DNA from: Thermoflexales bacterium
GTDB taxonomy: Bacteria; Chloroflexota; Anaerolineae; Fen-1058
Length of the DNA stretch: 42,243 nt
Reading direction: 5' to 3'
Assembly (NCBI GenBank): GCA_030834825.1
Contig: JAUQXC010000155.1
Coordinates: 1-42,243 of the forward strand
The stretch's first letter is position 1, and the number at the start of each line of letters is the position of its first letter. Shown here in pieces: positions 1 through 42,243 of the stretch. The notes below the pieces were generated by a model that worked only from the letters and a program-made list of their open reading frames with translations, searched no databases and had not been told where the DNA came from. The translations under genes and the position numbers were made by a program.

Positions 1-1216
1 GCGTTTGATCAAACTCCACCGCTTCACCTGCGACCCGCTTGCGCAGCGCTTCCTCCTGGCGGGCGCGTTCGACGAGGTGCGTCAGCCGCGCAGTGATATT
101 GAGCAATTCTGGACTGGGCGCTTCAGCGCGTTGTGCCAGTCGATCCTGAAAGGAAGTGAGCCGAGTCTGCAACACTTCCAGCTGATTGATGGGTGGGGGT
201 GTGGCGGCGCTGCTGGCCGAGCGGATGACTTGATTGGCGACGATTTGCAGGACGCCGGCCAACGGCGGCGCCAGCAGTAAGCCGATCAAGCCATATTCGT
301 CAACCAACACCAGCATGACGATGACGACGAGGAGCGAGCTAAACCGGCGCCGATTAAAAAAGCGCGGCTCCACAACCAATTCCAAAAAAGAGAGGATGGC
401 TAAGCTATAAGCAACCGCGCCCAGTGCCAGACCGGGACTCAGTAGTAACCCCACCAGGAAGGCCGGAATGACGGCGAGCAGTACACCCACCCAGGGGAGC
501 AGCCAACCGATCGCGCCCGTCAGGGCGAGCAAAATAGGATACTTCAACCCTAACACTGAATAGCCAAGCGCGAGCAGGAGCAGAGCTAGACTGCTCTGCA
601 CGAATTCACTCCGCACGTAGGCGCCCACTCCATCTTCGATGGCCTGCCAGCTGGCCCGCATCCGGGCGCGTGTCTCGGCCGGAAACAGTGACAGCCACAG
701 ACGTTTGAAGCGTTCTTGATCGCTGCTCCAATAAATGCTTAAGACCAGGATGATGATCACTTGCCCCAACAGGTCAAGCGAACTGAGTGTTATACCCAAC
801 AGCGTCTGCATGAAAGCCATCCCTTGTTCTCCGGCGATAGCTTGCGAAAGATCAGACAGTGGCGTCAACTGTTGCACAATGACTTGCTGAAAAGGCGTCC
901 CCTGGGACCACTCGGCCTGAATTTGTTGATAATGTTCGGTTGCATCTGCCAGCAACTGCTGGACATCATTGAACAGGCGCCCGCCGAACAAGAGCAGCAG
1001 GCCCAGCAGGGCGCCAACCACGACGGCGTAGATGAGGAATGAGGCCAATCCCGCGGAAAAGCCACGACTCGTCAGGCGGTCGACCGGCGGTCGGAGGGCC
1101 GCCGTGATGGTGAGCGCCAGCAGGAAAAGAAGGATGGCCGTCCGCACCTGCCACAGGAGAAACAGGCTGCTCAGGGTTGCCAGAATGACGATCGTGAACC
1201 AGACCAAGCGTTTCAT
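1..1216 (-). CDS. AI-2E family transporter, C-terminus beyond window edge
   Basis: About 405 residues are visible, starting at the ATG at 1216 and running off the left edge with no stop, so the gene is partial at its 3' end. The product begins MKRLVWFTIVILATLSSLFL and is very hydrophobic. It has two N-terminal helices, a soluble amphipathic stretch (about residues 80-130), then a block of membrane helices containing GLKYPILLALTGAIGWLLPW and LLVVIVMLVLVDEYGLIG, followed by a charged coiled-coil-like tail. This is the architecture of the AI-2E (TqsA/PerM-like) family; substrates differ within the family, so none is assigned. The start codon overlaps the stop of the upstream paralogue as ATGA, so the two are probably translationally coupled. 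It is weakly similar to that neighbour in layout, suggesting a tandem pair. Confidence 0.85.
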   Translation of the reverse strand, partial: MKRLVWFTIVILATLSSLFLLWQVRTAILLFLLALTITAALRPPVDRLTSRGFSAGLASFLIYAVVVGALLGLLLLFGGRLFNDVQQLLADATEHYQQIQAEWSQGTPFQQVIVQQLTPLSDLSQAIAGEQGMAFMQTLLGITLSSLDLLGQVIIILVLSIYWSSDQERFKRLWLSLFPAETRARMRASWQAIEDGVGAYVRSEFVQSSLALLLLALGYSVLGLKYPILLALTGAIGWLLPWVGVLLAVIPAFLVGLLLSPGLALGAVAYSLAILSFLELVVEPRFFNRRRFSSLLVVIVMLVLVDEYGLIGLLLAPPLAGVLQIVANQVIRSASSAATPPPINQLEVLQTRLTSFQDRLAQRAEAPSPELLNITARLTHLVERARQEEALRKRVAGEAVEFDQT

Positions 1217-2511
1217 GATTCACCCTGGGGTGTGTTTTCGGGTGAGGTCGCTTGCGCTACAATGCTATCCAGATCCAGCGCCAAAGCTTCAATGGTGTCT
1301 TCCAGATCATCGGGTTGAGCTGGATCGGGAACCGTTTCGCGGCGGCGAATTAACTTGCGGACATCCACCGCCAGTTCTTGTGTGTCGTAGCGCAGCTTGC
1401 TTAAGCGATCTCGTCCCGCCGGTTCTTCCATGACAGACGCGGTAGGATGGAGGACGGCTCGATCGAGCAGAATCTGAACGACGGCGGCCACCGGGATCGC
1501 CAGCACAATTCCGGCAAAGCCAAACAAGGCACCAAAGGCCACAATCGCCAGCAGGGTCACCACTGGATTGACGCCCACCGTTTTATGGATGATCCTGGGT
1601 GCCAGAACATTGTTCGCTAAAAATTGAATGAACGCCGAAAGCGCAATGACCCACAGGACTTTATCGGGTGCGGCGGCCAGGGCGACCAATACGGCGGGAA
1701 TCGCAGCCAAGGCCGGACCCAAGACGGGAATCAATTCCAAGATACCGGCCAATAAAGCCAGGGCTAGGGCCGCAGGCAGGCCGCTGAGCAGATAAGCGGC
1801 TAGGGAGACCAGGAAAATGGTGAGCGCCAACAAGGCCTGTCCTCGCATATAACCGCCCACACGTGCGGTGATCTGACCGATGATTTCGCGCACGCTTTCG
1901 CGTTGCGAGGAAGATAGCGGCAATAAGAGCGAACGCAGGGCCCGCTCGCCTTCCAGCGTCCAATAGAAGCCGATCAATAGAATCGCAATCAATGTGAACA
2001 ATCCACTGATTAGGGCGCCCGCCGTGCTTAAAGTCTGGCCCAAAGCATCCAATGTTACCTCTTGGCCCGCAGGCGCTTCTGACACAGGCAGCGAACGCAA
2101 AGAGGCCGGCAACTGCCAGGCGATTTCGCGCAGAAGCGTATAAGGTGAGCGGGCCAGGGTGGACTTGAAGCTCAGATAATACTGTTCAAGCTGTGGCAAC
2201 ATGGTACTGGTTTGTTGAATGATCTGCGGAACGATCAAGTAGATAAATACAATGAGCACAGTTAAGAGGAGCAGGTAAATCAAGATAATCGCCACGGCCC
2301 GGGGCAGCTTATGCCGGTGCAACCAATCCACGGCGGGTGTCATCGCCATGCTCACGATGATGCCCGTGAAAATAATGAACAGCACCATCCGAAAGCGATA
2401 GAGTAGTAAAAATCCGACGACGACCCAGAAGACCGCCAGCGTCGCCCAGAAAATACGGCGGGTGTTCCACGGCGTCGTGGTCAGGGAAGAAGCGGGCGAG
2501 AGTTGTGGCAT
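1213..2511 (-). CDS. AI-2E family transporter
   Basis: This 432-residue integral membrane protein starts with an ATG at 2511; no strong Shine-Dalgarno is visible before it. Two N-terminal helices (about residues 20-65, with a further segment near 75-100) precede a soluble region of about 100 residues. A C-terminal helical block follows, with motifs typical of the family: GLPAALALALLAGILELIPVLGP in pieces, then NNVLAPRIIHKTVGVNPVVTLLA and GFAGIVLAIPVAAVVQILLD. The last 80 residues are charged and cytoplasmic. Family members include the TqsA autoinducer exporter and cation/proton antiporters, so the substrate here is unknown. It lies first in a two-gene unit and its TGA overlaps the ATG of the second AI-2E gene. 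Confidence 0.88.
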   Translation of the reverse strand: MPQLSPASSLTTTPWNTRRIFWATLAVFWVVVGFLLLYRFRMVLFIIFTGIIVSMAMTPAVDWLHRHKLPRAVAIILIYLLLLTVLIVFIYLIVPQIIQQTSTMLPQLEQYYLSFKSTLARSPYTLLREIAWQLPASLRSLPVSEAPAGQEVTLDALGQTLSTAGALISGLFTLIAILLIGFYWTLEGERALRSLLLPLSSSQRESVREIIGQITARVGGYMRGQALLALTIFLVSLAAYLLSGLPAALALALLAGILELIPVLGPALAAIPAVLVALAAAPDKVLWVIALSAFIQFLANNVLAPRIIHKTVGVNPVVTLLAIVAFGALFGFAGIVLAIPVAAVVQILLDRAVLHPTASVMEEPAGRDRLSKLRYDTQELAVDVRKLIRRRETVPDPAQPDDLEDTIEALALDLDSIVAQATSPENTPQGES

Positions 2512-2555
2512 AGAGTAATCGGGTCGGGAAGTGCTCTTAGGGAAGAATGAACCAC

Positions 2556-2583
2556 AAGAGGGGATCAGTTCTGATCCCCTCTT
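2556..2583 (-). terminator. Perfect 13-bp inverted repeat, terminator-like
   Basis: Arms AAGAGGGGATCAG and CTGATCCCCTCTT are exactly complementary with only TT between them. The repeat sits between the stop of the csbD-like gene and the start of the AI-2E gene, both on the minus strand. There is no good T-run on either side, so termination is plausible but not certain. Confidence 0.55.
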
Positions 2584-2611
2584 ATTTCGCCGGTCTGTGA
2601 ACGGGCTGCTC

Positions 2612-2833
2612 CTAGCGCCTCATCTCACTGAAGGAAGGCTCATTCTCGAAATGGGTGTCCACTTCGCGCGCGGCCTCGTCACGGGTGTAACCATAGCGTT
2701 CCTGCAATTTGCCAATGAGCTGGTCCTTCTTGCCGCTAATCTGGTCCAAATCATCGTCGGTGAGTTTGCCCCACCACTCGCGGACCTTGCCCCGCATTTG
2801 CTTCCACTGTCCTTTCAAAATATCTTCGTTCAT
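2612..2833 (-). CDS. CsbD family stress protein
   Basis: The product is a 73-residue, highly charged soluble protein beginning MNEDILKGQWKQMRGKVREW and containing WGKLTDDDLDQISGKKDQLIGKLQERYGYTRDEA in overlapping pieces. This is the CsbD signature (W-K-Q-x-R-G-K, then W-x-x-L-T-D-D-D, G-x-x-x-x-L-x-G-x-x-Q). CsbD was described as a sigma-B-dependent general stress protein in Bacillus; its biochemical role is unknown. I place the start at 2833 because GAGGAGG lies seven bases upstream. A longer in-frame reading to 3058 overlaps the neighbouring gene and lacks family similarity. The gene follows the 99-residue membrane protein gene by about 60 bases and is probably co-transcribed with it. Confidence 0.93.
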   Translation of the reverse strand: MNEDILKGQWKQMRGKVREWWGKLTDDDLDQISGKKDQLIGKLQERYGYTRDEAAREVDTHFENEPSFSEMRR

Positions 2834-2891
2834 GCTTGGCCTCCTCTGGGGTTGTAAGAATCTCTCTGCTGTTACGCCATACTGCAAACTG

Positions 2892-3191
2892 CTAAAGACT
2901 TGGTTGATGCGCATTCCAATCACTATCCAACGGGGCATCCAAATCATCCCGCATGGGATAGTTCGCGGCCTGCCGGGAACGGGTGACGGCCACGATCGCC
3001 ACAATCGCGCCCATGACCAGCAAAACGGGCAAAAACTTCGTGCGTTTGAGAAAAGCACCGACCGTGCGCCGCTCTTTGCGCCGGGTCACCTTATGCTGGA
3101 TCTCTTCCAAAACTTTGCCGGACTTTGCGGACAGTTCGTTAATCCACTGGTTCGCTTCTTGGCGGCTGGGAATCTTAATACCCTCGGTCAT
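2892..3191 (-). CDS. Small single-pass membrane protein, function unknown
   Basis: The protein has 99 residues. About 45 N-terminal residues are polar (MTEGIKIPSRQEANQWINEL...) and predicted helical. A basic patch (RRKERR) follows, then one hydrophobic helix around residues 52-69 (FLPVLLVMGAIVAIVAV), then a short acidic tail. AGAAAGGA precedes the ATG at 3191 at a suitable distance. I recognise no family. It is the first gene of a unit with the CsbD-like gene and sits behind the promoter-like element shared with the yihY gene, so an envelope-stress role is a reasonable but unproven guess. The topology is probably N-in with a single anchor. Confidence 0.75.
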   Translation of the reverse strand: MTEGIKIPSRQEANQWINELSAKSGKVLEEIQHKVTRRKERRTVGAFLKRTKFLPVLLVMGAIVAIVAVTRSRQAANYPMRDDLDAPLDSDWNAHQPSL

Positions 3192-3272
3192 GATTTGTCC
3201 TTTCTAGTGATGAGTTACCAGACACAGCAACTCAGGCATGGATAGTTACAGCCGATGAAGGTAAATTGAGAG

Positions 3273-3301
3273 TATCATGCGTCGACTAAAAAAGTCCCAA
3301 A
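3273..3301 (-). promoter_or_regulatory. Promoter-like element P1, shared with yihY
   Basis: On the minus strand this reads TTTGGGACTTTTT, ten bases, then ATGATA. The first gene's ATG is about 80 bases downstream. The same 13-mer, spacing and ATGATA box occur upstream of the YihY gene (4864-4892). It can also be read as a poor sigma-70 promoter (TTGGGA, 18 bases, GATACT). Confidence 0.55.
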
Positions 3302-3602
3302 TGGCTGCTAAAAAAAGACCAAATTCACAACGACCCGCTTGCAACCTCATTTTGACAAGTTTTCAAATTTTTTTCGATCTTTTTTAGATCGTTTTGGTCA
3401 AAGTTGTGGTATTCTTGATTCATCTAATCTTGAAACTGGTACTGCCTATTGGTTTCCATTGCAGGGATGGATGGTTTGCCAGAAACACAAAACTTTGGCC
3501 GGGTGTCTATTAAGCACTACCCAAAAATACCCGACAAAGCCACACGGTTTCGGGAAAGCCAGAATCAGTGAGCAGCCGGGGAGAAGTTTCAGGATTAGGG
3601 AA

Positions 3603-3631
3603 AAGCAGCCATTCACAGAGAATGGCTGCTT
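3603..3631 (-). terminator. Intrinsic terminator downstream of yihY
   Basis: The arms AAGCAGCCATTC and GAATGGCTGCTT form a perfect 12-bp stem with a 5-base loop. On the minus strand the stem ends in TTTTCCC, as expected for a rho-independent terminator about 50 bases after the yihY stop. It could act weakly in the other direction too. Confidence 0.75.
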
Positions 3632-3680
3632 TGCTGTCTGGTGAAAGAGGAGGGCGGGCCGGCCTGACTCCTCATAGAAA

Positions 3681-4808
3681 CTAGCGCCCCAGACTGCGGC
3701 GTAAACTGAACCACAGGCTGGCCAGCAGCGCCAGCGTCATACCGACATAGTAAAAAAGATTTTTCTTCAGGCGCGGAGGTCGGTCTGGTGGAGCAGGCAA
3801 AGCCTTGATGATCGGAGCAGGTTGTACTTGCCAGCTTACATTGGCGTTCCGTCGGGTATAGCCAGAGGGCGCCGGGGCAACCTGACTTTTCCCCCGCGGC
3901 GCCAGACCTTGCTGCACACGCCTCTTTTCGGTCAGGAGCACCGCATCGGCTGCCGGGCGCACCTGTGAGCCATAACGGTTGGCATACACTTGCGTGAACT
4001 CTGCGCCCAGAAAAAGAATCTGAGCCGAGTAGTAGATCCAGAGCAGAATGATCACCAGTGAGCCAGCCGCGCCATAAGTGGAGGCTACGCTGCTGCGGCC
4101 CAGGTACAAGCCGATCGCGAATTTCCCGATGACAAAGAGCAACGCGGTAACCAGAGCGCCGAGCCAGACATCGCGCCAGGCGATCCGAACATCGGGTATC
4201 ACCTTAAAGATCAAGGCAAACAACAGCGTAATGATGCCAAACGAAACGAGGGAATTTAAAAGCTGCAACACCCCAGAGGTTTGAGCCACCTCGCCTGCAA
4301 AGAAGTTGCCGAGCGCTGAAAGGGCCGTGCTGACGACCAGGGAGACCAACAACAAAAAGCCGATCCCCAACACCATGGTGAAAGAGAGGAAACGATCTTT
4401 CAGCGTGCCCAACCAGCCGCGCCCGGGTTTGGGGGCCACCTCCCAAATGGTATTTAATGCGCCTTGCAATTCACCAAAGACGCCGGTGGCACCCAGCAGC
4501 AGCGTGACCACACTCAACAGTGAAGCCAGAAAGGTATCGGCGGGGCGGCTGGCACTTTCCAACAAGCCTTGAATGAAGTCGGCCCCCTCCCGGCCAAGCA
4601 GGTCGGCGATCTGCGCCATGAGCTGTTGGCGGGCGGTACTTTGATCGTAGAACTGGCCCACCACCGCCAACACGATAATCAGGAGCGGTGGAATGGAGAA
4701 GACGGTGTAGTAGGCCAAGGCTGCCGCTAACCGCGCGGCCTTGTCTTCGCCCCATTCCTGCAAGGTTGCCTTGATTAAATCTGCGGCTTCTTTGAATTTC
4801 TCCTTCAT
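3681..4808 (-). CDS. YihY/BrkB family inner-membrane protein
   Basis: The protein has 375 residues, starting at ATG 4808, which is preceded by GAGGG. A TTG seven codons upstream (4829) is less likely. The N-terminal amphipathic segment ends in DKAARLAAALAYYTVFSIPP, the hallmark of the YihY/UPF0761 (formerly 'RNase BN/virulence factor BrkB') family. Five further hydrophobic segments follow to about residue 280, including the family's GAAGSLVIILLWIYYSAQI and LGAEFTQVYA. The C-terminal 90 residues are a Pro/Ala/basic linker leading to one more hydrophobic helix near the end, an extension beyond the usual core. The family's molecular role is unsettled; the old RNase BN assignment was withdrawn. 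The gene is monocistronic, with its own promoter-like element and terminator. Confidence 0.9.
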   Translation of the reverse strand: MKEKFKEAADLIKATLQEWGEDKAARLAAALAYYTVFSIPPLLIIVLAVVGQFYDQSTARQQLMAQIADLLGREGADFIQGLLESASRPADTFLASLLSVVTLLLGATGVFGELQGALNTIWEVAPKPGRGWLGTLKDRFLSFTMVLGIGFLLLVSLVVSTALSALGNFFAGEVAQTSGVLQLLNSLVSFGIITLLFALIFKVIPDVRIAWRDVWLGALVTALLFVIGKFAIGLYLGRSSVASTYGAAGSLVIILLWIYYSAQILFLGAEFTQVYANRYGSQVRPAADAVLLTEKRRVQQGLAPRGKSQVAPAPSGYTRRNANVSWQVQPAPIIKALPAPPDRPPRLKKNLFYYVGMTLALLASLWFSLRRSLGR

Positions 4809-4863
4809 GGTGCCCTCGCTTTTAACCAACTTGTAGAGATGGAACGAAACTGGTTCTCCAACT

Positions 4864-4892
4864 TATCATCGTGCTTATCAAAAAGTCCCAAA
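4864..4892 (-). promoter_or_regulatory. Promoter-like element P2 upstream of yihY
   Basis: On the minus strand this reads TTTGGGACTTTTT, ten bases, then ATGATA, identical in both boxes and spacing to the element at 3273-3301. The ATG of the YihY gene is about 56 bases downstream. Confidence 0.55.
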
Positions 4893-5073
4893 CTCGGACT
4901 AAATAAACTCTAAACTTTTCGTTCTGGCGTGGTCGCTCGAATTTAGGGTTGTACTATAGGGCTAAGTCTAACGAAGATAGGACAAGCTTTGCTAGGCACC
5001 GCCTTGTCAAGTACGGTAGAATAACTAAACAAGCTGCTCATCCGTTTTGGAATTCGCTTCTAAGAGGTGCAGA

Positions 5074-8000
5074 ATGGATCGGGACAACAGGCACACGGGG
5101 AGAATGACTGTGAGCTTGCAACAATTGCTGCAGCAGATGGCGACCGTGCGCCAGCAGGCGCTCAAGTTTCAAGAATGGAATACCTCTGTCGTTGACGGCC
5201 CTCCATCCCTATGGGTAGAAATCGTCGATGAGCTGAATGTGACGCTGGAGAAATTGCAGGTCGCCGAAGAGGATCTCATCCAGCAAAATGAAGAGCTCGC
5301 GGAGGCATGTCAAGAAGCTGAAGAACGCCTCGCGGAGGTCCAGCAGTTGGCGCAGCTGGGCCATTGGGGCTGGCATGTGAGCGACAACGTCGTGTCGTGG
5401 TCCGACGAGATGTACCGCATCTATGGCCTGGAGCCGCAATCCAGGCTCATCACTTACGAAGAATTTCTACAGCGCGTCTACCCCGCAGATCGTGTCCAGG
5501 TGAGCCACGTCGTCGAAACAGCGCGTCAGTTGGGACAGCCATTCACTTTCGAGCATCGCATTGTGCGAGCCGATGGTGCCATTCGTATTCTGCAAGCACG
5601 CGGGCAGGCGGTGGTGGATCAGTGGGGACAAGTGGTTCGCCTCTTAGGCACGGGGCAGGACGTAACCGAGCGCAAGGAAGTGGAAGAGCAAGTGCGCCAG
5701 CTGAATGTTGAACTGGAACGGCGCGTCGCGACGCGCACGGGTGAGCTCAGTCGGGTCAATGTAGAACTGCGCGAGAGCGAGGAGCGCTTTCGCGTCATGG
5801 CTAATCTGGCGCCAACCATGGTGTGGACGGCCGACCCTGATGGCAAGTTGACCTATGCCAACCAGCAGTGGCTGGATTACTGTGGCGTCTCAAGCGAAGA
5901 AGCGGCGGTCGGCTGGCCGGAATTGTGCCTTCATCCAGAGGATGCCGCATATTATTTGCGGCAATGGCAGCACGCTTTGGACGAGGGCCACGAGTGCGAA
6001 GTTGAAGTGCGCAACCGGCGTTACGATGGTGAGTATCGCTGGTTCCTGACGCGGGCGGTGCCCACTCGCGATGCCGCCGGACAGATCACGGCCTGGATTG
6101 GCACCACCACCGACATTCACGATCACCGCGTCACCGAAGAAGCCATTCGTCAATTGAACCAGGAGCTCGATCGGCGTGTGGAAGAACTGGAAACCCTGTT
6201 GAACGTGCTGCCGGTCGGCATTGCCGTGGCGCACGATCCGGAATGCCGTGAGATAACCGTGAATCCGGCCTGTGCCCGGCTGTTGGGCATATCGCAGGAA
6301 GAGAATCCCTCCAAGTCGCGCCCTGACCCTGACGTTTTGCCGTTCAAAGTGCTGCGGAATGGACAGGAAGTGCCTGCCTCGGAACTACCGCTGCAGTATG
6401 CTTCCGCGCATGGCCTTGAGTTGCGCGATGTGGAATTGGATCTGGCACGGGCTGACGGGAAACAGCTGAACCTGCTTGAATATGCCTCGCCTTTGTACGA
6501 CGAATACGATCGGGTGCGCGGTTGCCTGGGGGTGATGGTGGACGTGACACCGTTCAAAGTGGTGGAACGACGCCTGGCCCTGCAATATGCGGTGGCGCAC
6601 GCCCTGGCCGAATCCATCGGCGTGAGTGAGGCCTCGGCGAAAGTGTTGCAAGCCGTGTGCGAGATCACCGGCTCGGAATTTGGCGCTTTGTGGCGCATTG
6701 ACCCGGCCACGGGTCAGCTGCGCAATGAAAGCACCTGGCAAGCGCCCACCTTGAAAGTCGACGGCTTTGCCGGGATGACACGATCGCTTCAATTTCAGTT
6801 GGATCAAGGCTTGCCGGGGCGCGTGTTTACCTCTGGCCGTCCGGTGTGGATTGCCGATATGGCCACCGCCGGTCTGCCCCGTTCACACGCCGCTCAAAGT
6901 AACGATCTGCACAGTGCCTTCGCGGTACCCATTCGTAGCGAGGGCGAAGTCACCGGGGTAATGGAATGCTTCGGTCGCACCATCCGTGAGCCGGAATTCG
7001 ATCTGATCGAACAGCTGGATGCCATTGGATATCAAGTGGGCCTGTTTATGGAGCGCAAGCAGGTGGAAGATGACCTGGCCATGCGCGTCCATCAACAAGC
7101 CATTGTGGCCGAAGTGGGCCAGCGCGCCTTGTCCGGCCTACCGCTGCAAGATCTGTTAGATGAAGTCGCAGGGCATGTCGCCCTGACGTTGAGTGTGGGT
7201 TTCTGCGGAATACTTGAGTTACAGTCCAACCCCGATCGGCTTGTCAAGCGCGCCGGGATAGGCTGGAAAGACCTGACGGACCCGCTTATTGTGAGCAGTG
7301 GTCTGGATTCAACGGCGGGCTACACCTTGGCGACGAATGAGCCACTGATCTTTAATCATCTGAAATCTGATTCACGTTTCACCGCTTCCCACGTCCTGCA
7401 CGAGCATCACATTGTCAGCGGCTTAAGCGTGAAGATCCCGGGAAAGGAACGGCCTTATGGCGTCCTGGGGGCGTACAGCACCAAGCCTCGCCTCTTTAGT
7501 GAAGATGACGTGCACTTCCTGCAAGCGGTGGCGCATGTGGTGGCTTTGGCCGTGGAACGCTGGCAGGCTGAAGCAGCATTGCAGCTGTCACGCACGGAGA
7601 TCGCCATCATTCTGGATAGCATGTCCGATGGAATCAGCGCCGTCAATCAAGAGGGTCAGCGCACCTATGCCAATCAGGCCTTGGTCCGCTTGTTGCGGTT
7701 TGACTCGATGCAGGAGATGTTGGCTCTTTCCACCACAGAATACCCCCAACGGTTTGATGTCCTGGATGAAGCGGGCCGGCCGTTAGCGCCCGATCTTTTC
7801 CCCGCCCCACGGGCGCTGCACGGCCAACCCACCCCCGGCCTGGTGGTGCGCTATAAATTTCACACGACAGGTGAAGAGATGTGGGCCGTGCTGAAATCCC
7901 AGCCGGTGTACAACGAAGCGGGTGAAGTGGTGATGGCCGTCAACATGCTGCAGGACATTTCCCATTTGAAGCGCGCCGAGCTGGCACAGCGTTTGCTGGC

Positions 8001-9987
8001 CGAGACCGGCGCGCTGTTGACCAAGGCCTTGGATTATAAGACCCGCCTGGACGAGCTGGCCCGGTTGGTCGTGCCCCGGCTGGCCGACTGGTGTGCCATT
8101 GATCTCTTGGATGAGCAGGGCGTTTTGCAACGGGTCAGTGTGGTGCATGTTGATCCGGACAAGGCCAAGTGGGCGTGGGAGCTGTGGCAGCGCTTTCCAC
8201 CCAATCCGGCGAGCAGAACGGGTAGCTATGAAGTCGTCCGCACTGGACAGCCTCAACTTTTGCCCAAGATCACACCGGAACTCTATGACCAGATTACCGA
8301 TCCAGAGTTATTAGAGATCTTGCAGCAGTTGGACCTGCACTCAGCGATGACCGTGCCCCTGACGGCGCGTGGCCGCCAGCTGGGCGTCATCACTTTCATC
8401 TGGGCCGAGTCTGGTTATCACTATACTCTGGCAGATTTGGAGCTGGCTCAGGAGCTGGCACGGCGGGCGGCCCTGGCCCTGGATAATGCGCGTTTGTATG
8501 ATGAAGCGCAGCGGTTAAACATAGAACTGGAACAGCGGGTTTTGCAGCGGACGGGGGAACTTCAAACCGCCAACATCCAATTGAACGCCGAGATCACAGA
8601 ACGCCGGCAAGCTGAAGCACAAGTCCGGAGTATGAACACTGAATTGGAAGGCCGGGTGTTGGAGCGAACCCGGCAGCTGGAAGTGATCAATCACGATTTG
8701 CAACATGAAATCACGGAACGCAAGCAGGCCGAAAAGGCGTTGCGGCTGGCCTTGCAGCGAACCCGCGAGCTGTACACCCTGAGCCAGCATATCAGCCTGG
8801 CCCGTTCAACCGAAGAGGTACTGCAGATCTTGTTGTCCAGCAGCTACCTGAAGTACACGGCGCGGGCTTCGGTGGCCATTTTCGATGCGATCTGGCGGGA
8901 GGATGAAAATCCCCCGGCGGGTTGCACCATTCTGGCCGCCTGGAATCGGGACCCGGAGACGCAGCTTTACCTCGAGCAACACATGTCCCTGGAGGAATAT
9001 GGACTGATCCCGCCCTTCTCACGCCGGGAAGTATTGTTCATCAACGATATCCGCAATGACACGCGCATCTCTGAAGTCATGCGCCAGCGCCTGTTGAGTG
9101 TGCATACGGCGAGCAGTCTTTTATTTCCGCTGATTGCCAGCGGCGAATGGTATGGCATGTTCTCCATCCACTTTCGCTTTGTCGACATCGTGAATGCCGA
9201 AGACATTTTGCATTTGCGGGGTTTGGTGGACGAGGCGGCCATGGCCATCTATAACTTCCAACTGCTGGAGAATGAAGCGCAGGCCCGGCGGGAAGCCGAA
9301 CGGGCTAACAATCTAAAGATGAAGTTCCTCGCCATGATCTCGCATGAGCTGCGCACGCCGCTGGCGTCCATCAAAGGTTTTGCCAGCACCCTGCTGGCCG
9401 GAGACGTGGTCTGGCAGCCCGAGAACCAGCAGGAGTTCATTGCCACGATCGATTCTGAAGCCGATAAGCTGGTCGACCTCATCGAACAACTGCTCGATCT
9501 CTCGCGGTTGGAAGCCGGCACCTTGCGCATCGCGCCCCGCGCTGAAAAGTGGGAACGCATTCTGGCATCGGCCCAGGCGCAGCTGCAAGCCCTGACTACT
9601 CAGCATCACTTCACCATGCAGCTGCCCCCGCACTTGCCTCCGGTCAAGGCCGACAGCCGCCGGGTTGCCCAAGTCATTACCAATCTGGTGAACAATGCCG
9701 TCAAGTATTCACCCCCCCAGACCAGCATTACCCTCAGCGTGATGCCGTACAGCGCCAGTGAAGTGAAGGTGAGCATCAGTGACGAGGGAGTGGGGATTCC
9801 ACCGGAAGCTCGCGCGCGTGTTTTTGAAGCTTTTCAACAACTGCAACAGGGCAGAAGCGACTCCAGCGGGGCCGGTTTGGGGCTGGCCATCTGTCGTGGC
9901 CTGATCGAGTCTCACGGCGGGCGCATCTGGGTGGACGAGCACGAAGGGCCAGGTACAACCCTCTCGTTTACCCTGCCGCTGGCGTAA
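5074..9987 (+). CDS. Giant soluble PAS/GAF sensor histidine kinase
   Basis: The protein has 1637 residues and no membrane segment or signal peptide. Domain order (approximate residues) is: N-terminal coiled coil 1-90, PAS 92-200, PAS 234-350, PAS 371-495, GAF 499-660, GAF 670-829, PAS 839-962, GAF 970-1136, coiled coil 1143-1226, GAF 1229-1392, HisKA 1416-1480 and HATPase_c 1522-1637. The phosphoacceptor is His1424 in FLAMISHELRTPLASIKGF. The ATP site shows NLVNNAVKYS (N box), DEGVGIP (G1), FEAFQQ and GAGLGLAI (G2), so the kinase core looks intact. No receiver domain is attached and no response regulator gene lies next to it. I chose ATG 5074 because AAGAGGTG precedes it; ATG 5104 or TTG 5047 are possible. 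It converges with the kai operon. Confidence 0.92.
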   Translation: MDRDNRHTGRMTVSLQQLLQQMATVRQQALKFQEWNTSVVDGPPSLWVEIVDELNVTLEKLQVAEEDLIQQNEELAEACQEAEERLAEVQQLAQLGHWGWHVSDNVVSWSDEMYRIYGLEPQSRLITYEEFLQRVYPADRVQVSHVVETARQLGQPFTFEHRIVRADGAIRILQARGQAVVDQWGQVVRLLGTGQDVTERKEVEEQVRQLNVELERRVATRTGELSRVNVELRESEERFRVMANLAPTMVWTADPDGKLTYANQQWLDYCGVSSEEAAVGWPELCLHPEDAAYYLRQWQHALDEGHECEVEVRNRRYDGEYRWFLTRAVPTRDAAGQITAWIGTTTDIHDHRVTEEAIRQLNQELDRRVEELETLLNVLPVGIAVAHDPECREITVNPACARLLGISQEENPSKSRPDPDVLPFKVLRNGQEVPASELPLQYASAHGLELRDVELDLARADGKQLNLLEYASPLYDEYDRVRGCLGVMVDVTPFKVVERRLALQYAVAHALAESIGVSEASAKVLQAVCEITGSEFGALWRIDPATGQLRNESTWQAPTLKVDGFAGMTRSLQFQLDQGLPGRVFTSGRPVWIADMATAGLPRSHAAQSNDLHSAFAVPIRSEGEVTGVMECFGRTIREPEFDLIEQLDAIGYQVGLFMERKQVEDDLAMRVHQQAIVAEVGQRALSGLPLQDLLDEVAGHVALTLSVGFCGILELQSNPDRLVKRAGIGWKDLTDPLIVSSGLDSTAGYTLATNEPLIFNHLKSDSRFTASHVLHEHHIVSGLSVKIPGKERPYGVLGAYSTKPRLFSEDDVHFLQAVAHVVALAVERWQAEAALQLSRTEIAIILDSMSDGISAVNQEGQRTYANQALVRLLRFDSMQEMLALSTTEYPQRFDVLDEAGRPLAPDLFPAPRALHGQPTPGLVVRYKFHTTGEEMWAVLKSQPVYNEAGEVVMAVNMLQDISHLKRAELAQRLLAETGALLTKALDYKTRLDELARLVVPRLADWCAIDLLDEQGVLQRVSVVHVDPDKAKWAWELWQRFPPNPASRTGSYEVVRTGQPQLLPKITPELYDQITDPELLEILQQLDLHSAMTVPLTARGRQLGVITFIWAESGYHYTLADLELAQELARRAALALDNARLYDEAQRLNIELEQRVLQRTGELQTANIQLNAEITERRQAEAQVRSMNTELEGRVLERTRQLEVINHDLQHEITERKQAEKALRLALQRTRELYTLSQHISLARSTEEVLQILLSSSYLKYTARASVAIFDAIWREDENPPAGCTILAAWNRDPETQLYLEQHMSLEEYGLIPPFSRREVLFINDIRNDTRISEVMRQRLLSVHTASSLLFPLIASGEWYGMFSIHFRFVDIVNAEDILHLRGLVDEAAMAIYNFQLLENEAQARREAERANNLKMKFLAMISHELRTPLASIKGFASTLLAGDVVWQPENQQEFIATIDSEADKLVDLIEQLLDLSRLEAGTLRIAPRAEKWERILASAQAQLQALTTQHHFTMQLPPHLPPVKADSRRVAQVITNLVNNAVKYSPPQTSITLSVMPYSASEVKVSISDEGVGIPPEARARVFEAFQQLQQGRSDSSGAGLGLAICRGLIESHGGRIWVDEHEGPGTTLSFTLPLA

Positions 9988-10019
9988 GGGCCCGTAAAAG
10001 AATTACTTCCGCTCCCGCT

Positions 10020-10062
10020 GGATGGGTACATCCGGCGGAAATGGCGGATGTACCCATCCGCC
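10020..10062. repeat. Double GGATG/CATCC hairpin element, copy A
   Basis: Two small hairpins lie close together: GGATG-GGTA-CATCC and GGCGGATG-TACC-CATCCGCC. The whole element is also a large inverted repeat, because the 15-base arms at 10020-10034 and 10045-10059 are exactly complementary. It lies between the convergent histidine kinase and PAS protein genes, where it may serve as a two-way terminator. A related pair occurs at 37176-37226. Confidence 0.65.
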
Positions 10063-10147
10063 AAGAGCAAACTGAGAAGTTATATTTTTACAAACGCTTA
10101 GCGTTAGGGGTCGTGGTGTGTGAGGTGCGACTTTATGGGGTCGCCGC

Positions 10148-11893
10148 TCAATCCTGCGCAGGCAGCGCTACATCAGCGCCCCGCGGATGCTGAGCCAGGT
10201 CCACCCATGAAATCAACATGCGCGATAGCTGCTGCATTTGATCGGGAACGAGACGCATCCGCAGCAGAACCTTCTTTTCATCACCGTCCACGGTGTGCAG
10301 GACGGTTTCACTTTCATGGCTTGTGCGCCCCTCGACCAGCAAGCTTAAGATTTCGCCGAGCATGGGCAGCGGTATAAAACGCGCGGGATTGAGCGGGAGA
10401 GAAAATTGATCTTTGTTGCGCGCGCCGTACAACTCCAGCGCGGCCTGATTGAAGCCGATGATTTTTAGCAGTTGGGCGCACTGCACCACGGCCTGCGGTT
10501 GTTGCGCAAAGTGTTGTCGAAAATCCTGTGTCCCCGCCAGACGCCAGTCTTGAAGTTGTGCCTGCGCAGCCGCGCAGTCGAGCTCGCACAACGCGATCGG
10601 GGAGAAATCAAACAAGTGGCGAAAGCGTTCTTCACTGTGCAGCCGTGCTTCTTCCGCCAGGCGGCGGTCGGTAATGTCGATGGTCGCCGACGAGACTCCC
10701 GTGATTTGTCCCCGCGCGTCGTACAAAGGTTCGATGAGCAAATCATAGTAGAACGTCTCACCGCGCCGCGTCAATTCAATTTCACTGCGCACGACCTGGC
10801 CCGTTTTTAGCACAAAGCGCTTCCAGCCGGTTAACAGACTGGCTTCGCTGTTGTTGAGCAGTTCGGCATCGGTCTTGCCCAGGCTCTCGCCGTACTCGGG
10901 GGGATACACCCACGTGTAACGCAGCTCGCGATCTTGATTGAAAACGGCGACGGGAGAATTCTTGAGCGCCAGGCGGAAGCGCTCTTCACTTAAGCGCAGG
11001 GCCTGCTCCATTCGCTTGCGTTCCGAGACGTTGATCAGGGTCACCACATAGCCGCTGGTCGAAGCCTGGCTGGTTTCGCTGAGGGGCGCGACGCTGATCA
11101 GGAAGGTTTGAAGTGTCGGGTCGTCTGAACAGGCGAGACCGACTTCCAGGCTGCGCACGATCTCGCCGTTCAATAGGCGGGTTACTGGCAGAGGTGCTGG
11201 CGCGCCGCTTTGATTGATCTGATACAGCGGATAGACCCGGTCGAACGGCTGCTGGAGCGGGTTGGCCGCGCTTAACGCGCGGGCGGTTTGATTGGCCTGA
11301 ATGATTCGCCCCTGCAGATCGCAGACGATGATGCCTTCTGCGGCCTGATCCAAAATTGAGCGCGCCAATCGCTCGGCCGCGATGAGATCTTGCTGACGTT
11401 TCTGGATCGTCAGGTCGGTGACCAGCAGGGCCAGCGCCTTCATTCCGTCAAACTGCAAAGCGGCGCTGGAAATGTGCACGGGCACCAGGGCGCCTTGCGC
11501 CGTTTGCACCAGCACTTCACCCCGGCCCACTTGCTGCAATAAAGCGGTCAAGACAGAGCGTTCGTCTGCACTGACATAGTCGGCCAGGTTGCTGCTGAAG
11601 ACTTGCTCGATGGGCCGGTGCAGCAGGTCGGCAAAGCGCTGATTGCAATAGAGGATGGTGCCGTCTTGCTGCACGGTGACCGCGCCTTCACTCATTTCTT
11701 GAATGAGCAGCCGGTAGGGATAATCGGCGCCCTGCAGCGTATAGATTTCATCGCCATGGGCTGTGTTCACCAGCAGCGCGTCTACTTCGCCCTGCCGAAT
11801 GGCGCGCAACGTTTCTTCGGCCTCGCTCAAGCGCAGCTGCAGCTCGTGCAGCTGCGCTTCGAATTCGCGCCGAGACTTGACGGGACTACCCAT
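10148..11893 (-). CDS. PAS-domain protein without an output domain, last gene of the kai operon
   Basis: The protein has 581 residues and is soluble. The N-terminal 50 residues form a coiled coil ending in AEETLRAIRQGEVDALLV, a segment often found at the head of PAS sensor kinases. Four PAS domains follow, at about residues 60-172, 175-300, 308-425 and 432-560; joins such as DITDRRLAEEARLHSEERFR are typical of PAC/PAS boundaries. There is no HisKA, HATPase, GGDEF, HTH or receiver region: the protein simply ends after the fourth PAS. ATG 11893 has AGGAGGG upstream and lies 48 bases after the stop of the second kaiB. Position implies a role as ligand or redox input, or as a partner of the Kai proteins, but no activity can be read from the sequence. 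Truncation of an ancestral kinase is an alternative. Confidence 0.87.
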   Translation of the reverse strand: MGSPVKSRREFEAQLHELQLRLSEAEETLRAIRQGEVDALLVNTAHGDEIYTLQGADYPYRLLIQEMSEGAVTVQQDGTILYCNQRFADLLHRPIEQVFSSNLADYVSADERSVLTALLQQVGRGEVLVQTAQGALVPVHISSAALQFDGMKALALLVTDLTIQKRQQDLIAAERLARSILDQAAEGIIVCDLQGRIIQANQTARALSAANPLQQPFDRVYPLYQINQSGAPAPLPVTRLLNGEIVRSLEVGLACSDDPTLQTFLISVAPLSETSQASTSGYVVTLINVSERKRMEQALRLSEERFRLALKNSPVAVFNQDRELRYTWVYPPEYGESLGKTDAELLNNSEASLLTGWKRFVLKTGQVVRSEIELTRRGETFYYDLLIEPLYDARGQITGVSSATIDITDRRLAEEARLHSEERFRHLFDFSPIALCELDCAAAQAQLQDWRLAGTQDFRQHFAQQPQAVVQCAQLLKIIGFNQAALELYGARNKDQFSLPLNPARFIPLPMLGEILSLLVEGRTSHESETVLHTVDGDEKKVLLRMRLVPDQMQQLSRMLISWVDLAQHPRGADVALPAQD

Positions 11894-11940
11894 GGCCGCC
11901 CTCCTGGTTGTTCGGGCGAGGACCAAAAGACAAGAGCCGC

Positions 11941-12240
11941 TTAGTGCGATTCATGGCGCATTCCCCCTAGCACACGTGCGGTATCAGATAAGTCACCAAT
12001 AAAACGGCGAACGGGTAGCGGCGCTTGCTTGACCAGCGTGGGAGTTACGATAATTTGCTCGGCGCAGGCCCGGGCTGGCTGCTGATAGATATCAATGATC
12101 TCCAGTTGATAATGGCCGGAAAACTGCTCTTCACACAAATGGCGCACATTCTGAATAGCGTTCATGGAACGCTGGGTAGCGCCCGCGATAAACAAGCGCA
12201 GCTGGTATTTTTTTCGTGAGGTGGCAGCCGGTTTGGTCAT
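11941..12240 (-). CDS. kaiB: KaiB family protein (second copy)
   Basis: The protein has 99 residues, beginning [20 protein letters not shown]. It shows the KaiB pattern: [18 protein letters not shown], then a spaced helix, [13 protein letters not shown], then [20 protein letters not shown] and [10 protein letters not shown]. KaiB is the thioredoxin-like, fold-switching partner of KaiC in the cyanobacterial clock. Compared with the first copy it has diverged more in helix 1 ([18 protein letters not shown]) and lacks the acidic residues before the cis-proline region ([13 protein letters not shown]). Its ATG overlaps the TGA of the first kaiB (ATGA), so the two are probably made together. Two different KaiBs per KaiC could compete or form mixed assemblies; this is inference. 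Confidence 0.9.
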
Positions 12241-12587
12241 CGCAGTCCATTCTTCACTGTGTGAGGCCGAATATCCAACCCCACGAGGACCCGCTCAGTA
12301 TTCGACAAATCACCAATAATTTTTTTGATGGGCTGGGGAAGCTTGCGGACCAACGTCGGGATCGCCAGAATCTGGTCGCCGCGCGCCAGCTGGGGACTTT
12401 CAACCAGGTCGACGACTTCGATGCTGTAATGACCTTCCAGATGGGTTTCACAAATACGTCGCAGGTTGGCGAAGGCGGTCAAAGACTTGGGAGTTTGGCC
12501 GGCCACATACAGGCGCAGTTCAAACTCTGGCGTCTTCTTTTCACTTCGCTTCGTCGCGCTGCTTTTCTTTGAAGCGCTATTCTTCAT
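12237..12587 (-). CDS. kaiB: KaiB family protein (first copy, canonical-like)
   Basis: The protein has 116 residues. ATG 12587 is preceded by AGGAG eight bases upstream; a longer reading to 12695 would overlap kaiC. About 20 N-terminal residues are a Lys/Ser-rich tail. The KaiB core follows: [60 protein letters not shown], then [15 protein letters not shown]. This is close to the cyanobacterial consensus (VAGNTP, D-x-L-x-x-P-x-L-A, P-T-L, IIGDLS, GLD). The gene lies about 60 bases after kaiC and overlaps the second kaiB by four bases. Confidence 0.93.
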
Positions 12588-12648
12588 GGGGGAGACTCCT
12601 TCAACCCAAAGGCGTGGCGAACGCCCTCTAAAAATGTCACGGCAATCG

Positions 12649-14181
12649 TCAAAGCGTGCGCTGGTGCTTCCCAACGCCGGCTCGTTTTTTACCATTGGGC
12701 GTTTGCGCCGGATCCGGTTGGGCGGCTGATGGAGCTGCCCCCGTCAGATCACTCGCGCTCAAACTCAGGCCGCGCTCGGTAAAGGTGTAGACGCGAATTC
12801 TATTGGAATGGGGCAGTCCGCGAGACTTCAGCACCCGCAGATCGTTCACAACCTCAGCGTCACTTTCCCAGGCGCGCAGCGAAATCCAAGTATCAGCCAA
12901 TGATGAAATCCCCGCTTGGGCTAAATTCATTTGCTCGTGCGAGCTAATCAGGTGCAGGAACAGGGTCGTGATCAGCTCGGACTTTAAGAAGTCGATTAAA
13001 CGCACGAGCATGGAATCCACTTCGAGCTTCTCACCCACGGCAATCAGATTGGTGATGGGATCGACCACCACAATCTGCGGCTTAAACGAATTGACTAGCT
13101 TATGCATCATCGCCAGGTGAGTTTCCAGGCCAAAGGCGGTGGGACGCGCCGCTTCAATATGCAGCAGGCCTTTTTTGAACTTGGGTTCAAGATTCAATCC
13201 GATGGAGCGCATATTGCGCGCGATCTGTTGCGGCGATTCCTCGAACGCAAAGTATAAGCACCGCTCACCACGGCGGCAGGCGGCATCCACAAAGTGGGCC
13301 GCTAGCGAGGTCTTGCCGGTGCCGGCGGTGCCCGTGATCAGAACGCTGCTGCCCCGATAATAGCCCTGACCCCCTAACATTTCGTCCAGACGTGGCAAGC
13401 CGGTGGAGACCCGCTCGGTCGAGACCGCATGCTGCAGTTCCAGTGAGGTAATGGGCACCACGGACACACCATTGTTATCGATCAAAAACGGATACTCATT
13501 GGTGCCATGGACCGAGCCTCGGTATTTGACGATGCGCAGGCGGCGGGTGGAGATTTGATCCGCCACCCGGTGGTCAAGCAGAATGACGCAATCCGAAACA
13601 TATTCTTCCAGGCCATGTCGCGTCAAAGAGCCGTTACCCCGTTCGGCGGTCACAATCGACGTCATGCCGCGATCTTTCAACCAGCGGAAAAGGCGTTGTA
13701 GCTCGGCGCGTAGAATGCCTTGATTGGGCAAGCCGGCGAACAGGACTTCCACTGTGTCGAGCACCACGCGCTTGGCTTTGACAGCCTCGATCGCATAACC
13801 CAGCCGTACGAAGAGGGCTTCCAGATCATACTCGCCTGTCTCTTCAATCTCACTGCGTTCAATGTGCACGTAATCAATATTTAAGCGGTTGCGCGCCACC
13901 AGCTCCGCCAGATCAAAACCCAGTGAGGCCGCATTCTGTTGCAACTCCAATTCGGACTCTTCAAAGGCCATGAAAACGCCAGGTTCGTCGTATTGTTCGG
14001 CGCCACGAACCAGGAACTCCAACGCCAGCATGGTCTTGCCACAACCGGGTCCACCGCAGACCAGGGTAGGGCGTCCCATGGGCAGTCCGCCGCCCGTAAT
14101 TTTATCCAGGCCTGAAATCCCCATGGGTGACTTCGACAAAGAAACAAGCGTGGACAACCCCTGCCTTTTTTGAATCGCCAT
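12649..14181 (-). CDS. kaiC: KaiC family circadian-type ATPase/autokinase
   Basis: The protein has 510 residues (cyanobacterial KaiC has 519), with tandem RecA-like CI and CII domains. CI has the P-loop GGPGCGKT (residues 43-50), a Glu pair at 74-75 (FEESELEL) and Walker B Asp near 142. CII has GTAGTGKT (284-291), a Glu pair at 314-315 ([11 protein letters not shown]) and Walker B Asp near 374 (IVVVDPIT). By ungapped alignment around HIS-T-I-T-D of Synechococcus KaiC, the phosphosites S431/T432 correspond to Ser426-Ser427 ([10 protein letters not shown]) and T426 to Ala. So the site is Ser-Ser and the neighbouring Thr is lost. The C-terminal 35 residues are a Pro/Ala/basic tail. AAAGG precedes ATG 14181. 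It is the first gene of the kaiC-kaiB-kaiB-PAS unit. Confidence 0.95.
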
Positions 14182-14405
14182 CTCTTACCTTTCACAAAAA
14201 ATTGAATGACTTTGTACCACACCTCGTGCTGGGTAGTCACCGGGAGAATGAGGGCCGCCAGAGTAAGAACCACAAGGTCGGAAAGACAGGGGTTTATATC
14301 GAAGTGTTGTGGCAGTGCATTGCCGTAGAACAGACAGATACATTGACACTTACCTCTGGTTTGAAGCAGGGAGTAACTTGTTTTGGAAGTATGAGTATGA
14401 ATTTG

Positions 14406-14435
14406 AGTATAACATGAATTTATAAAAATCTACAA
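14406..14435 (-). promoter_or_regulatory. Candidate sigma-70 promoter for kaiC operon
   Basis: On the minus strand: TTGTAG, 18 bases, TATACT, in a strongly AT-rich stretch about 225 bases before the kaiC ATG. Short direct repeats of GAGTAT overlap and follow the -10 box (plus-strand view), which could be an activator or repressor site. Confidence 0.5.
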
Positions 14436-14547
14436 TATTTGTTTGCAGTTTGTTGGTCACAGGCAGCTTCCTTGACAAACGGCTAAGGCGAACGCCGTTC
14501 CTATGGGGAGGATGAATGTCACTTCAAAATCGAGCATAACTTCCCTA

Positions 14548-14575
14548 TTGACAAATCACAAAGCGGCCTTATACT
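14548..14575 (+). promoter_or_regulatory. Sigma-70 promoter for the first lacI gene
   Basis: TTGACA (14548-14553), a 16-base spacer, then TATACT (14570-14575), close to consensus. It lies about 47 bases upstream of the ATG at 14622. Confidence 0.8.
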
Positions 14576-14576
14576 G

Positions 14577-14605
14577 TTAGTAAAACTTTACAAAACTTTT
14601 ACTAA
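14577..14605 (+). promoter_or_regulatory. Operator-like inverted repeat over the transcription start
   Basis: Arms TTAGTAAAA (14577-14585) and TTTTACTAA (14597-14605) are perfectly complementary, 11 bases apart. An inner near-palindrome GTAAA-AC-TTTAC also lies here. Sitting just downstream of the -10 box, it is well placed for repression, most simply autoregulation by the LacI protein it precedes. Confidence 0.6.
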
Positions 14606-14621
14606 AATAATTAGGCGCTCT

Positions 14622-15680
14622 ATGGCAACCCGCACCAGCCGCAAACCAGACTCCCCCAAACGCGTTACCCTTTCTGATATTGCCGAGAAAAGCAAGGTGT
14701 CGTTAACCACGGTTTCCTTGGTGCTCCGAAATAAATCCGGCGCCGGCATCCCCAGCGAAACGCGCCAGCGGGTGTTGGATACGGCGCGCGGTCTGGGTTA
14801 CCGCCTGAAGGTACCCAGCGAGACGCGTCAGGGCATGAATCAAATCGGAGTCGTGCTCAAGGCGCGCGGCGATGATTTGCCGCTGACGAATCCGTTTTAC
14901 TCGCACATCCTGGCCGGCATTGAAGCGGCCTGTCGCCAGAACCGCGTGAATCTGTTGAGCGCCACGCTGCCGGTTGATGCCGATAACTACCCCACCGACT
15001 TGCCCCGTTTTGTGGAAGAAGAACATGTCGATGGCTTATTGTTGGTGGGCACCTTTGTCGACCAGACGCTCGATCACTTGTTAGGCCAGAAGTCGATCCC
15101 GATTGTGTTGGTGGATGCCTATTCTGAATCGAACGCCTATGACGCCGTGGTGACTGAGAATTATGATGGAGCATATCAAGCCGTGTCCTACTTGATCGAA
15201 CATGGGCACCGGCATATCGGTATCGTGGGCAGCCAGCCCCGCGCTTATCCTTCCATTCGGGAGCGGCGGCGCGCCTACGTGGATGCCTTGCAGGAACACG
15301 GCCTGACCGCATCCTACTTTGCCGATTGTCACCTGATCAAAGAAGAAGCGTATGTGGCCGTTACGCAGCTGCTGCAAGACCAGCCCCAGCTGACCGCGGT
15401 CTTCTGCGTGAACGACGATATTGCCACGGCCACCATTCGGGCGGCGCACGGGCTGGGCAAGCGCCTGCCGCAAGACCTCTCCATCATCGGCTTCGACGAC
15501 ATTGACCTGGCCCACTTGACTCATCCCTCTCTGACGACCATGCAGGTCGACAAAATCAATATGGGGCGCATGGCCCTGCAAGCGCTGCTGAATCGGGCGC
15601 AATCGCCGGATTCACCGCGTGTGACCATGGCGCTGCGCACCCGCTTAATCGAACGACAATCTGTGCGGGACATCCGCTAA
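14622..15680 (+). CDS. LacI family transcriptional regulator
   Basis: The protein has 352 residues. The N-terminal helix-turn-helix is [20 protein letters not shown] (about residues 15-35), followed by the hinge helix and a periplasmic-binding-like ligand domain. That domain includes [57 protein letters not shown] and [20 protein letters not shown]. It starts the long plus-strand run of mannan genes, with GH130 14 bases downstream, so it probably responds to a manno-oligosaccharide or a phosphorylated derivative. A strong promoter and an operator-like repeat precede it, pointing to autoregulation. The Shine-Dalgarno is weak (AGGCG). Confidence 0.93.
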
Positions 15681-15694
15681 GCACTCGGAGAATT

Positions 15695-16678
15695 ATGCGC
15701 AAAACGACTGTGGTGGCTCAACCGTTGCCCCAGCTGCCCTGGCAGGATCGCCCGGCAGGGTGCAGTGAAGTGGTGTGGCGCTATACGGCCAACCCGATTA
15801 TTCCACGGAATGCTCTCCCGACCTCCAATAGCATTTTTAACAGCGCCGTCGTTCCGTTCCAAGACGGATTCGCCGGCGTTTTTCGTTGCGATGACCGGAC
15901 GCGCACGATGAACATTCATCGCGGCTTCAGCCGTGATGGAATCCACTGGGAGCTCGATCCTAATCCGATCGTGTTCAGCGGGGATCCGGACGTGATCCAG
16001 TTTGAATATCGTTATGATCCGCGCGTGATCTGGATCGAAGATCGCTATTACGTGTCGTGGTGCAACGGCCACCACGGCCCCACCATCGGCCTGGCTTACA
16101 CCCACGACTTTGAAACGTTCCATCAATTGGAGAATGCCTTCCTGCCTTACAACCGCAACGGTGTCTTGTTCCCTCGCAAGATCAAGGGCAACTTCGCCAT
16201 GTTGAGCCGTCCCAGCGATCGCGGGCACACGCCCTTTGGCGATATCTTCTACAGCGAAAGTCCCGATCTGACTTACTGGGGCAAACATCGGTTCGTCATG
16301 GAACCCAAGGGTGGTTGGCAATCCACCAAGGTCGGGCCGGGACCGAATCCCATCGAGACCAACGAGGGTTGGCTGTTGTTTTATCACGGCGTGCTCACGT
16401 CGTGCAACGGCTTTGTGTACAGCTTTGGCGCCGCCTTGCTTGATCTGGATCAACCGTGGAAGGTGCTGCATCGCACCGCACCCTATTTGATGTCGCCCCA
16501 GACCCTGTACGAGTGCGTGGGCGATGTCCCCAACGTGGTCTTTCCCTGTGCGACATTGATTGATGCGCCGACGGGACGGATCGCCATCTATTACGGCGGC
16601 GCGGATACCGTCACCGGCCTGGCGTTCGCCTATGTGGATGAAGTCGTGGAGTTTGTAAAGCACAATCGGCTGGAATAA
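15695..16678 (+). CDS. GH130 beta-1,4-mannoside phosphorylase
   Basis: The protein has 327 residues, is cytoplasmic and has no signal peptide. It forms a five-bladed propeller with GH130 landmarks: [37 protein letters not shown], then YDPRV with the expected catalytic Asp108. Also present are [21 protein letters not shown] and the late [19 protein letters not shown]130 enzymes cut beta-mannosides with phosphate, yielding alpha-mannose 1-phosphate. The length fits the manno-oligosaccharide phosphorylases (often about 330 residues) better than the longer mannosylglucose phosphorylases (about 390), but this needs alignment. GGAG precedes ATG 15695. The gene sits between two lacI genes with gaps of 14 and 9 bases, so all three should be one transcript. 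Confidence 0.92.
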
Positions 16679-16687
16679 AGCGGTGGT

Positions 16688-17698
16688 ATGAACCTGGAGC
16701 AGATTGCGAAATTGAGCGGTGTCTCGCGGTCGACCGTCTCGCGCGTGATTAATAACAGCCCGCAGGTGAGTGAGGCAACGCGCGAGAAGGTGCTGCAAGT
16801 GGTCCGCCGCGTCAATTACGAGCCGAACGCCGCCGCCCGCAGGCTGGCAGCCGGCCGCGCCAATGTGATCGGGCTGGTCATTCCCACCGGTGTCTCAACG
16901 CTGTTCGCCGATCCTTATTTCTCGATCTTGATTCAAGGCGTTTTATCCGCCTGTAACCTGCGGAGTTATTCGGTGATGTTATGGCTGGCCGAGCCTGAAC
17001 AGGAACGCCAGCAATTTCGGACGATGCTGCACTGTGGCTTGCTCGAGGGTGTGATCACGGCTTCGATGTTGTCAAACGATACATTGATCCAGACGCTGGC
17101 CGAAAGTCAGCTGCCCTATGTCCTGGTGGGACGAGATCCAACTCGTTCCACCATCAGCTATGTGGATGTCGATAATATCAGTGGCGCGCGCGAGGCCGTG
17201 CGTCATTTGCTGCGTCTGGGCCGGCGGCGGATTGTGACCATTACCGGCCCGCAAAGCATGCTGGCGGGTGTCGATCGCTTGGCGGGCTATACAGCGGCCC
17301 TGCGCGAGCGCGGCCTCCTGCCTGATCAGGACTTCATCGTCGAGAGTGATTTCAGCGAAGCCGGCGGCTACCTGGCGATGCGGCAATTGTTGCCCCGCCA
17401 GCCTGATGCCGTTTTCGCCGCCAGCGACGTGATGGCGTTGGGCGCCTTGCGCGCCATCCGGGAAGCAGGGCTGCGTGTGCCAGAGAACATTGCGGTGGTC
17501 GGCTTTGACGATTTGCCCCAATCAACGCGGACCGATCCGCCGCTGACGACGATTCGCCAGCCGATCCAGCGCACGGGCGCGATGGCCGTCGAGATGTTGA
17601 TTGAACTTATCGAATACCCGAATGGCATACCGCACCGGGTCGTGTTGCCCACCGAATTGGTGGTCCGCACTTCATGTGGGTCATCATTGAAAAACTAA
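16688..17698 (+). CDS. LacI family transcriptional regulator (second)
   Basis: The protein has 336 residues. The helix-turn-helix begins at residue 2 (NLEQIAKLSGVSRSTVSRVI) and the hinge helix has the usual NAAARRLAAGRAN. The ligand-binding domain shows VIGLVIPTG, GRRRIVTITGPQSMLAGVDR, AVFAASDVMALGALRAIREA and AVVGFDDLPQSTRTDPPLTT. It begins nine bases after the GH130 gene and lies just upstream of the binding-protein gene, so it probably controls the transporter and downstream glycosidases. It is clearly different in sequence from the first LacI, so two separate signals may be read in this locus. Confidence 0.93.
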   Translation: MNLEQIAKLSGVSRSTVSRVINNSPQVSEATREKVLQVVRRVNYEPNAAARRLAAGRANVIGLVIPTGVSTLFADPYFSILIQGVLSACNLRSYSVMLWLAEPEQERQQFRTMLHCGLLEGVITASMLSNDTLIQTLAESQLPYVLVGRDPTRSTISYVDVDNISGAREAVRHLLRLGRRRIVTITGPQSMLAGVDRLAGYTAALRERGLLPDQDFIVESDFSEAGGYLAMRQLLPRQPDAVFAASDVMALGALRAIREAGLRVPENIAVVGFDDLPQSTRTDPPLTTIRQPIQRTGAMAVEMLIELIEYPNGIPHRVVLPTELVVRTSCGSSLKN

Positions 17699-17799
17699 AT
17701 CCGAAGGAGGGTGCCCGCAGCAGATCAACTCCAGTTTTTCGCCCGAAGCTCGTTGTGTTTCGTTCGAGAACAAAACCTAATCCACAAGGAGAATCAACC

Positions 17800-19614
17800 A
17801 TGAAGCGCTCAATGCTGTTTGTGCTGACCGCCCTGCTGGTGCTGAGTGTGGTGTTATCAGCCTGTGGGCCGTCGGTGACGCCTGCTCCTCAGTTCGTCAC
17901 CAAGGAAGTCGTTGTTACCAAGGAAGTCCAGACGGTCGTCACCAAAGAGATTGTCTTGACACCGACACCCGTGCCTGAGGCGGCGGTGACCGAGCTCAAT
18001 CGAAGCGAGACCCTCTATGTCAGCGGCGCGGCGTGGGGTCCGGCCTCGACCTGGAATCCGTTCCAGCCCGGCAGTTTGGCCAATACCACCGGCTCCATTG
18101 GTTTCGTCTATGAATTCCTGTTCGCGTTTGATCCGCAGACCGGCGAGTTGACGCCCTGGCTGGCGGAGAGCGGAACCTGGAAGGATGACAACACCTATGA
18201 AGTCAAGCTGCGGAAAGGCCTCACCTGGAGTGATGGCACGCCGCTGACGTCCGCCGATGTCAAGTTCACCTTCGACCTGGGTCAGAAATATGCTGCGTTG
18301 TGGTTCGCGCCGATGTGGAGATACTTGACCGGCGTCACAGCGCCCGATGAGACCACCGTGGTCTTGGCCTTCGAGGATCCGCTTTACCAGGAATTTGCCA
18401 ACAATCTCTACAACATCCCGATCGTGCCTGAGCATCTTTGGAAGGACAAGACGGAAGAGGATATCACCGTGGGCGCGAATGAAAAGCCGGTTGGCTCGGG
18501 CGCTTACCTCTATCTCTCCAATGCGGAAGATCGGAACATTTGGGTGCGCAATGATAACTGGTGGGGCACCAGCGTGTTTGGCCAACCCGCGCCCAAGTAT
18601 ATCGTCGATATCCGCACGTCCAGCAACAACGTCGCGCTGGGCATGGTCGTCCAAGGTCAGATCGACCTGAGCAACAACTTCCTGCCGGGCGTGGCCGAAC
18701 TGGCCAACAAGGGCTACGTCAAGACTTACTTTGCCCAGCAGCCCTATATGCTTTCGGCCAATACGGCGGTGTTGTTCTTGAATACGACCAAGAAACCGAT
18801 GGATGATGCCAAGTTTCGCAAGGCGCTGGCCTTCGCCATCGACGTGCCCAGCATCGTGAATACGGCTTACGCTGGCCTGGTGGCGCCCGCCAGCCCGACG
18901 GGCCTTCTGCCGAGTCTGAGCAAGTATGACGATCAGGATTTGATTAAGAACCTGGGTTACACCTACGATCCTGACCAGGCCAAGCAATTGCTGGCCGCGG
19001 CCGGTTATAAGGATACCGATGGTGATGGCTTTGTGGAGGCCCCCGACGGTGCCAAGATCGAGTTGGAAGTGACGTGCCCCAGCGGTTGGACCGACTGGAT
19101 GGCTGCCATTGATGTCATTGCGACCAGCGCTCAGGCGGCTGGGATCAATATCAAGGCGGCGACGCCCGATTACGGCGCCTGGAACACCGCGCTGCAAGGT
19201 GGCACCTTTGACATGACCCTGAACAACTGGGCGGCTATGAGCAACACCCCGTGGACGTTGTACAACCTGTTGTTCCGGCATCCGATTCAAGAGCAGATGC
19301 AAAGCGGCAACTTTGGCCGCTATGACAACCAGACGGCGTTTGATCTGGTGGACGCGTTGGCCACGGTGAAGGCGGACGATGAAGCCGGCATGAAGGAAGC
19401 GGTTTCCAAGATTCAGGAACTCATGCTGACTGAAGTTCCCATGATCCCGCTGTGGTACAACGGCATGTGGGCGCAGTGGAGTGAGTCGGCCTGGACGAAC
19501 TGGCCAGCTGAGGGAGCCGCTGCGCCCAAGACGCTGCCCACTACCTGGTCGGGCTACTGGCAATTGGGTGGTCTGCAGACCCTCATCAACTTGAAGCCGG
19601 TAACACCGCAGTAG
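17800..19614 (+). CDS. Lipoprotein solute-binding protein of an opp/dpp-type ABC importer
   Basis: The protein has 604 residues. I start it at ATG 17800, which has AAGGAG eight bases upstream; the longer reading has no signal peptide. A signal peptide ends in the lipobox LSAC with lipidated Cys22. A flexible linker follows with repeated VTKEV units, typical of Chloroflexota lipoproteins. The rest is an SBP_bac_5 domain: LAESGTWKDDNTYEVKLRKG, TWSDGTPLTSADVKFTFDLG, AYLYLSNAEDRNIWVRNDNWW and KFRKALAFAIDVPSIV. This family was named for peptide binding, but Thermotoga members bind manno- and cello-oligosaccharides, and the surrounding enzymes point to the same here. Permeases and ATPases follow directly. 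Confidence 0.92.
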   Translation: MKRSMLFVLTALLVLSVVLSACGPSVTPAPQFVTKEVVVTKEVQTVVTKEIVLTPTPVPEAAVTELNRSETLYVSGAAWGPASTWNPFQPGSLANTTGSIGFVYEFLFAFDPQTGELTPWLAESGTWKDDNTYEVKLRKGLTWSDGTPLTSADVKFTFDLGQKYAALWFAPMWRYLTGVTAPDETTVVLAFEDPLYQEFANNLYNIPIVPEHLWKDKTEEDITVGANEKPVGSGAYLYLSNAEDRNIWVRNDNWWGTSVFGQPAPKYIVDIRTSSNNVALGMVVQGQIDLSNNFLPGVAELANKGYVKTYFAQQPYMLSANTAVLFLNTTKKPMDDAKFRKALAFAIDVPSIVNTAYAGLVAPASPTGLLPSLSKYDDQDLIKNLGYTYDPDQAKQLLAAAGYKDTDGDGFVEAPDGAKIELEVTCPSGWTDWMAAIDVIATSAQAAGINIKAATPDYGAWNTALQGGTFDMTLNNWAAMSNTPWTLYNLLFRHPIQEQMQSGNFGRYDNQTAFDLVDALATVKADDEAGMKEAVSKIQELMLTEVPMIPLWYNGMWAQWSESAWTNWPAEGAAAPKTLPTTWSGYWQLGGLQTLINLKPVTPQ

Positions 19615-19633
19615 TAATAGCCTGCGGGTTCAC

Positions 19634-19664
19634 TGCCCCTCCTTCGATTGCGGGAGGAGGGGCA
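19634..19664 (+). terminator. Hairpin between binding-protein and permease genes
   Basis: Arms TGCCCCTCCT and AGGAGGGGCA form a 10-bp GC-rich stem (extendable by G-U and C-G pairs) with an 11-base loop, followed by ATCTTATCTC rather than a clean T-run. Such hairpins after a binding-protein gene often let it be expressed at a higher level than the permeases, by partial termination or by protecting the 3' end. Confidence 0.6.
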
Positions 19665-19702
19665 ATCTTATCTCTCCGGCACGTTGTCCGGGTGGAGGTC
19701 AT

Positions 19703-20695
19703 ATGCGACGCTATTTTGCCAGAAAAATTCTCATTTACGGCTTGACTTTTTTTCTCGCAGTGACGATCGATTGGATGATCCCGCGCTTTATGCCCGGTGA
19801 TCCCGTGACGAATATGTTGGCGCGGGCTTCGGTGAACTCGAATGCGTATGAGGTCATGCACGACTATTACACCCGTATTTTTGGCCTGGACCAGCCCATC
19901 TTGCAACAGTACTTCAATTTTTGGGGTTCCCTGCTTCAGGGTGATCTGGGCATCAGCACTTATCGCTTTCCCAAGCCGGTGACCCAGGTCATTGCGGACG
20001 CCGTTCCCTATGATCTCTTTCTGCTGATTCCGTCGATCTTGTTAAGCTGGTTCGCTGGCAACTGGTTCGGCGCTTTTGCTGCGCGGAACAAGTGGCTGGA
20101 CAATATCATCTCACCCATCGCTTACATCTTCACTGCCATGCCCTATATGTGGCTGGGGATCTTGCTGGCCTGGTTCTTTGGAGTTGTGCTGCACATCTTC
20201 CCGCTGGCCCTGGCCTACGGCAAAGAGTTCTTGCCTACTCTTTCCTGGAAATTCATTGGGAGTCTCATCCACCACTGGTTCCTACCCTTCTTCTCCCTAT
20301 TCCTGGTGGGGTTTGGCGGGCAGGCCATTGGTATGCGGAACATGATCATCTATGAGTTGGAGTCAGATTATTCTCACTACCTGGAGGCGCTGGGCGCACC
20401 GAAAAGACTGGTGAGAAGGTATGCCTTCAACAATGCGGTCTTACCTCAAATCACCGGGTTGGCGTTATCGCTCGGCGGCGTCGTGGCCGGCGCACTCGTG
20501 ACCGAAGTGGTGTTCTCTTATCCCGGCATCGGCTTCCAGCTGCTGGCCGCCATTCAAAATCAGGATTACTTCCTCATTCAGGGCTGCTTCCTGTTTATCA
20601 TCATTGGCATATTGCTGGCTAATTTTGCCATCGATATCGCCTATGTGATCATCGATCCGCGAACGCGCAGAGGCATGACGGGTGAATCAGCATGA
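19703..20695 (+). CDS. ABC importer permease, DppB/OppB type
   Basis: The protein has 330 residues with about six membrane helices, starting with FARKILIYGLTFFLAVTIDW. Typical DppB features follow: IPRFMPGDPVTNML, the helix after LPQITGLALSLGGVVAGALV, and the EAA-like coupling loop around YLEALGAPKRLVRRYAFNNA. GGAGG lies six bases before the ATG at 19703. Its TGA overlaps the ATG of the second permease. It should pair with that permease to make the channel for the imported oligosaccharide. Confidence 0.93.
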   Translation: MRRYFARKILIYGLTFFLAVTIDWMIPRFMPGDPVTNMLARASVNSNAYEVMHDYYTRIFGLDQPILQQYFNFWGSLLQGDLGISTYRFPKPVTQVIADAVPYDLFLLIPSILLSWFAGNWFGAFAARNKWLDNIISPIAYIFTAMPYMWLGILLAWFFGVVLHIFPLALAYGKEFLPTLSWKFIGSLIHHWFLPFFSLFLVGFGGQAIGMRNMIIYELESDYSHYLEALGAPKRLVRRYAFNNAVLPQITGLALSLGGVVAGALVTEVVFSYPGIGFQLLAAIQNQDYFLIQGCFLFIIIGILLANFAIDIAYVIIDPRTRRGMTGESA

Positions 20696-21552
20696 AGACC
20701 CTCAAACAGAAAAACGAGTTTCTCTACTTTGCACTGCGGAACAAAAAACTGCGCATGGCGTTGTCCCTCATCATCTTCTTTCTGGCGCTGGCCTTGATCG
20801 GTCCGCTGTTGACGCCGTATCAACCCTACGATAAGCCGAATCCGCTGGGCGCCCAGGCCCCGTCGAGCAAATACTGGTTCGGCACCACCTTTTTTGGAGA
20901 AGACGTTTTTACCCAGTTTGTCCTGGGTTTGCGGGCGACCTTTCTGGTGGGCATTTTGGGCGGCGGCTTGGCGACCTTCATCGGCATCCTGATTGGGTTC
21001 ATCGCCGGCTATCGCGGCGGCCTGGTCGACGAATTCCTCAATGTCATCACGAACATCGTCTTGGTGATTCCCACTTTTGCCATCTTGCTGATTGTGGCCG
21101 CCTATCTTGAAGTGCGCAGCGTTTTTACGGAGTGCATCTTTATCGGGTTAACGGCCTGGCCCTGGACGGCCCGCGCTGTCCGCGCTCAGACCTTCTCCTT
21201 GCGCACCCGGGATTTTGTGGATCTGGCCAAGCTCAGCGGCATGAAATCGCTCAAAATCATTTTTACCGAGATCGCGCCGAATATGATGTCCTATCTGGTG
21301 ATGGCCTTCATCCTTCAATTCGGTGGAGCGATTCTTATTGCGGCGACGCTGGACTTCATCGGGCTCGGTCCGACTAATGCGATTTCACTGGGCCTGATGA
21401 TGCAGAAGGCCGTTCTCTGGAGTGCATTGATCCTTGGCTCCTGGTGGTGGTTCATCCCACCCGGTCTCGCCATTACGGCCATTGTGGGCGCCTTGTATGT
21501 GATGAACGTCGGCTTGGATGAAGTCTTCAATCCCAAGCTTCGGGAGATGTAG
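20692..21552 (+). CDS. ABC importer permease, DppC/OppC type
   Basis: The protein has 286 residues. A first helix lies near residue 20 (LRMALSLIIFFLALALIGPL), then the OppC N-terminal segment (LLTPYQPYDKPNPLGAQAPS, KYWFGTTFFGEDVFTQFVLG). Four to five further helices and the EAA loop (DFVDLAKLSGMKSLKIIFTE) follow. It overlaps the first permease by four bases (ATGA) and ends three bases before the first ATPase gene, so stoichiometric translation is likely. Confidence 0.93.
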   Translation: MKTLKQKNEFLYFALRNKKLRMALSLIIFFLALALIGPLLTPYQPYDKPNPLGAQAPSSKYWFGTTFFGEDVFTQFVLGLRATFLVGILGGGLATFIGILIGFIAGYRGGLVDEFLNVITNIVLVIPTFAILLIVAAYLEVRSVFTECIFIGLTAWPWTARAVRAQTFSLRTRDFVDLAKLSGMKSLKIIFTEIAPNMMSYLVMAFILQFGGAILIAATLDFIGLGPTNAISLGLMMQKAVLWSALILGSWWWFIPPGLAITAIVGALYVMNVGLDEVFNPKLREM

Positions 21553-21555
21553 AGC

Positions 21556-22518
21556 ATGAGTTTAAGCGTCGAGAATCTTAAGGTCTATTATCAAACCCTG
21601 CAAGGCGATGCCCAGGCGCTGGATGGCGTGACCTTCACCATTGAGGATGGTGAAATCATGGGGTTGGCGGGCGAATCAGGCTGCGGCAAGACGACGTTGG
21701 GCTACAGCCTCGTCCATCTGGCGCCGCCCAAGCGTTTTGTCGGAGGTACCCTGACACTTGATGGCGAAGAACTCCCTATCTGGGATTCGGAGCGGATGCA
21801 GTCTTTTCGCTTCAAAAAAGTATCCATTATTCCGCAGTATGCCATGAGCGCCATGAACCCCACGCGCAAGATTGGGCGGATGATCGCTGATCTGCTTGAA
21901 GCGCGCAAGGTTAGTTTCAAGGATACGCTGCCCGAACTCAAACGGCGGCTGGATCTGGTGAAACTGTCACATGATGTGCTTAACCTGTATCCGATTGAGC
22001 TGTCGGGCGGCATGAAGCAGCGCATGGTCATGGTCCTCTCCACCCTGTTGAACCCGTCTCTGCTCGTGGCCGATGAAGTGACCTCTGCCCTGGACGTCTC
22101 ATCCCAGAAAGCTGTGGCCGAACTACTAGTGGAGTTTCGCGATCGTGAATTCGTCAAGAGCATGATGGTGGTGACGCACGATATTTCGGTACTCTACCAG
22201 ATCGCCGATACCATTATGATCATGTACGCGGGCAAGCTGGCCGAAAAAGCCGCGACGAACGTGATCATCAATGCCCCGCGCCATCCTTATACCCAGCTGT
22301 TGATTTCATCACTGCCCGAAATCGGCGTGAAGTACGCCGAGAAAAAATTAACCGGCATTCCGGGCAATCCACCCATGCTGCTGAACCCGCCCACGGGCTG
22401 CCGCTTCCGCGACCGCTGTCCGCTCGCGTTTGAGCGGTGCCAGGAAGAGCCGCCCTTCAGCGAAGTTGCCAAGGGCCATCATGTCGCGTGCTGGAAGGTG
22501 GAGGGTGCTCATGCTTAA
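21556..22518 (+). CDS. ABC importer ATPase, DppD/OppD type
   Basis: The protein has 320 residues. Walker A is GESGCGKTT, the Q-loop region is SIIPQYAMSAMNPTRKIG, the signature is LSGGMKQR, Walker B is LLVADEVTSALD and the switch His is in VVTHDIS. After the ATPase core comes the oligopeptide/dipeptide C-terminal region with four cysteines (GCRFRDRCPLAFERC ... VACW). In some DppD/OppD proteins that cysteine set holds a 4Fe-4S cluster; whether it does here is unknown. It overlaps the next ATPase gene by eight bases. Confidence 0.94.
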   Translation: MSLSVENLKVYYQTLQGDAQALDGVTFTIEDGEIMGLAGESGCGKTTLGYSLVHLAPPKRFVGGTLTLDGEELPIWDSERMQSFRFKKVSIIPQYAMSAMNPTRKIGRMIADLLEARKVSFKDTLPELKRRLDLVKLSHDVLNLYPIELSGGMKQRMVMVLSTLLNPSLLVADEVTSALDVSSQKAVAELLVEFRDREFVKSMMVVTHDISVLYQIADTIMIMYAGKLAEKAATNVIINAPRHPYTQLLISSLPEIGVKYAEKKLTGIPGNPPMLLNPPTGCRFRDRCPLAFERCQEEPPFSEVAKGHHVACWKVEGAHA

Positions 22519-23449
22519 ATTTGATCATGTTTCGAAAGTGTATAAAGTTGGCACGTTCGGCGGCCAGGAACTGCGCGCCGTCAATGATGTGAGCTTCGAA
22601 GTGCCTGACGGTGAAGTCGTCTCGTTGATTGGGGAAAGCGGCAGCGGCAAGAGCACCATCGGGCGGATGATCCTGCAGCTCATCTCGATCAGCTCCGGCG
22701 CCATCTCTTTTGATGACACGGATATTTCCACCCTCAAGCCGGGTGCGCGCAAAGAATACTTCCGCAAAGTGCAGGGCGTCTTTCAAGATCCGTTCAGCTC
22801 TTATAACCCCATCTTCAAAGCCGATCGGATTTTCAAAATCCTGAAGGATGAGTTCTTTCCCCACACGAGCCAGGCGGACTGGAATAAACAGGTCAGAGAG
22901 GCCTTGGCAGCGGGCGGGCTGAATCCTGAACATGTCTTGAATAAGTTCCCGCATCAGCTCAGCGGTGGACAGCTGCAGCGCCTCTTGATCGCGCGTGCCC
23001 TGCTGCTCAACATTCGCTTCCTGGTCGCCGATGAGATCATCAGCATGCTCGACGCCTCCACCCGCATCGACGTGTTGAACCTGCTGGCCGATCTCAAAAC
23101 GCGCGGCCTGGCGATTCTGTTCATTACGCACGACCTCTCCCTGGCTAACTATATCAGCGAAAAAGCGATCATTCTCTATCGCGGCTGTGTGGCCGAAATG
23201 GGGGTGACCGAGAAAGTCTTTCAAAATCCGCAGCATCCCTATACCAGGATGTTGATGGCCTCCATCCCCCGGCTGGATCGAAAGTGGGCGACAGGCGACA
23301 CCACGCTGAAGGCGGAACCCGCTCGCACCAGTGGCTGTGTTTACTACGATCGTTGCCCGGTCCACTTTGAAAAATGCCTGCAAGCGCCGCCGCCGGTTGA
23401 AATTGCGCCGGATCATCAGGTCGCCTGTTGGCAGGTCACCGCGGCCTGA
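22511..23449 (+). CDS. ABC importer ATPase, DppF/OppF type
   Basis: The protein has 312 residues from ATG 22511, inside the end of the preceding ATPase gene; the longer reading from 22430 only adds out-of-family residues. Walker A is GESGSGKST, the Q-loop is VQGVFQDPFSSYNPI, the signature is LSGGQLQRL, Walker B is FLVADEIISMLD and the switch His is in FITHDLS. The C-terminal region again has four cysteines (GCVYYDRCPVHFEKC ... VACW). It completes the five-gene importer (binding protein, two permeases, two ATPases). Confidence 0.94.
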   Translation: MLKFDHVSKVYKVGTFGGQELRAVNDVSFEVPDGEVVSLIGESGSGKSTIGRMILQLISISSGAISFDDTDISTLKPGARKEYFRKVQGVFQDPFSSYNPIFKADRIFKILKDEFFPHTSQADWNKQVREALAAGGLNPEHVLNKFPHQLSGGQLQRLLIARALLLNIRFLVADEIISMLDASTRIDVLNLLADLKTRGLAILFITHDLSLANYISEKAIILYRGCVAEMGVTEKVFQNPQHPYTRMLMASIPRLDRKWATGDTTLKAEPARTSGCVYYDRCPVHFEKCLQAPPPVEIAPDHQVACWQVTAA

Positions 23450-23480
23450 AGCCTGCGCGCGTCAGCGTTCAAATACCTTA

Positions 23481-23513
23481 GCACAGAGGCGAGTCCATGA
23501 CTCGCCTCTGTGC
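23481..23513 (+). terminator. Perfect 14-bp hairpin between the ABC operon and GH2
   Basis: Arms GCACAGAGGCGAGT and ACTCGCCTCTGTGC flank the 5-base loop CCATG. It begins 31 bases after the last ATPase stop and ends 18 bases before the GH2 start. There is no T-run, so it may terminate poorly and instead shield the upstream mRNA or modulate GH2 translation. Confidence 0.55.
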
Positions 23514-23531
23514 GACTGACTGGGCACTTCC

Positions 23532-25982
23532 ATGATCGCACAAACTCTGAATGGTCTTTGGCAATTCCGACAAATCAATACCAGCGACTGGCTGCCTGCG
23601 ACAGTGCCTGGCAGCGTGCACACGGATCTGTTGGCGCTCGATCGTATCCCCGATCCCTTCGTCGGCGACAATGAAAAGCGGGTGCAATGGGTGGCCGAAG
23701 CCGATTGGGAATATCGCCGCACGTTCAAGGTTGATCCGAGTATGGTGGCGCAGGATAAGGTCTACCTCGTGTGCGAGGGACTCGACACGTTGGCCGATAT
23801 CTACCTCAACGGGCAACGCGTCGATCACACCGCTAACATGTTCCGGTGCTATCGCTGGGACGTGACGGCGTTGCTGCGTTCGGGCGAGAACGAACTGCGC
23901 CTCGTGTTTTATTCGCCGGTCGAATATGTCACGGCGCAGGAAAAAATCCGCAGACTGCCCGGCGTGGGTGAGTTCAAAATTCCCGGCGGGGCACATTTGC
24001 GCAAGGCGAACTGCCACTTCGGCTGGGATTGGGGGACGCGGCTGCCCACCAGCGGCATCTGGCGCGACATCCGCCTGGAAGGATTTTCGCATGCCCGCCT
24101 GGCTGATGTACACCTCCGACAGCATCACTTTCAAGAGCAAGTAACGCTAACGGCCAAGGTTACGGTCGAACAGTGGACTGCTGCGCCGTTGTCTGTGACG
24201 CTGCGGCTCACGGCGCCCGATGGATCAACGCAGTCCAGCGAAGCCGATCTCAAGCAGACCCTCGCGCTCACCATCGACCATCCGCAATGGTGGTGGCCCA
24301 ACGGCTACGGCGATCAGCCGCTCTATCAGGTGGAGGTTGAACTGCGTTGCGCCGATCAAGTGATCGATCGGCGTGAAGACGTGATCGGGTTGCGCACGAT
24401 CAAGTTGCGCCAGCAACCCGATCGCTGGGGCCGCTCCTTCACGTTCGTCGTCAACGGCGTGCCGATCTTCGCCAAGGGCAGTAACTGGATTCCGGCTGAT
24501 TCCTTCCCGGCGCGCGTCACTTCTGATCAACTTGAACATCTCATTCGATCAGCTGCCGCGACACATCAGAACATGCTGCGTGTCTGGGGTGGCGGTTATT
24601 ACGAAGACGAGCACTTCTACGATTTGTGCGATCGCTATGGCCTTCTGATCTGGCAAGACTTCATGTTCGCCTGCGCCGGTTACCCGCTCAACGATGAAGC
24701 GTTTCTCGCTACGCTGCAAATCGAAGTTGAACAAGTTGTGCGGCGTTTGCGCCATCGCGCTTGCCTGGGTTTGTGGTGTGGCAACAACGAGATGGAAACC
24801 GGCTGGGTCAGTTGGAACTGGAGCGTACCGGCCAATGCCGATCTCAAAGCTGCCGATCAACAATTCTTCTACGCTACCTTGCCCGCCTTGATTGCCGCGC
24901 ACGATCCCGATCATGCCTACTGGCCCAGTTCACCCTCAGCGGGCCTGCCGCACGAAGATCCCAACAGCAACAGCGTGGGCGACAATCACCTGTGGGAAGT
25001 GTGGCACGGCTTGAAGCCGCTGCGGTTTTATCGCGAACAGTATCCGCGCTTTGCCAGCGAATTTGGCATGCAATCGCTGCCCGCGCTCGCCACCATCGCC
25101 ACCTACGCCCCCGTGTCCGAATGGAACATGACGTCCTACGTCATGGAGCACCACCAGCGGCATGTGAACGGCAACGGCAAGATCATTACTTATCTCACAC
25201 AGCACTATCAACTGCCTAAAGACTTCGCGGCGCTGGTGTACCTGACACAAGTGCTGCAAGCCGAAGCTATGCGCCTGGCTGTGGAACATTGGCGGCGTCA
25301 GCGCGATCGTTGCAGTGGCGCGCTTTACTGGCAACTCAATGACTGCTGGCCCGTCGCTTCGTGGTCGAGCATTGACTATGACGGGCGCTGGAAGGCGCTG
25401 CACTATGCCGCGCGCCGTTTCTATGCGCCGATCTTGCTCTCGATCGAAGACAACGCCACTCGCCTGGGGGTCTACCTGACGAATGATACGGTCCAGGCGT
25501 GGAGCGGCGAGGTCAAGTGGTCGTTGGAGCTATTCAACGGCGATTTGCTGGCGGCGGGCCGCGCAGAGGTAACGGCCGTGCCGTTGACGACGACGTCCGT
25601 CAAAGTCTTTGATTTCGCGCAGCAAGTGACCGATCAGAATCGTCGTGAGACCGTCTTTGTGTGTGAGTTGTGGCGCGACGGAAACCGGGTAGCACTCACC
25701 ACCACGCTATTCATACCCGATAAACATGTGTGCCTGGAAGATCCGCAGCTGGAAACACAACTTGAAGTCGCCGCAGGTCAGCTGTTGATCCGGGTCGGGG
25801 CGCGAGCGTTAGCGCGCTTTGTCGAAGTGTCGCTGACGGGCGTGGATGCGATCTTCAACGATAACTATTTTGATTTGCCGGCCGGCGACACGGTGACGCT
25901 AACCTGTTCTCTACCGGACGGCTGGACGCTCGATCGGGCACGGCAAGCCTTGCGGGTACGCTCGCTGCGCGATTCGTATTGA
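23532..25982 (+). CDS. GH2 beta-mannosidase
   Basis: The protein has 816 residues and no signal peptide, so it is cytoplasmic. The N-terminal sugar-binding domain begins LNGLWQFRQINTSDWLPATV and includes FHFGWDWGTRLPTSGIWRDI-like text (NCHFGWDWGTRLP), typical of beta-mannosidases. An Ig-like sandwich and the TIM barrel follow. The acid/base is Glu420 in WCGNNEMETGW and the nucleophile is Glu510 in ASEFGMQSLP. C-terminal beta-sandwich domains finish the protein. It would release mannose from the non-reducing ends of imported manno-oligosaccharides. It follows the importer genes and a hairpin; the Shine-Dalgarno is weak, and translation may depend on readthrough from upstream. Confidence 0.93.
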   Translation: MIAQTLNGLWQFRQINTSDWLPATVPGSVHTDLLALDRIPDPFVGDNEKRVQWVAEADWEYRRTFKVDPSMVAQDKVYLVCEGLDTLADIYLNGQRVDHTANMFRCYRWDVTALLRSGENELRLVFYSPVEYVTAQEKIRRLPGVGEFKIPGGAHLRKANCHFGWDWGTRLPTSGIWRDIRLEGFSHARLADVHLRQHHFQEQVTLTAKVTVEQWTAAPLSVTLRLTAPDGSTQSSEADLKQTLALTIDHPQWWWPNGYGDQPLYQVEVELRCADQVIDRREDVIGLRTIKLRQQPDRWGRSFTFVVNGVPIFAKGSNWIPADSFPARVTSDQLEHLIRSAAATHQNMLRVWGGGYYEDEHFYDLCDRYGLLIWQDFMFACAGYPLNDEAFLATLQIEVEQVVRRLRHRACLGLWCGNNEMETGWVSWNWSVPANADLKAADQQFFYATLPALIAAHDPDHAYWPSSPSAGLPHEDPNSNSVGDNHLWEVWHGLKPLRFYREQYPRFASEFGMQSLPALATIATYAPVSEWNMTSYVMEHHQRHVNGNGKIITYLTQHYQLPKDFAALVYLTQVLQAEAMRLAVEHWRRQRDRCSGALYWQLNDCWPVASWSSIDYDGRWKALHYAARRFYAPILLSIEDNATRLGVYLTNDTVQAWSGEVKWSLELFNGDLLAAGRAEVTAVPLTTTSVKVFDFAQQVTDQNRRETVFVCELWRDGNRVALTTTLFIPDKHVCLEDPQLETQLEVAAGQLLIRVGARALARFVEVSLTGVDAIFNDNYFDLPAGDTVTLTCSLPDGWTLDRARQALRVRSLRDSY

Positions 25983-26171
25983 AGCGAGGCCGCCTAACTC
26001 GATCGTGCCTTGGCCTGTGTTTGCGCTTCAGCGGTGTTGGGAACTATTCGAAGGAGGAGACCAGCGACAAGATCTGTTTGCCTACAGACCGTTCACTGAC
26101 TATCGTTCGCGTTCAGGTAAATACATGATCAATGTTTACCAGGGCTTGCGCCCAGAAAGGAAGATAGCGCC

Positions 26172-28286
26172 ATGTTAAAGCGGTTCTGTTACGGGCTGGG
26201 CATCGTCGCACTGGTGTTGGGCTTCAGCGTGCAACCGCAGCTGGGACAAGTAGCCAGTGTCAACGCCGGTTCAGGGGGTGGGCCGGGCAGCCAATTTGTG
26301 AAACGACTGGGATCGGAACTATGGCTGAATGGTCGCCCGTTCCATTTTGCCGGATCGAACAATTATTACTTGATGTACAAGTCGCAGTTCATGGTGGACG
26401 ATGTGCTCAACACGGCTGCCGCCAATCAATTCAAGGTCCTGCGGATGTGGGGCTCGCTTGAGATCGGCAATCAAGACGGGTCGAATTCCGTCCACGGCAA
26501 GGCCGACGGGGTGTACTTCCAATATTGGGATGGCACCCAACCCGCTTACAATGATGGCAGCGACGGTCTCGAACATCTCGACTACGTCATCTACCAGGCC
26601 GGTCAACTGGGAATCAAGTTGGTGATTCCGCTGGTCAACAATTGGAATGCCTTTGGCGGCATGGATCAATATGTGCGCTGGCGTGACGGCCAGTATCATG
26701 ACGAGTTCTATACGGATCCGGTCATTAAGCAATGGTTCAAGAACTGGATCGCGCATTTACTCAATCGGACCAATATCTATACTGGCGTTCAATACAAGAA
26801 CGATCCCACGATCATGACCTGGGAACTGGCTAACGAGCCGCGCTGTTTAAGCGCCGGGGTCTATCCGCGATCGGAAAATTGCACCACGCAGACACTGGTG
26901 ATGTGGGCGGATGAGATGTCAACCTACCTTAAGAGCGTGGACCGCAAGCACCTGGTCTCTGTCGGTGACGAAGGCTTCTACTGCACGCCCGGCGCCGAAG
27001 ATTGGACCGAGAACTGTGGTGAGGGCGTTGACACGCTGGCCTTTACCCGGCTGCGCAACATTGACGTGATGTCCTTCCATCTCTACCCCGATCACTGGAC
27101 CAAGGATGCGGCTTGGGGCACGCAGTGGATCGAACGGCATATCCAGGATGCCAGGCGACTTCATAAGCCGTCCATGTTGGGTGAATATGGCGTGCAGGAT
27201 AAGAGTATTCGCAATCCGGTCTACAAGCAGTGGACGGATACCGTCTTGCGCTATGGCGGGACAGGCGCGCTGTATTGGATTCTCTCCGGCAAGCTGGACG
27301 ATGGTACCTATTACGCGGACTATGATGGCTTCACGGTCTATTGTCCCAGCCCGGTGTGTATCACATTGAGTCACTTTGCGAAGCTGATGAACTTCCAATT
27401 CCAACTCTTCCCGCCTGTCGCCGATCACGACACGGCAGTCACAGAGTACAACACACCGGCGACGCTTACGCCGTTGGCCAACGACATTGCCTACTTTGGC
27501 TTGCAGCTGTTGCCTGACACGCTCGATCTCGATCCGGCGACGGCCGGTCGACAGACCACCCAGACGGTTCCCGACGGCACGTTTACGCTGCAACCGGATG
27601 CGACAGTGATCTTCTCGCCGACAGAGGGTTTCGCAGGCCGGGTTCAAATCACCTATACGGTTAATGCCGGTTGGCGTGGCTTCCCCCTCAATCCGGCCAT
27701 CCAACCCGACGGCTTGAACCTCGATACAACCACACTCGATGCTTCAGGCAAGACACAGCTCAAAGGTTGGCTGAAGGGCGGTCATTGGAATCAGACCTCG
27801 AACCCGGCGGAACTCACCGTAATCGTAAAGCCTAATCCGACAGCCCCGATTACAATGTTCTCCTTCGAGACTGGTACCGAGGGTTGGGCGGCCGCTAACT
27901 GGAACGATGTCGGAACGGTGGAACAAAGCGCCGACTTCTATACTGACGGTAACTACGGCTTGAAGGTCAACGCCACAGCGGGCGGTTGGTTCGGCCTCGA
28001 CTTTCCTGCGCCGATCGATCTGAGCGCCAAGGGCAATCTCAGGTTTGATCTTAAGACGCTGAGCGCCGGCACCTCGAAAGAGGTCGCGCTCAAGGTCGGC
28101 GACAGCTGGGCCTGGTGCGAGGGTGGCGGCTGGAGTTGGATCCCGGCGGAGACTACGACAACTGTGGATCTTAACCTACTCACAGACCTTGGCTGCGCTG
28201 CGCCTGACTTAAGCAAGGTGCAGGCCATCTATGTGTGGTTCAGCGGCCCCGGCACGTTCTACATCGACTACGTGCGAGGCGAATGA
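26172..28286 (+). CDS. Secreted modular GH5 mannanase-like enzyme
   Basis: The protein has 704 residues with a signal peptide (hydrophobic stretch YGLGIVALVLGFSVQ) and no lipobox. The GH5 barrel covers about residues 40-415. The acid/base is Glu222 in WELANEPR and the nucleophile is Glu338 in LGEYGV; the text is closest to the GH5 endo-beta-mannanases (subfamily 7-like). A beta-sandwich of CshA/cadherin-like type follows (TPLANDIAYFG ... FSPTEGFAGRVQITYTV), then a C-terminal carbohydrate-binding-like module of about 140 residues (FSFETGTEGWAAANW ... GTFYIDYVRGE) resembling mannan-binding galactose-fold CBMs. It is the only secreted glycosidase in the locus and would make the oligosaccharides that are imported. 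GAAAGGAAG precedes ATG 26172. Confidence 0.9.
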   Translation: MLKRFCYGLGIVALVLGFSVQPQLGQVASVNAGSGGGPGSQFVKRLGSELWLNGRPFHFAGSNNYYLMYKSQFMVDDVLNTAAANQFKVLRMWGSLEIGNQDGSNSVHGKADGVYFQYWDGTQPAYNDGSDGLEHLDYVIYQAGQLGIKLVIPLVNNWNAFGGMDQYVRWRDGQYHDEFYTDPVIKQWFKNWIAHLLNRTNIYTGVQYKNDPTIMTWELANEPRCLSAGVYPRSENCTTQTLVMWADEMSTYLKSVDRKHLVSVGDEGFYCTPGAEDWTENCGEGVDTLAFTRLRNIDVMSFHLYPDHWTKDAAWGTQWIERHIQDARRLHKPSMLGEYGVQDKSIRNPVYKQWTDTVLRYGGTGALYWILSGKLDDGTYYADYDGFTVYCPSPVCITLSHFAKLMNFQFQLFPPVADHDTAVTEYNTPATLTPLANDIAYFGLQLLPDTLDLDPATAGRQTTQTVPDGTFTLQPDATVIFSPTEGFAGRVQITYTVNAGWRGFPLNPAIQPDGLNLDTTTLDASGKTQLKGWLKGGHWNQTSNPAELTVIVKPNPTAPITMFSFETGTEGWAAANWNDVGTVEQSADFYTDGNYGLKVNATAGGWFGLDFPAPIDLSAKGNLRFDLKTLSAGTSKEVALKVGDSWAWCEGGGWSWIPAETTTTVDLNLLTDLGCAAPDLSKVQAIYVWFSGPGTFYIDYVRGE

Positions 28287-28299
28287 CCCACTGAGCAGC

Positions 28300-28334
28300 G
28301 TACCGGTAGCCTCTGAGTTGGAGGCTGCCGGTAC
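28300..28334 (+). terminator. Terminator-like hairpin after the secreted GH5 gene
   Basis: Arms GTACCGGTAGCCTC and GAGGCTGCCGGTAC pair over 14 bp with one G-U, around a 7-base loop, 14 bases after the stop codon. No T-run follows, so termination would be weak or factor-dependent. Confidence 0.6.
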
Positions 28335-28378
28335 AGCCGTCAGACAGGCATTGACCTTTTGGGCCATAACAGGCAAAA

Positions 28379-28409
28379 TTTGATATTGACCGTCAGCTCA
28401 GATATCAAA
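28379..28409 (+). promoter_or_regulatory. Inverted repeat and promoter candidates before intracellular GH5
   Basis: Arms TTTGATAT and ATATCAAA (8 bp, 15 bases apart) could be an operator. Overlapping it is a promoter-like pair TTGATA, 17 bases, TATCAA. Just upstream, TTGACC (28351) with CAAAAT at a 17-base spacing is a second candidate. Either would start a transcript for the GH5, manA and epimerase genes. Confidence 0.4.
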
Positions 28410-28432
28410 CCTAAGAGCGAGAAAGGTTAATC

Positions 28433-29425
28433 GTGCCCCGTTACGGATTCAATTTTCAATGGATGTTCTCTTCATGGGAGACCGAGCGACCCTTGCCACC
28501 CGACGAGAAAGCCCTCGACTTCCTGGCCGCCTGTGACTTTGACTTCGTCCGTCTCCCGCTGGATTATCTGTTCTGGACCACCGACTTCGATTATTTTCAT
28601 CCCGACGAAACCGTCTTTGAACTCATCGATCGTTATCTGGCCGCCTGCCGATCGCGCCGCCTGCATCTCTGTCTGAATCTGCACCGCGCGCCGGGTTATT
28701 GCATCAATCGCAACGATCTGGAGCGGCACAACCTGTGGCGTGATGCCAGCGCGCAGGAAGCCTTTATCTTTTTGTGGGAGACCTTTGCCCGCCGCTATGC
28801 CACCGTGCCCAACGACTTTCTCAGTTTCGATCTGGTCAACGAGCCGCCGAACATCGATCAATATGGATTGACGCGTGACAATCACGCGGCCCTCATGCGG
28901 CGCACGATCACTGCCATTCGCGCCATCACACCCGATCGCGAGATCGTCATTGACGGGCTGGGCGGGGGGCATCTGGCCCTGCCTGAGTTAGCCGCTGCGG
29001 GTGTCATCCACAGCGGGCGCGGCTATCAGCCGATGCCCATCAGCCATCATGGCGCGTGGTGGTGGGCCGATCATACGACTGCACCGGCGCCGGAATATCC
29101 CGGCGTGGTCTGGGAAGGTCGCGCGTGGAATCGCGACGTGCTGCGCGAATTCTATCAGCCGTGGCGGGATGTGGAAGCACGGGGTGTGCGCGTGCACATC
29201 GGTGAGTTCGGCTGCTATAATCAAACGCCACATGACGTCGCGCTGCGTTGGTTGACGGACTTGTTCGGTGTGTACCAAGAATTCGGTTGGGGCTACAGCC
29301 TGTGGGAATTCACCGGTCCGTTTGGTCTGGTGCAGCATGGTCGCCCCGGCGCGCGATATGAAAACGTCCACGGTTTCCAGGTCGATCGGATGCTGCTCGA
29401 TCTCATGTTGAGCAGTCGAGTGTAA
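28433..29425 (+). CDS. Intracellular GH5 glycosidase
   Basis: The protein has 330 residues and no signal peptide. It is a single GH5 barrel beginning YGFNFQWMFSSWETERPLPP, with the conserved Arg in FVRLPLDYLFW, HRAPGYCINRN, acid/base Glu137 in DLVNEPPN, ISHHGAWWW, nucleophile Glu258 in VHIGEFGCYNQTP and the Trp in GYSLWEFTGPFG. It starts at GTG 28433 with AAAGG six bases upstream; no better ATG exists. Substrate cannot be read directly; context suggests short mannan or glucomannan fragments in the cytoplasm, giving work beside GH2 and GH130. It is followed by manA after five bases. Confidence 0.9.
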   Translation: MPRYGFNFQWMFSSWETERPLPPDEKALDFLAACDFDFVRLPLDYLFWTTDFDYFHPDETVFELIDRYLAACRSRRLHLCLNLHRAPGYCINRNDLERHNLWRDASAQEAFIFLWETFARRYATVPNDFLSFDLVNEPPNIDQYGLTRDNHAALMRRTITAIRAITPDREIVIDGLGGGHLALPELAAAGVIHSGRGYQPMPISHHGAWWWADHTTAPAPEYPGVVWEGRAWNRDVLREFYQPWRDVEARGVRVHIGEFGCYNQTPHDVALRWLTDLFGVYQEFGWGYSLWEFTGPFGLVQHGRPGARYENVHGFQVDRMLLDLMLSSRV

Positions 29426-29430
29426 CAAAT

Positions 29431-30369
29431 ATGCCGAAACTTCTGCAACTCATCCCTGAGTATCGCGACTATGTCTGGGGCGGGCAGCGTCTGCGCCCCG
29501 GCACCTTGACGGCCGAAGCCTGGATCGTCTACGAGGGCGATCGTATCGCCACTGGGGCCTGGCAAGGCAAAACCCTGGCTGAAGCGGCGCAGGAATGGGG
29601 GGCGGCTTTGCTGGGCCAGACTGCTTGGCGCCGCACGGGCGAACGCTTTCCCCTCTTGATCAAGATCCTGGATTGCCAGCAGTGGTTGTCGGTGCAGGTG
29701 CATCCCAACGACGAACAGGCGCGGCAGCTGGCAGGACCGGATCAATTCGGCAAGACTGAAGCGTGGCACATTCTCGACGCCGCCGCAGACGCGCAGTTGA
29801 TCGCCGGAGTGCAGGCGGGCACTTCGCCCGCGGCGTTGGCGCAGGCCATTCGCAACGGCACCATCCTCGATCTCGTGCAGTATCATCGGGCGCAGACCGG
29901 CGACACCCTCTTCATGCCGGCCGGCACGCTGCATGCGCTGGGGCCGGGCTTCCTGGTGTATGAAGTGCAGCAGACCTCCAACCTCACCTATCGCATCTTC
30001 GACTGGAATCGACCGGCCAGTGCCGGACGGACTTTGCACATCGAGCAATCCGTCGCGGTGACCAACGCGCAGGGCGCCGGACAAATTCAACCCGCCGGCG
30101 AGCTGCCCGCCGACGCTCAGCGGCAATTGGTGCAGTGTCCCTACTTCACGCTTAATCTTCTGGCGGCGCAGTCGCAGCCATTGACGTTGGAGACGCACGG
30201 TCAATCCTTCCACGCGATCACCGTCATTGAAGGCCAAGGGACGATCGTGTGTGGTGATGAGCGTGTGACCTTGAATCAATTTGAAACGGTGCTGGTCGCC
30301 GCGCAGAGCGGGGGGTATCAACTCCACCCGATCGGCTCGGTGCGCGCCCTGCGGGCCAGCGTGGAGTGA
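29431..30369 (+). CDS. manA: Mannose-6-phosphate isomerase, type I
   Basis: The protein has 312 residues. The zinc ligands are visible: Gln89 and His91 in SVQVHPND, Glu110 in GKTEAW and His168 in PAGTLHALG. The N-terminal PEYRDYVWGGQRL and the later EVQQTSNLTYRIFDWNR are family hallmarks. It converts mannose 6-phosphate to fructose 6-phosphate and so connects mannan breakdown to glycolysis. At 312 residues it is of the short, Bacillus-like form. It starts five bases after the GH5 stop, and its stop overlaps the region of the epimerase start. Confidence 0.94.
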   Translation: MPKLLQLIPEYRDYVWGGQRLRPGTLTAEAWIVYEGDRIATGAWQGKTLAEAAQEWGAALLGQTAWRRTGERFPLLIKILDCQQWLSVQVHPNDEQARQLAGPDQFGKTEAWHILDAAADAQLIAGVQAGTSPAALAQAIRNGTILDLVQYHRAQTGDTLFMPAGTLHALGPGFLVYEVQQTSNLTYRIFDWNRPASAGRTLHIEQSVAVTNAQGAGQIQPAGELPADAQRQLVQCPYFTLNLLAAQSQPLTLETHGQSFHAITVIEGQGTIVCGDERVTLNQFETVLVAAQSGGYQLHPIGSVRALRASVE

Positions 30370-30371
30370 TC

Positions 30372-31568
30372 ATGGACGATTTCTTTCAACGGATTGAACA
30401 CGAACTACAGCAGCACATCCTGCCTTTCTGGATCGAGCACACCCGCGACGAAGTGAACGGCGGCTTCTATGGCGCACTGAGCAACGACCTGCGGATCGAC
30501 AATACCGCGCCACGCTCGGCGGTGTTGTGTGCGCGCATTCTGTGGACGTATAGCACGGCTTATCGCGTGTATCAAGACGATCGGTACTTGATGATGGCCC
30601 GCCGGGCTTACGATTACCTCACGCAGAAATTTTGGGATCAGGACTATGGCGGCGTGTACTGGACGCTTGACTCACAGGGTTGTCCCAGCAACGATCGCAA
30701 GCACGTGTATGCCCAAGCCTTTGCCATCTACGGGTTGGCGGAGTTTTATCGGGCTACGCACCAGTCGCTGGCTTTGCTGCTGGCCCAGGAACTGTTTCAC
30801 TTGATCGAAACCCACACCTTCGATCTGGTGAATGGCGGCAATCTCGAGTGCCGCTCGCGTGAGTGGGGGCTGCTGCCCGACATGCGCTTGAGCGATCTGG
30901 AACCGGATTGCCACAAGTCCATGAACACACTGCTGCACTTGCTGGAAGCCTATACGAATCTGCTGCGCGTCTGGCCGGATGAAGCATTGAAAACCAAACA
31001 GCGCGGGCTGATCGAGATTTTCCTGCGGCACGTCGTCGATCCGCAGACCCAGCACTTCAAGCTCTTCTTCGACGAGGCGTGGCATTCTCTGAACGGGCAC
31101 ATCTCGCCCGGGCACGATATTGAGGGCAGTTGGCTGTTGGTGGAAGCGGCTGAAGTGCAGGAGGATGCGGACTTGCTGACGCAGACACGTTACAATGCCG
31201 TCCTGATGGCCGAGGCCGTGTATCGTGATGGGCTGGCGGCCGATGGCGCGGTGCTGAATGAGGTGACCGCGCAAGGCGTCACGAATTTTGAGAAGCACTG
31301 GTGGCCGCAGGCCGAAGGTCTGGTCGGCTTTACCAACGCGTATCAGCTGTCTGGCCGGGCTGAGTTTGCCCAGGCGGCCGATCGCTTGTGGAATTTGATC
31401 GAGACGCGCTTTGTCGATCGGGCGCACGGCGATTGGTTTAAAGTGCTCGATCAAAATGGCGTGCCCCTGTCGCAGTATTACAAAGTTGGGCCGTGGGAAT
31501 GCCCCTATCATCACAGTCGCGCTTGTTTTGAAATGCTCGCGCGGCTGGGTGTTGAGGTCAAGGTGTGA
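30372..31568 (+). CDS. Cellobiose/mannobiose 2-epimerase (AGE family)
   Basis: The protein has 398 residues from ATG 30372, with GGAG eight bases upstream; GTG 30366 is an alternative. It is an (alpha/alpha)6-barrel AGE family protein with strong 2-epimerase signatures: DRKHVYAQAFAIYGLAEFYR, HKSMNTLLHLLEAYTNLLRV, GHDIEGSWLLVEAAE, KHWWPQAEGLVGFTNAY and GPWECPYHHSRACFEML. His189, His248 and His380/381 match the spacing of the catalytic histidines of Rhodothermus cellobiose 2-epimerase. In known mannan pathways this enzyme turns mannobiose into mannosyl-glucose, the substrate of GH130 phosphorylases. The TGA overlaps the GTG start of the next gene. Confidence 0.92.
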   Translation: MDDFFQRIEHELQQHILPFWIEHTRDEVNGGFYGALSNDLRIDNTAPRSAVLCARILWTYSTAYRVYQDDRYLMMARRAYDYLTQKFWDQDYGGVYWTLDSQGCPSNDRKHVYAQAFAIYGLAEFYRATHQSLALLLAQELFHLIETHTFDLVNGGNLECRSREWGLLPDMRLSDLEPDCHKSMNTLLHLLEAYTNLLRVWPDEALKTKQRGLIEIFLRHVVDPQTQHFKLFFDEAWHSLNGHISPGHDIEGSWLLVEAAEVQEDADLLTQTRYNAVLMAEAVYRDGLAADGAVLNEVTAQGVTNFEKHWWPQAEGLVGFTNAYQLSGRAEFAQAADRLWNLIETRFVDRAHGDWFKVLDQNGVPLSQYYKVGPWECPYHHSRACFEMLARLGVEVKV

Positions 31569-32788
31569 CGCGCGCCATCGAGCTCTCCATTATGGCCTCG
31601 TCCACGAATCCCGTAGCCGAGATCAGAGCTGTGCTGGCTGAGTTTGAAGCTGCGCAGCAGGTGCCTGTGCGGGTGAACGTGCAAGTGATGAAGTGGGATA
31701 CCGCCTGGGCGGAGTTGGTGAAGATGGCGCTCTATCGCCACGGTCCCGATGTTTCGGAAGTCGGGTTGACTTGGTCGGCGAATCTCACGGCGATGGACGC
31801 ACTGCGGCCCTTCACTCCCGCCGAATGTGATTCGTTCGGCGGTGCGGGGGCTTTTGTCTCCGCCTTGTGGAACAGCGAAGTGTCAGCCCCGCTGCAACCG
31901 CGCTGGAGCATTCCCTGGAACGCTCATACCTATGTACTGTGCTATCGACGCGATCTTGTGGAGCGAACCGGGCTGAATGGCGCACACGCCTTTGATACCA
32001 CCGCGCACCTAACGGAGACCCTGGCACATCTGCGGGCCAGCGGGGTCGAGCTGCCGATCATCGTTCCCACGTCGAGTGTGTATGTGCGCGATAATTTGCA
32101 CTTGCTGGCCAGTTGGGTGTGGGGCCATGGCGGCCACTTCCTCAGTCCTGACGGCCAACGCACGCTGTTTTTATCGCCCGAGGCGCTGACGGGCATCCGC
32201 GCTTACTTTAACTTGTATCGCTACCTGCCTCCCGCCACTCACGAGCTGGGTGTGGATGAGGCGTATCGCTTGTTTCTAGAGGGCTACGCCGCCGTGGCCA
32301 TCATCTCTGCGCCGCACCTCTCGCGCTATTTTCACTTTCATGAAATCGAGGCGGCGACGGTGGTCCGCGAGAATCTGGTTACGGTTCCTCTGCCTGGGGT
32401 GCCCTATGTCGGCGGATCGAACTTGGTGATCTGGAAGCACGTCACGGCCGATAGATTGCCCGCCGCGCTGAAATTGGTGCGTTACCTGACGGGCCGGCAC
32501 GCCCAGTTGCTCTTTGGCCAGCGTTCCGGCATTCCCCCGGCGCGGATCGATGCGTTAAGCGATCCCTTCTTTGTGGGTGAGCCGTTTCAGGCAGTCGCGC
32601 AAGCCCTGCAAACCGGGCGCTCGTACCAATCGCTCGAACGGTGGGGCGTGGTTGAAGAGAAGCTGGTGGCCGCCCTGGCCAACATCCGCTCGGCGGTACT
32701 GGCGCAACCGAAGATCGACCTGGATGAGTTCATCGTGCAACAACTTAAGCCCGTGGCACGGAAACTCGATTTGATCTTGGGCGGATAA
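31565..32788 (+). CDS. Signal-less solute-binding-protein homologue
   Basis: The protein has 407 residues. The fold is that of family 1 extracellular sugar-binding proteins: IELSIMASSTNPVAEIRAVL, EFEAAQQVPVRVNVQVMKWD, GPDVSEVGLTWSANLTAMDA, SIPWNAHTYVLCYRRDLVER and VPYVGGSNLVIWKH. There is no signal peptide or lipobox: the mature-type sequence starts within five residues. The GTG start overlaps the epimerase stop (GTGA) with GAGG upstream, so the absence of a leader seems genuine; I see no upstream in-frame extension. No matching CUT1 permeases are in the window. It may be a cytoplasmic sugar-sensing protein, or a domain separated from a larger regulator; this is inference. Confidence 0.85.
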   Translation: MTRAIELSIMASSTNPVAEIRAVLAEFEAAQQVPVRVNVQVMKWDTAWAELVKMALYRHGPDVSEVGLTWSANLTAMDALRPFTPAECDSFGGAGAFVSALWNSEVSAPLQPRWSIPWNAHTYVLCYRRDLVERTGLNGAHAFDTTAHLTETLAHLRASGVELPIIVPTSSVYVRDNLHLLASWVWGHGGHFLSPDGQRTLFLSPEALTGIRAYFNLYRYLPPATHELGVDEAYRLFLEGYAAVAIISAPHLSRYFHFHEIEAATVVRENLVTVPLPGVPYVGGSNLVIWKHVTADRLPAALKLVRYLTGRHAQLLFGQRSGIPPARIDALSDPFFVGEPFQAVAQALQTGRSYQSLERWGVVEEKLVAALANIRSAVLAQPKIDLDEFIVQQLKPVARKLDLILGG

Positions 32789-32831
32789 CGGATGACCCAT
32801 GACGCTCTCTTCGTAGGAGGAGCCAGGAGAC

Positions 32832-33860
32832 ATGCAGAAATATCGCAGTGTACGGCTAACCCGTAAAGGGCCGCCGGAAGTTCTCCAAGTCGTTGAAAGC
32901 GATCTGCGCGAACCGGAACCGGGTGAGGCGCGCATCAAGATTCAAGCTACCGGTGTGGGGCGCACCGATGTCATCATGCGCCGTGGTTACTATCCTTACG
33001 CGCCAAAGATTCCTTTCGTGCCCGGTTATGAAGTGGTGGGCTACGTGGACGCGGTGGGGGCCAACGTCTCACGAGTGGCTATCGGCGATCGCGTCGCGGC
33101 ACTGACGGTTTATGGCGGTTACGCCGAATACCTGTATCGCAGCGCCGACGAACTGGTCCATGTCCCAGCCGCACTCGATGCGGCGGAAGCCGTAACCTTA
33201 ATCCTAAACTATGTGACAGCTTACCAGATGCTGCATCGCTCGGCGAGGGTGCAGGCAGGCCAGAAGGCGCTCATGACGGGCGCCAGCGGCGGCGTGGGTA
33301 CAGCGTTGCTGCAATTGGGTCAATTGGCCGGATTGAAGATGTATGGCACGGCTTCTCAGGGCAAGCATCGTCTTTTGCAAGAGACGAGCGCTACGCCCAT
33401 CGACTATCGCACCCAGGACTTTGTGGAGGTTATCCAGCAGCTGGAACCCGGCGGATTGGATTTTGTCTTTGAGGGCCTGGGCGGCAATTACATTCGACGT
33501 GGCTTTGCGGTACTGCGACGCGGCGGTAAGCTGGTGGCTTACGGTAATTCTGGCTTCAGCACTTTGCTGCGCGATCTGGCACAGGTGCAGCTGGGGCACC
33601 GGCTGCCTAACGGCAAGTCCGGGGAATTCTATGGCATCACGGCGCTCTATCGCAAGGACCGCACCCCCTTCTTCGAGGATCTCCCCATCTTATTTAAACT
33701 GCTGGAAGAAAGAAAACTGAAGCCCATCATCGGCCAGCGGTTTCCTCTCTTGGAAGCCGCCCGGGCGAATGCGCTGCTGGAAAGCGGTCAGGCCTCCGGC
33801 AAGATCGTGTTGTTGGCCCCGGAGCTGTTATCAGCTGGCGCGGGGATGACGCCGCGCTAA
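32832..33860 (+). CDS. MDR family NAD(P)H-dependent oxidoreductase (quinone reductase-like)
   Basis: The protein has 342 residues. An N-terminal GroES-like domain (EPGEARIKIQATGVGRTDVI, PFVPGYEVVGYVDAVG) is followed by a Rossmann domain with the nucleotide motif GASGGVGTALLQLG at about residue 150. The structural and catalytic zinc cysteines of alcohol dehydrogenases are absent, placing it with quinone oxidoreductase-type enzymes. Substrate is unknown. It has a strong ribosome-binding site (GGAGGAGCCAGGAG) and is the last gene of the plus-strand run before a terminator. Its link to mannan metabolism is positional only. Confidence 0.88.
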   Translation: MQKYRSVRLTRKGPPEVLQVVESDLREPEPGEARIKIQATGVGRTDVIMRRGYYPYAPKIPFVPGYEVVGYVDAVGANVSRVAIGDRVAALTVYGGYAEYLYRSADELVHVPAALDAAEAVTLILNYVTAYQMLHRSARVQAGQKALMTGASGGVGTALLQLGQLAGLKMYGTASQGKHRLLQETSATPIDYRTQDFVEVIQQLEPGGLDFVFEGLGGNYIRRGFAVLRRGGKLVAYGNSGFSTLLRDLAQVQLGHRLPNGKSGEFYGITALYRKDRTPFFEDLPILFKLLEERKLKPIIGQRFPLLEAARANALLESGQASGKIVLLAPELLSAGAGMTPR

Positions 33861-33912
33861 GCGAGCAAACAAATCAGTCAGAAAATCGCTGGAAAACAAG
33901 TTTTTTCAAGAG

Positions 33913-33935
33913 GCCGCCGAGGATGGCGGCTTTTT
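33913..33935 (+). terminator. Rho-independent terminator after the MDR gene
   Basis: The 6-bp stem GCCGCC/GGCGGC with loop GAGGAT is followed by TTTTT. It ends the mannan locus 50 bases after the MDR stop codon. Confidence 0.85.
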
Positions 33936-34012
33936 GCTTTATAATATAAGGGTGGCAGTTTGCCGTTGGTGAGCGTGCAACTGCTTAAAACGGTTGCGAT
34001 CGGAAAAGTGGC

Positions 34013-37000
34013 ATGCGCATTCTGCATGGTACGTGGCTGAACGGCGATTATCTTTCCAAAGACAAAGGCTTTGTCCTGTGGGCGGAGTCGAGCGAGACGA
34101 GTGCATCTCGGACGCGCCTGCGCCGGGGTGTGCGCCCGCATCCCTTTGCGCTGCCGGGCAAAGCCCTGCGCACTTTGCTGCTCGACGTGCTGTCGTCGGC
34201 GGAAGTGTTGATGCGCAGCACGACGAAGGACGGCAAGATCGTCGCCCGGCTGCCCTCCACGCTTGAGCGGCCGGTGCCTTCCTCGCCGTTCCTCTTTGAA
34301 GAAGAAACCAAGCACGAGAAACTCAAGTTCAGCCCCTGGCGGATCGAAGCGATCAACATCTCGCCGCATGATGTGCTGGATCTGCTGGCAAATCTGCCGT
34401 CGGAAGAAGAGACGACACCGGGCGTGAAGATCGGCAGCGATTTGCGTTACTGGCAGCGCGCGGGACAACTGGCGCTGGAATTGCTGGCGCAGCAGCGCTT
34501 CGTGCCGGTGCTGCTGGAAGAAGGCGTGCACTACCTGGGCGTGTGGCAGCCCCAGTGGAACAATGCCGATCAGGCGCGGCTGGAAAAACTGACGCAAGTC
34601 TTGCCGTCGATCTGCCGGGCGGTGGGGCGCGATGACCAAGCGGAGATTTTGAACCCGCGCGCGCAGCTCAACAATTTCCTCATGATCACCATCGACGCTT
34701 TTGCGCGCGAGCATGCCGACTTTGGCAAAGCCATCGCCGCGTCCAAAGACCTGCCCGTGGCCGAAGCCTGGTTGGTCGCTTTGCGCAGTGCTGATCCGAT
34801 CGTGCCGGCCTCATTCCCTGCGCTGGTGCACTACCACGATCAATATCGCGCGTGGGCCGAGACTTTTCCCGGTGCGATCGGCGGCGATACCTTCCGCCTG
34901 TGCTTCCGGCTCGATCCGCCTGCAACCGAGGTCGATCCCAATCAAATCTTTGCGCCCCGGCCCACCCGGCGCGATTGGGCGCTGCGCTACTTTTTGCAGG
35001 CCACCGATGATCTGAGCCTGCTCATTCCGGCTGAAACCGTGTGGCGCGAGCGCGGCAGCACACTGAAGTTCCTCAACCGCAAGTTTGATGCGCCGCAGGA
35101 CAGAATGTTGACCGGGTTGGGTCTGGCTTCGCGCATCTTTCCGCCGATTGAGGCAAGTCTGAAGAGCGCGCGCCCGGCGGAATGTACGCTGAACGTCGAG
35201 CAAGCTTACACCTTCATGCGCGAAACGGCGCTGTTGCTGGAAAGCAGCGGTTTCGGTGTGCTGGTCCCCAATGTCAGCGGCAAGCTGGGTGTGCGCGTCA
35301 GTGTGAAACCGAAAGAAACACCCAAGGGCGGTATCCGTATGTTGTCGGCGGAAGCGATCTTCGAGTATGACTGGCAACTCGCGCTGGGCGATGCGCCATT
35401 GTCGGAAGATGAGTTCGATAAGCTCGTCTCGTTGAAAGTGCCGCTGGTGCAGGTGCGCGGTCAGTGGGTGGAACTGCGGCCCGATCAGATCAAACAGGCG
35501 ATCGAGTTTTGGGAGAAGCGCCGCACAGCGGGTGAGGTCCCCTTGTCGGAAGCGCTGCGGATGTCACTGGCGGGAGAAACCACCAGCTCGATCAGCGGTC
35601 TACCGATTAACGAGGTGGCCGTGGAGGGCTGGCTGAACGATCTGCTAAAGCAGCTGGCCAGCGGTGCGAAGATGCAGCCTATTTCCACCCCGCTCGCTTT
35701 TCACGGCACGTTACGGCACTATCAATCCACCGGTCTGGCGTGGCTGGCCTTCTTGCGCCAATGGGGCCTGGGTGCGTGTCTGGCCGACGATATGGGTTTA
35801 GGCAAAACGATTCAAGTGATTGCACTGCTCTTGCACGAGCGCCTCGGCCAAGCGAGACCGCGCCCCGCCTTATTGATTTGTCCTACCTCGGTGGTGGGCA
35901 ACTGGCAGCGCGAATTGGCTCGTTTCGCGCCTGACCTGCGGGTCTTGATTCATCATGGCGCCGCTCGCCAGAAAGACGCGCTGAGCAAACAGGCGGCGCA
36001 GCACGATGTGGTGATCAGCTCCTATGCGCTGCTGCACCGCGACGACAAACTCTTCGGCGGCATCGAATGGAGCGACGTCATCCTCGACGAAGCGCAGAAT
36101 ATTAAGAATCCGTCGACCAAGCAGGCCCAGGCTGCGCGCCGCTTGAAAGCGCAATGGCGTGCGGCATTGACGGGTACACCCGTCGAAAACCGCCTGACGG
36201 AATTGTGGAGCATCTTCCAGTTTTTGAATCCCGGCTATTTGGGTTCGCAGCAGGACTTTCTCGATCGGTTAGCCCGCCCCATCGAGCGCAGCGGGGACGC
36301 CGCGGCGACGAAACAGTTAAAGTCGCTGGTGGGACCGTTCATCCTGCGGCGCGTGAAGACCGATCCGGCAGTGATTAGCGATCTGCCGGCGAAGAATGAG
36401 ATGAAAGTGTACTGCTCGCTGACCAAGGAGCAGGCCACGTTGTATCAGGCCGTGGTGCGTGATTCGCTGCAAAAAATCCAGGAGGCCGAGGGGATCGATC
36501 GGCGCGGTGTGATTCTGGGAACGCTATTGAAATTGAAGCAAGTCTGCAACCATCCCGCGCAGTTCCTGGGTGATGGCAGCGCCTTGACGGGGCGCAGCGG
36601 CAAGTTGACGCGTCTGAGTGAAATGCTGGAGGAGGCGCGCGCGGTGCATGATCGCGTATTAATCTTCACACAATTCGCTGCAATGGGACAATTGCTGCGC
36701 AGCCATCTACAAGACACGTTCGGCGATGAAGTGTTCTTCTTGCACGGCGGCACACCGGCCAAAGCGCGCACCAAAATGGTGCAGGCGTTTCAGGAGGATG
36801 CCCATGGCCCGTTAATCTTCATCCTTTCGATCAAAGCCGGCGGCACGGGCCTGAACCTGACGCGTGCCAATCGTGTCTTTCACTTCGATCGGTGGTGGAA
36901 TCCGGCCGTGGAAAACCAGGCGACCGATCGGGCCTTCCGCATCGGGCAGACCAAGAATGTGCAGGTGCACAAGTTCCTCTGTGCGGGCACGTTCGAAGAA

Positions 37001-37138
37001 AAGATCGACGAGATGATCGAACGCAAGCAGGCATTGGCGGCCACCATCGTCGGTGAGAGCGAAGGTTGGCTGACAGAACTCTCGACGGAGCAGTTGAAGG
37101 ATTTGTTTACGTTGCGGAAAGAAGCCGTTGGTGATTAG
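34013..37138 (+). CDS. SNF2 family DEAD/DEAH-type helicase
   Basis: The protein has 1041 residues. The N-terminal half (1-540) is the bacterial SNF2-associated region with few catalytic marks. The helicase core begins near residue 560 (FHGTLRHYQSTGLAWLAFLR). Motif I is DDMGLGKTIQ with Lys598, motif II is DEAQ (Asp692), motif III is ALTGTPVENRLTELWSIF, and the second lobe contains RVLIFTQFAAMG, FLHGGTPAKAR, LSIKAGGTGLNLTRAN and the arginine-finger region TDRAFRIGQTKNVQVHKFL. Such proteins translocate on double-stranded DNA and remodel bound proteins; in bacteria RapA and DNA-repair or defence roles are known. A SWIM zinc-finger gene follows on the same strand, the usual partner. The Shine-Dalgarno at the ATG is poor. 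Confidence 0.94.
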   Translation: MRILHGTWLNGDYLSKDKGFVLWAESSETSASRTRLRRGVRPHPFALPGKALRTLLLDVLSSAEVLMRSTTKDGKIVARLPSTLERPVPSSPFLFEEETKHEKLKFSPWRIEAINISPHDVLDLLANLPSEEETTPGVKIGSDLRYWQRAGQLALELLAQQRFVPVLLEEGVHYLGVWQPQWNNADQARLEKLTQVLPSICRAVGRDDQAEILNPRAQLNNFLMITIDAFAREHADFGKAIAASKDLPVAEAWLVALRSADPIVPASFPALVHYHDQYRAWAETFPGAIGGDTFRLCFRLDPPATEVDPNQIFAPRPTRRDWALRYFLQATDDLSLLIPAETVWRERGSTLKFLNRKFDAPQDRMLTGLGLASRIFPPIEASLKSARPAECTLNVEQAYTFMRETALLLESSGFGVLVPNVSGKLGVRVSVKPKETPKGGIRMLSAEAIFEYDWQLALGDAPLSEDEFDKLVSLKVPLVQVRGQWVELRPDQIKQAIEFWEKRRTAGEVPLSEALRMSLAGETTSSISGLPINEVAVEGWLNDLLKQLASGAKMQPISTPLAFHGTLRHYQSTGLAWLAFLRQWGLGACLADDMGLGKTIQVIALLLHERLGQARPRPALLICPTSVVGNWQRELARFAPDLRVLIHHGAARQKDALSKQAAQHDVVISSYALLHRDDKLFGGIEWSDVILDEAQNIKNPSTKQAQAARRLKAQWRAALTGTPVENRLTELWSIFQFLNPGYLGSQQDFLDRLARPIERSGDAAATKQLKSLVGPFILRRVKTDPAVISDLPAKNEMKVYCSLTKEQATLYQAVVRDSLQKIQEAEGIDRRGVILGTLLKLKQVCNHPAQFLGDGSALTGRSGKLTRLSEMLEEARAVHDRVLIFTQFAAMGQLLRSHLQDTFGDEVFFLHGGTPAKARTKMVQAFQEDAHGPLIFILSIKAGGTGLNLTRANRVFHFDRWWNPAVENQATDRAFRIGQTKNVQVHKFLCAGTFEEKIDEMIERKQALAATIVGESEGWLTELSTEQLKDLFTLRKEAVGD

Positions 37139-37175
37139 AGTAGTTTCCAGGCTGATTTACGGCACCACCCGCTCT

Positions 37176-37226
37176 CGACGGATGGCACATCCGTCGTTTG
37201 TGCGGCTGGATGTAACCATCCAGCCG
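37176..37226. repeat. Double GGATG/CATCC hairpin element, copy B
   Basis: Two adjacent hairpins: CGACGGATG-GCA-CATCCGTCG (37176-37196) and CGGCTGGATG-TAAC-CATCCAGCCG (37203-37226). The core GGATG, 3-4 bases, CATCC is shared with both hairpins at 10020-10062. It lies 38 bases after the SNF2 stop. Confidence 0.65.
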
Positions 37227-37261
37227 GAGCAGAGTCGTAAACGGAATTGGAATCTGCTCTA

Positions 37262-37353
37262 GAGGTTGGTGCTTAGAAGTTAGCGATTGGAAGTTCGAGG
37301 GTAGATTTCTGACTGGCAACACTCACGCCAACCTCCAACTTCGAACTTCCAAT
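37262..37353. repeat. Inverted, degenerate GAAGTT-type repeat
   Basis: A 13-bp inverted repeat (ATTGGAAGTTCGA at 37286-37298; complement at 37341-37353) and an 8-bp one (GAGGTTGG at 37262; CCAACCTC at 37328) are carried in runs of GAAGTT/GAGGTT-like units facing each other. It occupies the space just upstream of the SWIM gene. Confidence 0.5.
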
Positions 37354-37367
37354 ATCTAGGATCGAAC

Positions 37368-38225
37368 ATGGGTTGGGACTGGTATTTCAAACCAAAGCCG
37401 CGCAAGCCGGCCAACGGCATCAAGGCGCAGAGTAAAAAATTTGGGCAGACGTGGTGGTCGGGCAAGTGGCTGGCCGCGTTGGAGCGGCTGGTGGATCCGG
37501 CGCGCTTGAGCCGGGGCCGTTCGTATGCGCGCAGCGGGCAGGTGTTGAATCTGGATATTCAACCGGGCCGCATTGCGTCGGGCGTGCAGGGCAGCCGCCC
37601 CAGACCGTACAAAGTGAAGATTGAAATTAAGCCGCTATCGGAGAAGGAGTGGAATCGTGTGGCGGATGCGATGGCGCAGCAAGCGATCTTCGCGGCGAAG
37701 CTGCTGGCGGGCGAGATGCCGCAGAACATCGAAGAGGCGTTTGCTGTGGCGAAAGTCACTTTGTTTCCCACCTCACGCGGCGATCTGAAAACCGATTGTT
37801 CGTGTCCCGATTATTCAAATCCGTGCAAGCACATCGCGGCGGTCTATTACCTGCTGGGTGAACAATTTGACAGCGATCCGTTTTTGTTGTTTCGTCTGCG
37901 GGGCAAGACGAAAGATGAAATCATGTTCATGCTGCGGGCGCGGCGCGTGCAGCATGCGATCGCCGAGGAAGAAGACGCCGTGGCCATAACCGAGTTGCCC
38001 GTGGTCGAGGAACCCAGCGAGCCGTTGGTCGTGGACCCCGATCGGTTCTGGCACGGCCCCGGTGAGTTGAGCGATTTCCGCACGACGGTCGCGGCTCCCG
38101 CAATCGATGCCGCACCCATCAAGCGGCTGGGCGCGCCCAAGTTCTGGCAGGGTAAGCAGGATTTTGTCCTGCTGTTGACCAGGGCCTATCAAGCGATCTC
38201 GCAGGCTGTCATCGCAAGCAAGTAA
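37368..38225 (+). CDS. SWIM zinc-finger protein, SNF2 partner
   Basis: The protein has 285 residues. The SWIM motif C-x-C-x6-C-x-H is Cys144, Cys146, Cys153 and His155 in DCSCPDYSNPCKHIAAVYYL. The N-terminus (KKFGQTWWSGKWLAALERLV, then RGRSYARSGQVLNLDIQPGR) is characteristic of the bacterial SWIM proteins that neighbour SNF2 helicases. The C-terminal 90 residues are acidic and Pro-rich, then end in a short helix. SWIM domains bind DNA or proteins; here it probably targets the helicase. The two genes are separated by 229 bases containing repeats, so they may be transcribed together or separately. Confidence 0.92.
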   Translation: MGWDWYFKPKPRKPANGIKAQSKKFGQTWWSGKWLAALERLVDPARLSRGRSYARSGQVLNLDIQPGRIASGVQGSRPRPYKVKIEIKPLSEKEWNRVADAMAQQAIFAAKLLAGEMPQNIEEAFAVAKVTLFPTSRGDLKTDCSCPDYSNPCKHIAAVYYLLGEQFDSDPFLLFRLRGKTKDEIMFMLRARRVQHAIAEEEDAVAITELPVVEEPSEPLVVDPDRFWHGPGELSDFRTTVAAPAIDAAPIKRLGAPKFWQGKQDFVLLLTRAYQAISQAVIASK

Positions 38226-38228
38226 GAA

Positions 38229-38261
38229 AACCTCCCGGAGACTTCAAGCCGCCGGGAGGTT
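38229..38261. terminator. Bidirectional terminator between convergent genes
   Basis: Arms AACCTCCCGG and CCGGGAGGTT (10 bp) flank a 13-base loop. T-rich bases follow on both strands (TTCTTC on plus, TTTTCTT on minus), which suits the convergent SWIM and epimerase genes. Confidence 0.8.
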
Positions 38262-38270
38262 CTTCATGGG

Positions 38271-39239
38271 CTAAGCCGCGACGGTTTGTTTGGCTTTAAC
38301 CTGGGCTTCCACCCACGGATAGGTGAAGCGGATGCCGTCTTCCAGAAAAACCTTGGCCTGCCAGCCCAGCGAATAGATGCGGGCGTTAGAGAAGTTGCGT
38401 GATTGGACGCCGACCGGGCCGGGCACATGTTTGATTGTCAACTTCTTGCCCGATTGTTTGATGACCGCCTCGGCCAGTTCATCCACGCTGACATACTGCG
38501 GGCAACCGATGTTGACCGCGCCATGCAGCTCGGAATGCATGAGCAGGTAGATGCCGTCCACCATGTCGCCCACGTAGGTATAAGATCGAATCGCCGTGCC
38601 GTCGCCCCACACTTCGATGACGCCACCCTCCTCGGCTTCGGCGACCTTGCGGCACATCGCCGCGGGAGCCTTCTCGCGTCCGCCAACCCAGGTTCCTTCC
38701 GGGCCGTAGCAGTTTTGAAAACGCGCGATGCGCACCTGCATGTTGTAGCGGCGTTCGTAGGCCTGTGCCACACGCTCGGAGTACAGCTTTTCCCAGCCAT
38801 ATTCGTTATCGGGGTGGGCGGGTATGGCTTCGTCCTCAGTCATCTCCGGCTCGCCCGGTTTCATATCGCGATAGACGCAGACCGAGGAAGAGAAGAAATA
38901 GCGCGGCACGCCCAGGCGCGCCGCCCAATCGGTCATGTAGATGTTGATCAAGACACTGTTGTGCATGATCTCGGTTTCGGCTGAGTGAATGAACCCCATG
39001 CCGCCCATGTCGGCGGCCAACTGATAAACCTCGTCGAACGTGCCACCGTCCAGGGTCAACGCCGTCTGGCAGTTTTCTTGCAGGCGCAGATCGAGTTGCA
39101 GGAATTCGTTGGCGGCCGTGGGTGACCATTCGTGCGGTTTGATGTCCACGCCGCGGACCCAGTAACCCTCATTTTGCAGTTTCTTCACCAGGTGACCGCC
39201 GATAAAACCGCCGGCGCCACAGACTAATGCTTTCTTCAT
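38271..39239 (-). CDS. GDP-mannose 3,5-epimerase homologue (extended SDR)
   Basis: The protein has 322 residues. The nucleotide-binding motif GAGGFIGGHLV starts at residue 8. Landmarks shared with plant GDP-mannose 3,5-epimerase are ADMGGMGFIHS, the catalytic Cys121 in SSSVCVY, Tyr147/Lys151 (YGWEK), RFQNCYGPEGTWVGGREKAP with Lys190, WGDGTAIRSYTYVGDMVDG and HVPGPVGVQSRNFSNARI. The plant enzyme makes GDP-L-galactose and GDP-L-gulose from GDP-mannose; here the product could feed a surface polysaccharide. GGAGG precedes ATG 39239. An alternative is another sugar-nucleotide epimerase of the same subgroup, but the full motif set argues for GME. Confidence 0.88.
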   Translation of the reverse strand: MKKALVCGAGGFIGGHLVKKLQNEGYWVRGVDIKPHEWSPTAANEFLQLDLRLQENCQTALTLDGGTFDEVYQLAADMGGMGFIHSAETEIMHNSVLINIYMTDWAARLGVPRYFFSSSVCVYRDMKPGEPEMTEDEAIPAHPDNEYGWEKLYSERVAQAYERRYNMQVRIARFQNCYGPEGTWVGGREKAPAAMCRKVAEAEEGGVIEVWGDGTAIRSYTYVGDMVDGIYLLMHSELHGAVNIGCPQYVSVDELAEAVIKQSGKKLTIKHVPGPVGVQSRNFSNARIYSLGWQAKVFLEDGIRFTYPWVEAQVKAKQTVAA

Positions 39240-39329
39240 GACTTGCCTCCGGGCAAAAAATATACTGGAATATTATACCCGAATCGTTCGTAGTACCTTG
39301 CCATCCGATCATCACCGGGCAAGCAAATC

Positions 39330-39380
39330 CCGGGCGAATGGCGCCCGGCGCGTCGCCGGCGCACTGCGCCGGATACGACG
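39330..39380. repeat. GC-rich nested palindromes, REP-like
   Basis: CCGGGCG/CGCCCGG with loop AATGG (39330-39348) is followed by CCGGCGCA-C-TGCGCCGG (39356-39372), itself enclosed by CGTCG/CGACG. It lies about 90 bases upstream of the GDP-mannose epimerase start. No neighbouring gene explains it. Confidence 0.5.
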
Positions 39381-39458
39381 AGGCGACGTGGCCAGCGACG
39401 ACTTGTGAGGGCCGTGGAGCAATTGCCCTGACCCCTTTTCGAGAAACGGTCCTGGGCT

Positions 39459-39464
39459 TATAAT
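39459..39464 (+). promoter_or_regulatory. Candidate -10 box for the methyltransferase leader
   Basis: A perfect TATAAT with only a weak -35 candidate (TTTTCG at a 17-base spacing). It is the best plus-strand start signal before the orphan terminator at 39581 and the methyltransferase gene. Confidence 0.4.
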
Positions 39465-39503
39465 GTGGATGCGAAATCCAGCGCCTAGAAAGAAGATCAA
39501 CCT

Positions 39504-39545
39504 ATGTGTGCAGTCAAACAGATCCTGGCACGGCCACCCTGCTAG
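39504..39545 (+). CDS. Possible 13-residue leader peptide
   Basis: ATG at 39504 encodes MCAVKQILARPPC and then TAG. Only a weak AAGAAG lies upstream. It is reported because it falls between a -10 box and an intrinsic terminator ahead of a resistance-type methyltransferase gene, the usual place of a leader peptide. It could be chance. Confidence 0.25.
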   Translation: MCAVKQILARPPC

Positions 39546-39580
39546 ACCTTTCACTTCATCTCGCTAGTTGTTAACCTCGC

Positions 39581-39599
39581 GGCCCAACGGGCCTTTTTT
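39581..39599 (+). terminator. Orphan intrinsic terminator in the methyltransferase leader
   Basis: GGCCC-AAC-GGGCC followed by six T residues on the plus strand. No plus-strand gene ends within the preceding 1.3 kb, so it either ends a small RNA or attenuates transcription into the methyltransferase gene 170 bases downstream. Confidence 0.75.
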
Positions 39600-39710
39600 G
39601 CGTTTCCCTACTTTCCTTTAGAACCACCACCTGACGATCTGGACGGTGCCTGACGTCGCTGCACCTGGCGCGCCGCGCGATGCCGCGCCGCGTCTGCCCG
39701 CGCGCCTCCA

Positions 39711-39762
39711 CTCCATTCTGTTTCCGTTTCCGTCTCAGCGAAATCGGCACAACAGAATGGAG
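39711..39762 (+). promoter_or_regulatory. Inverted repeat that covers the methyltransferase Shine-Dalgarno
   Basis: Arms CTCCATTCTGTT (39711-39722) and AACAGAATGGAG (39751-39762) are perfectly complementary over 12 bp with a 28-base loop. The right arm contains GGAG of the GGAGG ribosome-binding site (39759-39763) for ATG 39770, so the folded mRNA would hide it. Confidence 0.65.
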
Positions 39763-39769
39763 GATAAAC

Positions 39770-40507
39770 ATGGAGAGCATTCAGGGCAAAGAGGCCCTGT
39801 TTATCGATACTGCCGAATTGCAGGCTCGTGTAAGGGGTTATCAACAGATCTTGATCGATCTGGGAACGGGTGATGGCCGCTATGTGAAACATGTCGCGCG
39901 CACGCGGCCCGACTGTTTTGCCATTGGTCTCGACGCCTGTCGTGAGAACTTGCGCGAAGCTTCTCGCCGCACGCCGCGCAATGCGCTGTATCTCATCGCC
40001 AACGTCCTGACCTTGCCTGCCGAGCTACAGGCTCTGGCGACCGAAGTGACCATCAATTTTCCGTGGGGCAGCTTGCTTGAGGGATTGCTCGCCGGCGATG
40101 CTGCGCTGCTGGCTGGGCTTGCCGCGCTCGCACGACCTGGCGCAGACCTAGCGGTACGTCTTAACGGCGGCGCACTGGCCGAGGCAGGTTGGTCATTGCC
40201 CGGAGGAGCAATGCAGATTCAACGGGTGTTGAGCGCAAATGGATTCAATCTCGATCAGTCGTTCGAGTTGAACGCCGACGTCTTGCGGCAGTTGCCCACC
40301 ACGTGGGCCAAGCGCCTCGCCTTCGGGCGTGATCCGCGCACCTGGCTGTTGCAAGGCAAACGTTGGGGGCGGCCAATTGGCCGCTCCCACAGCAAGGCAC
40401 TCGGCTTAAGCGCGAAGTGCGTTTTAATGCCTCAAGGCGCGCCGATACTCGGTGGGGCTGATGCCCAGCCAACGTCTGAAGGCGTGATTGAAGGCGCTTT
40501 GTCCTGA
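39770..40507 (+). CDS. NpmA/KamB-like 16S rRNA (A1408-N1) methyltransferase
   Basis: The protein has 245 residues from ATG 39770, with GGAGG eight bases upstream; starting there also matches the N-terminal length of NpmA. The SAM site is IDLGTGDGRYVKH. Further matches to the NpmA/KamB family are IGLDACRENLREAS, LPAELQALATEVTINFPWGS with Trp99, and TTWAKRLAFGRD with Trp179; two tryptophans at these places are needed for A1408 recognition in NpmA. The enzyme would methylate N1 of A1408 in the 30S decoding site, known to give broad aminoglycoside resistance. The family part ends near residue 198; the last 45 or so residues have no counterpart and are read through the 3' end of the convergent AraC gene. 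I infer function from motifs only. Confidence 0.85.
   Translation: MESIQGKEALFIDTAELQARVRGYQQILIDLGTGDGRYVKHVARTRPDCFAIGLDACRENLREASRRTPRNALYLIANVLTLPAELQALATEVTINFPWGSLLEGLLAGDAALLAGLAALARPGADLAVRLNGGALAEAGWSLPGGAMQIQRVLSANGFNLDQSFELNADVLRQLPTTWAKRLAFGRDPRTWLLQGKRWGRPIGRSHSKALGLSAKCVLMPQGAPILGGADAQPTSEGVIEGALS
40365..40388. repeat. Palindrome inside the methyltransferase 3' end
   Basis: GCGGCCAATTGGCCGC is a perfect 16-base palindrome extended by G-U and three G-C pairs to 12-bp arms. It lies where the family-conserved part of the protein stops, 36 bases from the end of the convergent AraC gene, and may mark the original end of the gene or act as a terminator. Confidence 0.5.
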
Positions 40508-41464
40508 GAAACCGAGCTGGCAGGCGATGTCATACAACGTCGACGTGCTTTCTCGTAGATAGCTGAGGGCTGCTTCCTGCCGTTGTTTATCCAGCAGAAT
40601 CTGGAACGTTGTGGATTCATGGCGGAGATGGTTTTGCAATTGTCGCGGGCTGATAGCTAACGCCGCAGCCACGCCTTTCAGCGTAGGTGCTTGGTGCTGC
40701 TGTAGCAGTTGCTCGATCCGGCAGGCTGCTCGATCGGACCAGCTCTCGACCTGGTAGATGGATCGCTCTACGCTCTGCGCCAGGTGCTCCAGATTTGCCA
40801 GCATCTGGGCATCGGCCATGGGAATCGGCCAGGCCAGCACGGCGCGCGGGAACTTCAGTTCAGTCCGCGGTTGATCGAACAAGCTGGGACAGGCAAAAAT
40901 CCGCTGATGTTCGCCGATGTCGGTCGGGCGGGGATGGGTGAAGTGCGCTTCAACAAACTGAATGCGGCCTCGTGTCAGGAGTCGCAGCGTATGCGCCAGA
41001 ACACACAGCGCTGCTTCAGCGTGGTGACGGTGGAGTGGGACACCTTCAACCACGGCTGGTTCGATCACGCGAAAGACATACTCGCCCTCACGGCGCAGCG
41101 AAGTCTGGAAAAAGTCAGTGCTGAGACTCTGATAGCGCGTCATCTTCTCTAAAGCTTCGCCGATGGTGGTGCAGTTCAGCAGCAGCGAGGTGATAATATG
41201 CCCGGTGGCCAACCGGTTCACCTTTTCGCCAAAGTGCAGGCCGAAGTTTGGATCATTCGATCGCGTCATTACCTCATGCCACAAAGCCAGGCATTTCTCA
41301 ACCGAAACACTCAGCGTTGGGCTTGCCAATAGGCCGGCCTCCAGCTCGACTGCTTCCAACGAGCCCGTGGCATCGATCCCTGCTTCGACGGCATAGCGGC
41401 ACACGACATCGACAAAGTAACTGGGAGTTAGCTGGCCGTGCTGTCTGCGCATGCGCTTCCTCAT
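40424..41464 (-). CDS. AraC family transcriptional regulator (OruR/ArgR type)
   Basis: The protein has 346 residues. The N-terminal 200 residues are the arabinose-binding-like domain of OruR-type regulators (LSVSVEKCLALWHEVMTRSN, DPNFGLHFGE, HFTHPRPTDIGEHQRIFACP). The C-terminal 90 residues are the double helix-turn-helix: LKGVAAALAISPRQLQNHLR, then STLYDIACQLGFSGQSAFNH and AFRRWLGISPTEYRRALR. ATG 41464 is taken as the start; ATG 41452, with GAGGA at good spacing, is equally possible. Its 3' end overlaps the convergent methyltransferase reading frame by 84 bases. Target genes cannot be told from the sequence; the divergent beta-lactamase-fold gene is one candidate. Confidence 0.9.
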   Translation of the reverse strand: MRKRMRRQHGQLTPSYFVDVVCRYAVEAGIDATGSLEAVELEAGLLASPTLSVSVEKCLALWHEVMTRSNDPNFGLHFGEKVNRLATGHIITSLLLNCTTIGEALEKMTRYQSLSTDFFQTSLRREGEYVFRVIEPAVVEGVPLHRHHAEAALCVLAHTLRLLTRGRIQFVEAHFTHPRPTDIGEHQRIFACPSLFDQPRTELKFPRAVLAWPIPMADAQMLANLEHLAQSVERSIYQVESWSDRAACRIEQLLQQHQAPTLKGVAAALAISPRQLQNHLRHESTTFQILLDKQRQEAALSYLRESTSTLYDIACQLGFSGQSAFNHAFRRWLGISPTEYRRALRH

Positions 41465-41718
41465 TATCCTGTTTCCAAGCCGTGACTACTTGCAGCACAT
41501 TCTACCCGAAGTTGCACATTGCGCCAAAAAGCAAAGAAACTTCGTCTCTAAACAAGACCGCGCCGCCCCTTTGCTTTAGAATGAAGGACAAGCACCTATC
41601 TGCCTACCGTGCTACTGTGGCCGATCCACGCGGTCGAGCAATTCCCTGTTGGGAGCACCATCTGCCTTCGCCGTGACAATCGATTCAATCCAATGTCTCT
41701 GCAAAGTGAGATTTCATC

Positions 41719-42243
41719 ATGCCTAAAATCTGTACAGCGCTCTTGTTGATGGCGTGCCTCTGGTTGGCTGTCGCTTGTACTTCTGCCGCAACCACGCCCA
41801 CGCCGACATCGACGTCCGTGCCCGCACCTTCCCCCACGGTTCCTGCGCCTTTGACCGATGCCGAACTCCAGGCGCTGCTCAAGGATCGCGTGGAGCGCAG
41901 CCGCCGCAGTGTGGGTATCGTCGTGGGGATCGTCGACGAAACGGGGCGGCGCGTGATCGCTTACGGCACAACCGATCGGGACAATGGCCGTCCAGTGGAT
42001 GGCGATACGGTCTTTGAGATCGGATCAGCCACCAAGGTTTTCAACGTGTCGCTGCTGGCCGACATGGTGCAGCGCGGCGAAGTGAAACTGGATGATCCTG
42101 TGACGAACTACCTGCCTGCGACGGTGACCGTGCCCACGCGTCAGGGAAAAGCGATCACGTTGCTCGATCTGGCCACGCATACTTCCGGCCTGCCCAGACT
42201 GCCGGATAACTTCAAGCCACAAGACAGTGCCAATCCCTATGCA
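41719..42243 (+). CDS. Beta-lactamase-fold serine hydrolase lipoprotein, C-terminus beyond window
   Basis: The first 175 residues are visible. A signal peptide (ALLLMACLWLAVAC) ends in a lipobox with Cys20, then a Thr/Pro/Ser-rich linker to about residue 45. The class C beta-lactamase/D-Ala-D-Ala carboxypeptidase-like domain follows: FEIGSATKVFNVSLLADMVQ contains the SxxK active-site Ser and Lys, then GEVKLDDPVTNYLP and ITLLDLATHTSGLPRLPDN. The second and third catalytic motifs lie past the window edge. Family members include penicillin-binding proteins, esterases and peptidases, so the substrate is open. The gene is divergent from the AraC regulator across 254 bases. Confidence 0.9.
   Translation, partial: MPKICTALLLMACLWLAVACTSAATTPTPTSTSVPAPSPTVPAPLTDAELQALLKDRVERSRRSVGIVVGIVDETGRRVIAYGTTDRDNGRPVDGDTVFEIGSATKVFNVSLLADMVQRGEVKLDDPVTNYLPATVTVPTRQGKAITLLDLATHTSGLPRLPDNFKPQDSANPYA

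Follow-up and report, generated by a model that had tools for sequence, protein, structure and literature searches.

The window, that is the whole 42,243-nucleotide stretch of DNA analysed (Thermoflexales bacterium, assembly GCA_030834825.1, contig JAUQXC010000155.1), carries an operon with the layout kaiC, kaiB(a), kaiB(b) and a gene for a coil-PAS protein, a layout that is widespread and not unusual. Operons of this kind were already known; new are the two apparent classes of KaiB, with class b tied to the coil-PAS module, the KaiC without a coiled coil, and the near confinement of the module to kai-bearing genomes. We favour, with about even confidence, an explanation in which KaiC2 and KaiB1 form a timer, while KaiB2 and the coil-PAS protein form an output pair that would need an effector in trans. 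The features are as follows.

12649..14181, minus strand: kaiC, KaiC2-type by sequence, 510 aa; two KaiC ATPase domains (PF06745, 1.8e-107)
12237..12587, minus strand: kaiB1, putative class-a (first) KaiB, 116 aa (PF07689, 9.4e-27)
11941..12240, minus strand: kaiB2, putative class-b (second) KaiB, divergent, 99 aa (PF07689, 1.8e-24)
10148..11893, minus strand: PAS protein, 581 aa; N-terminal coil-PAS module and further PAS domains, without output domain
11636..11893, minus strand: coil-PAS module, common to the fourth protein of KaiC2-type operons
10011..10068, no strand: inverted repeat with 24-nt arms (10011-10034/10045-10068) between the operon and a convergent kinase gene

All four genes are intact and lie on the minus strand without internal stops, and their spacing suggests a single transcript. 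The likely start of kaiB1 is the ATG at 12587, preceded by AAGGAG, the longest ORF start at 12695 not being favoured, and the PAS protein probably begins at the ATG at 11893, preceded by AGGAGG; kaiB1 and kaiB2 overlap in the ATGA at 12237-12240. ORFs and Pfam searches confirmed what an earlier note had read from this DNA, namely a double-domain KaiC, two KaiBs overlapping by ATGA and an output-less PAS protein, all on the minus strand. Its description of the operon as KaiA-less agrees with the genome (G000, 94.85% complete), in which KaiA (PF07688) was not found, the S. elongatus control being positive. The two KaiBs, the only ones found in this genome, are both over the Pfam cut-off and are distinct, as had been claimed, with 40% identity. 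Phage records gave no match.

KaiC has P-loops at residues 43 and 284, and the phosphosite pair equivalent to S431/T432 is Ser426-Ser427, as in KaiC2. Its top PDB matches are the R. sphaeroides KaiC entries 8DB3, 8DBA and 8FWI (E 1.9e-167 or better), the next-best match lying at 6.3e-105. Judged by these Ser-Ser sites and the kinship to R. sphaeroides KaiC, the protein is of the KaiC2 type. According to excerpts of PMC10076222, a C-terminal coiled-coil extension is predominant in the KaiC2 clade, though not strictly defining it. In the window this coil is absent, as the 36 residues past RGLSL are not coil-like, a feature that went unnoticed in the earlier note. A coil hidden in another frame was considered and rejected, there being no GVLTGSAR-coil in the three frames of 12561-12800; STSAR in one of these frames was judged to be due to chance.

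For comparison, 119 KaiC loci were counted, and the 100 with at least 50% identity to the window's KaiC were used for all counts per hundred: the window, its 80 best relatives (of 589) and 19 loci from genome samples; the counts thus pertain to close relatives rather than to KaiC at large. Short loci, L001-L031 and L112-L151 without L143, did not enter the census, most of them being pieces of regions taken at greater length; the eleven uncounted KaiC loci with no longer region are L003, L004, L007, L009, L020, L023, L024, L027, L029, L031 and L151. L074, L077, L080, L107 and L152 are truncated by a contig end or reach up to one, and L118-L129 have a weak KaiB-like match only. A coiled-coil tail of at least 60 residues past RGLSL was found at 96 of the 100 loci (including the best 80 of 589); the coil-less KaiCs in this set are those of the window, L159, L169 and L176, and on the tree the coil was lost three times. 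L159 and L169 have no adjacent module gene, L176 has a kinase, and in the window the module lacks an effector, so that a tie between coil loss and effector loss is at best weakly indicated, four cases and three losses being too few to conclude. The excerpted R. sphaeroides study describes a coil-deleted KaiC whose hexamer falls apart upon KaiB binding. Since it has no C-terminal coiled coil, the window's KaiC should, by analogy, be a hexamer dismantled by KaiB, and this Ser-Ser protein is a natural parallel to that construct.

The layout proved not to be special to this genome or phylum: two KaiBs are present at 75 of the 100 loci, and at 96 the coil-PAS module starts a protein in the gene run after kaiC (both counts including the best 80 of 589). 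Record titles among the matches listed include Methanoperedens, Planctomycetes, Bacteroidota and Chloroflexota, linking distant bacteria and archaea by one design. Behind the module, the effector varies between a kinase, GGDEF-EAL, HD-GYP, a sigma-54 activator or none. In the phylum, 22 of 400 genomes have the module, all 22 with a KaiB over the cut-off, and the module is hardly found outside kai-bearing genomes. The tie of the PAS protein to kai is upheld in this respect, and the random scatter without kai genes that had been set beforehand as its refutation was not seen. In the class sample, no KaiC was found in two of the eight module genomes (G400 and G585). The module lies apart from kai genes in G380, while the module pieces of G585 are not accompanied by any kai genes; these two, like the coil-less L176 with its kinase, count against the favoured explanation.

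The PAS protein of the window revealed no HisKA, HATPase, GGDEF, EAL or HD domain (Pfam, E up to 0.01), and its NCBIfam matches, the PAS domain model excepted, lay far below family cut-offs. The claim of a PAS-only protein therefore stands, while the number of four PAS domains is uncertain: Pfam PAS_4 matched three stretches, and our own profile gave four and then three. The order of the kaiC-kaiB-PAS/HK operon, with kaiC and kaiB followed by a coil-PAS protein, is present, and the kinase or other effector that also characterises it is absent. A frame-broken kinase was rejected, with 160 bases between the stop and the 3' end of the convergent kinase gene, and our own profiles found no minus-strand kinase domain past the PAS gene stop. 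Two absences within one operon could also mean that the kai locus is decaying, with coil and effector lost from a system no longer needed; the long branch of kaiB2 (1.3) would fit, as would G400, of the same genus as the window, where a module kinase adjoins a kaiB remnant. We consider this improbable, as four open genes with no internal stops, likely ribosome sites and tight spacing speak against it, along with the intact P-loops and Ser-Ser of KaiC and a module that keeps its conserved positions, being 35-62% identical to 24 aligned relatives.

In the KaiB tree, one branch separates 75 first from 75 second KaiBs with 150 of 150 placed correctly, at an SH-aLRT support of only 13 for this branch; on this weakly supported split, first and second KaiBs would form two order-conserved classes, a and b. 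Nine of 29 single KaiBs fall on the class-b side, which suggests that KaiB(b) can be the sole KaiB beside KaiC2, a point against the favoured explanation. Several arrangements tie class b to the module. In L110, a class-b KaiB is fused to it, a class score that is partly circular, as the domain is in the class-b profile, whereas its side of the tree is not; in L225 and L230, KaiB(b) is part of a PAS-PAS-KaiB protein adjoining the module. G118 and G134 (one contig each) are without KaiC2, yet each has a class-b KaiB (86% and 90% identity to the second KaiB of G206) adjoining a module kinase, and in G222 KaiC2 and a class-a KaiB occupy one locus, KaiB(b) and the module another. The earlier note took the two KaiBs for competing partners of KaiC, tuned by light, redox state or a ligand; in such a model both would vie for one KaiC site, and the PAS protein would do the tuning. 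Both KaiBs are intact beside one KaiC, and cyanobacterial SasA competes with KaiB for KaiC, as stated in excerpts of PMC6769508, but the fusions and separated loci tie KaiB(b) to the output protein, not to KaiB(a). Competition is thus one reading only and, in our view, an unlikely one; the data favour different jobs for the two KaiBs because the second travels with the output protein.

A KaiBC hourglass timer works by autophosphorylation and ATP/ADP-dependent dephosphorylation over hours. In the favoured explanation, KaiC2 and the first KaiB would be such an ATP-driven timer, as reported for R. sphaeroides KaiBC, and KaiB(b) would play the part that SasA gives to its KaiB-like domain: locked in the KaiC-binding fold or leaning towards it, KaiB(b) would relay the state of KaiC to the coil-PAS protein, which carries different C-terminal effectors in different organisms. 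As the PAS protein of the window ends after its PAS domains, the signal would have to reach an effector in trans, such as a PAS/GAF kinase. The N-domain of cyanobacterial SasA is found by the class-b profile at E 4.2e-4 and by the class-a profile at 1.4; SasA, however, fuses this domain to a histidine kinase, whereas KaiB2 is a separate 99-aa protein with no kinase in the operon. AlphaFold models resemble ground-state KaiBs for KaiB1 and fold-switched ones for KaiB2, at low confidence (pLDDT 63 and 59; 11-row alignments; KaiB2 residues 62-99 under 50). At T. elongatus positions, KaiB2 keeps Gly at 89 and carries Val at 73, Arg at position 91 being its only residue pointing to the switched fold; fold-switched clusters are enriched in Arg at a site that is position 73 by our own mapping (excerpts of PMC10808063). 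More broadly, and tentatively, it is possible that tandem KaiBs in bacteria and archaea split duties, KaiB(a) serving the clock through slow fold switching and KaiB(b) being a fold-switched, SasA-like adaptor dedicated to a coil-PAS output protein whose effectors can be exchanged, an arrangement of which the window would hold an adaptor-PAS pair without its own effector and a natural coil-less KaiC hexamer. Such a module, together with the second KaiB, is a candidate for the missing link in the output route of KaiA-less Kai systems.

Among the closest known systems is also the kai operon of Legionella pneumophila (Loza-Correa 2014). It reportedly comprises a pair of kaiB genes and, in fourth place, a gene for a GGDEF-EAL protein, which is unlike the PAS protein of the window. 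Lpp1115 (4KUN) resembles KaiB2 in scoring nearer to class b (88.6 bits against 68.4 with class a), and a Legionella KaiB, assumed to be Lpp1115, was crystallised fold-switched (excerpts of PMC10808063). As a stress role is cited for Legionella in parts of PMC5520375 and PMC11832031, the operon might be a stress-response switch without timing role, to which the kinship of Lpp1115 and the absence from the genome of PF00124, the sole reaction-centre family searched, would lend some support. We hold this to be rather doubtful, since R. palustris and R. sphaeroides, both with KaiC2 systems, are reported to show timer behaviour of these systems in the excerpted PMC4794148 and PMC10076222.

Operons of the type kaiC-B-PAS/HK were published for both of these species (excerpts of PMC4794148), the likeness of the R. 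palustris kaiC-kaiB-PAS/HK operon to the window being taken from this literature only. That of R. sphaeroides shares a KaiC2-type KaiC, a KaiB nearer class a and a next gene with the coil-PAS module (70 bits in the kinase), but has one KaiB, a KaiC of 570 aa with coiled coil, and an HWE kinase after KaiB. A plasmid operon of Pararhizobium qamdonense has the same order (kaiC-kaiB-kaiB, scoring a and b, with the module next), though its module protein has kinase domains and its KaiC of 566 aa a coil. Bacteroidales and a Balneolaceae bin have KaiC2 operons that likewise encode module proteins without detected effector (L046, L052 and eight more, the absence having been checked by Pfam in L046 and L052); unlike that of the window, they are single-PAS proteins of 235-242 aa, and their KaiC has a coil. 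In L039, L045 and L070, a similar module protein is directly followed by a kinase gene.

Past the 3' end of the window's operon, the inverted repeat at 10011..10068, at which no T-run terminator was reported, is possibly a two-way terminator, and the convergent kinase gene beyond it encodes 1646 aa.

The operon of the window is real and well-formed and represents a variant of an operon kind already known; its main interest lies in the general pattern that it brought to light. All of its genes are open and show no internal stops:

10148-14181, minus strand: four genes, namely kaiC, kaiB1, kaiB2 and the gene of a PAS protein

KaiC scored above the PRK09302 KaiC cut-off of NCBIfam (678.8 bits vs. 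408) and under that of TIGR02655 (337.7 vs. 546.25). KaiB1 and KaiB2 exceeded the Pfam KaiB cut-off, both staying below the NCBIfam KaiB cut-offs, and the PAS protein displayed PAS-type domains and no effector domain in Pfam and NCBIfam. The source genome has 8.0 Mb on 987 contigs, the window being contig C827 in its entirety, with a completeness of 94.85% and a contamination of 4.35%. Within this 94.85% complete genome, neither KaiA, nor a further KaiB, nor a PF00124 reaction-centre protein was found, and the remaining KaiC-family matches were short frames (255 and 262 aa) or weak. Most likely, the operon encodes a putative KaiC2 timer having an output pair without its own effector. A 1646-aa PAS/GAF histidine kinase gene (5047-9987, plus strand), which ends 160 bases from the opposite-strand PAS gene, is a candidate for an effector acting in trans. 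On the other side lies a divergent LacI-type regulator gene (14622-15680, plus strand), with a promoter-like match (11/12) upstream of it at 14548-14575 (plus strand).

For comparison, 119 KaiC loci were compiled from the best 80 of 589 confirmed KaiC relatives in the genome collection, the loci of the genome sample and the window. By record title, the best 80 belong to Proteobacteria, Bacteroidota, Planctomycetes, Nitrospira, Acidobacteria, Chloroflexota, Spirochaetes, archaea (Methanoperedens) and others. One hundred loci (these 80, the window and 19 more) were at least 50% identical to the window KaiC, and in this set, including the best 80 of 589, 75 revealed at least two KaiB ORFs behind kaiC; the layout of kaiC with two KaiBs is common. 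Using profiles grown from the window and locus seeds, and a Pfam check on ten fourth proteins (two of them of the single-PAS kind), the gene run after kaiC in these 100 loci was scored in the order kinase (66), GGDEF/EAL (6), HD-GYP (7), sigma-54 activator (2) and PAS only (15). The PAS-only group consists of the window, L040, ten loci of Bacteroidales and Balneolaceae whose protein has a single PAS domain, and three loci truncated at contig ends (L074, L107 and L152). None of these domains followed kaiC in four loci, namely L077 and L080, both ending at contig ends, L159 and L169. PMC4794148 reports operons of the kaiC-B-PAS/HK kind from R. palustris and R. sphaeroides, and PMC3164672 a kinase or GGDEF/EAL gene directly behind kaiC or kaiB in nearly all non-cyanobacterial kaiC-kaiB clusters compared. 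A same-class genome carries a 786-aa KaiC-KaiB fusion protein (L180, 2668-5028).

In a tree of 194 KaiB domains, a single branch placed 75/75 first-position copies (class a) on one side and 75/75 second-position copies (class b) on the other. With a support value of just 13 for this branch and an alignment of 93 columns, the case for the proposed split comes from how well it matches gene order across phyla. For neither label did any of 500 label shuffles cluster as well; closely similar copies likewise push this test towards such a result. Of the 29 single KaiBs, including four from other KaiC types, 20 fell on the first and nine on the second side. Scored with class profiles made without the window copies, KaiB1 reached 162 bits for class a vs. 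127 for class b, and KaiB2 129 bits for class b vs. 110 for class a. The class-b column differences include Tyr48-Gln49 and Lys67 (T. elongatus numbering), all three of which are carried by KaiB2. Two order-conserved KaiB classes were not found in excerpts of open-licence PMC papers, nor was the shared coil-PAS module described below.

The AlphaFold model of KaiB1 resembled ground-state KaiBs (17 best Foldseek matches), and that of KaiB2 lay nearer to fold-switched KaiBs (six best matches); both were built from alignments with the ten nearest relatives. As their pLDDT values were 63 and 59, with the switching half of KaiB2 below 50, these predicted folds are no more than a hint. K57, G88 and D90 were suggested as regulators of switching in S. 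elongatus KaiB (PMC5520375). At the aligned T. elongatus positions 58, 89 and 91, KaiB1 has Gln, Gly and Asp, and KaiB2 has Gln, Gly and Arg. Arg at position 91 presumably favours the switched fold.

At their N-termini, the fourth proteins share a module of recognisable sequence, composed of a coil, a linker and a PAS domain. With a profile of 25 such proteins, the module was detected in the genes behind kaiC in 96 of the 100 operons (best 80 of 589 included); the four without it either stop at a contig end (L077, L080) or have no gene of this kind after kaiC (L159, L169). Among the other 19 KaiC loci, three gave weak matches of about 30 bits. The module occurs in 8 of 298 genomes of the class. 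These comprise all six with a KaiC sharing 56% identity or more with the window KaiC (the source genome G000, G413, G444, G518, G570 and G617) and two others, G400 and G585. In the phylum, 22 of 400 genomes carry the module, each of which also has a KaiB over the cut-off; of the 41 genomes with such a KaiB, the remaining 19 gave no module match. In G380, the module is located away from the kai genes, and in G585, where no kai gene was seen, its pieces are spread over two frames. G400, of the same genus as the window, has a kaiB remnant adjoining a module kinase:

3935-8007 (L201): module-GAF-PAS-kinase of 1253 aa beside the kaiB remnant

With KaiC not found in genome G400, L201 is possibly a relic kai locus in the window's genus. 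The module is also borne by the R. sphaeroides kai-operon kinase. The copies in G295 (same phylum, L157) and in Oscillochloris bin L093 are nearly identical, so that Chloroflexota is a reasonable assignment for the phylum.

An output role of class-b KaiB is suggested by three observations: likeness to SasA and Legionella, fusions at or beside the module, and its occurrence with a module kinase without KaiC2. The KaiB-like domain of SasA matched the class-b profile with E 4.2e-4 vs. 1.4 for class a, and Legionella Lpp1115 scored 20 bits higher for class b; in a crystal structure, a Legionella KaiB adopts the switched fold (PMC10808063). KaiBs fused at or beside the module are of class b, as in L110 (KaiB-module-GAF-GGDEF-EAL), whose KaiB domain was included in the class-b profile, its tree position being free, and in L225 and L230, where a PAS-PAS-KaiB protein immediately upstream of a module-HD-GYP protein reached 132 bits for class b vs. 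112 for class a. A KaiB-PAS-kinase fusion without the module (L190 and its piece L131) is close between the classes (75 vs. 71). KaiC2 is absent from the single-contig genomes G118 and G134 (best KaiC 36-37% identical), in which the only KaiB at the locus, of class b, directly adjoins the module kinase:

5449-8379 (L228): class-b KaiB, module kinase and PAS gene, no KaiC2
5359-8506 (L229): class-b KaiB, module kinase and PAS gene, no KaiC2

Because G206 of the same genus has KaiC2, both KaiB classes and the module kinase, we infer that G118 and G134 lost KaiC2 and class-a KaiB.

The KaiC of the window has a tail of 36 residues after RGLSL, showing no coil character. Tails of at least 60 residues were found in 96 of the 100 loci (best 80 of 589 included), measuring 93-118 residues in all of them except L079; the other short tails (L159, L169, L176) are all from same-phylum genomes, and shortness corresponds to three changes on the tree. 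R. sphaeroides KaiC is described in PMC10076222 as two hexamers joined by the coil, and its coil-less construct as keeping autophosphorylation and falling apart on KaiB binding. As the window KaiC also lacks the GVLTGSAR-like stretch preceding the coil in the coil-bearing tails compared, that experiment may serve as an analogy only.

KaiC2-like operons were also found on large plasmids of Pararhizobium and Rhizobium (L240, L242); since these are typed conjugative, the system may be mobile.

Follow-up and report, generated by a model that had tools for sequence, protein, structure and literature searches.

In-frame stop codons conserved before or within A1408 16S rRNA methyltransferase genes of Chloroflexota and Nocardia suggest a readthrough switch responsive to aminoglycosides

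The window (i.e., the whole stretch of 42,243 nt analyzed here, from a Thermoflexales bacterium of the Chloroflexota) contains a gene that, judged by its profile scores, is a 16S rRNA (adenine 1408-N1)-methyltransferase gene of the NpmA/KamB family, preceded by a leader with several putative regulatory elements (Table 1). The encoded enzyme scores 209 bits against the Pfam NpmA profile (PF24675; cut-off, 60), and its relatives of solved structure are Kmr, NpmB1, NpmA, and KamB. Its scores lie under the own cut-offs of the narrower NCBIfam WarA, KamB, NpmB, and NpmA models, and the enzyme is thus not WarA, KamB, or NpmA proper. Methylation of A1408 blocks many aminoglycosides.

Table 1. Elements of the leader and the methyltransferase gene, with positions in the window
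Feature	Position	Strand	Basis
TATAAT, putative -10 promoter element for the leader	39459..39464	+	Sequence
CTAGAAAG in the 5' untranslated region	39485..39492	+	CTAGAA recurs in other leaders
Leader segment 1, MCAVKQILARPPC, and stop 1 (TAG, 39543-39545)	39504..39545	+	13 codons; conserved RPPC-stop
Leader segment 2, frame as segment 1, TFHFISLVVNLAAQRAFFAFPYFPLEPPPDDLDGA, and stop 2 (TGA, 39651-39653)	39546..39653	+	In-frame coding constraint
Terminator-like hairpin GGCCCAACGGGCC and T6, within coding segment 2	39581..39599	+	GC hairpin 39581-39593, then six T
Leader segment 3, same frame, to TAA 39765-39767	39654..39767	+	Frame reading
ARAPP codons (putative proline-proline pause motif) adjoining the left arm of the Shine-Dalgarno hairpin	39696..39710	+	AR(G/A)PP in frame 0 in 47/47
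Hairpin sequestering the Shine-Dalgarno, left arm (CTCCATTCTGTT)	39711..39722	+	Perfect 12-bp inverted repeat; z, -5.3; compensatory changes
Hairpin sequestering the Shine-Dalgarno, right arm (AACAGAATGGAG)	39751..39762	+	Overlaps Shine-Dalgarno GGAGG 39759-39763
16S rRNA (adenine 1408-N1)-methyltransferase gene, NpmA/KamB family, 245 aa	39770..40507	+	Pfam NpmA profile

The initial annotation had described an attenuator-like leader for this gene, consisting of a TATAAT box, a 13-codon open reading frame (ORF), a hairpin followed by six T residues, and a perfect 12-bp repeat whose right arm holds the Shine-Dalgarno (SD) sequence. All of these are present in the sequence, and a leader with an SD-hiding hairpin is conserved at 47 loci, which disposes of one refuting condition named in that annotation, a leader missing from orthologues. 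That reading missed that the frame of the short ORF runs on beyond its TAG to a TGA and from there into the codons for ARAPP. The right arm of the hairpin includes the GGAG of the SD sequence, and in this genome the third segment of the frame ends in a TAA 2 nt before the ATG of the methyltransferase gene. A TATAAT or TACAAT box lies ~6 to 8 nt 5' of the leader ATG in many orthologous leaders, so near that these leaders look leaderless. The CTAGAA of the 5' untranslated region, which could base-pair with the 16S rRNA 3' end, also occurs in the leaders that do not belong to family f27 (L028, L062, L064 to L067, and L070), 12 to 20 nt 5' of their start codons. Rfam covariance models gave no family at the gathering threshold in the window and none of relevance in the leader at E values up to 5, and a search for tRNA and tmRNA genes returned none.

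The set of leaders of this architecture (type I) comprises 47 loci upstream of NpmA-type (A1408) methyltransferases, with some counts made on 46 leaders; the loci are phylogenetically clustered, many of the genomes are draft assemblies, and related sequences are not independent samples. Segment 1 ends in a conserved RPPC (variants, PPW, RPPR, and RSPN) followed by stop 1 (in 46 leaders, TAA in 36, TAG in 9, and TGA in 1), and segment 2 ends in PTPDDLDGA (variants include DALDGG and EILDGT) followed by stop 2, which is TGA in 47/47 leaders and is followed by C in 44/47. The frame is kept across stop 1 in 46/47 leaders and across stop 2 in all 47. Segment 2 ranges from 18 to 62 codons, with 12 distinct lengths among 46 leaders, all in frame; both stops stay stops, segment lengths differ by whole codons, and the frame has been preserved through many separate length changes despite the kinship of the sequences. 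The variable part of segment 2 contains no in-frame stop, compared with 52 and 32 stops (84 in total) in the other frames, and composition shuffles of the segment (n = 2000) had a mean of 28.6 in-frame stops and never 0. From stop 2 to the RxPP motif of segment 3, in-frame stops are likewise absent at all 47 loci, compared with 9 and 24 (33 in total) in the other frames. The motif itself, AR(G/A)PP (TRGPP in one leader), stands in frame 0 in every leader, 7 to 39 codons past stop 2 and 44 to 59 nt upstream of the methyltransferase ATG; beyond it, the end of the frame is not conserved. A single type I leader is out of frame (L082, from genome G496), with a break of one base in a run of seven C residues located after stop 1 and before segment 2 ends, which represents either a sequencing error or a real loss; this leader fits the pattern beyond stop 2.

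Substitution patterns point in the same direction. The pN/pS ratio is 0.16 in frame at the end of segment 1 (3.2 and 6.5 in the shifted frames), 0.18 at the PTPDDLDGA end of segment 2 (6.6 and 3.0), and 0.09 at ARxPP (4.2 in one shifted frame, the other having no synonymous changes at all). Segments 2 and 3 are under strong coding constraint, which suggests that the selected trait is passage through two stop codons, and the evolutionary evidence strongly supports translation across the leader stops. The leaders show the features of programmed readthrough, i.e., a stop fixed in place, in-frame constraint downstream of it, and, in many members, no alternative start for the downstream part. Conservation of RPPC and DDLDGA at the amino acid level goes beyond what passage alone explains. 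Two other readings of the leader were rejected. A stand-alone small RNA was dropped in view of the coding nature of segments 2 and 3, and a leader-enzyme fusion is not a conserved feature, as the frame from stop 2 to the ATG is 0, 1, or 2 (23, 11, and 12 leaders, respectively).

The folding and covariation check proposed in the initial annotation upheld the SD hairpin. In the window, this hairpin folds far better than shuffled sequences (z, -5.3; 0/200), and 27 distinct arm pairs occur among 46 leaders. Across 16 aligned rows, 95% of the cells pair and 17 cells have changed on both sides, compared with 5.2 in shuffles (0/500), a signal that collapsed in slid controls. The SD sequence is almost always paired across the leaders (median unpaired probability, 0.03). 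RxPP ends at position 39710 of the window and the left arm starts at 39711, with a gap of a few nucleotides in the aligned leaders; a ribosome at RxPP, where it would presumably pause, would cover the left arm. The intrinsic terminator claimed for the window is a more qualified case: the hairpin with its six T residues exists, and a terminator-like hairpin recurs in segment 2 of 27/47 leaders, but the window hairpin taken alone folds no better than ordinary sequence (z, -0.6), lies inside segment 2, and belongs to an optional feature that is absent from 20/47 leaders, including 8/8 of those with an 18-codon segment 2. The surrounding 4.2-kb region holds 7 terminator-like sites (4.5 expected). 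We read the terminator as an optional layer of transcription attenuation that would be suppressed by a readthrough ribosome.

A second architecture (type II) is found in a sister clade that includes other Chloroflexota and Nocardia, the latter with warA. These genes, which lie on one side of a supported branch of the tree with type I in another group, have no leader; instead, codon 16 of the coding sequence is itself a stop in 53 genes, usually after VDVG or VDIG (TAA in 33, TAG in 18, and TGA in 2). The stop is present in 38/41 matches from one Chloroflexota class, the other three of which begin at or after the stop position, and in 12/12 matches from Nocardia. Among relatives lacking the stop, the commonest codon at this position is that for Glu (GAA or GAG), which a single base change would turn into TAA or TAG. 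The type II gene is otherwise open over ~197 matched codons, with a further stop in 4/53, and ends in an ordinary stop. Two genes (L021 and L022) have two adjacent stops, and another two (L091 from Chloroflexota and L124 from Nocardia) have the arrangement G-stop-F-stop, with one Phe codon in between; such double gates may have evolved more than once. A TANNNT box lies ~6 nt 5' of the ATG in many type II genes, a proximity that makes them look leaderless. In two members of family f108 (L092 and L093), the codon-16 stop is accompanied by an in-frame TGA near codon 124 to 127 of the methyltransferase; this additional stop is either a second gate or the result of decay in the genus.

A readthrough protein of a type II gene, modelled with Q at the stop and used to assess the fold including the N-terminal beta hairpin, had a pLDDT of 92 and matched the NpmA and KamB structures 3mte and 3mq2 from end to end (TM, 0.87 to 0.89). 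The position of the codon-16 stop falls in a helix of this model (residues 14 to 22), directly after the N-terminal beta hairpin. WarA, KamB, NpmA, and NpmB belong to the same enzyme family and share its fold, and Nocardia type II genes (e.g., L122) score over the WarA cut-off. None of the models for these families includes a stop codon, however, and the WarA model (NCBIfam NF051863) begins at approximately residue 26 of the conserved protein, i.e., after the stop, and the gate thus seems to have been overlooked. Because the model start lies past an in-frame stop, the annotated start of the clinical gene warA is probably wrong. This gene is reported to confer resistance, and WarA to methylate A1408 (Hershko 2024, Int J Antimicrob Agents 63:107089, as cited in PMC12488653).

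The sequences strongly support one translated frame across conserved stops, an SD-hiding hairpin, and a stop within the type II genes, and the drugs countered by the enzyme family are precisely those that raise stop readthrough. Aminoglycosides are known to have this effect, which was modest (approximately twofold) for amikacin in E. coli (PMC10959953). We consider it quite likely that the methyltransferase is turned on when aminoglycosides increase readthrough of stop codons. In the resting state of a type I leader, ribosomes would end at stop 1, the SD sequence would stay in its hairpin, and the terminator, where present, would form. With aminoglycosides in the A-site, decoding errors would become more frequent, and a fraction of the ribosomes would get past both stops in turn (the second as UGAC), covering the terminator on the way, and arrive at AR(G/A)PP. 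A pause at the two prolines would hold the left arm inside the ribosome and set the SD sequence free. In type II, where codon 16 is the stop, readthrough would directly yield the full-length protein. Methylation of A1408 would then remove the drug effect and close the loop, and two stops in series would give low leak and a steep response. The drug trigger, the pause at RxPP, and the feedback are inferred; the feedback is the least certain of the steps and the off switch is uncertain, since expression of NpmA and KamB had mixed effects on fidelity (PMC12406665). The leader is probably drug-inducible, as the initial annotation had supposed. More broadly, these genes likely belong to an undescribed class of antibiotic sensors, in which A-site drugs would be detected via decoding error and readthrough of conserved stops (a pair in series in the leader, or a single or double stop in the gene) would switch on the A1408 methyltransferase that removes the drug effect, with two architectures in Chloroflexota and Nocardia, including warA, whose modelled start would lie downstream of the true one.

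Several other explanations were weighed against this readthrough switch. A gate of the same kind whose signal is not, or not mainly, aminoglycosides (i.e., a shortage of release factors, ribosome-targeting drugs of other kinds, polyproline/EF-P stress, or a general drop in fidelity) is unlikely but carries some weight, given that stop readthrough also rises under other stresses and that azithromycin raised it more than amikacin did in E. coli (PMC10959953). Against such a signal, the gate occurs before or inside one kind of gene, the product of which protects against A-site aminoglycosides, and the leader motif was found with no other gene: the PDDLDGA-stop pattern had 4 matches in 131 genomes of the phylum, 4/4 upstream of the methyltransferase. 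Quite improbable is an Erm-type device on the 13-codon ORF, to which the initial annotation had likened the leader, with a drug-stalled ribosome at RPPC shifting the hairpins and freeing the SD sequence and with the stops as ordinary ends of leader peptides. As in ermC-type systems, whose methyltransferases act on 23S rRNA, a leader peptide and an SD-hiding hairpin precede a methyltransferase that protects the ribosome, and the hairpin would be opened by a ribosome located on the leader. The conserved C-terminal RPPC of the short ORF and the covariation of the hairpin also fit such a device. However, the function of the leader does not end with its first ORF, as segments 2 and 3 lie in frame past the stops and are under coding constraint. 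In constrained folds, a ribosome placed at either stop also leaves the SD sequence paired (median unpaired probability with stop 1, 0.02), and only a ribosome that has passed both in-frame stops would reach the left arm. The type II relatives have the stop in the gene in place of such a leader, and the presumed signal here is miscoding rather than drug-dependent stalling on the first short ORF. Transcription attenuation alone, with the hairpin at 39581-39599 as the switch and the ORF coupling translation to it, would fit the recurrence of hairpin and T-run in diverged sequences; it is extremely improbable in view of the leaders that lack the hairpin and gives no account of the downstream conservation (PTPDDLDGA and ARxPP) or of type II. 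Translational autoregulation is known for sgm, a 16S methyltransferase gene of Micromonospora, and involves the hexanucleotide CCGCCC. Comparable post-transcriptional control, with the methyltransferase binding a copy of its rRNA site in its own leader, would agree with the presence of CCGCCC in 33/47 leaders (8.5 expected in shuffles). The hexanucleotide is, however, missing from 14/47 leaders and mostly coincides with Pro-Pro codons (CCG CCC), which explain it, and such control assigns no role to the stops. As the sole explanation it is highly improbable; it could be an added layer.

Under reinitiation, translation would terminate at every stop and resume farther along the transcript, with the type II enzyme starting after codon 16 and the upstream peptide serving only as a leader. 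The start of the NCBI WarA model after the stop and a GTG near codon 27 in some type II genes agree with it, yet the interval from the stop to SAM motif I contains no ATG, GTG, or TTG in 16/54 type II genes, and in the rest no such codon is preceded by an SD sequence. In type I leaders, an in-frame start codon is absent from 37/46 segments 2 and 44/46 segments 3, and none in segment 2 has an SD sequence, so that reinitiation gives no account of the constraint there. Reinitiation also does not require the same frame, which is nevertheless kept, and the residues before the codon-16 stop match the N-terminal beta hairpin of NpmA and KamB in number and register; we regard this explanation as very improbable. 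The chance that pseudogenes, sequencing errors, or a reassigned stop codon account for the pattern is practically negligible. Many of the assemblies are drafts and L082 is out of frame by one base, but the type II stop occupies one position in 53 diverged genes whose further matched codons are almost free of stops, all three stop codons are used, and the genes end in ordinary stops. The pattern is found also in four one-contig genomes (G030, G212, G350, and G830) and in twelve Nocardia genomes, and the resistance reported for warA, as cited above from PMC12488653, argues against a pseudogene.

The readthrough switch has a partial parallel in prfB (RF2), in which an internal stop likewise senses how efficiently termination proceeds and controls whether the remainder of the protein is made. 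UGAC, the usual context of stop 2 here, is also the context of the prfB stop. In prfB, the ribosome makes a +1 frameshift and the sensed quantity is RF2, whereas the segments downstream of the stops described here are in frame 0 and the gate may be TAA, TAG, or TGA (stop 1 and type II). Integron aac/aad leaders have been proposed to act as an aminoglycoside riboswitch (PMC7588185). There, too, a leader RNA is proposed to induce an aminoglycoside-resistance gene, but the drug is said to bind the RNA, whereas in the switch proposed here the drug effect on decoding would be the signal, and the conserved feature is a coding constraint rather than an aptamer. Neither A1408 methyltransferases gated by stop codons nor readthrough in the role of an aminoglycoside sensor turned up in a literature search, which left out bioRxiv preprints and many subscription journals; an earlier report elsewhere is possible.

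Sensing of aminoglycosides for the induction of resistance has been disputed, as the riboswitch proposal illustrates; if the switch described here is real, the sensed signal would be the miscoding that the drug causes, and the response would include its own means of turning off. The system would then be a clear example of bacteria using programmed stop-codon readthrough as a regulatory input. It bears on the clinical resistance gene warA, whose resistance may be inducible, and on genome annotation, as pipelines can call warA-type genes pseudogenes or assign them a wrong start. The leaders could also be used as miscoding sensors.

The methyltransferase gene is distributed sporadically, being present in 12/396 genomes of the class, 42/152 of family f27, and 40/400 of a phylum sample. 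Searches for relatives on plasmids and phages found none (one of the probes was approximate, i.e., a Nocardia N terminus extended with consensus-like residues), and none were found on viral contigs. A search for a Nocardia FmrO (G1405 enzyme) with stops gave no match, and the control genomes likewise gave none. In the window, a convergent gene on the minus strand (40424-41464), encoding an AraC-family regulator, shares positions 40424-40507 with the methyltransferase gene, the two overlapping at their 3' ends. Upstream of the leader, at 39342-39385, lies a dispersed REP-like repeat of ~44 bp, many copies of which, 82 to 91% identical, occur in the same genome and in those of its nearest relatives.
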